NCBI GenBank assembly: GCA_017459675.1
Contig: JAFUCM010000027.1
Span: forward strand, 1 to 34,124
DNA length: 34,124 nucleotides
From: Eubacterium sp.
Lineage (GTDB): Bacteria; Bacillota; Clostridia; Lachnospirales; Lachnospiraceae
Direction: 5' to 3'
This document shows positions 1 to 34,124 of this stretch, in pieces (the stretch's first letter is position 1; each line of letters starts with the position of its first letter). The position numbers and the translations under genes are program-made. The notes beneath the pieces are model-generated. The model was not told the origin of the DNA and did not search any database. It saw only the letters and a program-made list of their open reading frames with translations.

Positions 1-2
1 CC

Positions 3-51
3 ATTTCCACAGCAGCGAATTCCACCTGAGCTGCGTGGAAATTGCATCCTG
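3..51. repeat. Hairpin repeat, copy 1 (left part may be cut by the window edge)
   Basis: Two stacked stems, positions 3-10 with 35-42 and 12-16 with 30-34, enclose the 13-nt loop GAATTCCACCTGA (17-29), followed by GCATCCTG. The same loop and tail recur inside the scrA-scrB gap (6224-6273). Of seven base differences between the copies, six form three compensatory pairs, so base pairing is conserved while sequence drifts. It lies just downstream of the tex stop codon. Function unknown; it could be a mobile hairpin, an mRNA 3'-end structure or a small RNA domain. Confidence 0.75.
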
Positions 52-58
52 CTATCAC

Positions 59-80
59 GGACGGAGCCAGAGAACCGTCC
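59..80. repeat. Small GGACGG/CCGTCC hairpin downstream of tex
   Basis: GGACGG (59-64) and CCGTCC (75-80) form a 6-bp stem with a 10-nt loop, directly beside the hairpin repeat. On the minus strand this reads as a GGGGACGGTTCT-type sequence, which I recall as a dispersed motif in Clostridia, but that cannot be verified here. There is no T-tract on either side, so it is not a clear terminator for tex. Confidence 0.4.
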
Positions 81-98
81 CCTGTCTCCCTTGTCTCC

Positions 99-2393
99 TC
101 ACAGCTTCATCGACAGCCCGGTCCGCTTGCGCTTCACATCGACCGAGATTACCTTCACTTCCACGACGTCTCCGACGCTGACGACTTCCAGCGGGTGTTT
201 GACGAATTTCTTATTGGACATCTGTGAGATGTGTACCAGGCCGTCCTGGTGCACGCCGATGTCGACAAATGCGCCGAAGTCGATGACGTTGCGGACGGTT
301 CCCTTGAGGATCATGCCTTCTTTCAGGTCTTCGATCTCAAGGACGTCGCTGCGCAGCACCGGTTTGGGCATGTCGGCACGCGGGTCGCGGCCGGGCTTCA
401 TGAGTTCTTTGATGTTGTCGCGCAGGGTGATTTCACCGATGCCGAGGATCTGCGCCAGCTGTGCCGCATCCGGGCCGGCCTGTTTCGCTGTGCTGTCGGC
501 ATCTGCCCCGTCATCTTTGCCGGCTGTAGCTGCCCCGCTGCCCTTGCCGGATTTTCCGTTCGTATCCGTCCCGCCGGCCTTGCCGGATTTTCCGGCACGT
601 TCCATCTCACGGATCACTTCGGACAGCCGCCTGTTTTCTTTTCCTGCCAGCACGTCTTCCAGCTTCAGGCCCAGCAGCTCCAGCAGGCGCTTCATCGCGT
701 CATATGCCTCCGGGTGGACAGCTGTCGCATCGAGCGGCTCTTTGCCGCCGGCGATCCGCATAAATCCGGCACACTGCTCGAATGCCTTCGGCCCGAGCTT
801 CGGCACTTTGAGCAGTTCTCTGCGGGATTGGAAGCGGCCGTTTTCCTCGCGGTAGGCCACGATGTTTTTTGCAATCGGCTTGGAAATGCCGGAAATGTAT
901 TCCATCAGCGGTGCGGACGCGGTGTTCAGATCCACGCCGACGCGGTTGACGCAGTCTTCGACGACGCCGCCGAGGGCGCTGCCGAGTTTTTTCTGGTTCA
1001 TGTCATGCTGGTACTGGCCGACACCGATGGATTTCGGGTCGATCTTGACCAGCTCGGCCAGCGGATCCTGTACGCGGCGCGCGATGGATGCGGCGCTGCG
1101 CTGTCCCACATCAAATTCCGGAAATTCTTCGGTTGCCAGCTTGCTGGCGGAGTAAACAGACGCCCCCGCCTCATTGGTGATGACGTACTGCACCTTTGCC
1201 GAAATGGTCTTCAGGTATTCTGCGATAAACTGCTCGGATTCGCGGGACGCGGTGCCGTTGCCGACCGAAATCAGTGAAATATTGTATTTGGAAATGAATT
1301 TTGTCAGCACGGCGCGGGCGTCTGCCTGTTTCTTCGCGTTGGTCGGCGCCGTCGGATAAATGACATCGGTATCGATGACTTTGCCGGTCTCATCCACGAC
1401 TGCCAGCTTGCAGCCCGTGCGGAATGCCGGATCCCAGCCCAGGACGACCTGCCCGGAAATGGGCGGCTGCATCAGGAGCTGCTCCAGATTCTTGCCGAAG
1501 ACCTTGATCGCGCCGTCCTCGGCTGTCTCCGTCAGCTCATTGCGGATCTCGCGCTCGATCGCCGGCGCAATCAGACGCTTGTAGCTGTCTGCGATCACGG
1601 CCTGCAGGACCGGCGTCGTAAACGGATTGTTTCTTTTGATAATGTTGTGAGCGAGAAAACGATGTACCATCTCCTCATCCACCTGAATTTTCACCGTCAG
1701 TGCCTTTTCCGCCTCACCGCGGTTGATCGCCAGCACGCGGTGGCCCGGAATTTTCGCGACGGCTTCCTGATGGTCATAGTACATCGAATAGACACCATTT
1801 TCCTCCGCATCCTTTGCCGCGGCCGTCACCAGAATGCCGGTCCGGCGGGTGTGATTGCGGATGCCGTGACGGTATTCGGCATTGTCGGAGATTTCTTCTG
1901 CGATGATGTCCGACGCGCCGGCAATGGCCTCAGCTGCGTCTGCGACACCTTTTTCTTCCGAAATGTATGCTGCCGCGGCTTCCTCCAGCGGCTGATCTGT
2001 CTCCTGCGCCAGGATCAGATCCGCCAGCGGCTGCAGCCCTTTCTCAACCGCGATCGTCGCGCGGGTGCGCCGTTTCGGCCGGTACGGCCGGTACAGATCC
2101 TCCAGCACGACCATCGTCTCCGCCTTCTCAATGGCTGCCGCCAGTTCCGGCGTCAGCTTTCCCTGCTCCTCGATGGTTCCGAGCACCTGTGCCTTCTTCT
2201 CCTCCAGATTGCGCAGGTATGTCAGACGTTCGAACAGGTTGCGGAGCACTTCGTCATTGAGTGCGCCGGTTGCTTCTTTTCTATAGCGTGCGATGAAGGG
2301 AATGGTATTTCCCTCGTCAATCAGTTTCACCGCCGCTTCTGCCTGCTGCGGCCGGATCTCCAGCTCCGCAGCAAGGGTTTTGATAATGTCCAT
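99..2393 (-). CDS. tex: Tex-family RNA-binding transcription accessory protein
   Basis: The 764-residue cytoplasmic protein has the full Tex layout. The N-terminal helical region includes a motif beginning NTIPFIARYRKEATGAL. A central YqgF/RNase H-like domain (around residues 320-450, VVLGWDPAFRTGCKLAVVDE) follows, then helix-hairpin-helix repeats (around 490-560), and a C-terminal S1 domain (around 690-764, ILKGTVRNVIDFGAFVDIG). Tex proteins bind nucleic acid and affect transcription and gene expression broadly; the exact role is poorly defined. Residues about 601-642 are a Gly/Lys/Ala/Asp-rich low-complexity insert between the HhH and S1 regions, absent from typical Tex proteins of about 720 residues. 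The ATG at 2393 is preceded by AAAGGA. The gene appears monocistronic, divergent from the lipoprotein gene. Confidence 0.96.
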   Translation of the reverse strand: MDIIKTLAAELEIRPQQAEAAVKLIDEGNTIPFIARYRKEATGALNDEVLRNLFERLTYLRNLEEKKAQVLGTIEEQGKLTPELAAAIEKAETMVVLEDLYRPYRPKRRTRATIAVEKGLQPLADLILAQETDQPLEEAAAAYISEEKGVADAAEAIAGASDIIAEEISDNAEYRHGIRNHTRRTGILVTAAAKDAEENGVYSMYYDHQEAVAKIPGHRVLAINRGEAEKALTVKIQVDEEMVHRFLAHNIIKRNNPFTTPVLQAVIADSYKRLIAPAIEREIRNELTETAEDGAIKVFGKNLEQLLMQPPISGQVVLGWDPAFRTGCKLAVVDETGKVIDTDVIYPTAPTNAKKQADARAVLTKFISKYNISLISVGNGTASRESEQFIAEYLKTISAKVQYVITNEAGASVYSASKLATEEFPEFDVGQRSAASIARRVQDPLAELVKIDPKSIGVGQYQHDMNQKKLGSALGGVVEDCVNRVGVDLNTASAPLMEYISGISKPIAKNIVAYREENGRFQSRRELLKVPKLGPKAFEQCAGFMRIAGGKEPLDATAVHPEAYDAMKRLLELLGLKLEDVLAGKENRRLSEVIREMERAGKSGKAGGTDTNGKSGKGSGAATAGKDDGADADSTAKQAGPDAAQLAQILGIGEITLRDNIKELMKPGRDPRADMPKPVLRSDVLEIEDLKEGMILKGTVRNVIDFGAFVDIGVHQDGLVHISQMSNKKFVKHPLEVVSVGDVVEVKVISVDVKRKRTGLSMKL

Positions 2394-2456
2394 AGTGATT
2401 AGATTCCTTTCTTTTCCTGAAAAAACAGTTTATCACGGATTCCACTATGAGGCAAT

Positions 2457-2485
2457 TTGCACTTTTGGTAAGGATGCTTTACAAT
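2457..2485 (+). promoter_or_regulatory. Sigma-A-type promoter for the lipoprotein gene
   Basis: TTGCAC (2457-2462), a 17-bp spacer and TACAAT (2480-2485) lie about 110 bp upstream of the lipoprotein start. The left arm of a long inverted repeat begins at the next base, so the transcript start would fall within that arm. Confidence 0.65.
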
Positions 2486-2567
2486 GTGATGATATCAGGG
2501 TCAGGGAGCCCGGACGCGATGCATTTATGCAATTGCGGACACGGCGCATTGACCCGGATATCATCAC
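2486..2567. promoter_or_regulatory. Long inverted repeat in the lipoprotein 5' leader
   Basis: Arms 2486-2503 and 2550-2567 are complementary over 18 positions with one mismatch (GTGATGATATC and GGGTCA pairing with TGACCC and GATATCATCAC). They enclose 46 nt. The repeat abuts the -10 box, so it may be an operator, or the mRNA may begin with a large hairpin. No known riboswitch is recognised. Confidence 0.6.
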
Positions 2568-2594
2568 ACCATATATCCAATTATGAGGTTTATC

Positions 2595-3236
2595 ATGAAA
2601 CGAGCTTTGATCTTACTGATCACTTTATTATCTCTGTTAATTGCAGCCTGCGGTACTGCCGCATCCGGCAGTACCAAAAATGAAACCGCTCCGTCGGGTC
2701 CGGAATCCGGAACATCGGCCGGATCCGCGGCTGAATCGGCTGCATCCGTGACTGAATCGGCTGCATCCGTGACTGAACCGGCTGCGTCCGTGACTGAATC
2801 GGCCGATTCTGCCGCATCCGCGGTCCCGGACGAAAACACAGCCGCCGCTTCCGCCTCCGACATCACGATTTCCGATGTCGATGCAGGTCTGAGCGTGGTT
2901 CTCACTGAGATTATGGATCAGGTACACCCGGGCGAGGCCGGATCCAGCCTCAAATCTGCGCAGGCCGCGGCGGATGCACTCGATTTTGCACTCGGCACCG
3001 ACCTGGATGCGGAGATGATCGCAGCCATGACCTATGCTTACTATGATTCTCTTCACGAATCTGCAAAAGATGAATTTCCGGAACAGCTTCAGCTTCTGGA
3101 TGAGACGCTGGAAACGCTCCGGACTGCCGAAGGTGAATCGCTGCTGACAGATGCCGGCATTTCCGATTCATCGTATCCCTGGACAGACGAGGCATTTGAA
3201 CGCGCGGAAGCGATCGCACAGGCCTGCAGCAACTAA
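2595..3236 (+). CDS. Putative secreted lipoprotein, low-complexity Ser/Ala-rich N-terminus
   Basis: The 213-residue product starts with a lipoprotein signal, MKRALILLITLLSLLIAACG; the lipobox is LIAAC, so the mature lipid-modified Cys is residue 19. I chose ATG 2595 over the in-frame ATG at 2583 because GAGG (2585-2588) is correctly spaced before 2595 and the signal peptide begins there. After the Cys comes a disordered Ser/Ala/Thr/Glu tether containing three copies of the heptapeptide AASVTES. It is followed by an acidic helical domain of about 130 residues (VVLTEIMDQVHPGEAGSS onward) that I do not recognise. The YcxB-like gene follows 14 bp later, probably co-transcribed. Function unknown. 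Confidence 0.85.
   Translation: MKRALILLITLLSLLIAACGTAASGSTKNETAPSGPESGTSAGSAAESAASVTESAASVTEPAASVTESADSAASAVPDENTAAASASDITISDVDAGLSVVLTEIMDQVHPGEAGSSLKSAQAAADALDFALGTDLDAEMIAAMTYAYYDSLHESAKDEFPEQLQLLDETLETLRTAEGESLLTDAGISDSSYPWTDEAFERAEAIAQACSN
2739..2801 (+). repeat. Three tandem 21-bp units in the lipoprotein gene
   Basis: Units at 2739-2759, 2760-2780 and 2781-2801 differ by only one or two bases and encode the heptapeptide AASVTE(S/P). A partial unit precedes them. Near identity at the DNA level suggests recent slippage. The unit is a multiple of three, so copy-number changes would keep the frame and vary the tether length. Confidence 0.9.
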
Positions 3237-3250
3237 AAAGGAGTTGTCCC

Positions 3251-3736
3251 ATGAATTTCCACAAACCCCTTTATGAAACAACTACCGTTATCACACTGGA
3301 CGAATTCCGCAAGCTCAATCACGCGCTCTCCAACCGCCGCACGATGGCTGCCGTGATTCTTCTGATTGAGGCCGTGCTCGCCGGCCTGCTGGTCTTCTCG
3401 ATCCGCAGCCACAACCGCAGTTCGATCCAGCTCTATGTCATCATGCTGATCCTGCTGCCGGCGATTTCCTGGTTTATCCCGCGCTACATGGAGCGGCGGA
3501 TGTATCTGGCAAATGAGACCGCCCACAATATGGTCATGAAAACGGAATTTTACGAAGACCATCTCGAGCAGCACAGTCTGCGCGGCCACACTTCTGTAAA
3601 ATACACCGACCTGCAGAGAATCATAGAGACCAGCACGAATTTCTACATGCTGGTCTCCAAAACACAAAGTATTATCATTGTAAAAGATCACTGTCATCCG
3701 AAGCTGATTCAGTTTATTCATGAAATGATGAAATAA
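3251..3736 (+). CDS. YcxB-like membrane protein
   Basis: The 161-residue product has two adjacent membrane segments (about residues 34-52, VILLIEAVLAGLLVFSI, and 61-78, YVIMLILLPAISWFI). A soluble C-terminal domain follows (about 95-160) with the pattern FYEDHLEQHSLRGHTSVKYTDL and a late IIIVKDH strand. This arrangement matches the YcxB-like family, whose function is unknown. The ATG follows AAAAAGGAG. The gene lies 14 bp downstream of the lipoprotein gene and its last 23 bp overlap the convergent scrK 3' end, so the two converging transcripts are complementary there. Confidence 0.75.
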   Translation: MNFHKPLYETTTVITLDEFRKLNHALSNRRTMAAVILLIEAVLAGLLVFSIRSHNRSSIQLYVIMLILLPAISWFIPRYMERRMYLANETAHNMVMKTEFYEDHLEQHSLRGHTSVKYTDLQRIIETSTNFYMLVSKTQSIIIVKDHCHPKLIQFIHEMMK

Positions 3737-4673
3737 CTGCCTCGACGGCTTCCTTCGACGGCATCGCCGGAATGGCACCGCGTTTCTGTACACACAGACC
3801 CGCAACCGCATTTGCAAAGCGCAGCATTGTCTGCGCTTTTTCCATATCCAGATCTTCCGGCTTCCAGCTGTTGGAGGCAAACTGGTACAGAATGCCGCCC
3901 CAGAAGGAATCACCGGCGCCGGTCGTATCGACCAGCTCGCATTTCATCGCGGGCTCCTGCGCGCTGACGGATGCTGTTTTCAGCAGCGCGCCGTCTCCGC
4001 CGCACGTCACAACGACGCATTTAACGCCCGCCGCCAGGAGGCGGACTGCCGCCTCGTCCGGGTCGGATGCATCCGTGAGCAGATCACATTCCTCATCGGA
4101 GATTTTCATGATATCGACATATGGAATCGCTGCGCGCATTTCGCGGATCGCGGCCTCCCGGCTCTGCCAGAGCGGGGCGCGGTAATTCGGATCGTAGGAA
4201 ATCAGCGCACCGGCTTCCTTTGCGGTTTTCACCGCTGCATATGTCGCGCTTCTGGCCGGCTCATCGGTCAGAGACAGCGAGCCGAAGTGGAAGATCTTCG
4301 TCTGTTTCAGCAGATCCTCGTTCAGTTCCTCCGGTTTCAGCTGTGTATCGGCGCCGGGTTTTCTGGCGAAGGAGAAGCTGCGCTCTCCATTCTGCAGTGC
4401 GACAAACGCCAGCGTGGTAAATACATCCGGATCGCTGATCAGATTTGCCGTGTTGATCTCCAGGCCCTCCAGCACACCGCGCAAATAGGCACCGTGCATG
4501 TCATTTCCGACCTTTCCGATAAATGCCGTCCGGCAGCCCAGCTTCGAGAGAGCCGCCAGCACATTTGCCGGGGCGCCGCCCGGGTTCTGCTCGAACAGCG
4601 CGCGTCCTGCCTCGCTCACGCCGCAGGGCGTAAAATCGATCAATAATTCCCCCAGTGCTGTTACATCATACAT
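3714..4673 (-). CDS. scrK: Fructokinase, PfkB family
   Basis: The 319-residue cytoplasmic sugar kinase phosphorylates fructose, here the fructose released by the sucrose-6-phosphate hydrolase encoded just upstream. Visible family features are the N-terminal GELLIDF, the sugar-binding NPGGAPANVLAALSKLG stretch (30-46) and the C-terminal DTTGAGDSFWGG signature with the catalytic base Asp255. Length is normal for the family. The ATG at 4673 follows GGGAGG. It is the third gene of scrA-scrB-scrK, separated from scrB by 96 bp that contain a strong hairpin. Substrate assignment rests on operon context; PfkB kinases for other sugars look similar. Confidence 0.92.
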   Translation of the reverse strand: MYDVTALGELLIDFTPCGVSEAGRALFEQNPGGAPANVLAALSKLGCRTAFIGKVGNDMHGAYLRGVLEGLEINTANLISDPDVFTTLAFVALQNGERSFSFARKPGADTQLKPEELNEDLLKQTKIFHFGSLSLTDEPARSATYAAVKTAKEAGALISYDPNYRAPLWQSREAAIREMRAAIPYVDIMKISDEECDLLTDASDPDEAAVRLLAAGVKCVVVTCGGDGALLKTASVSAQEPAMKCELVDTTGAGDSFWGGILYQFASNSWKPEDLDMEKAQTMLRFANAVAGLCVQKRGAIPAMPSKEAVEAVISSFHE

Positions 4674-4720
4674 GAATCGTCCTCCCTTCCGCCGGCGTTG
4701 ATCGTTCTGCCAAAGTCCTG

Positions 4721-4765
4721 CTGCAGTGCTGCCGGCCGGCTGATACGGATCCGGCAGCGCTGCAG
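4721..4765. other. Intercistronic hairpin between scrB and scrK
   Basis: CTGCAGTGCTGCCGG (4721-4735) pairs with CCGGCAGCGCTGCAG (4751-4765) over 15 positions with one non-Watson-Crick position, and the loop is 15 nt. No U-tract follows on the operon strand, so it is not a standard terminator. A role in mRNA processing or segment stability is the likeliest reading. Confidence 0.65.
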
Positions 4766-4769
4766 TCGT

Positions 4770-6164
4770 TCAGTATTGTTCATTGACCGGCAGCGCCTTC
4801 ATCTGCCAAGCGGTAATTTCCGCACCCGGGCATGCAAATGCCACAGACAGTGACCGGTCCGCTCTGTCATCCGGATCTTCCGGATAAAACCGGGATGCAA
4901 ACACAATCGTCCCGTCATTGCAGTAAATCTCGAGCATGGAGCGGTCGATCAGCAGACGCAGATCCTGAATTGCATCCACCTTCACGCGGCGCGCACCGCG
5001 GCCACATCCGTCTGCCTCTGTCATATTCAGTTCCAGAACGCCGCCGGCAAATGCCAGCGTCACACCGTCACCAATGGCAATGTTCCATGCAGCTGACGGG
5101 TCTGCGAAACGGATTTCAACATCTCCGGCCGCGTCCGGCAGTACCAGTGTGCCGTCCGGCGCAATTGTCTGTTCGTCGAAACGGAGGGATTTGAGTTCCT
5201 CCACCGGTGTCTGCGTCACGACACCATTTTTCACCTGTAATACACGCGGCACCGTCAGGCAGTTTTCCCAGCCGCGCACATCTGTCGGATTGCCGTACGG
5301 CTTATCCGGAAGGCCTGCCCAGCCGATGAACAGGCGTCTTCCCTGCTCGTCCACAAAACTCTGCGGCGCGTAAAAATCATGACCGTAATCCCACTCTCTG
5401 AATGCAGAAAATGACTGTTCCCCGCGCAGATCGCCCTGCATGATAAAGTAACCTGCCTGATGGTTGTTCTGATAACGGAATTCCTCTGCCTCCATGCCCT
5501 GCGGGCAGATCGAGAGTACCTGCTCACCGTCCAGTTCAAAATAATCCGGACACTCCCACATGTAGCCAAAGGGCTCCTCTGTGGCAATGATCTTCACCAG
5601 CTTCCAGTCATAAAGATCTTCACTCTCATAGAGCAGAACCGACCCGCTGTCATCGTTCATCCGCGCGCCCTGCACCATGTAATAGATGCCGTCCTGCTCC
5701 CACACCTTCGGATCGCGCACATGGCGTGTGCATTCTGCCGGATAATCCTTCGTACCGAAAAGTACCTGCTTCCCGCTGTACGTTTTTCCGTCCTTCGTCC
5801 GGACAAGAATCGTGTTGCTCTCACGGCCATCGTGAATATAGTCATAATCACCGGCCAGTTTGATATTTCCGGTATAGTACAGCCAGATTTCATTTTCATG
5901 GATAAACGCACTGCCGGAATAACAGCCGTCACGGTCCGGTTCTTCCGGCCAGAACGGAACGCCCTCAAAATCCAGATGAATCAGATCGGGCCCCGCATAG
6001 TGCCCCCAGGTCCGGTGCTTCTTTCCATCCGGCCCGGGCGTATTCGGCGCATACTGAAAATAAATATGATATTGGCCATTTACCTGACACAGCCCGTTCG
6101 GGTCATTCAGCCACCCGTCCGGCGGCATCAGATGATAGGCCAGACGCCAGTTGTCTCTTGCCAT
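4770..6164 (-). CDS. scrB: Sucrose-6-phosphate hydrolase, glycoside hydrolase family 32
   Basis: The 464-residue cytoplasmic enzyme splits sucrose-6-phosphate into glucose-6-phosphate and fructose. All three GH32 acidic motifs are present: WLNDPNG with nucleophile Asp21, HVRDPKVW with the transition-state Asp, and WECPDYFEL with the acid/base Glu. The five-bladed propeller is followed by the family's C-terminal beta-sandwich (last ~130 residues). I prefer ATG 6164, which follows AGAGGGAG with good spacing; the longer frame to 6185 would start at TTG. It lies in the sucrose operon between scrA and scrK. Confidence 0.95.
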   Translation of the reverse strand: MARDNWRLAYHLMPPDGWLNDPNGLCQVNGQYHIYFQYAPNTPGPDGKKHRTWGHYAGPDLIHLDFEGVPFWPEEPDRDGCYSGSAFIHENEIWLYYTGNIKLAGDYDYIHDGRESNTILVRTKDGKTYSGKQVLFGTKDYPAECTRHVRDPKVWEQDGIYYMVQGARMNDDSGSVLLYESEDLYDWKLVKIIATEEPFGYMWECPDYFELDGEQVLSICPQGMEAEEFRYQNNHQAGYFIMQGDLRGEQSFSAFREWDYGHDFYAPQSFVDEQGRRLFIGWAGLPDKPYGNPTDVRGWENCLTVPRVLQVKNGVVTQTPVEELKSLRFDEQTIAPDGTLVLPDAAGDVEIRFADPSAAWNIAIGDGVTLAFAGGVLELNMTEADGCGRGARRVKVDAIQDLRLLIDRSMLEIYCNDGTIVFASRFYPEDPDDRADRSLSVAFACPGAEITAWQMKALPVNEQY

Positions 6165-6183
6165 AGTTTTCTCCCTCTTCTTC

Positions 6184-6306
6184 AAATCGGGGTTTGTAGA
6201 ACTCGCGCCTGTATCAGGAGGCCTTTTCTAAAGCGGCGAATTCCACCTGAGCCGCGTAGAAAATGGCATCCTGTAAAACAGGCGCGTACCCGACAAACTC
6301 CGATTT
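6184..6306. other. 123-nt imperfect palindrome between scrA and scrB; hairpin repeat copy 2
   Basis: The gap folds as one long rod. AAATCGGGGTTTGT (6184-6197) pairs with 6293-6306 (13 of 14, the exception being a G-T pair). CGCGCCTG (6204-6211) pairs with CAGGCGCG (6279-6286), CAGGA (6215-6219) with TCCTG (6269-6273), and GCC with GGC. At the tip is the two-stem hairpin (6224-6263) shared with the window start, with the same 13-nt loop at 6238-6250. The right end overlaps the scrA stop codon. It is not a terminator, having no U-tract. Confidence 0.8.
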
Positions 6307-8287
6307 ATCGCACCTCAATTACCGGCTCACCCGGCTCTACCGGACCGGTCTTAATACCTTTAACTTCAGCGTAATCATCGGTATTCGTGACGATGATCGG
6401 TGTATCAATCTTGTAGCCCGCAGCCTGGATGCCGGCAAGGTCAACTTCCAGCAGAAGCTGTCCCTTCTTCACCTCATCGCCGCTGTTCGCATGTGCCGTA
6501 AAGTACTTGCCTTCGAGCTGTACGGTATCGATACCGACATGAATCAGAACTTCGACATCGTCTTTGGATGTCAGGCCGAGTGCGTGTTTGGTGTCATAGA
6601 GCAGATCCAGAGAGCCGTCGAACGGCGCGTAGATCTTGCCGTCTTCCGGAATGATTCCGATGCCGGAACCAAGTACCTCTGCCGCAAATGTCGGATCCTG
6701 AATCTCAGCGGACGGAATTGCTTTGCCTTTTGCAGGCGCATAAATGATCTTCGGCTCGCCGGCAGCTTCTGTGCCGGAGGCTGCATCCGCCTCTGATGCT
6801 GCAGCAGCACCTGCCGCAGCTGCAGCGCCTGCTGCTACCGTCTCACCAACTGCGGTAGTTGTCTTTTCTTCTGATTTTTTGAGCCGTTCCAGTTCCTCTG
6901 CCGGATCCTTATACAGAATAAAGGAAATTGCAAATGCCGCCACGAAGGAAACCAGAAGGATCAGTGCGTAAGAAAGGGTAAATCCCGGTGTGATCAGGAA
7001 ACCGAACAGACCGGTTACACCATAAGCCGTCGCGCCGACACCTGTCAGAGTGGCAACCATACCGCCGAGTCCGCCGCCGATGCAGCCCGCGATAAACGGG
7101 GTGCGGTAGCGCACGTTGACACCGAAGATTGCCGGCTCAGTAATGCCGAGGAACGCGGACAGCGAGGACGGCATTGCCACGGATTTGGTCTTCGGGTTCT
7201 TTGATTTGAAAGAAACTGCCATTGCCGCGGCACCCTGTGCGACGTTTGCCGCGGTTGCAACCGGCATCCAGGTATTCAGGCCGCCGGCGCCGAGCATCTG
7301 TGCCTCGATCATGTTGTACATATGATGGAAGCCCGCAACGACTGTAAATGCATACAGGAAGCCGACCAGCAGTCCTCCGATTCCAAACGGCAGTCCGATC
7401 AGTGCCTTCGCCGCTGCCAGAATCCATCCCTCAACCGTTGAGAAGACCGGTCCGATCACTGCGATGGTAAGAAGGCCTGTAACCAGTACCGTTACCAGCG
7501 GTGTGACAAAGAGATCCAGCATTTCCGGAACTGCCTTGTGCAGCTTCTTCTCAATCCAGCACATGAAAAGAATTGCAATGATAACCGGGATAACGTGGCC
7601 CTGATAGCCGAGGTTTGTGACACTGTAGCCGCCGACGTGGAAGAATTCCTTGATCGCCGGGTTCAGAATCATGTTGCCGGTTCCGTCATCGATATAATGC
7701 GTCCACGCATTGACCAGCGACGGGTGTACCATGATAAATCCGATGACCGCTGCCAGGAACTGGTTGCCGCCGAATTTCTTTGCCGCACTGATCGCGATCA
7801 GGATCGGCAGCATCGAGAGTGCCGCACCTGCAAACAGATTGATAATTTCATAGAGTGAACTGTTTGCCATACTCGGCCAGAGCTGGGTCATGCCGCCCAG
7901 AAGGCCGTTCAGAAGTCCGGATGCAACGATTGCCGGAATGATCGGAACGAAAATATCACCGAGTGTCTTGATTGCCCGGAAGAACGGATTCTGCTTCGAT
8001 GCAGCTGCCTGCTTGACATCCTCCTTGGACCCCTCCGAAACACCTGCCATTTTAATAAACTCATCGTAAACCTTATTGACCGCACCGGTCCCGATGATGA
8101 CCTGAATCTGTCCGGATGCCTCAAAACATCCTTTTACGCCATCGACATCCTCGACCGCTGCCTTGTCCAGCTTACTGTTGTCCGCGATAACCAGGCGAAG
8201 ACGCGTCGCACAATGTGCCGCTGAAATTACATTCCCCGGTCCGCCGACGTGATCCAGCACGCCCTGCGCTGTCTGCTTGTAATCCAT
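6305..8287 (-). CDS. scrA: Sucrose-type PTS transporter, EIIBCA
   Basis: The 660-residue membrane permease takes up sucrose while phosphorylating it. The domain order is EIIB (1-85, phosphocysteine Cys26 in AAHCATRLRL), EIIC (about 105-455, around ten membrane segments) and EIIA (about 525-660, active His583 in VLIHVGIDTVQL). An Ala/Gly/Glu-rich linker of about 40 residues joins EIIC and EIIA. The start is ATG 8287 after AGGAGG; the longer frame to 8347 is upstream extension. As the first gene of the operon it has its own promoter and a ~120-nt leader. Sucrose specificity is inferred from scrB and scrK; trehalose and beta-glucoside permeases share the fold. No LacI-type or antiterminator gene lies in the window. 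Confidence 0.93.
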   Translation of the reverse strand: MDYKQTAQGVLDHVGGPGNVISAAHCATRLRLVIADNSKLDKAAVEDVDGVKGCFEASGQIQVIIGTGAVNKVYDEFIKMAGVSEGSKEDVKQAAASKQNPFFRAIKTLGDIFVPIIPAIVASGLLNGLLGGMTQLWPSMANSSLYEIINLFAGAALSMLPILIAISAAKKFGGNQFLAAVIGFIMVHPSLVNAWTHYIDDGTGNMILNPAIKEFFHVGGYSVTNLGYQGHVIPVIIAILFMCWIEKKLHKAVPEMLDLFVTPLVTVLVTGLLTIAVIGPVFSTVEGWILAAAKALIGLPFGIGGLLVGFLYAFTVVAGFHHMYNMIEAQMLGAGGLNTWMPVATAANVAQGAAAMAVSFKSKNPKTKSVAMPSSLSAFLGITEPAIFGVNVRYRTPFIAGCIGGGLGGMVATLTGVGATAYGVTGLFGFLITPGFTLSYALILLVSFVAAFAISFILYKDPAEELERLKKSEEKTTTAVGETVAAGAAAAAGAAAASEADAASGTEAAGEPKIIYAPAKGKAIPSAEIQDPTFAAEVLGSGIGIIPEDGKIYAPFDGSLDLLYDTKHALGLTSKDDVEVLIHVGIDTVQLEGKYFTAHANSGDEVKKGQLLLEVDLAGIQAAGYKIDTPIIVTNTDDYAEVKGIKTGPVEPGEPVIEVR

Positions 8288-8414
8288 AAAGTACCTCCTG
8301 TTCTTCCCTCTACTTTTTACGAGTAACCCGCGATGCACTGATGTCAACCACTCACATCTGTATAAACAGGCATCTCATATCCCGGCTCCTCTCCGAAACC
8401 AGAATATAGGCAAT

Positions 8415-8443
8415 ATTATACAAAAATAAATGCCGCCTGTAAA
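8415..8443 (-). promoter_or_regulatory. scr operon promoter
   Basis: On the minus strand TTTACA (8443-8438), a 17-bp spacer and a perfect TATAAT (8420-8415) lie about 125 bp upstream of scrA. The -35 box is inside the loop of the 8428-8458 hairpin and the spacer overlaps one arm, so anything that binds the palindrome would also block the promoter. Confidence 0.8.
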
Positions 8444-8458
8444 TATCCGGCGGCATTT
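8421..8458 (-). terminator. Terminator-like hairpin overlapping the scr promoter
   Basis: AAATGCCGCC (8428-8437) and GGCGGCATTT (8449-8458) are perfectly complementary with an 11-nt loop. On the minus strand the stem runs into TTTATTTTTG, a serviceable U-tract, so it can end transcripts coming from the amidase gene. The same palindrome could be an operator for the scr promoter it overlaps. Confidence 0.6.
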
Positions 8459-8499
8459 TGTACAAAGGCTCCATATTTTGATATGCATTCTACAGCTGC

Positions 8500-8528
8500 T
8501 TGCAGAATTCCCATCCATTTCTTATAAT
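8500..8528 (+). promoter_or_regulatory. Promoter of a probable small RNA
   Basis: TTGCAG (8500-8505), a 17-bp spacer and a perfect TATAAT (8523-8528) point rightwards. No coding sequence lies downstream on this strand before the strong T-run at 8640-8645. Confidence 0.7.
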
Positions 8529-8534
8529 AAAACT

Positions 8535-8645
8535 ACGCAGCCGGTCCTTCGGAGGGGTGCTCCTGAAATAAGGGGTATTGCCTGTGTCCAGGTTCACATT
8601 TATAGAGATTTCCCGTGGAACACTAGGCAGCCGGCGGCATTTTTT
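8535..8645 (+). ncRNA. Candidate small RNA of about 110 nt
   Basis: The predicted transcript runs from just after the promoter to the T6 run at 8640-8645. Its ends pair: GCAGCCGG (8537-8544) with CCGGCGGC (8631-8638), seven of eight. Internal helices are GCTCCT (8559-8564) with AGGGGT (8571-8576), and TGCCT (8579-8583) with AGGCA (8625-8629), the latter extended by GTGT/ACAC. The closing stem followed directly by U6 gives an intrinsic terminator, which ends on the stop codon of the convergent amidase gene. Size and closed-rod shape resemble housekeeping RNAs, but the SRP core motif is missing and it is short for 6S RNA, so the class is open. Confidence 0.6.
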
Positions 8646-9795
8646 ACGGATTCACTGTTTTTTCTGACAGGCTGCCGCTTTTCTTTGTGAGGCGCGCCAG
8701 TGCGCCGTCCTTCACGGGATTCTCCCGGAAATATTTCTCAAGTCCCGCTGTAATTCCCTCTGCGACAATTTTCTGTGCCGCCTCAGAGTGGTCCGAACTC
8801 TTGTCTCCGACCTCCACATCGACCGACGGCACCGTCGAGTACGATGTCTGGGTCAGATCCAGTGCGATCGATCCGCCGCTGAAGATCCGGACACCACTTT
8901 CCTCTGCGCCTGCAAGGATCGCCTCGCCGAGCGCATCGTGTTTCTCCCAGTTCGAAGCCACCGGTTCCATTGCTTTATAAGAAGCATTGTCGGGCACGCG
9001 GATGTAGAAAAATCCTTTGTCTCCCGCTGTTGAATCGTAGTGCAGGGAAATATGACAGTCCGCGCAGTTATTTGCAAAGACCGTCCGGGCGATGTTATCG
9101 AGCTGTGTATCGTCATTATCCCGGATCATCAGCACGTCAAATCCTGCCTTCAGCAGATCCTCTTTGACCAGCTTCGCCAGCTGCAGAACCGCTTCCGCCT
9201 CTTTCGTGCCGTCATTGAAGGTCATGCCGCTGTTGATGGCCGTCGCCATCGTGGCGCCGGAGGAGGTACTGCCGCCGGTAACCTTGGCCGTGTGATCGGG
9301 ATGACAGTAGGTCTGCACCGTGTCCCCGCCGCTGCAGCCGTGTCCCGCATTCACTGCGACAACAATGTCTTTCCGCTTTGTTCCCTTTGCGTGCCAGAGC
9401 GTCACCGGATCCGTGTGGATTTTGGATTCATCCGCATATTCCCACGTCGGATCAAAGTTGATCTTTTCCTTTGCGGGCATCGCCGGCGTCGGTGTCGGCG
9501 TAACCCTGTCGGCCTGCAGGCCGGATTTTCCGGCGCCGCCTTTTCCCGTGCCGGAATCCGAATCCTTCCCGTTTCCGTTCTTACCGCTTTCCCCTGCGGC
9601 ACCGGTTCCTGCTGCATCCGAAGCAGCTGCCGCGTCGTCCGCCGTCATTCCTTCTGCGTCGGCGGAACTGGTCACCTCTTCCAGCTGGTCTGCTTTATAG
9701 GATGTATTGCCCATGCTGCAGGCACCGAGCAGAAGCGATGCCGCCAGCATTCCGGTTATCATCATCTGTCTGCCCCATATTATGTTATTTTTCAT
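8644..9795 (-). CDS. Lipoprotein N-acetylmuramoyl-L-alanine amidase (Amidase_3)
   Basis: The 383-residue protein likely sits on the outer face of the membrane and cuts the bond between muramic acid and L-alanine in peptidoglycan. The N-terminus has a lipoprotein signal with lipobox LLGAC (Cys26). Residues 41-109 are a low-complexity Ala/Gly/Ser/Lys spacer ending in a TPTPTPAMP wall-spanning stretch. The catalytic domain has the zinc motifs VVAVNAGHG (His), the KEAEAVLQLA Glu, SLHYDST (His) and the late VDVEVGDKSS glutamate. An unusual insert follows the first His (GGDTVQTYCHPDHTAKVTGG). Start ATG 9795 has only a weak GGGA-type ribosome site; ATGs at codons 11 and 12 are alternatives. Confidence 0.88.
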   Translation of the reverse strand: MKNNIIWGRQMMITGMLAASLLLGACSMGNTSYKADQLEEVTSSADAEGMTADDAAAASDAAGTGAAGESGKNGNGKDSDSGTGKGGAGKSGLQADRVTPTPTPAMPAKEKINFDPTWEYADESKIHTDPVTLWHAKGTKRKDIVVAVNAGHGCSGGDTVQTYCHPDHTAKVTGGSTSSGATMATAINSGMTFNDGTKEAEAVLQLAKLVKEDLLKAGFDVLMIRDNDDTQLDNIARTVFANNCADCHISLHYDSTAGDKGFFYIRVPDNASYKAMEPVASNWEKHDALGEAILAGAEESGVRIFSGGSIALDLTQTSYSTVPSVDVEVGDKSSDHSEAAQKIVAEGITAGLEKYFRENPVKDGALARLTKKSGSLSEKTVNP

Positions 9796-9863
9796 TTGCT
9801 GTCCCGTTTCCTGTTCTGTGTGTTTCGTCTGTTATATATGTTATGCTGTGCCGCATCCCGGCG

Positions 9864-9933
9864 GCGCCCCGCTTCGTTCTGCAACGCCCCGCCGCACTCC
9901 GTCAGCGCCCCGCTTCGTTCTGCAACGCCCCGC
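9864..9933. repeat. Direct repeat of 29 bp in the amidase upstream region
   Basis: Positions 9864-9892 and 9905-9933 are identical over 29 bp, GC-rich, beginning GCGCCCCGCTTCGTTCTG, with a period of 41 bp. They fill much of the 143-bp gap between the deaminase-like gene and the amidase gene. No ORF is present there. The GCCCCGC core resembles part of the dispersed repeat at 30741-30760. Confidence 0.8.
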
Positions 9934-9938
9934 TCAAC

Positions 9939-12551
9939 TCAAACCCGCAGATCCTCCAGAATCTGCGGCAGTACTTCGCGCTCATCCGCAAAGACCGTCA
10001 CATACCCTTCCAGCGACTCCGCCTTCTGCTTCAGCATCCGCGCATGCGCGCTGACGTAAATCCGCGACTTGTATTTTGCGTTTTTCGCCTCCTGGATCAT
10101 ATTGGCGCCGGAGCTGTTGCCGTCAAATGCCAGCAGCACCGACGGACGCCGCTTGAAGATCTCGTACGCGAAGCTCTTGTACAGGCCCATGGGCGTCGGC
10201 TCAATCGAGACGCGGATTGCCGCGCCGCTCTTTTTGAGCACGTCTGCTTCTTTCTGTGTAATCATCGTCGGCACAATTGAGAAAATCTGGAATTTTCTGT
10301 GGTACCGCGTCCGGTTCTGCTCCACGAGATACTGTTCATAACCGCGCAGCCTGTGTCCGACGACGAAGAAGATCTTCTCGGGATCCGCGTGTTCCAGCAC
10401 CGCGTCAATGATGCGCGTGCCGTATTCTTTCGCGGTCGTGGTCCTGCGGTCATTGTTGAAGCTGCCGCCCATCAGGACCACCGGCATGCCGTCGACCGGC
10501 ATTTCCTCGATCCGGCCCGCGAGCACTTCCTGCGAGACCAGCTTGCTCGCATCAATAAATGAAATGCTGCTGTCGATCTGCCGCGCGTCGATCCGGGCGC
10601 GGTAGTATGCGGCGATATCCGGAGCGCTTTTGCCGGCTTCTGCATGGCCGCCGGCTTTCCTGCCGTCCGCAGCCTGACCAGCTGCATGGCCATCTGTCTT
10701 TTCCAGACCGGCCGCCTCTTCCTGCAGTGCTTCCGCGAACCGCGCCTGCTTCCGCCGGAATCCGTCCATGCTCTTCTCCAGAATCACGTCCTCGCACTGC
10801 CGCATCCGCAGCATTTCTTCGTAGGTAAGATTGAGCATTTTCTCCAGCGACAGCTGCTCGTCGATCGAGTTCGTCCCATAGAGCGCACCGCCGTCCGTTC
10901 CCTGCACGCACCGCACGCCGCCAGCCAGATACTGCCGCAGCGGATGCTGTTCCAGGGAAGTCAGGTTGTTCAGGCGTACATTGGAGGTGATCTGGAACTC
11001 CAGCACGACGTGGCAGTCATTCAGTTCCCGGATCAGATCCTTTCCTTTTTTCGAGTGCAGATTGGCCGTGTACAGGCCGTGGCCGACCCGGATGTACGGC
11101 ATTTCCTGCCCTTCCTCCAGGGCATCTTTTACACAGGCAATGCTGTTGGCGACATTGTCCCGCAGGCTGTCATTTTCACCGGCGTGAATCCGCACGACAA
11201 AGGACGGATCCCGCCCCGCGATGCGCACGATTTCCCGGATCACCGGTTTCAGTTCCCGGATATCGTTAATCTCCTCGCCGATGATGTCCGCGCCCGCGAC
11301 GTACGGGTCCTCCGCGACCGCATCGAGCACCTGCAGATTTTCCCGGAAATAGTCCCCGGCGGTCACATTGTCCTTGATGATCGTCAGCGCGATCCTTCTG
11401 ATCGCCGCCAGAAAACGGATTACGACACCGGTCTCTTCGTAAATGGCCGGCATCACGGCATGCACCTCAGCCAGCATATCTGCGGCCTGCGGATTTTTGA
11501 CCAGCGTCGTATCGGAAATCTCGAGATACTGCACGCCGGCCGCGCGGCTGCTTCTGGCAATCCACAGCAGCTTGTCCTGGAAAATCGAGTTGTCCGCGTA
11601 GGCCGGATTCTGCCGGTCTGCCAGCATCTGGAACACATACTGCAGAATATCTTTGTCCGGAATCCTGCGGATCAGGCTGTTCTCATCATGATCCGCCCGC
11701 AGTTCAACGCCCATCTCGCTGCTGCCGAGGTCGATCTTCTCTGCCGATTCCACACCCTTGGCAAAGACATAGCGGTAAATATAGACCTTCTCCAGATTGG
11801 TAAATACCGCCTGCCCGTCTTTCATCACGGCCAGTGACGTGCGGATCCTGGCGATGTTGTACAGTGCATCCTCCGGATTGTTCAGAATCAGATCTGCAAA
11901 ATTGATAAAGGTGTTGTCGTCGATTTTCCGGGTCAGATATTTCCCGCCGAGCTGCGAATCCGCAAACTGTGCCGCGACGCGGTCCCGCTGCGCCTGCAGC
12001 TTCTCGTGCTGCGCGTCTGTGCACCGCAGCTTCAGCTTCTTGATGTAGTAGAGCGGATACCGGATCTGGTGTACGATGCCGATCGCGATCAGAATGTCCG
12101 GCCGCAGGTTTGCGTTCATATGCGTGTGCAGGTCCGTCCGGAACTTGCATTCATTGAGAATAAATGTTTTCACGATGGTCTTCTTGATGTCCAGCCGGTA
12201 GTCCTTCGTCTGGCTCATCAGCGTCTTCGAGATGGCCGGCACGGACGCTTTCATCTCCACCGTCCCGTCCGGATAAATATTCGCGACCTTCGTGTTGCCC
12301 AGCCGGAAAATGTAAATTTTCCGGTTGTAGCCGTCGATGTAGCAGGGAACTTTTCCCTCAACGATCTTCAGCCCCTGCGCGTCATAGGAAACAGGCAGAT
12401 CACACAATTTTGCGAGATTCGTAATCAGATTACCCGTCCCGTGGTTTGGTGTTTTCAGAATATAAAACAGATCATCGTTCTCACGGTAGAGATCGACGAT
12501 CATATCCTTTTCCCTGTCCAGATAGAACCGCTGAAACCATTTTCTGCTCAT
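9939..12551 (-). CDS. Adenosine/AMP-deaminase-family protein with C-terminal SLOG-like domain
   Basis: This 870-residue cytoplasmic protein has three parts. An N-terminal extension (1-~135) has no obvious family. A metal-dependent deaminase barrel (~136-610) shows the zinc HxH of FRTDLHTHMNA, the HAGEND motif, RVGHGL, ITSN and GTDGGALYGTN. A Rossmann-like domain (~685-870) has VVLMGGSFNNDR and a late SSGANMIQEAKN, resembling SLOG/LOG nucleotide-binding domains. A low-complexity Gly/Ala/His/Lys linker separates the last two. The usual Asp-Asp of the last barrel motif is Asp-Gly: the zinc-ligand Asp remains but the substrate-contacting Asp is lost, so the substrate may not be adenosine. ATG 12551 follows GGGGGA; the frame to 12608 starts at TTG. 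It is divergent from pyk. Confidence 0.8.
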   Translation of the reverse strand: MSRKWFQRFYLDREKDMIVDLYRENDDLFYILKTPNHGTGNLITNLAKLCDLPVSYDAQGLKIVEGKVPCYIDGYNRKIYIFRLGNTKVANIYPDGTVEMKASVPAISKTLMSQTKDYRLDIKKTIVKTFILNECKFRTDLHTHMNANLRPDILIAIGIVHQIRYPLYYIKKLKLRCTDAQHEKLQAQRDRVAAQFADSQLGGKYLTRKIDDNTFINFADLILNNPEDALYNIARIRTSLAVMKDGQAVFTNLEKVYIYRYVFAKGVESAEKIDLGSSEMGVELRADHDENSLIRRIPDKDILQYVFQMLADRQNPAYADNSIFQDKLLWIARSSRAAGVQYLEISDTTLVKNPQAADMLAEVHAVMPAIYEETGVVIRFLAAIRRIALTIIKDNVTAGDYFRENLQVLDAVAEDPYVAGADIIGEEINDIRELKPVIREIVRIAGRDPSFVVRIHAGENDSLRDNVANSIACVKDALEEGQEMPYIRVGHGLYTANLHSKKGKDLIRELNDCHVVLEFQITSNVRLNNLTSLEQHPLRQYLAGGVRCVQGTDGGALYGTNSIDEQLSLEKMLNLTYEEMLRMRQCEDVILEKSMDGFRRKQARFAEALQEEAAGLEKTDGHAAGQAADGRKAGGHAEAGKSAPDIAAYYRARIDARQIDSSISFIDASKLVSQEVLAGRIEEMPVDGMPVVLMGGSFNNDRRTTTAKEYGTRIIDAVLEHADPEKIFFVVGHRLRGYEQYLVEQNRTRYHRKFQIFSIVPTMITQKEADVLKKSGAAIRVSIEPTPMGLYKSFAYEIFKRRPSVLLAFDGNSSGANMIQEAKNAKYKSRIYVSAHARMLKQKAESLEGYVTVFADEREVLPQILEDLRV

Positions 12552-12630
12552 CCGTGTCTTTCCCCCATACGGTTTTCCACGAAGACCTTGTGAAAGGTTC
12601 TTCTGCAATTCTCAGCCATTTGTTTTATCC

Positions 12631-12659
12631 AGTATAACGGATTTCTCCATATGGGTAAA
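12631..12659 (-). promoter_or_regulatory. Promoter of the deaminase-like gene
   Basis: On the minus strand TTTACC (12659-12654), a 17-bp spacer and TATACT (12636-12631) lie about 80 bp upstream of the ATG at 12551. It lies within the 320-bp divergent region shared with pyk. Confidence 0.7.
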
Positions 12660-12685
12660 GTCGGGATCCGCAGATTCGCCGGAGG

Positions 12686-12717
12686 TACAACTTTCAGCGC
12701 CCCTGCTGAAAGTTGTA
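12686..12717. promoter_or_regulatory. Perfect 13-bp inverted repeat between divergent promoters
   Basis: TACAACTTTCAGC (12686-12698) and GCTGAAAGTTGTA (12705-12717) flank a 6-nt spacer. The right arm ends 9 bp before the pyk -35 box and the left arm is 26 bp upstream of the -35 box of the divergent gene. No U-tract follows, so an operator for a dimeric regulator acting on one or both promoters is the most likely role. Confidence 0.65.
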
Positions 12718-12726
12718 TATTCACAA

Positions 12727-12755
12727 TTGACTGAAAACACGCCCTGCATTAAAAT
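12727..12755 (+). promoter_or_regulatory. pyk promoter
   Basis: TTGACT (12727-12732), a 17-bp spacer and TAAAAT (12750-12755) precede pyk by about 115 bp, giving a leader of roughly 110 nt. Confidence 0.75.
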
Positions 12756-12799
12756 CCTATTTAAAGCAGCATACACCGCATCTTTTCTATTGTCATAAC

Positions 12800-12815
12800 T
12801 GCTTTTATAAAAGCA
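12800..12815. promoter_or_regulatory. Perfect 16-bp palindrome in the pyk leader
   Basis: TGCTTTTATAAAAGCA reads the same on both strands. It lies in the transcribed leader, 56 bp before the pyk start codon. It could be a roadblock-type operator, but the AT-rich centre makes chance occurrence plausible. Confidence 0.4.
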
Positions 12816-12871
12816 TTCCCGGTTCATACAAATCTATAATTTTTAAACGAAAGGAGCAGTTCGAAAAATCC

Positions 12872-14287
12872 ATGAGAAAAACAAAAATCGTCTGTACCGT
12901 CGGACCGGCCAGTGATTCCGAGCGGACACTGCGCGAAATGTGCAAAGCCGGCATGAATGTCGCCCGTCTTAATTTTTCACACGGAACCCACGAAGAGCAG
13001 CAGCAGCGGATCGATCTGATCAAGAAAGTCCGTGCAGATCTGGATCTGCCAATCGCGATTCTGCTGGATACGAAAGGTCCTGAATACCGGATCGGCACCT
13101 TTGAAAACGGCAGCATCATGCTGCACAACGGCGATCTGTTCACATTTACGACAGAAGAAGTTACCGGCAGCGACTCGATCGTTTCTGTCAGCTATAAAAA
13201 TCTCGCAAATGAAATGGAGCCCGGCGACACCATCCTTGTCAACAACGGACTGGTCGCTTTCAAGGTTCTTTCTGCCGACGGCATCAAGATCAATACGGAA
13301 GTCACGATCGGCGGCGAACTGAAGGACCGCAAGAGCATGAGCTTCCCCGGCAAGGTCTTCAAGCAGGAATACCTCTCGGAACAGGACGAGAAGGACATCC
13401 TGTTCGGTCTGAAAAATGACGTGGATTTCATCGCCTGTTCCTTTGTCTCGCGCAAACAGGATCTGATGGATGTCCATGCACTTCTGCAGTCTGCCGGCAA
13501 AGAAGACACCGTCGAACTGATCGCAAAGATCGAGAACCAGGCCGGCGCAGATAACATTGAGGAGATATGCGAAGCCTGCGGCGGCATCATGATTGCCCGC
13601 GGCGATATGGGCGTCGAGATTCCCTACGAAGAACTGCCCGGCATCCAGAAAAAGCTGATCGATACCTGCCGCCTGCTCGGCAAGCGTGTCATCACGGCTA
13701 CCGAGATGCTCGAATCCATGATCCACAGCCCGCGCCCGACCCGCGCAGAGGCATCCGACGTCGCGAATGCCGTTTACGACGGCACCAGCGCGGTCATGCT
13801 CTCCGGCGAGACCGCTGCCGGCGAATATCCGGTTCAGGCTGTGGCTGCCATGGCAAAAATCGCCGAGGCGACCGAAAACAACATCGATTACACACAGAAA
13901 TTCCACGACTATAAATTTGACATCCAGAACGAGTCGGATGCGATCTCCCACGCGGCCTGCGGCATGGCCATCGACATCGGCGCGACAACCATTGTCGCAT
14001 GCTCCCTGTCCGGCGCAACCGCCCGCATGGTCTCCCGCTTCCGCTCACCGATCCCGATCATCGGCCTGACAACCAACGAGAAGGCATGGCGCCAGCTGAA
14101 TCTCTCCTGGGCCGTCACGCCGCGGATGTGCGAGGTACTGCCGTCCACAGAAGTTCTCTTCTACACAGCAAGGAAAATCGCGATTGATGCGATGAATATG
14201 CAGAAAGGTGAGAAGGTTGTAATCACCGGCGGCGTCACCAACGGGCAGTCGGGGAATACGAATCTGATTAAGATTGAAGAGGTGTAA
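12872..14287 (+). CDS. pyk: Pyruvate kinase
   Basis: The 471-residue cytoplasmic enzyme makes pyruvate and ATP from phosphoenolpyruvate and ADP, the last ATP-yielding step of glycolysis. It begins MRKTKIVCTVGPAS. The barrel carries ARLNFSHGTHEE, LLDTKGPEYRIG, IAKIENQAGADNIEEI, the signature region MIARGDMGVEIPYEELP, and TATEMLESMIHSPRPTRAEASDVANAV. A B domain is inserted at about residues 70-165. There is no extra C-terminal PEP-utiliser-like domain as found in some Bacillus enzymes. The AAAGGAG ribosome site is rather distant from the ATG (15 nt). The gene is monocistronic, with promoter and terminator both visible. Confidence 0.97.
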   Translation: MRKTKIVCTVGPASDSERTLREMCKAGMNVARLNFSHGTHEEQQQRIDLIKKVRADLDLPIAILLDTKGPEYRIGTFENGSIMLHNGDLFTFTTEEVTGSDSIVSVSYKNLANEMEPGDTILVNNGLVAFKVLSADGIKINTEVTIGGELKDRKSMSFPGKVFKQEYLSEQDEKDILFGLKNDVDFIACSFVSRKQDLMDVHALLQSAGKEDTVELIAKIENQAGADNIEEICEACGGIMIARGDMGVEIPYEELPGIQKKLIDTCRLLGKRVITATEMLESMIHSPRPTRAEASDVANAVYDGTSAVMLSGETAAGEYPVQAVAAMAKIAEATENNIDYTQKFHDYKFDIQNESDAISHAACGMAIDIGATTIVACSLSGATARMVSRFRSPIPIIGLTTNEKAWRQLNLSWAVTPRMCEVLPSTEVLFYTARKIAIDAMNMQKGEKVVITGGVTNGQSGNTNLIKIEEV

Positions 14288-14296
14288 AAAGCAGAG

Positions 14297-14331
14297 CTGC
14301 CGCATTGAGCTATTCAATGCGGCAGTCTTTT
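14297..14331 (+). terminator. pyk terminator
   Basis: CTGCCGCATTGA (14297-14308) and TCAATGCGGCAG (14314-14325) form a 12-bp stem with a 5-nt loop followed by TCTTTT. It starts 10 bp after the pyk stop codon. Confidence 0.9.
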
Positions 14332-14334
14332 ATA

Positions 14335-14679
14335 TTATTCGGTCTCTGTAATCGCCAGCTGGTGGCGGACGTCGCCCGGTGTTTTCTGTCTGCAGATTTC
14401 CTGTACGAGCCCCTCGATCTGGCCGAGGCGGACGATCTGCTGGAGTAGTTTGAGGTTGTCCTGTTCGCCTGTGGAGGCCAGGCAGAACAGGAGATGTACT
14501 TTTTTCCCGGGATCGAAGAATACAATGCCTTCTCCGGATACCAGGAGGCTGAGTCCGTCTTTGTTGACGCCGTATTCTTTTCCGGCGTGTACAAGGGCCA
14601 CGCCTTCGCTGACAATGATATAGTCGCCGTACAGTTCGACCTGTTCGATGGAAGCGTTTTTTACCAGCCTGTGAAAACT
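14335..14679 (-). pseudogene. Truncated PTS EIIA (type 2) domain
   Basis: An open frame reads from just after an in-frame TAA (14682-14680) to a stop at 14335, with no ATG. The translation (about 114 residues) contains NASIEQVELYGDYIIVSEGVA, then ALVHAGKEYGVNKDGLSLLV with the likely phospho-accepting His, then VHLLFCLAS and a C-terminal helix. This matches the second half of fructose/mannitol-type EIIA domains, as also found at the C-terminus of BglG/MtlR-type regulators. The first ~60 residues of the domain are missing. The upstream edge is 10 bp from the aminopeptidase stop. A GTG at 14601 would give only 88 residues. A remnant left by deletion is the simplest reading. Confidence 0.7.
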
Positions 14680-14689
14680 TTAGCAAATG

Positions 14690-16132
14690 TTAAAGTGCGG
14701 GATCGAAACCCGCTGAGAACAGTTCCCGCGCCAGCCTTACCAGCTGCTCCGTATCTTCCGCGCCGCAGGTCTCGCATGGCGAATGCATCGCGAGCTGCGC
14801 AATCCCGATGTCCGCGGTGCAGACCGCAGCCTGGTTGCCGGAAATGTTGCCCAGGGTCGAGCCGCCGGGGATGTCGGAGCGGTTGTGGAATTCCTGCAGT
14901 GTTACGCCGGCGCGCGCTGCGAGCAGGCGGACGATGGCGCCGGACATGCCGTCCGTCGTGTAACGCTGGTTCGCGCTGTATTTCAGAACAACTCCGCCAT
15001 TCAGATGCGGATGGTTAACCGGATCGGCTTTGTCCGTATGGTTCGGATGCACTGCGTGCGCGTTGTCGGCGGAGAGCATGAAGCTGCAGGCAATGCGCCG
15101 CTTATAATCCGTGCGCGTGTCACCCAGCGCCTCGCTGATCCGCTCCAGCGTGTCCGCAAGGAATGTCGACGCCGCGCCCTGCCGGGTCGAGGACCCGACT
15201 TCTTCGTTGTCAAAAACGACGTGGACGGGAATCGGCTGCGCAGAAGGTTTCTGTTCCATTTTCGCCGGATCGGCCTGCTGCGGACTTCTCTCCGTGCCCG
15301 GAGTCGCCTGTTCGCTCTCCAGGAATCCCTGCAGCGATGCAAATGCACACTGCACATCGTCCAGTCTGGGACTCATCAGAAATTCCTCATTTGCCCCGAA
15401 TACCGTGCCCGGCTGCCGGTTGTAAAGATAAAGATCTCCGTCCAGAATATCACCGGCATCCACACCGGCTGCTTCCGCGAGCAGTTCCGCCAGCGGCCGG
15501 CTTTCCCCCATGCCGTACAGTGGCAGCAGATCCTTCTGCGCATTGTACGCGTATCCTTTGTTGGCCTCGCGGTTCATGTGGATCGCCAGGCTCGGAATCA
15601 CCAGAAGATCCCGGTCAAGATTGACCAGGCGGCATTCCATGCCCGTTCCGGTTTCCGGCTCTGTTTTCGGATCTGCTTTCCGGTCTGCACCGGTTCTCAC
15701 AAAGATGCGGCCTGCCACCGAGAGCGGCCGGTCAAACCATGGTGCCATCAACAGGCCGCCGTACGGCTCGACATTCAGTTTCGTGTAGGCCTGATCCACC
15801 TGCATTTCCGGATTCCGTTTGATCTTCAGGGATGGGGAATCCGAGTGGCTGGCCATGATCATAAATCCCGCGAATTTCTTTTCTGCGATTTCACGGATCC
15901 TGCAGGTATCATCCGCCGCACAGTCCTCCGGAGGAATCCGGAATGCCGCGATCGCAGATCCGTTCCGGATCACGTAATACTTTCCGCCCGGCCGGATCTC
16001 CCACGCATCATTCTCAAACAGCTGCTGATAACCCGCATGATCCAGCAGTTCCTTCTGGCCCGCTGTCACATGATAACTGGTCGGATGTTTTTCAATAAAC
16101 GCAAGCAATTCCTGATTATATGTCGTACGCAT
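14690..16132 (-). CDS. apeB: M18 family aminopeptidase
   Basis: The 480-residue cytoplasmic zinc peptidase removes N-terminal residues, often acidic ones, from peptides. M18 hallmarks are FMIMASHSDSPSLKIK (first metal His), KLNVEPYGGLLMAPWFDRPLSVAG, LDDVQCAF, FDNEEVGSSTRQGA (catalytic Glu pair) and MLSADNAHAVHPNH, with a final GGSTLGNISG. Length exceeds the usual ~430-450 because of two low-complexity inserts, one rich in Lys/Pro/Glu near residues 148-162 and one rich in Gln/Pro/Ser/Lys near 275-300. The ATG at 16132 follows GGGAGA. It is divergent from the first Uma2 gene; the EIIA remnant lies directly downstream. Confidence 0.94.
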   Translation of the reverse strand: MRTTYNQELLAFIEKHPTSYHVTAGQKELLDHAGYQQLFENDAWEIRPGGKYYVIRNGSAIAAFRIPPEDCAADDTCRIREIAEKKFAGFMIMASHSDSPSLKIKRNPEMQVDQAYTKLNVEPYGGLLMAPWFDRPLSVAGRIFVRTGADRKADPKTEPETGTGMECRLVNLDRDLLVIPSLAIHMNREANKGYAYNAQKDLLPLYGMGESRPLAELLAEAAGVDAGDILDGDLYLYNRQPGTVFGANEEFLMSPRLDDVQCAFASLQGFLESEQATPGTERSPQQADPAKMEQKPSAQPIPVHVVFDNEEVGSSTRQGAASTFLADTLERISEALGDTRTDYKRRIACSFMLSADNAHAVHPNHTDKADPVNHPHLNGGVVLKYSANQRYTTDGMSGAIVRLLAARAGVTLQEFHNRSDIPGGSTLGNISGNQAAVCTADIGIAQLAMHSPCETCGAEDTEQLVRLARELFSAGFDPAL

Positions 16133-16270
16133 TTTACAAGTCTCCCGTTTTTTCTATTAGAATAGTATATTCCCTTCCGGCCGTTTTCGCATCATTTATT
16201 TATAGTTCCATATTATTTCCATTTTGAGTGTCAGTTGCCGATTTATGGATTATTCCATGCAATATTATGG

Positions 16271-16299
16271 TTGACTTTGTTTTTGCGTGGTGCTATTAT
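16271..16299 (+). promoter_or_regulatory. Promoter of the Uma2 gene cluster
   Basis: TTGACT (16271-16276), a 17-bp spacer and TATTAT (16294-16299) give a leader of about 95 nt that includes the dispersed hairpin repeat at 16330-16367. Confidence 0.75.
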
Positions 16300-16329
16300 G
16301 GAAACACACCAACACAGAGGAACGCCACA

Positions 16330-16367
16330 TTGAGCTTCGGCAGCTCGCGCGCGATCTCTGATCGCGC
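16330..16367. repeat. Dispersed hairpin repeat in the Uma2 leader
   Basis: GAGCT/AGCTC (16332-16336 with 16342-16346) is followed by GCGCGATC (16349-16356) and GATCGCGC (16360-16367), a perfect 8-bp stem with a 3-nt loop. A related sequence in opposite orientation lies at 30699-30742 beside the peptide precursor gene, with one 8-bp insertion. There is no U-tract after the stem. Confidence 0.7.
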
Positions 16368-16399
16368 TAAAAACATTATTTCGGAAGGAGGAACCGCTT

Positions 16400-17068
16400 A
16401 TGAATTACAACGACCCGAAAAACAACAGCAGCACACCAAATCAGTCCGCTTCTCCCGAAAACACAGATATCATCCGGGAATCTGCCGGTTCTTACAATGC
16501 GCTGTCGAAAGAACATTTATATACAATCGCTGATTATTATGCACTTCCGGAAGATCAGCGCGTGGAACTGATCGACGGCCGTTTCTATGATATGGGCGCG
16601 CCGGCTGTGATACACCAGCTGATACTAGGCAATCTTTATACACTCTTTAGTGAATGTATCAAAAAGCACAATATGCCCTGTACTGTCCTGATGGCTCCCT
16701 GTGATGTGCGGCTGGACAGAGACAACTATACCATGGTACAGCCGGATCTCCTGGTTCTCTGCCACGATTTTGACATCCATGCAATCCGCTTCGAAGGCGC
16801 CCCGGATCTGGTCGCCGAGATCCTCTCTGTGTCCAGCCGGGCGATGGATACCATCCTGAAACTGCATAAATACCAGCGGGCAGGTGTCCGGGAGTACTGG
16901 ATTGTCGATCCGAAAACCCGCTCCGTGACAGTACATTTTTTTGAAGGTGGAGAAAGCATTCCGCAAACCTATGATTTCACCGATTCCATACCGGTTCGCA
17001 TCTCCAGCGGATCATGTGAGGTTGATTTTTCTGAAATCATGAACGTAATTGGAAGATACTATGCATAG
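16400..17068 (+). CDS. Uma2-family (DUF820) putative endonuclease, paralogue 1
   Basis: The 222-residue protein has the PD-(D/E)XK-type Uma2 fold. Visible motifs are VELIDGRFYDMGAP with a following His, DVRLDRDNYTMVQPDLLVL (Asp116), GAPDLVAEILS (Glu140), a downstream KLHKYQRAGVREYWIVDP (catalytic-type Lys) and a final strand region. The first ~35 residues are Asn/Ser-rich and probably disordered. The ATG follows GGAAGGAGG. Uma2 proteins are abundant in cyanobacteria; their targets are unknown and nuclease activity is inferred from fold. Two paralogues follow on the same strand at 47 and 104 bp spacing. Confidence 0.88.
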   Translation: MNYNDPKNNSSTPNQSASPENTDIIRESAGSYNALSKEHLYTIADYYALPEDQRVELIDGRFYDMGAPAVIHQLILGNLYTLFSECIKKHNMPCTVLMAPCDVRLDRDNYTMVQPDLLVLCHDFDIHAIRFEGAPDLVAEILSVSSRAMDTILKLHKYQRAGVREYWIVDPKTRSVTVHFFEGGESIPQTYDFTDSIPVRISSGSCEVDFSEIMNVIGRYYA

Positions 17069-17115
17069 GCTGTCAACGCAACGGGGCACTGAGCTGTGCA
17101 AAGGAGGAAATATAT

Positions 17116-18135
17116 ATGACAATCAAAGAAATGAAACAGCGAAAGATTGAGCTGGGACTGACCAATGAAATGATTGCAGAAATGGCGGATCTGCCGCTGA
17201 GTACCGTACAGAAGATCTTCGCGGGTATCACAAAAGCCCCGCGCAAGGCAACGATCGACGCGCTGTCAGCGGTATTGTCCGCACCGGCAGATGCGTCCGG
17301 CTTGCGGGACACTGACAGCAGGACTGCTCCTTCCGGCAGTCACACAGACCGTACACGGGCCGGCGGCACAGACAGTGCACAGGCCGGCAGCGCAGACAGT
17401 GCGGAAGCAGAATGGCACCGGATCCACGAACAATATATTGAAGATACCTTCCTGCAGAATCTGACACCGGCAGATCTGGAATTTGCCAAACTGCTGGGCA
17501 GAACATTTCCTTCTCCGGACGGGGTTGTCAGAGAATCCGCCGGACAATACGGAAGTGTACTTCCGAAAAGCAACAAATGCACCGTCGACGATTATTATGC
17601 ACTTCCGAATGACCGGCGCGCGGAACTGATTGACGGACATTTTTATGACATGGGTGCACCCGCGGTGATTCATCAGCTGATTATTTTCCGGCTGCAATAT
17701 CTTTTTACGGAAAGTATCGAGCGTCATGAAATGCCCTGTGTTGTTCTACAGTCACCCTGTGACGTGCGGCTGGACAAAGACAACTATACCATGGTGCAGC
17801 CGGATCTTCTGGTGCTCTGTCACGACTTTGATATCAATGCCATCCGGTGCGAAGGTGCCCCGGATCTGGTTGTTGAAGTGTTGTCTCCGTCATCCCGGAT
17901 GAAAGACATGGTTCTGAAGCTGCACAAATACCAGCGGGCCGGTGTCCGGGAATACTGGATTGTAGATCCGAAAAATCACACCGTCACGGTACACAACTTC
18001 ACAGATCCGGACTACGATCCGAAGAAATACACCTTCGCAGATGAAATCCCCGTCGGCATCTCAGACGGGCTGTGCAGCATTGATTTTTCCAGAATCCAGG
18101 AATGGCTCTCCCGCTTCGACAACCGGAATTTGTAA
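17116..18135 (+). CDS. HTH-Uma2 fusion protein, paralogue 2
   Basis: The 339-residue product begins with a helix-turn-helix of XRE type (about 1-55, IELGLTNEMIAEMADLPLST then VQKIFAG). A low-complexity Thr/Ala/Gly/Ser linker (about 57-96) and a short helical segment follow, then a full Uma2 domain (about 150-335). The Uma2 part keeps DVRLDKDNYTMVQPDLLVL, GAPDLVVEVLSPSS and HKYQRAGVREYWIVDP. The ribosome site is AAAGGAGG. The fusion suggests that this paralogue binds DNA at specific sites, perhaps to regulate the cluster or direct the nuclease fold, which is inference. It is closely similar to paralogue 1 across the catalytic region. Confidence 0.88.
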   Translation: MTIKEMKQRKIELGLTNEMIAEMADLPLSTVQKIFAGITKAPRKATIDALSAVLSAPADASGLRDTDSRTAPSGSHTDRTRAGGTDSAQAGSADSAEAEWHRIHEQYIEDTFLQNLTPADLEFAKLLGRTFPSPDGVVRESAGQYGSVLPKSNKCTVDDYYALPNDRRAELIDGHFYDMGAPAVIHQLIIFRLQYLFTESIERHEMPCVVLQSPCDVRLDKDNYTMVQPDLLVLCHDFDINAIRCEGAPDLVVEVLSPSSRMKDMVLKLHKYQRAGVREYWIVDPKNHTVTVHNFTDPDYDPKKYTFADEIPVGISDGLCSIDFSRIQEWLSRFDNRNL

Positions 18136-18164
18136 TAAAATCCTTCTGCCGGATACCAGTTCAA

Positions 18165-18205
18165 CGCAGATGAGAAGTCCTCCGCCTCTACAGGCGGTGG
18201 GTATT
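18165..18205 (+). other. Hairpin resembling an IS200/IS605-type element end
   Basis: CCGCCT (18182-18187) and AGGCGG (18192-18197) form a stem with loop CTAC, extended by CC/GG after one mismatch and flanked by GATGAGAAGTCC and GTGGGTATTG. This arrangement resembles the right-end hairpin region that follows tnpB in IS200/IS605 elements, from memory of that family. No tnpA or tnpB is present, so it would be a solo end or remnant. It lies just upstream of the third Uma2 gene. Chance similarity is possible. Confidence 0.4.
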
Positions 18206-18239
18206 GTATCAAACCTGGCTCAGTGGAGGGTCCAAAAAT

Positions 18240-18881
18240 ATGAACAAAAACGATTATGAAAAGCCGGACCGCAGCGGGAATGTCCGTGAAGCGTACGGCG
18301 ATTACAGTGCACTCAAAGATGACCGTCTCTACACCATTGAAGACTACTACGCGCTTCCGGATGATGAGCGTTTCGAACTCATCGACGGCAGGCTTTATAA
18401 AATGTATGCGCCTTCCGGCGTACATCAGTTTATTCTTGGCGAATTGCACATTCTGTTCTACGATTGCATACGGGATCACAATATGCCCTGTCAGGTTCTG
18501 TTTGCGCCTTTTGATGTCCGGCTGGACTGCGATGATTATACAATGGTGCAGCCGGATCTGATGGTGTTCTGCCATGATTTTGATCTCGGCATGCGCCGCT
18601 ATGAAGGCGCACCTGATCTCGTTATCGAAATCCTGTCGCCTTCAACCCGCATGAAGGATCTGCTGCTGAAACTGCGCAAGTACCGCCAGGCTGGTGTCCG
18701 GGAGTACTGGATCGTTGATCCTGAAAACAGAACCGTGACGGTGCATCCCTTTGAAGAATCGGATTACCGGCCGCAGAATTATACGTTTGATGATGAAATA
18801 CCGGTTGCAATTGCAAAAGGGATCTGCCGGATTAATTTTTCCGGAATCGCAGCACAGATGCGGAAGCTTATACAGGAATAG
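18240..18881 (+). CDS. Uma2-family putative endonuclease, paralogue 3
   Basis: The 213-residue product has the same Uma2 core as its two neighbours: FELIDGRLYKMYAPSGVHQ, FDVRLDCDDYTMVQPDLMVF, GAPDLVIEILSPSTRMKD and KYRQAGVREYWIVDP. The start ATG 18240 follows GTGGAGGG; a longer frame would begin at TTG 18204 inside the upstream hairpin and is unlikely. It is more diverged from paralogues 1 and 2 than they are from each other. It converges on sbcC with only 26 bp between stop codons and no clear terminator. Confidence 0.88.
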   Translation: MNKNDYEKPDRSGNVREAYGDYSALKDDRLYTIEDYYALPDDERFELIDGRLYKMYAPSGVHQFILGELHILFYDCIRDHNMPCQVLFAPFDVRLDCDDYTMVQPDLMVFCHDFDLGMRRYEGAPDLVIEILSPSTRMKDLLLKLRKYRQAGVREYWIVDPENRTVTVHPFEESDYRPQNYTFDDEIPVAIAKGICRINFSGIAAQMRKLIQE

Positions 18882-18907
18882 AAATCGGAAAGACAGCTGC
18901 ACATGCT

Positions 18908-21760
18908 TCAGCTGATCTTCCATTGTACATGGCTTCCGTCCTCATCCCGCGTGACAAGCAGCTGGTCTTCCATCTCCTGCTGCAGCTCTGTGACATGCGA
19001 GATGATTCCGATCATCCGCGTGTCACCGGCCATTTCCCGCAGAACGCGGACTGCCTGATCCCTTGCATGATCATCCAGCGATCCGAAACCTTCATCAATA
19101 AACATGATGTCCAGATTAATACCGGCCGCATTTGCGCGGATCTGATCTGCCATACCGAGCGCCAGTGACAGCGCCGCCATAAAGGATTCGCCACCTGAAA
19201 GCGTCCGGACTTCACGCTCCTGCCCGGTGATTGTCGAAAATACGGTCAGATCAAGTCCTCTGTTTTTTCCGACGCCGGCTTTCTCCAGATCAACCATGCG
19301 CAGTTCGAACTGTCCGCCTGACATCTCCAGAAAACGATGGTTTGCGGCACTCAAAATACTTTCCAGATAGTACCGCTGTACATAGGTCTCAATATCCATG
19401 CGGCCGCCGGAAACATTGCCGGAAAGCAGCAGATAGAGTTCAGTGATGCGGGCATGTTCTTCCATCACCGCCCTGCGCTCTGTGAGAACCGGCTGCAGGC
19501 GCTCCAGCGCAGCTGCATTGGTCTCTGCCTGTCCGTGAATTTCTTCCAGCGCCTCCCGGGCTTCCTTCATCTGTCTGCCGGCCTGTTCCGCCGCCTCTTG
19601 CGTCACGGCAAGATCCGGCTCCTGCTGCGAGCCGACAGCCTTCTCCGCCACTTCCTTTTTTCCTTCTGCAGATGCTTTTTTCATCTGCCAGTTCTCGACC
19701 GTTTTCTGCAGCGCTGCAGCAGATGCCCTTGGATGTGCTTCTGTGATTTGCTGCCAGACTGCATCCTCCAGTCCTTTGTCAGCCAGAATCTTCTGATATG
19801 CCTGTTCTTTGGTCGAAGCATCCGTTTCCAGCGAAGGCAGTTCCTGTCTCAGATGATGAACCAGTGTCTCTGCCTGCTCCAGATCAGCACGCGCTTTTTC
19901 TGCAGCTGTTTTGGACTGCCGTGCTGCCTGATCGCAGCGCTGCTTTTCCTTCCCGGCCGCATCAAGTTCTTCATGAACCTGCCGCTCCGCCAGATCAATG
20001 TTTACTTCGGCAGCAGACTGCAATTCCACACCATCCGAATCGTTCGACAGATCGCCGGTTCGTCCGGAAATCCGCAGGATTTCCTGTACTTCCGCGCGCT
20101 TCTGCGCCAGCAGTGTCCCTGCGGCATGTGCCGTCTGTGCCGCCTGATCCTGACGGTTTCTGGCAGCCGATGCACGCTGTTCTGCCGCATCCAGCATTTC
20201 TCTGGTCAGTTCACGGTCTTCCTCCGCCAATTTGCAGGGATCCGGATGCTCGGTGGATCCGCAGACCGGACATGGCATACCTGGCTGCAGCTGTTCCCGC
20301 GCCAGCAGTCCCGCCTGCGCATTCAGATAACGCATACGCAGCTGCTCATACTGTGTCTGTATCTGCTGGTATACGGCTGCTGTTTCCACATATTTCTGTT
20401 TTGCACCCGCTGCTTTCTTCTCTGCCGCGCGGTATTCTCCAAACAGTTTTTGCGCGGCATCCGCACGCGTTTTGATAACTGTATAAGCCGCTGCCGCCTC
20501 CGCCTGTTTCCCGGCGTCTGTCTGCGCCTGCTTCTCTGCCGCTTCAGCAGTTTCTTTCAGGACCGGAAGTTTCGCCAGCCAGATCTCCTGCTTCTCTTTT
20601 GCCTGTGCTGCTGCTTTTTCCGCGTCCCGGGCGCGCATCCACACAGACTGTATTTCATACGCATCCTGAATCTGCCGGATCAGCATCACATTTGAGCGGA
20701 TGGCCGGCTCCTGCTCCGCACATTCCGCCAGCGCCTGTGCTGCTTCCTTCAATTCTGCGAACCGCTGTGCCAGCTGCTGTGCTGCGGTCAGTTCATCACG
20801 CTTTTTCAGATACACCTGATTCGCAGCTTCGTAACTTTTTTTGCGCTGCGTCTCCTGCTGCTTCTGCACACTGCAGAGAATTTCCAGGTTCGACAGAAAC
20901 TGTTCCAGATCAGAGATCGAGAGGTGCTCTGACTGCATAATCCGCTGCTGCAGGAAACGCGTCTGTTCCGTGTCCACGAAGCGTATCTGTTCCGTGTCCA
21001 CGAAGCGTATCTGTTCCGTGTCCACGAAGCGTATCTGTTCCGTATCTGCTGTTTCGGCACCTTCTGTTCCACCCATTGCCGGGGCCGGAGCGTCCTCCTC
21101 CGGAATCTGCACATGTGATACTTCCGTCTGGCAGATCGTCCGGATTTTCGCCATCTCCTGCTGCTTTTCCCTGCGGCGTCCCGCAAGCTCATCGACAATA
21201 TTCTGATAAATTTCCGTGTGAAACAGCCGCCGGAAGATTTCTTTCTTCCTGTCGGAACTTGCCCGCAGCAGATCCATAAATTCGCCTTGGGCAATCATTG
21301 CCACCTGCATAAACTGCTGTTTACTGAGTCCGACAATCTCTTCCAGCTTCGCGTTGGCTTCTTTCTGCGGATATTCAGTTCCGTCCGGCATGATCAGCGC
21401 GACTGATCCATGCTCTTTCGTCATACCGCTGCCGCGCCGGACCGGGCGCATATGCTGCGGAACACGCTGAACCGTATATACTTCCTCTCCGCTGCCCCGG
21501 CGCTCAGAAAACGTCAGCTCCACAAACGGCGCAAGCGCCGGATCGGCATACTGACTCTGCAGTTCCTGACCGCTTTTCTTATTAATACCGGAACTGGCCT
21601 CCCCGTAAAGTGCGAAAACAATCGCATCAAAAATCGTCGTCTTCCCGGCCCCGGTATCCCCGGAAATCAGAAACACGCTCTGATTCGGTTTTGTAAAATC
21701 TATTTCCGTGCGCTTCCCGTAGGAACCAAACGCCTGGATGATTAATTTGACAGGTCTCAT
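18908..21760 (-). CDS. sbcC: Exonuclease subunit SbcC
   Basis: The 950-residue Rad50-type ATPase works with SbcD to cut hairpins and blocked DNA ends. The N-terminal ATPase half has SGDTGAGKTTIFDAIVFALYG (Walker A) and the Q-loop region. Two long coiled coils flank the zinc hook CPVCG near residue 497. The C-terminal half has the signature LSGGESFMAALSLALGMADQ and Walker B LDIMFIDEGFGSLDD. In the first coiled coil, near residues 238-268, an octapeptide TEQIRFVD is repeated almost four times, encoded by a tandem 24-bp array. The ATG at 21760 lies 183 bp after sbcD; that gap carries a long palindrome. Confidence 0.96.
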   Translation of the reverse strand: MRPVKLIIQAFGSYGKRTEIDFTKPNQSVFLISGDTGAGKTTIFDAIVFALYGEASSGINKKSGQELQSQYADPALAPFVELTFSERRGSGEEVYTVQRVPQHMRPVRRGSGMTKEHGSVALIMPDGTEYPQKEANAKLEEIVGLSKQQFMQVAMIAQGEFMDLLRASSDRKKEIFRRLFHTEIYQNIVDELAGRRREKQQEMAKIRTICQTEVSHVQIPEEDAPAPAMGGTEGAETADTEQIRFVDTEQIRFVDTEQIRFVDTEQTRFLQQRIMQSEHLSISDLEQFLSNLEILCSVQKQQETQRKKSYEAANQVYLKKRDELTAAQQLAQRFAELKEAAQALAECAEQEPAIRSNVMLIRQIQDAYEIQSVWMRARDAEKAAAQAKEKQEIWLAKLPVLKETAEAAEKQAQTDAGKQAEAAAAYTVIKTRADAAQKLFGEYRAAEKKAAGAKQKYVETAAVYQQIQTQYEQLRMRYLNAQAGLLAREQLQPGMPCPVCGSTEHPDPCKLAEEDRELTREMLDAAEQRASAARNRQDQAAQTAHAAGTLLAQKRAEVQEILRISGRTGDLSNDSDGVELQSAAEVNIDLAERQVHEELDAAGKEKQRCDQAARQSKTAAEKARADLEQAETLVHHLRQELPSLETDASTKEQAYQKILADKGLEDAVWQQITEAHPRASAAALQKTVENWQMKKASAEGKKEVAEKAVGSQQEPDLAVTQEAAEQAGRQMKEAREALEEIHGQAETNAAALERLQPVLTERRAVMEEHARITELYLLLSGNVSGGRMDIETYVQRYYLESILSAANHRFLEMSGGQFELRMVDLEKAGVGKNRGLDLTVFSTITGQEREVRTLSGGESFMAALSLALGMADQIRANAAGINLDIMFIDEGFGSLDDHARDQAVRVLREMAGDTRMIGIISHVTELQQEMEDQLLVTRDEDGSHVQWKIS
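20957..21047 (-). repeat. Tandem 24-bp repeat inside sbcC
   Basis: Units at 20957-20980, 20981-21004 and 21005-21028 plus a partial one to about 21047 are nearly identical and encode the octapeptide TEQIRFVD. Eight residues is not a multiple of seven, so each unit would shift the coiled-coil register. Near identity suggests recent slippage and possible strain-to-strain variation. Confidence 0.9.
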
Positions 21761-21794
21761 TTATGCCGCCCTTCTCCAGCTTGTTATACAGTAA

Positions 21795-21925
21795 GGATTC
21801 AACAGATTCAATCTCAGGTACTTTGAAGCCGCCGGTACTTGCTGAACAGGGCTCCGCCCTGTGAAGCTATGTACCGCTGCGAGCTGAAAGTAGCGCGAGC
21901 GTGCCTGAGATGAATTGTTGAATCC
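21795..21925. other. 131-nt imperfect palindrome between sbcD and sbcC
   Basis: GGATTCAACA (21795-21804) pairs with TGTTGAATCC (21916-21925), then ATTCA with TGAAT, TCTCAGG (21812-21818) with CCTGAGA (21904-21910), CGGTAC (21833-21838) with GTACCG (21871-21876), and ACAGGGC (21846-21852) with GCCCTGT (21856-21862). It fills most of the 183-bp gap. No U-tract follows on the operon strand. It may be an mRNA stability element, a decayed palindromic mobile element, or a structured RNA. Confidence 0.7.
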
Positions 21926-21943
21926 GAACCTTTAGACAGGTAT

Positions 21944-23206
21944 TCAACATGCATTGATGACATCACGCAGCAGTTCCCGCTCGGCGGCATCCGGATTCTT
22001 CAGAAATGCACAGCAGAGCTCGTAGGGATCCAACTGTTTCTCCGGTGTGACCGCAGCGGTGTAGTCAGCCGTCCGCACGTATTCCCGCCTGATTTCCAGC
22101 AGATACGGAAATGCGCTGCGGATCCGATCCTGAACATCTGAGAGGGATTCTTTTCCTGACTGCTTTTTATTTCCGGCTTCCGGATCCACAGCCGCTCCTG
22201 CACTTTCTGCGTCTGCACCCGCCGCTGCAAGTTCTCCCTCTGCGTATGCAGCATCTTCTGCTTCGTTCTGCAGTGTCACGGAGACGTAATCCTCGCACCG
22301 CTGTGCCAGAACCTCCTGCAGCGTCCCGCTGATTTTCCTTACCGCACGTTTCGGTGCCAGCGGCAAAACGGACGTCTGCATACATGCACCATTCGGATCT
22401 CCTGCCCGTTTTCCGGAAGCCTCCACAAGAATCACGCCTTTTTGCTGTCCCGCCTCACTGACGGAGCAGGCCAGCGGCGTCCCGCAGTAACGGAGCGTCT
22501 CCGCTCCCACTTTCATCGGTTTGTGAATATGGCCCAGTGCCGCATAGTCGAACGGCGCGAGCACCTCTGCCGAAACGGCATCGATATTGCCGGCTGTCCG
22601 GATCTCCGAATCCGCGCGGTCCACATCATCCGCATCTTTGCCGGCAGGCAGATAAAACTGATGGCTCACCAGTACATTCCGCTCTGATTCATTGATATCC
22701 TCCCGCGCAAGCAGTCTGCGCAGGCTCTCTTCATAGGATAAATTATTTCCGTTTTCATCCGTACCGACGATCTGCTTCACCATCGAGGGCTTCACAAACG
22801 GAAGCAGGTAGAAATTCACAGATCCGGCATCATCCCGCAGAACAACCTTCTCAATATAGTCGCTTTCTGTCTGCGGCGGCAGCCCGATCATGTGAATCCT
22901 CTGTTTTGCCAGAACATTCCGAAAGCAGTCCAGACGCGGACCGCTGTCATGGTTCCCACTGATCAGCATGATCTCCATGCCGGGCGCGGCTTCCGCCAGC
23001 TGATCGATAAAAGCATCAAAAAGTGCCACTGCCTCTGCCGACGGGACAGCTTTGTCATAGATATCTCCGGCAATCAGGATGGCATCCGGCTGTTCTGCTG
23101 CAGCAATGTCTGCGATCTGACGCAGAATAAATGCCTGATCCTCTGCCAGATCCCAGTTCATCAGCCGCAGTCCGATGTGCAAATCTGAAATATGAATCCA
23201 TTTCAT
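21944..23206 (-). CDS. sbcD: Exonuclease subunit SbcD
   Basis: The 420-residue Mre11-type metallophosphoesterase is the nuclease half of SbcCD. Metal motifs are ISDLHIG at the N-terminus, LIAGDIYDKAVPS, LISGNHDSGPRL, VLVSHQFY and ALGHIHKP. A low-complexity Ala/Gly/Glu/Asp insert of about 27 residues lies near residues 322-350, within the capping region, followed by the C-terminal SbcC-binding part. The ATG at 23206 follows AGGGGAT. It is 52 bp downstream of thpR and upstream of sbcC on the same strand. Confidence 0.95.
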   Translation of the reverse strand: MKWIHISDLHIGLRLMNWDLAEDQAFILRQIADIAAAEQPDAILIAGDIYDKAVPSAEAVALFDAFIDQLAEAAPGMEIMLISGNHDSGPRLDCFRNVLAKQRIHMIGLPPQTESDYIEKVVLRDDAGSVNFYLLPFVKPSMVKQIVGTDENGNNLSYEESLRRLLAREDINESERNVLVSHQFYLPAGKDADDVDRADSEIRTAGNIDAVSAEVLAPFDYAALGHIHKPMKVGAETLRYCGTPLACSVSEAGQQKGVILVEASGKRAGDPNGACMQTSVLPLAPKRAVRKISGTLQEVLAQRCEDYVSVTLQNEAEDAAYAEGELAAAGADAESAGAAVDPEAGNKKQSGKESLSDVQDRIRSAFPYLLEIRREYVRTADYTAAVTPEKQLDPYELCCAFLKNPDAAERELLRDVINAC

Positions 23207-23258
23207 AGTATAAATCCCCTGTGAATATCAGTAAGTTAAGGCCGCTCCCTCCACATTT

Positions 23259-23750
23259 TCAGCAGGAAAATATCTCCGTATATACCATCTTCCCGTTTTT
23301 CTGCTCCGACTTCATCAAGGATATTTTCTTAACCATCATTTCCGCTTGCGGCACCTTCACCTGCTTCCAGTTTCCGCTCATGTTGCGGATCAGCGTCACC
23401 TGCGGCACGAACTTCTGCCGGTCATAAGCAATTCCGGCAGCATCCAGCGCATCACGAACCGCCTTCGCTGTCCCGTTCAGGCCCTGGTTTCCTTTCGCCC
23501 CCGCCCAGAGCAGGTCCCCGAAACACCCGGCCTCTGACAGCGTGACCCGGAACGGTTTTACTTTCACTGTACGCATTGCTGCCTTTACCGCTTCCGCATC
23601 TTTGCATTCCCCGATAAACGCCAGTGTCATGTGCAGATTCTGGAGCGGCACATAATTCCCCTTTACACCGTTCTTCTTCAGCGCATGCATCATTTCCATC
23701 AGCGGTTTCTTGATTTCATCTGTGAATTGTATGGCGATAAACAGTCTCAT
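23259..23750 (-). CDS. thpR: ThpR-like RNA 2',3'-cyclic phosphodiesterase, second active-site His replaced
   Basis: The 163-residue 2H-family protein begins MRLFIAIQFTDEIKKPL, typical of ThpR (LigT), which opens 2',3'-cyclic phosphates on RNA ends. The first HxTx motif is intact (His40-Met-Thr42 in LHMTLAFIG). The second reads PQVTLIRN, so Gln117 stands where the second catalytic His belongs; the codon is CAG. Activity is probably reduced or lost, or the protein binds rather than cleaves. The ATG at 23750 follows GGAG with 7-nt spacing; the longer frame to 23804 runs through the glnA-thpR hairpin. It sits between glnA and sbcD. Confidence 0.87.
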   Translation of the reverse strand: MRLFIAIQFTDEIKKPLMEMMHALKKNGVKGNYVPLQNLHMTLAFIGECKDAEAVKAAMRTVKVKPFRVTLSEAGCFGDLLWAGAKGNQGLNGTAKAVRDALDAAGIAYDRQKFVPQVTLIRNMSGNWKQVKVPQAEMMVKKISLMKSEQKNGKMVYTEIFSC

Positions 23751-23768
23751 AATATACTCCATGTAGAA

Positions 23769-23792
23769 AGGCTGCCGCATCTGCGGCAGCCT
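23769..23792 (-). terminator. Hairpin after glnA, upstream of thpR
   Basis: AGGCTGCCGCA (23769-23779) and TGCGGCAGCCT (23782-23792) form a very strong stem. On the minus strand it is followed by TTCTACATGG, a poor U-tract that merges with the thpR ribosome site. It probably ends part of the glnA transcription and allows some read-through into thpR-sbcD-sbcC. Confidence 0.55.
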
Positions 23793-23813
23793 CGCATCAG
23801 TCAAATCTATGCT

Positions 23814-25247
23814 TTACAGATCAAAATACATCTCGTACTCCATCGGAGTCGGCATCTCAGTGTGACGCTGCAGATCTTTTCTGCGGTCGCGGATCCAGAT
23901 CTCTATCAGCTTCTCCGGGAATACGCCGCCGACGGTCAGGAAGTCATGATCTTTTGCCAGCGCTTTCAGCGATGAACCGAGGGACTTCGGAAGACCTTTG
24001 ATCTTCTCTTTCTCCTCATCGGACAGATTATAGAGGTTGAAGTCGTAGGGACCGTAACCCTCTGCCACCGGGTCAATCTGATTCTTGATACCGTCCAGGC
24101 CTGCCATCAGGATTGCCGCGTATGCGTAGTACGGATTGCAGGTCGCATCCGGGTTGCGCAGCTCGAAGCGCTTCTGATCCGGAGCCTTTGCATATGCCGG
24201 AATACGGATGACGGAACTTCTGTTTGCTGTTGCAAATCCGACGGTAACCGGTGCCTCGAAACCAGGCACGAGACGTTTGAAGGAGTTTGTGCTCGGATTG
24301 GTAAATGCACACAGTGCAGCGATGTGGCGCAGCACGCCGCCGATGAAATACAGCGCCGTCTGAGACAGCTGTGAATAGCCGTTCTCATCATAGAACAGCG
24401 GCTTGCCGTCCTTGAACATATGCATGTGTACATGAAGACCGTTTCCTGCCTCATTAAATACCGGCTTCGGCATAAAGGTGACGGTCTTGCCCTCGCGGAT
24501 CGCCTGGTTCTTGACGATGTACTTGGTCAGCATCGTCTTGTCCGCCATCTCCGTCAGGCCGCCGAACTCAACCTCGATCTCCAGCTGGCCCGGGCCGCCC
24601 ACCTCATGGTGGTGATATTTTACGCGGATACCCTGCTCTTCCATCTGCATTGCAACGCGGCTGCGGAAATCATACAGAATATCACTCGGCGGTGCCATAT
24701 GGTAGCCCGCCTTGTGGCCCATCTTATACGCAAGATTCTGCTCATCATCCTTTCCCGCATTCCAGATCGCCTGTTTTGTATCAATATGGAAGCCGGAGTG
24801 ATTAGCTTCATTTGCAATGCTGACATGATCAAATACATGGAACTCGAACTCCGGCCCGATCCGGTATTCATCCGCAATGCCGGTGCTCTTCATGTATTCT
24901 TCAGCACGCTTGCAGACATTACGCGGATCCTGGTCAAACGGCCGGTTGTGCGGATGATCGATAACAAATACATCGCCGATCATCGCCATTGTCTTGATCT
25001 CCATGAACTTGTCGATATAGGCACTTGTAATATCCGGGATAAAGACCATGTCGCTCTTCTCGATTGGCGCAAATCCGTAATTGCTGCCGTCAAAACCGAT
25101 ACCGCTCTTCAGTGTCTCTTCTGTGAAACGCTGTGCCGGAATGGTCAGATGACGCCATCTGCCGTTCAGGTCAATCATCATAAAATCGACCATCTTAACA
25201 TCATTGTCATCGATATAGCGCTTCAATTCATTGTAGGTACGGAACAT
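23814..25247 (-). CDS. glnA: Glutamine synthetase type I
   Basis: The 477-residue cytoplasmic enzyme makes glutamine from glutamate, ammonia and ATP. The N-terminal beta-grasp domain (VKMVDFMMIDLNGRWRH) is followed by SGIGFDGSNYGFAPIEKSDM, the metal-binding GPEFEFHVFD, GLHVHMHMFKDGKPLF, the substrate/ATP loop AFTNPSTNSFKRLVPGFEAP and ATANRSSVIRIP. The late NLYNLSDEEKEKIKGLP region corresponds to the loop carrying the adenylylated Tyr in other GSI enzymes. ATG 25247 follows AAAGGAG; the ORF frame extends to 25310 without a better site. It has its own promoter, overlapping the terminator hairpin of the export operon upstream. Confidence 0.96.
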   Translation of the reverse strand: MFRTYNELKRYIDDNDVKMVDFMMIDLNGRWRHLTIPAQRFTEETLKSGIGFDGSNYGFAPIEKSDMVFIPDITSAYIDKFMEIKTMAMIGDVFVIDHPHNRPFDQDPRNVCKRAEEYMKSTGIADEYRIGPEFEFHVFDHVSIANEANHSGFHIDTKQAIWNAGKDDEQNLAYKMGHKAGYHMAPPSDILYDFRSRVAMQMEEQGIRVKYHHHEVGGPGQLEIEVEFGGLTEMADKTMLTKYIVKNQAIREGKTVTFMPKPVFNEAGNGLHVHMHMFKDGKPLFYDENGYSQLSQTALYFIGGVLRHIAALCAFTNPSTNSFKRLVPGFEAPVTVGFATANRSSVIRIPAYAKAPDQKRFELRNPDATCNPYYAYAAILMAGLDGIKNQIDPVAEGYGPYDFNLYNLSDEEKEKIKGLPKSLGSSLKALAKDHDFLTVGGVFPEKLIEIWIRDRRKDLQRHTEMPTPMEYEMYFDL

Positions 25248-25356
25248 TGTGTAAAAACTCCTTTCGTTTTTGCCTGCGGTGCGGATGTCCCTATGATGTA
25301 TTATATACACGCAGGCACTGCACCACAGCCATCACATCCACATATAACTGTATTTC

Positions 25357-25385
25357 ATTATAAAATAGAACGTCCCGCGAAACAA
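25357..25385 (-). promoter_or_regulatory. glnA promoter
   Basis: On the minus strand TTGTTT (25385-25380), a 17-bp spacer and a perfect TATAAT (25362-25357) lie about 110 bp upstream of glnA. The -35 box sits in the loop and arm of the 25372-25402 hairpin. A second TATAAT-like site occurs nearer the gene (about 25301-25306). Confidence 0.55.
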
Positions 25386-25402
25386 GCAAAGTTCCGCGGG
25401 AC
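25372..25402 (-). terminator. Terminator-like hairpin after the ABC exporter genes
   Basis: GTCCCGCGAAAC (25372-25383) and GTTCCGCGGGAC (25391-25402) pair with one mismatch around a 7-nt loop. On the minus strand the stem is followed by GTTCTATTTTATAAT, a modest U-tract that is also the glnA promoter spacer and -10 box. Confidence 0.6.
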
Positions 25403-25431
25403 TTATATGATCTTACAGGTTCTTCTGTTTT

Positions 25432-25448
25432 CCGGCCGCTGCGGCCGG
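25432..25448. other. Very GC-rich hairpin downstream of the second ABC gene
   Basis: CCGGCCGC (25432-25439) and GCGGCCGG (25441-25448) are perfectly complementary around a single base. No U-tract follows in the minus direction. It may protect the 3' end of the exporter mRNA ahead of the terminator at 25372-25402. Confidence 0.5.
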
Positions 25449-25491
25449 TCTGTGCCTTCTGCAATTTGCACTTTTTAGACTTTGTATCTTT

Positions 25492-27678
25492 TTACGCTTT
25501 GTCGAGGCGCTGGCGTGCAACCAGCTCTGCGAATTCGCCGTTCTGCGCAATCAGCTCTTCATAGGTTCCGTCTTCGATGATTTTTCCGTCCTGCATGACG
25601 AGGATTCTGTCACAGTTCCGGATTGTGGAAAGGCGGTGTGCGATAATAATTCTGGTGCATTTGAGCTGATCGAGTGCGTCGGACACCTTCCGCTGGGTCT
25701 TGTTGTCCAGTGCGCTGGTTGCCTCGTCGAAGATCAGGATCTTCGGCTTCGGCGCGATGGCGCGCGCAATCATCAGACGCTGCTTCTGGCCGCCCGAGAT
25801 GCCGCCCTGGCCCTCGGAAATTACGGTGTGCATGCCCATTGGCATGTCACGGATATCGTCGGCAATACCGGCTATCTCCGCCGCCGCCCAGGCCTCATCC
25901 AGTGTGAGGTGGGGCGCCGAGATGGTAATATTTGAGAAAATATCGCCCTGCAGCAGATCACCGTTCTGAGTTACGACACCCATCTTCTTTCGCAGGGATC
26001 GCATATCGATCGAGTTGATATCTTTTCCGTCGTAATAAATGCCGCCCTTTTCCATTTTCTCAAAGCCAAGCAGCAGACGCACCAGCGTCGACTTTCCGCA
26101 TCCGGTCCGCCCTACAATCGCGATATAATCACCCGATCTGATTTTCAGGGAAAGATCGTCCAGCACATACGGCGTATTCTGATCATAGCGGAATGACACA
26201 TGGCTGATCTCGATATTGCCCGAGATACTCGTAACCACTTCCCTGTCTTCTGCCATCTCCGGCTCCGCCTTCAGAATCGGCTCTGCCATTTCCAGTACCG
26301 GCGGGATGGACGCGATCGAGATCGCGACACTGGCCAGCTGTGTAAACGCCGCCATAACCCGGCCATATGCAGCCGTAAACGCGAAGTAATGCGACGGACT
26401 CACCTGTGAAACAACTGCAAAATAATACAGAACGACATTTCCGATCAGGGAGATCGCCAGTGTCAGCACCGGATTGATTTTCAGAAACAGCGGCGGATTG
26501 TACTCCAGCTGCGCGCTGCGCGCATATTTTCTGCCCCACCGGGAGAACGCCCGCTTCTCGGAGCCTGAGAGACGCAGCTTCTGAATCCCGCTGACCATTG
26601 CAAAGCTGATGCCCTGCACTTCTGCGTTCACCTTCATCTTTTCCCGGTTGATCTGCATCTGCAGCAGCGCGGTCACAAAGCTCACCAGAACCGTTATAAT
26701 AATCACCACGATCGACGGCACCGTCAGCATCGGTGAGAAATTGACAATCTGCGTGATATACAGGAGCGAGAGCAGTGCACTGAGTGCCGTTGAGAACACG
26801 TTATTCAGCAGCACTTCACAGAGCGCCCGCACGGCCTGTACACGACTGGCCAGTTCACCGGATGCATATTTCCGGAAAAAGCTGACCGGCAGCATCAGAA
26901 TCCGCATCATAACCGCTGACTCCACACCCAGTGAAATCTTGGTGGATATCCTGCCCATAATTAATGTCTGGACAACATCCAGCAGTTTCGATGCAAATGC
27001 TGCACACAGCAGGAAAACAGCCATGCCCAGAAGAAGCGAAACACTTTTGCTCTGCAGCACCGGTCCGGTAACAGCCTGGTAAACACGCGGTTCGATCATG
27101 CCGACAAGTGTCACGCACAGCATTGCAAGGAAGACCCGGATCAGATCTCCTTCTGAAATACAGCTCTTCATATACAGAATCAGATCCGGAATCCGCAGAC
27201 GCTTCATCGGCAGCGGCTGGTAGAAACACAGCGCATCGCGCGAAAACATCTTTGCATTCTTGCGGTTTACACGCTGCATCTGCCCTGTGGCAGGATTGCG
27301 GAACCGATAACCATGAATCTTGCCGGGAATCAGCGCAACTGCCGCGTCGCTGTCCTCCATCGCCGCCAGCATCGGGCCGTAGGCATCCGTATACCAGCCT
27401 TCTTCCAGGACTACGCGCCGCGTCATCAGGCCTACCGGCCGCAGTGCATACTCCATCTGCTCTTCCACATCCTCAATGCCGTCTGGAATATTTGCCGGCT
27501 TACAGTGGTAATATTTTAGAATATCATCCAGCGCTTCCTGTGTGATTTCCAGTTTGTCCTGGTACTGCTGCGCCGCGCCGTTTCCGAGCACGGCATCTGC
27601 AATCTGCAGGAAAGAATCTTCAAACACACTTTGATCACTTCGGATACGTTCCCGGATTTGTTCGTCAAACCAACCCAT
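25492..27678 (-). CDS. NHLP-type export ABC transporter, permease/ATPase without peptidase
   Basis: The 728-residue protein belongs to the NHLM/NHLP bacteriocin export group. A unique N-terminal domain (1-~165) precedes six membrane segments (~185-460) and a nucleotide-binding domain with GRTGCGKSTLVRLL, ISGGQKQRLMIARAI, ILIFDEATSALD and an IIAHRLSTIRNCD switch His. It has no C39 peptidase, unlike the gene just upstream, and such pairs are thought to work together as one exporter. The ATG at 27678 follows AAAGGA, 13 bp after the preceding stop, indicating tight coupling. The final stop lies upstream of two hairpins and glnA. Confidence 0.93.
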   Translation of the reverse strand: MGWFDEQIRERIRSDQSVFEDSFLQIADAVLGNGAAQQYQDKLEITQEALDDILKYYHCKPANIPDGIEDVEEQMEYALRPVGLMTRRVVLEEGWYTDAYGPMLAAMEDSDAAVALIPGKIHGYRFRNPATGQMQRVNRKNAKMFSRDALCFYQPLPMKRLRIPDLILYMKSCISEGDLIRVFLAMLCVTLVGMIEPRVYQAVTGPVLQSKSVSLLLGMAVFLLCAAFASKLLDVVQTLIMGRISTKISLGVESAVMMRILMLPVSFFRKYASGELASRVQAVRALCEVLLNNVFSTALSALLSLLYITQIVNFSPMLTVPSIVVIIITVLVSFVTALLQMQINREKMKVNAEVQGISFAMVSGIQKLRLSGSEKRAFSRWGRKYARSAQLEYNPPLFLKINPVLTLAISLIGNVVLYYFAVVSQVSPSHYFAFTAAYGRVMAAFTQLASVAISIASIPPVLEMAEPILKAEPEMAEDREVVTSISGNIEISHVSFRYDQNTPYVLDDLSLKIRSGDYIAIVGRTGCGKSTLVRLLLGFEKMEKGGIYYDGKDINSIDMRSLRKKMGVVTQNGDLLQGDIFSNITISAPHLTLDEAWAAAEIAGIADDIRDMPMGMHTVISEGQGGISGGQKQRLMIARAIAPKPKILIFDEATSALDNKTQRKVSDALDQLKCTRIIIAHRLSTIRNCDRILVMQDGKIIEDGTYEELIAQNGEFAELVARQRLDKA

Positions 27679-27691
27679 TCGTTATCCTTTC

Positions 27692-29890
27692 TTATTCATT
27701 CGCGATCAGCTCCGTATAGGCACCGCCCTTCGCATACAGTTCCTCATGCGTACCGCGCTCTTTCACAACACCTTTTTCCAGCACAATGATCTCATCACAG
27801 TCGCGGATGGTGGAGAGTCTGTGCGCGATCACAATACACGTAATGCCTCTGTCGCGGATTGCTTTCACAACATCGTATTCCGTCTTGGCATCCAGTGCGC
27901 TTGTCGCCTCGTCCAGAATAATAATGGACGGATCCTGTGCCAGGACGCGCGCGATCTCCATGCGCTGCCGCTGCCCGCCGGAAAGATCCTTGCCGTTCTC
28001 CGTCAGTTTTCCTTTGTAGCCGCCCGGCCGCTTCAGAATATCATCGTGAATCTGTGCGTCTCTTGCCGCCAGAATCACTTCAAAATCCTCGATGGATTTG
28101 TCCCACATACGGATATTGTTCGCAATGGTATCCTCAAAGAGGACAATGTCCTGATCCACAACCGCCACGGATCCTGTAAAGACGCTTCTGTGAATATCAG
28201 AAATCGGCTTTCCGTCGAAAAGTATTTCACCGAACCACGGCGTATACAGTCCCGAAATCAGTTTGCTGATCGTGGATTTGCCGCAGCCGCTCGGCCCGAC
28301 AATCGCGACGGACTGGCCCTGCTTCAGTGACATGGAGAAATCTGTAATCACCGGACTGGCCAGCGGGGCGTACCCGAATGTCACATGATTCAGCTCCACC
28401 CGGCCGGACAGTTTTCCATAGTCCTCTTCCTCGGAGATTTCTTCATCCCTCACGTACGGATCATCCGGATACTGCATGACATCCTCGATCCGCTCCATCT
28501 GCGTCCGCATCTCCTGAATGGTCTGCCCCGCACCGATCAGTGTCGTTGCCGGCGCCATAAAGGACTGCAGAAATCCCTGGAATACAGTGATCATACCAAT
28601 GGTAAAATTCCCGCGCATTGCAAAATAGACGCCGAAAAAGAGTACCATATAATTCGCCGCGCTCTCAATGAAAAGCGGGATCACGCCCAGCTTTGCATTC
28701 ATAGCCTTAAATCGGACCTCCTGCGTATTGACAGAAGCCTGATAGCCGGACCATTTCCGGAAAAATCCGTTCTCCGCGCCGGCCGCGCGGATGGTTTCTG
28801 TCATGCTGATGCCAGCCAGTGTAGTGGCGGCGAGTTTTCCCTCGTCCCGCACCTGCACGCGCATCAGATTCACGCGTTTTGCCGAGATGTAGCGCGCCAT
28901 CAGCAGCTCGATCAGGATCGAAGCAATGCCCACAAGTGTCAGCACCGGACTGTAGCGCAGCATCAGTACCAGATATACAATCATCATGATCGTATTCAGC
29001 GCCAGCGGCGCAATCGTATTCACCAGCGTACTGGCAATCGATGCATTCGCTATCTGCCGCTGCATAATATCTCCCGTCATACGCTGCGAGAAAAATGAGA
29101 TCGGGAGACGCAGAATTTTCCACATATAGGATGCGTTGCCGATCACGGCCATTTTGCCGTTGATTTTCAGCGAATAAATCGTCTGCGTCCACTGCGTCAC
29201 CAGCTGGATCGCACAGAGCACGGAGAGAATCAAGATGAATGGATAAAACCATTCCGGATTCCGTCCGGTCAGCAGACGATCCATGAAAATACGCGTCATG
29301 ACCGGATTGATCACACCGAAGAGATACGTGATGAGCGACAAAAGCGTCACAAAAACAACGGCCGCTCCCGCGCCCTTCAGTCTTTTTTGTGCAAACGTAA
29401 GTGTGCTCGCCCGCTTGCCGGAGGGCTCAAAATTATCCCCCGGAACCGCAGCCAGTACAATGCCGGTAAACGCCCGGTCAAATTCCTCCATCGAAACTTT
29501 TACCGTGCCGCGCGCGGGATCATTGATCACTGCCTTGTTCCGTTTGAATCCGCACAGTACTACAAAGTGATTGAAGTTCCAGTGAATAATGCACGGATAG
29601 ATTGCATCCTCGCGGATTGCCTCCATCGACATACGGTATCCGCTGGCCTCAAATCCGTAGCTCTCCGCGGCCAAAAGTACATTCCTGGCATTGGAGCCGT
29701 CACGGGAAACACCGCAGTCCAGACGCACCTGTTCCAGCGGCACCCATTTATCATAGTAGGCCATTACCATTGCCAGACAGGCCGCGCCGCACTCCAGCGC
29801 CTCCAGCTGCATCACAACCGGAACTTTTGCCACGCCTTTCTCCAGCGGCTCTTTTATTTTTTTCTTTGCTGCACCTGTATTCCCGGACAT
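27692..29890 (-). CDS. NHLP-type export ABC transporter with C39 peptidase domain
   Basis: The 732-residue protein both cleaves and exports double-glycine peptides. The N-terminal C39 peptidase (~25-150) has QLEALECGAACL with catalytic Cys34, HWNFNHFVVL with His108 and NDPARG with Asp124, so all three catalytic residues are present. A six-segment membrane domain (~175-460) and a nucleotide-binding domain follow, with GPSGCGKSTISKLI, LSGGQRQRMEIARVL and IIILDEATSALD. The obvious substrate is the precursor encoded at 31050-30769. It sits between the adaptor-like gene (20-bp gap) and the second ABC gene. Confidence 0.95.
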   Translation of the reverse strand: MSGNTGAAKKKIKEPLEKGVAKVPVVMQLEALECGAACLAMVMAYYDKWVPLEQVRLDCGVSRDGSNARNVLLAAESYGFEASGYRMSMEAIREDAIYPCIIHWNFNHFVVLCGFKRNKAVINDPARGTVKVSMEEFDRAFTGIVLAAVPGDNFEPSGKRASTLTFAQKRLKGAGAAVVFVTLLSLITYLFGVINPVMTRIFMDRLLTGRNPEWFYPFILILSVLCAIQLVTQWTQTIYSLKINGKMAVIGNASYMWKILRLPISFFSQRMTGDIMQRQIANASIASTLVNTIAPLALNTIMMIVYLVLMLRYSPVLTLVGIASILIELLMARYISAKRVNLMRVQVRDEGKLAATTLAGISMTETIRAAGAENGFFRKWSGYQASVNTQEVRFKAMNAKLGVIPLFIESAANYMVLFFGVYFAMRGNFTIGMITVFQGFLQSFMAPATTLIGAGQTIQEMRTQMERIEDVMQYPDDPYVRDEEISEEEDYGKLSGRVELNHVTFGYAPLASPVITDFSMSLKQGQSVAIVGPSGCGKSTISKLISGLYTPWFGEILFDGKPISDIHRSVFTGSVAVVDQDIVLFEDTIANNIRMWDKSIEDFEVILAARDAQIHDDILKRPGGYKGKLTENGKDLSGGQRQRMEIARVLAQDPSIIILDEATSALDAKTEYDVVKAIRDRGITCIVIAHRLSTIRDCDEIIVLEKGVVKERGTHEELYAKGGAYTELIANE

Positions 29891-29910
29891 TGATTCCGAA
29901 ATTCCTTTCC

Positions 29911-30402
29911 TTAACTGTTAATCAAAAAACTGATCGGCGTGATAGACTCCACGACGATTTCCGCATCGTACGTCCCATCCGGCAGAGCCGTTTCCGCCGC
30001 TGCTGTTGCCGCGCCGGGTTTCACAGCATCTGTTGAACCGGTTTCCGCTGCTGCGGCAGCTTCCTGCGTTCCTGCATCCGGCTGCTCCTGCGTCACATAG
30101 CTGATCCGGGTCTTCTCGCTTCCGACACGCACTTCCATTCCCTCTTTCAGAACCACATCCGGGTGTGCCGGGTCCGCAGCCACAAGCTGCATCGTGCCGT
30201 CTTTTACAACCGCCTGCGCCTTACACGTTGTCTCCAGCCGGCCCACGGCCGAACAGACGATCAGGCCGGCCAGCAGAATAATTACCACCGCCAGGACCAG
30301 CCAGACACCCGGATTTGTCACGCGCATATAATCCTGCAGCTGCTCCGGTGAAGTGATCCGCTCCAGGCTCTTTTTTCTGAAAATCGACTGATTATTCTCC
30401 AT
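29911..30402 (-). CDS. Short NHLP secretion (HlyD-like) accessory protein
   Basis: The 163-residue membrane protein begins with a segment typical of NHLM secretion proteins (FRKKSLERITSPEQL, then VTNPGVWL). One membrane helix (~33-54) follows. The remaining extracytoplasmic part of about 110 residues has short beta-type stretches and an Ala/Thr/Glu/Gly low-complexity region (~105-145). Full-length members of roughly 400 residues carry coiled-coil and lipoyl domains, which are absent here. It is either a naturally short adaptor or one shortened by internal deletion with the frame kept. ATG 30402 follows AAGGAG; frames further upstream run through the promoter. First gene of the exporter operon. 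Confidence 0.8.
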   Translation of the reverse strand: MENNQSIFRKKSLERITSPEQLQDYMRVTNPGVWLVLAVVIILLAGLIVCSAVGRLETTCKAQAVVKDGTMQLVAADPAHPDVVLKEGMEVRVGSEKTRISYVTQEQPDAGTQEAAAAAETGSTDAVKPGAATAAAETALPDGTYDAEIVVESITPISFLINS

Positions 30403-30454
30403 GAGATAACACTCCTTAGGATTTTTTAATATTCGTTTTTCCGGTTGTTCTGTT

Positions 30455-30554
30455 CCGGATACCCCTGTATATCTTTCGAACAGATATTCTCTACTATGAT
30501 AACACAGTTTGCTAAAAAAACGAACCCAATCACGATGCCTGAAGGGGTATCCGG
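30455..30554. repeat. Perfect 12-bp inverted repeat bracketing the exporter promoter
   Basis: CCGGATACCCCT (30455-30466) and AGGGGTATCCGG (30543-30554) flank 76 bp that contain the only good promoter-like site before the exporter operon. The arrangement could be a recombinase-driven invertible promoter, paired operator sites, or a stem in the transcript. No recombinase gene is in the window. Confidence 0.7.
30496..30504 (-). promoter_or_regulatory. Extended -10 promoter element of the exporter operon
   Basis: On the minus strand TGTTATCAT is an extended -10 (TG-N-TATCAT), about 95 bp before the adaptor-like start codon. The -35 region (TTCGTT) is poor, suggesting that an activator is needed. 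It lies between the two arms of the inverted repeat. Confidence 0.5.
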
Positions 30555-30621
30555 GGCAGGAATTCCGGGACATTCCCCCGGAACATAAAAAAACATACGC
30601 CTGCACACGCTCCGCTGAAGC

Positions 30622-30661
30622 AAAAAACATCACAGGAACCATGTGATTTCGTTCCTGTGAT
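30622..30661 (-). terminator. Terminator after the peptide precursor gene
   Basis: ATCACAGGAAC (30629-30639) and GTTCCTGTGAT (30651-30661) form an 11-bp stem with an 11-nt loop. On the minus strand it is followed by GTTTTTTG. It separates the precursor transcript from the exporter operon, allowing different expression levels. Confidence 0.85.
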
Positions 30662-30698
30662 GCCTGTCTGTTTATCTGTTTATATAGTTTTTTCCATC

Positions 30699-30760
30699 GC
30701 GATCTATGATCGCACGCGAGCTGCGCAGCTGCCGGAAGCTCAACGCAGTGCCCCGCTGCG
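30699..30760. repeat. Dispersed hairpin repeat next to the peptide precursor gene
   Basis: GCGATC/GATCGC (30699-30704 with 30708-30713), the 12-bp palindrome AGCTGCGCAGCT (30719-30730) and CGCAG/CTGCG (30744-30748 with 30756-30760) follow one another. The first 44 bp match the reverse complement of the repeat at 16330-16367 apart from an 8-bp insertion and a few changes. Shorter resemblances are visible at 17080-17100 and 33653-33672. Confidence 0.65.
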
Positions 30761-30768
30761 CTGCAGTA

Positions 30769-31050
30769 TCAGCCCTGGAATCCGTCAAGAGATCCGTACT
30801 GCTCGATCCAGGTATATTTTGCAAAATCCTTCTCGCCGAGATAAATCTTTGCCGCCACATACGGGAATTTGCTGCCGGAGCCCTGCATGATCTTGCTGTA
30901 GGTCTCGTCACCCAGGCTGGACTTCAGAAATGCATCCGCCTCCTGCTTGAACTGTCCCGGAATATACTGGCCGCCGCTGATCGCATCGAGCTGCGCATCG
31001 TCCAGTTTGGTAACGCCCTTTTTATCTTTTCCGCCGAAATATTTTCTCAT
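30769..31050 (-). CDS. Double-glycine leader peptide precursor (bacteriocin-like or signalling peptide)
   Basis: The 93-residue product has a classic leader ending LDDAQLDAISGG, with predicted cleavage by the C39 transporter after Gly27. The mature part of 66 residues starts QYIPGQF and is rich in Tyr, Phe, Lys and Gly. It has no Cys, so no disulfides or thioether rings are possible. By my count it has seven Lys against eight Asp/Glu, so it is near neutral, unlike typical cationic bacteriocins. No modification enzyme or immunity gene is recognised nearby. ATG 31050 follows AAGGAGG. It lies 74 bp after the regulator gene and before a strong terminator. Antimicrobial, signalling and surface roles are all possible. 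Confidence 0.88.
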   Translation of the reverse strand: MRKYFGGKDKKGVTKLDDAQLDAISGGQYIPGQFKQEADAFLKSSLGDETYSKIMQGSGSKFPYVAAKIYLGEKDFAKYTWIEQYGSLDGFQG

Positions 31051-31080
31051 AACTGCCTCCTTATATAATTGCTGCTTCTT

Positions 31081-31123
31081 ATCTGCTGTTTCTGGTGTTC
31101 ATCTGCTGTTTATTTATCTGCTG
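31081..31123. repeat. Three ATCTGCTG direct repeats between regulator and precursor
   Basis: ATCTGCTG occurs at 31081-31088, 31101-31108 and 31116-31123, with offsets of 20 and 15 bp; the first two extend to a shared 13-bp match. They sit in the 74-bp gap, upstream of the precursor ribosome site. No -35/-10 pair is clear there, so they may be mRNA features rather than operator sites. Confidence 0.45.
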
Positions 31124-31124
31124 C

Positions 31125-31931
31125 TTAATAATTTCCACTGATCCGGTCCATATAGGATTCTGTCATGCTGGCCCAGGGATAAGCACTCATGTACTCGCCG
31201 CGGAACTGGTTAACCGCATCGACATCACCTTCGAAAAACCGGTACAGATCACATTCAAACCGCTCCGGAACAACCCGCATCGTCCCGCGCTTCAGTTCAA
31301 ATATTTCATCAATTCCGTAGTTCTTCAGCGTATCCCGCAGGCTTCGGACGATTACATCCATCTGCTTCTGCATCGGACGGTCATAGAACTCATCTTCCCA
31401 GAGAACGGAAAATGCATTCGCACGTGTAATGGTTCTTCCCTGCCGGTCCACCAGATATGCGAGGAGTTCTTTGGAACGGGCCCGCGCGAATCTGACAACA
31501 TCGCCGTTTACCTCGACATCAAATTCACCGAAAGTATGTACCGTAATATGCGTCGACTGTGTCTGCACACTGGCTGATCCCGCGTACATGATTTCGCGTG
31601 CGAGCTGCCCGGCACTGACCGGTTTTACCAGATAACCGGAAACATGCAGTGCAAATGCATCCACTGCATATTCACCGCTTTCTGCAAGAAATACAATCTT
31701 CATATCCGGCCGTTTGAGCTGAATCTTCTCTGCCAGTTCCAGACCGTTCAGCCGGGGCATGTCGATCGTAAGCAGCGCCAGATCTGCCTGATTTTCCTTG
31801 TCCTCCAGCCATTCGAGCACTTCTTCCTGTTCTGTGAAAGCCTCGATTCCTTCTACCTGTGCAAGCTCCAGACACATTTCCGCTGTCTGTTCCAAAACCG
31901 CTTCATCATTTTCAACGTATAGGATTTGCAT
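31125..31931 (-). CDS. Receiver plus SARP-type DNA-binding regulator, atypical receiver
   Basis: The 268-residue protein has a receiver domain (1-~120), an OmpR-type winged helix (~130-215, TFGEFDVEVNGDVVRFARAR then SKELLAYLVD) and a short BTAD-like C-terminus (FRGEYMSAYPWASMTESYMD). This is the architecture of SARP-related activators. The receiver has Thr55 where the phosphorylated Asp belongs (LLTIDMP), and the acidic pair reads Glu7-Asn8; the conserved Lys of GYLVKPV remains. No histidine kinase gene is nearby. It is probably phosphorylation-independent. The start ATG 31931 follows AAAGGAG. Being next to the precursor, it is the likely cluster regulator, which is inference. Confidence 0.85.
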   Translation of the reverse strand: MQILYVENDEAVLEQTAEMCLELAQVEGIEAFTEQEEVLEWLEDKENQADLALLTIDMPRLNGLELAEKIQLKRPDMKIVFLAESGEYAVDAFALHVSGYLVKPVSAGQLAREIMYAGSASVQTQSTHITVHTFGEFDVEVNGDVVRFARARSKELLAYLVDRQGRTITRANAFSVLWEDEFYDRPMQKQMDVIVRSLRDTLKNYGIDEIFELKRGTMRVVPERFECDLYRFFEGDVDAVNQFRGEYMSAYPWASMTESYMDRISGNY

Positions 31932-31971
31932 ATATTCTCCTTTGTTTGTTATCTGAATCATGCCACGGAGC

Positions 31972-31989
31972 GTCCAACAGATGTCCAAC
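31972..31989 (-). promoter_or_regulatory. Two GTTGGAC heptamers with 11-bp period before the regulator gene
   Basis: On the minus strand GTTGGAC (31989-31983) is repeated 11 bp later (31978-31972). A weaker third unit, CGTGGCA, follows at the same period, then a -10-like GATAAC 7 nt later. SARP regulators bind 7-bp direct repeats with 4-bp spacers just upstream of the -10 box, so this fits autoregulation. The repeats start right after the vanX-type stop codon. Confidence 0.6.
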
Positions 31990-31991
31990 TT

Positions 31992-32648
31992 TTAATAGTA
32001 TCGCCGCAGCGAGGCCGCACAGACCGGGAAATCAAAATACGTGTCCGGGTACGGCTCCTCCTCCAGTGTAAAATGCCACCACTCACAGTCCAGCGGCCGG
32101 AACCCGTTCCGCTTCATAATACGCTGCAGCGTCATTCTGTTCTCAAATTGCGCTTCTGTTACCCCCTGATACCCCGGGTGCGAGATTTCCCCAAAGAAAT
32201 CAAAGGGGCTTCCCATATCCACTTCCTTGCCGGTCTTCATATCCAGCAGCGTGAGATCCACCGTGCTCCCCCTGCTGTGGGTGGAATTTTTTGCAATATA
32301 GCCGCGCATAAACAGCTCCTGCTTTTCCAGATCCGGATAAAAATACGGTTTCATGCGGATATCCTGGTCCTCGATTCCCCAGAAAACAAAATGCCTGACC
32401 GCACGGGCAGGCCGGTAGGCGTCAAAGATCTTCAGCACATACCCCATGACATAAAGTTCATTGCTCGCCGACTTCAGCGCACGCGCTGCATCCAGCGTAA
32501 GAAATGCGCACGGCTCTTCATACCCGTCCACACGTTCGCCGATGAAATTGTAGGTGGAATGATACCGGATCTCCTGTACACTGTGCGGCACGTAATCCGC
32601 CAGCATGACAAATCCGGAAGAATCCATAATCGGTTCCGGTCTCTTCAT
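31992..32648 (-). CDS. D-alanyl-D-alanine dipeptidase, VanX/DdpX type (M15)
   Basis: The 218-residue zinc peptidase hydrolyses D-Ala-D-Ala or related dipeptides. Motifs are YNFIGERVDGY, FDAYRPARAV, STHSRGSTVDLTL with zinc ligands His124 and Asp131, and the catalytic DCEWWHF with Glu189 and zinc His192. Vancomycin-resistance partners vanH and vanA are absent, so a peptidoglycan-recycling role is more likely than resistance. There is no signal peptide, suggesting a cytoplasmic location. ATG 32648 follows AAAGGAG, 13 bp after the HAD gene stop, indicating an operon. Confidence 0.9.
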   Translation of the reverse strand: MKRPEPIMDSSGFVMLADYVPHSVQEIRYHSTYNFIGERVDGYEEPCAFLTLDAARALKSASNELYVMGYVLKIFDAYRPARAVRHFVFWGIEDQDIRMKPYFYPDLEKQELFMRGYIAKNSTHSRGSTVDLTLLDMKTGKEVDMGSPFDFFGEISHPGYQGVTEAQFENRMTLQRIMKRNGFRPLDCEWWHFTLEEEPYPDTYFDFPVCAASLRRYY

Positions 32649-32661
32649 TCTGCGTTCTCCT

Positions 32662-33489
32662 TTACATACACCACTTCCGGATCGCCTTCCCCACGCCGTT
32701 GTGTTCATTGTCATCCGTCACGAAATCACAGATTTCCCGGATTGCTTCTGATGCATTTCCCATGGCGATTGACAGGCCGACCGCCTCCAGCATGGCGCGG
32801 TCATTTTCTCCGTCGCCGATGCCAACGGTCTCATCCATCGTGATGCCAAGATGGTCTGTCAGTGTGCGAAGACCGGCTGCTTTCGTGACACCTTCCGCGT
32901 TCATCTCCAGAGACGTTTCTTCTGCAAATGCAAATGTCAATGGCAGTTCTTTCAGCGCTTCATATCCACGCGCCCGGTCAGCGGCAGTTCTGTAAAAAAC
33001 ATTGACCTTCTCGACATACGGGAGCCTTGCGGCCGTCTGCATCATATCTGCTTCCAGCGTGGCAACCTCCCGGTACAGTGCCTGATACTGTTCCATATGG
33101 AAATCCTCCATATGTGTCACCTGTTCTGCACTGACATATGCGCCGCCTTCTGTCAGCAGCTGGAGCATGGCATCTGCCCCGGCCGCCTCGGCCGCAATCT
33201 GCATCACATATTTCTGTTCGACCGCTTTCCGATAAACCGGACGGCATTCCCGGAAATCATAAACCAGCGCACCGCTCATGCAGACGCCGTACCGGATGGA
33301 CGGCAGTACATGCACATAGGGAAGCAGTTCCGCAACAGCACGCCCGGAAGAATACACCACCTCGATGCCGGCAGAAGCAGCTGCTTCAATGTCCCGGATC
33401 GTCCCGGGATCAACGGATTTATCATCCCGCAGCAGTGTCCCGTCCATATCCAGCGCGATCAGGCGGCAGGGTTTTTTCACATGATTCAT
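32662..33489 (-). CDS. Cof-type HAD-superfamily phosphatase
   Basis: The 275-residue cytoplasmic hydrolase begins LIALDMDGTLLRDDKSVDPG with catalytic Asp14 and Asp16. YSSGRA (motif II) follows, and the C-terminal GIGDGENDRAMLEAVGLSIAMGNA holds motif IV. The type-IIB cap lies between, about residues 85-195. These enzymes dephosphorylate sugar phosphates, flavins or similar metabolites; the substrate cannot be predicted. ATG 33489 follows AGGAAGGA; an ORF frame to 33564 has no better site. It probably forms an operon with the dipeptidase gene. Confidence 0.92.
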   Translation of the reverse strand: MNHVKKPCRLIALDMDGTLLRDDKSVDPGTIRDIEAAASAGIEVVYSSGRAVAELLPYVHVLPSIRYGVCMSGALVYDFRECRPVYRKAVEQKYVMQIAAEAAGADAMLQLLTEGGAYVSAEQVTHMEDFHMEQYQALYREVATLEADMMQTAARLPYVEKVNVFYRTAADRARGYEALKELPLTFAFAEETSLEMNAEGVTKAAGLRTLTDHLGITMDETVGIGDGENDRAMLEAVGLSIAMGNASEAIREICDFVTDDNEHNGVGKAIRKWCM

Positions 33490-33580
33490 TATTTTGTTCC
33501 TTCCTGCAGCATCCTTCCAATGCCGATACTTCCCTTTTTCGTCATTGATTATCATAGCAGACATTTACGTTCTCTGCACG

Positions 33581-33611
33581 CAAAAAACACGCCGGATTGC
33601 GCCAGCGTGTT
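33581..33611 (-). terminator. Terminator after the MarR-type gene
   Basis: AACACGC (33586-33592) and GCGTGTT (33605-33611) form a 7-bp stem extended by an inner GG/CC. On the minus strand it is followed by TTTTTTGCG. It separates the regulator gene from the HAD-dipeptidase operon. Confidence 0.8.
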
Positions 33612-33734
33612 GCTTTACTGTATTAACGAATCGTTGTTCAACTCAGTGGGGGTGCCGAGCTGCGCCTCCGGAAGATCGCAAATTAATTATCCGGGGCATT
33701 TTATATTCCCGCGGGCTGCAGCCTGCAGCTCTCT

Positions 33735-34124
33735 CTATTCCATTCTGCCAAGCGCCTTATCCAGCAGCGCTTTGAGCTGAATCATTTCCTCCTGCGGCAG
33801 ATTCAGACACCCTTCCATTGCGCAGGGAACTGACAGGGCCTGTTCCTTCAGTGCTTCTCCCGCATCCGTCAGAGAGATCAGAAGCTTCCGCTCATTGCTT
33901 TCCGGGCGGATCCGGTCAATCAGCCCCTGCTTTTCCAGCCGCTTCAGAAGCGGTGTCAGCGTTCCCGAATCCAGATGTACCTTCCGGCCGAGTTCTCCCT
34001 CTGTCATGCTGCCGAACTCCCAGAGTACCATCATCACCACGTACTGCGTATAGGTGAGATTCAGCGCTTCCAGCGGTTTACGGTACTGACGGACTACTTC
34101 CTTGGCACACGCATAGAGCGGAAA
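33735..34124 (-). CDS. MarR/OhrR-family transcriptional regulator, N-terminus cut by window end
   Basis: 129 residues are visible, open to the window edge. The visible start, FPLYACAKEVVRQYRKPLEA then LNLTYTQYVVMMVLWE, and the winged helix (TEGELGRKVHLDSGTLTPLL, then KRLEKQGLIDRIRPESNERK) closely follow OhrR, the organic-hydroperoxide sensor. OhrR senses with a Cys near residue 15 that precedes LYA; that stretch lies outside the window. A Cys just after LYA is visible, but its role is uncertain. No ohr gene is seen on this side; it may lie beyond the edge. Its terminator is at 33581-33611. Confidence 0.88.
   Translation of the reverse strand, partial: FPLYACAKEVVRQYRKPLEALNLTYTQYVVMMVLWEFGSMTEGELGRKVHLDSGTLTPLLKRLEKQGLIDRIRPESNERKLLISLTDAGEALKEQALSVPCAMEGCLNLPQEEMIQLKALLDKALGRME

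Follow-up and report, generated by a model that had tools for sequence, protein, structure and literature searches.

As a rule, dispersed palindromes are conserved in the stem and variable in the remainder, and REPs have an irregularity at the tip. YPAL, ERIC, and nemis are MITE-like palindromes that are inserted beside stop codons and co-transcribed with the upstream gene, with a hairpin in the mRNA; in these families, to our knowledge, the sequence is conserved over the full length of the element. The Skipping-rope motif is a long hairpin with conserved positions. According to part of one published account (PMC3733652), REP families are sorted by their stems, loops, and a GTAG or CGTC tag, and the known dimers vary in the spacer. 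In human microbiomes, 250 palindromic candidate RNAs have been listed, of which 230 are predicted terminators and the rest are possibly REP, as given in the portion of that source used here (PMC8040213).

In this study, more than 100 hairpins of a gut/rumen bacterium, which have the same loop but different, self-matching stems and mostly lie just after the ends of genes, suggest a previously undescribed RNA signal that can also multiply in the manner of small mobile repeats. The starting point was an initial annotation of 34,124 nucleotides of DNA from Eubacterium sp. (the whole stretch analyzed, hereafter the window), which had reported a hairpin in two places, one of them inside a 123-nucleotide rod in a sucrose operon. 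On re-reading the sequence, we found the 13-nucleotide loop to be exact at both places (Table 1), which are the only ones in the window within two mismatches of it (0.93 expected by chance). The three compensatory base pairs are as described (A3-T42 versus T6224-A6263, C8-G37 versus T6229-A6258, and A14-T32 versus G6235-C6253), and the shared tail is present in both copies. The first position of the window is the end of a contig (G000:C99:1), so copy 1 has no outer left arm. The outer arms of the rod (6184-6212 and 6278-6306) have 79% complementarity, and the rod folds with an energy of -61.2 kcal/mol (z = -7.2; 0 of 200 shuffles were equally stable). The ORF coordinates agree that the rod overlaps the scrA stop codon and ends about 20 bp before the likely scrB ATG. 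The rod does lie in the sucrose operon, but the operon is not special: our catalogue has 110 intergenic sites in three species, of which this is a single one, and the rod is one outer module among several found in the family.

Table 1. Features of the window around the two hairpin copies.
Feature	Position	Strand	Remarks
Copy 1, class A inner hairpin with GCATCCTG tail	3..51	-	Cut by contig start; located past the tex stop codon; minus is the probable RNA strand
Near-invariant loop of copy 1	17..29	-	Plus strand GAATTCCACCTGA; probable RNA strand UCAGGUGGAAUUC
REP module GAGAACCGTCCCCTGTCTC	70..88	+	Flanks one subset (A1) of class A hairpins
Tex-like protein gene	99..2393	-	Upstream of copy 1 in the mRNA sense
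scrB-like GH32 sucrose hydrolase ORF	4770..6185	-	Likely ATG near 6164; Pfam supports GH32
123-nucleotide rod, A2 composite	6184..6306	-	Outer inverted repeat AAATCGGRGTTTGT... enclosing copy 2, between scrA and scrB
Copy 2, class A inner hairpin with GCATCCTG tail	6224..6273	-	Class A copy at the same place in G003
Near-invariant loop of copy 2	6238..6250	-	Exact loop match
scrA-like PTS EIIBCA	6305..8347	-	Stop codon overlaps the rod; Pfam supports PTS EIIBCA

The initial annotation knew of no named family with this loop, and our scans agree. With the whole Rfam 15 library, no bacterial family fell on the element and none reached its gathering score; there were only sub-threshold matches to microRNA-type hairpins. 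A full-text literature search, which covers few subscription papers, returned no recognized description of the loop. Near another copy of the repeat, Rfam identifies a glycine riboswitch above the gathering score (L007, 402-505, minus strand).

A genome-wide search for the loop placed the two window copies in a large family. With up to three mismatches, the 17-nucleotide core GCGAATTCCACCTGAGC occurs at 127 places in the source genome, G000 (62 in one contig orientation and 65 in the other), although this number may be somewhat inflated, as the assembly has a listed contamination of 6.85% and some copies are near-duplicates (e.g., L062 and L076). The same pattern read backwards occurs at just three places (2 + 1). 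Some copies lie at contig ends (e.g., C99:15, C130:109, C8:69, and C52:42); the repeat may break the assembly, and the arrays may be longer than seen. When we searched 61 genomes with a looser core and one mismatch, three were positive, all of one genus: G000 (103 places), G002 (22), and G003 (67). Two other members of the genus, G001 and G004 (85% and 90% complete), had no match to the looser core at one mismatch. A covariance model (R1) gave the same picture, with 120 matches in G000, 33 in G002, 99 in G003, and zero in G001 and G004. In a species-level collection, the carriers of the exact core that are named are Lachnospiraceae bacterium FE2018 and Eubacterium sp. RGIG2458, which hold 31 of the 76 exact-core stretches; among those of the other 45 that we inspected by eye, none had a long contiguous palindrome.

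Our catalogue contains 147 copies, after 45 of 192 motif hits were dropped because their flanks were short or their core had an ending other than TGAGC. The sequence of the right arm, read from the core outward, served to sort them into two classes by a simple rule. Class A (59 copies, both window copies included) has TTTCYAAAGCRGC / GCYGCGTRGAAA beside the loop, and many of its members are nested in outer inverted repeats, either REP modules GGAGACAGGGGACGGTTCTCTGTCTCC (subset A1) or AAATCGGGGTTTGT... arms (subset A2, which includes window copy 2). In class B (88 copies), the sequence near the loop is often TGTCTC... / ...GAGACA and the outer arms vary from copy to copy. A degenerate core (up to 4 mismatches in 13) lies within 70 nucleotides leftward of 32 of the 88 class B copies, and in 31 of these it is 40-51 nucleotides away; it was found in 14 of 270 control windows. 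Two hairpins have GAGTCGCGCGCGCAC... inserted at about the same point of the right arm (L193 near 10117 and L194 near 7192), a repeat within a repeat. At L273 (in G003, after a stop codon), half of a class B hairpin is joined to a REP module that replaces the second arm, with the pairing partly kept, which has the look of a naturally formed chimera between the two kinds of repeat.

The stems, which are 25-30 bp long, are private to each copy, and the loop is nearly fixed. Because copies were retrieved by the core alone, pairing between the arms is an independent test. With near-identical copies collapsed, a copy's own right arm was its best partner among all right arms for 63 of 77 class B copies and for 18 of 45 class A copies; in an earlier run confined to the source genome, this held for 45 of 74 copies. 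For class B, arms of the same copy pair with an energy of -37.6 kcal/mol, versus -17.0 kcal/mol for arms of different copies. At most class B arm positions beyond the tip, the commonest base accounts for under 60% of copies. In class A, the sequence of the inner arms is conserved. We considered whether class B arms might be nested REP hairpins and rejected this, since only 39% of 41 left arms fold alone at z < -1.

We aligned 65 class B copies from three species (alignment A1). Of the 77 collapsed class B copies, 12 were excluded from it by eye, several of them weakly paired, so the following figures lean upward: 84.9% of cells are paired, versus 60.3% in shuffled controls; there are 442 double-change cells, versus 133; double changes occur at 25 of 28 pairs (22.4 in shuffles); and the covariation is 0.598, versus 0.172 for shuffled and 0.115-0.154 for slid controls. 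Compensatory changes therefore exceed both kinds of control. Across species, 25 pairs of copies occupy orthologous sites. In these pairs, divergence amounts to 27 of 325 positions (8%) for the loop and about 25% for the arms, with the qualification that loop constancy, here as elsewhere, partly reflects how the copies were chosen (all were found by a core with up to three mismatches and a TGAGC end). Within each copy, 21.5 and 21.2 of 24 positions pair, versus 18.0 when the arms are combined across species. The initial annotation had named as the outcome against it just two copies, with no compensatory changes in relatives; neither is what we found.

Which strand would be the RNA? Among helix-internal mismatches on the motif strand, away from the tip, we counted 78 A.C and 24 G.T (p = 8e-8), although related copies, particularly those of class A, do not contribute to these counts in a fully independent way. 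Class B alone has 46 A.C and 13 G.T. Per copy, 49 are richer in A.C, 12 are richer in G.T, and 83 are equal. An A.C on the motif strand is a G.U on the other, so the GCUCAGGUGGAAUUCGC strand carries its defects as wobbles, and judging from this pattern it is probably the RNA. The position of neighboring genes points the same way. In our crude ORF map, the right-hand gene is antisense to the motif (that is, sense to GCUCAGGUGGAAUUCGC) for 76 of 96 placed copies (37 of 41 in class A and 39 of 55 in class B), and the median distance from the center of the loop to the end of that gene is 67 nucleotides for class A and 50 nucleotides for class B. Where genes are in tandem, 50 sites are in this direction and 16 have the opposite arrangement, a bias that is due to class A (26 versus 2; class B, 24 versus 14). 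Just 4 of the 96 placed sites are divergent. A hairpin lies about 10 nucleotides after the proS stop codon in three species; in G001 and G004, proS seems to have a different downstream gene. The strand emphasis of the initial annotation is thus probably reversed, with minus as the probable RNA strand in the window.

Some observations fit less well. For 16 of the 55 placed class B copies, the right-hand gene runs in the other direction, 37 of the 147 copies lie inside ORFs of the crude finder, and at site B17 the orientation differs between species, by eye. In 20 copies, both neighboring genes run with the motif strand; here A.C again outnumbers G.T (9 to 3), the opposite of what would be expected if the transcribed strand acted as RNA. 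In 16 divergent copies, there are 6 of each. Also, transcription-coupled C-to-T change on the coding strand would mimic the A.C excess without RNA selection. Overall, the A.C excess and the gene orientation support selection at the RNA level without proving it. They do argue against a DNA signal (an uptake, segregation, or nucleoid-protein site) in cruciform-forming repeats, which we consider very improbable: a dispersed, near-invariant 13-17-mer that is mostly intergenic and about equally frequent in both contig orientations would suit such a signal, but a double-stranded DNA site needs no private stem, and known uptake sequences have copy numbers well above that of this hairpin family.

The initial annotation had offered a structure under selection or a mobile palindrome as alternatives, and we find support for both: pairing is kept while sequence drifts, and class A is polymorphic between species. 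We located both flanks of 13 class A copies in stretches of G003, where the motif copy is missing from 7 and present in 6 (including window copy 2), and of 6 class A copies in stretches of G002, where the motif is present in none; the stretches were picked around copies, so these tallies are not fair retention rates. Empty-looking sites are L007, L026, L033, and L057 in G003 and L077 in G002, and at L083 and L027 there is only a lone REP in G003. By eye, a target-site duplication is at most 2 bp (TC) at L007 and is unclear at the other sites. Class B copies mostly have a partner with a diverged stem at the same place in relatives. Exceptions are L075, without a partner in G003, and the L083 array, without a partner in G002. 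At site B11, there is a class B copy in two species and a class A element in the third. The traits of MITEs, namely terminal inverted repeats (the outer arms of A2 and A1) and insertion polymorphism, are seen in class A only.

These data make it quite possible that the family is purely a mobile palindrome of the REPIN or MITE type. The tip would then be the DNA site of a transposase that acts on single-stranded hairpins, and the arms would stay complementary through template switching (palindrome correction) or because mobility is selected for. Besides the missing class A copies, this explanation has in its favor the REPIN-like placement of A1 copies between inverted REP modules and the tip irregularity that recurs at columns 24-27 of alignment A1, as in REPs. 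It is a serious rival, at the DNA level, to selection on RNA. Against it, a strand-neutral DNA mechanism predicts neither the excess of A.C over G.T nor the placement by stop codons; 6 of the 13 class A copies are common to G003; and the arrangement of class B is the reverse of that reported, in the part of the source relied on, for REP families, which are sorted by stems and tags and whose known dimers vary in the spacer (PMC3733652). Furthermore, the GAGAACCGTCCCCTGTCTC REP is found, with one mismatch, at 52 places in the source genome and 75 in G003 but at none in G002, which nevertheless has 33 hairpins by the covariance model, so the loop hairpin is independent of that REP.

The candidate transposases bear on the same question. 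Genes matching Y1_Tnp number 6, 5, and 3 in the three carrier genomes of the genus, with none in the two non-carriers, as a mobile palindrome would have it. We rejected a RAYT/IS200 link despite this tracking across five genomes, since 13 of the 14 Y1_Tnp loci that we checked lack the motif at up to three mismatches; the one exception (L178) has three. The five Y1 proteins that we inspected are, presumably, of the IS200 type. In two species of another genus (L291 in G374 and L292 in G032), a single Rpn/YhgA-like gene, which matches Transposase_31 at E = 3e-4, just under its cut-off, lies between two hairpins that have the same loop and very long stems. Another genome (G016) has 13 matches to this gene, one of them a short piece and one beside a decayed motif hairpin (L306). 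We rejected the gene as a general autonomous partner: at the 16 of 17 loci scanned, besides the flanked pair, only L306 of 14 has a motif hairpin (the decayed one), and the five genomes of the source genus have no match at E = 0.001. A viral origin was also rejected, as the two exact 17-mers in viral contigs are both without pairing arms. The rod has no match in phages or plasmids.

The same loop is found in three further genera of Lachnospiraceae. In covariance-model scans with stricter filters, in which weak matches are lost, four genomes outside the genus were matched among 299 of the family, one more (G374) among 392 of the order, and one more (G975) among 398 of the phylum. Hairpins in which CUCAG-N(3-5)-RAUUCG tops unrelated stems of at least about 20 bp are present in G016 (two), G032 (two, plus L282), G374 (two), and G315 (one). 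L282 (G032:C1:36056-36161) is unusual in that the loop halves, CTCAG and ATTCG, are split by an inserted hairpin of about 40 nucleotides, as if they formed an internal loop. We did not count L249 (in G014) or five hit rows from G975, in which the loop is absent and palindromes were matched by structure alone. In G975, which belongs to another family of the phylum, L285-L288 are near-perfect palindromes of about 35-48 bp per arm with the GGGGACGGTTC REP sequence. The exact core is less specific: among 397 genomes of the family, it occurs in 9 outside the genus (5 with the reversed control), and of those 9, strong pairing of the arms is seen in G315 alone.

Three hairpins from other genera (L248, L277, and L278) have an A-run before the stem and a T-run after it, as in bidirectional terminators, and some copies in the source genome (e.g., L070 and L068) have this form as well. 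Together with the position at the 3' ends of genes, this would fit ordinary intrinsic terminators whose loop is shared by descent only. We consider this unlikely. An A-run of at least four, at the position of the sense U-tract, is present in just 16 of 83 class B copies and 5 of 58 class A copies, so most copies lack the U-tract. Also, unconstrained descent gives neither a loop that diverges less than its arms at orthologous sites (with the qualification about copy selection given above) nor one that is recognizable across genera.

The explanation that we tentatively place first, at somewhat less than an even chance, is a 3'-UTR RNA hairpin with a recognized tip that was multiplied by REPIN- or MITE-like spread. 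The order in the mRNA would be the stop codon, a short gap, arm', GC-UCAGRURGAAUUC-GC, and arm. The stem would need only to pair, and its sequence could drift with compensation until it is private to each copy. Recognition of the tip by a trans-acting factor, most likely an RNA-binding protein, is the probable reason why the loop and its two closing pairs are nearly fixed. The role of the long duplex is probably to protect the 3' end of the mRNA or to define it. Some copies, which look like intrinsic terminators, might act as such; in operons such as scrA-scrB, the hairpin might be a segment-specific stabilizer or a processing site. Class A copies would multiply as non-autonomous REPIN- or MITE-like palindromes nested in other inverted repeats, and class B copies would stay and diverge in place after the spread. 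Mobility of this kind could account for the copy numbers in one genus. A broader proposal, which we regard as possible but doubtful, is that the CUCAG-N(3-5)-RAUUCG tip closed by a C-G pair is an undescribed RNA motif, conserved in at least four Lachnospiraceae genera on stems that have little except pairing in common, that marks many transcript 3' ends for a common putative RNA-binding factor. In one genus, it would have been carried along by mobile palindromes from few copies to more than 100, which together would form a 3'-UTR regulon spanning the genome.

Conservation of the loop alone, with compensatory rewriting of every stem, separates the two usual readings of such repeats, selfish DNA and functional RNA, and both are testable because the loop and the stem can be altered independently. 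If a factor does read the loop, then it would be a new RNA signal at 3' ends, in a bacterial family that is common in the gut and rumen.

Compared with described systems, the hairpins resemble intrinsic (Rho-independent) terminators in lying after a stop codon, in their free stem, and, in some copies, in the U-tract. They differ in the helix of about 25 pairs, the near-invariant 13-nucleotide loop, and the absence of a U-tract from most copies. The Skipping-rope motif and other RNA motifs from comparative genomics include similarly long hairpins, but no bacterial family in Rfam 15 matches the element. The named examples among the human-microbiome palindromic candidates are from Bacteroidetes, and none in the portion of the source considered has such a loop (PMC8040213). 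As in YPAL, ERIC, and nemis, the hairpins adjoin stop codons and would be in the mRNA of the upstream gene; in contrast to those families, class B keeps only the tip. With REP, REPIN, and BIME elements, they share high copy number, mostly intergenic location, imperfect palindromes, and inverted doublets, and A1 copies lie between inverted REP modules. We saw no GTAG or CGTC tag by eye in the per-position arm table and, across the 14 Y1_Tnp loci, no RAYT beside the element. Above all, the private stem and near-invariant loop of class B are the reverse of the arrangement in REP families.
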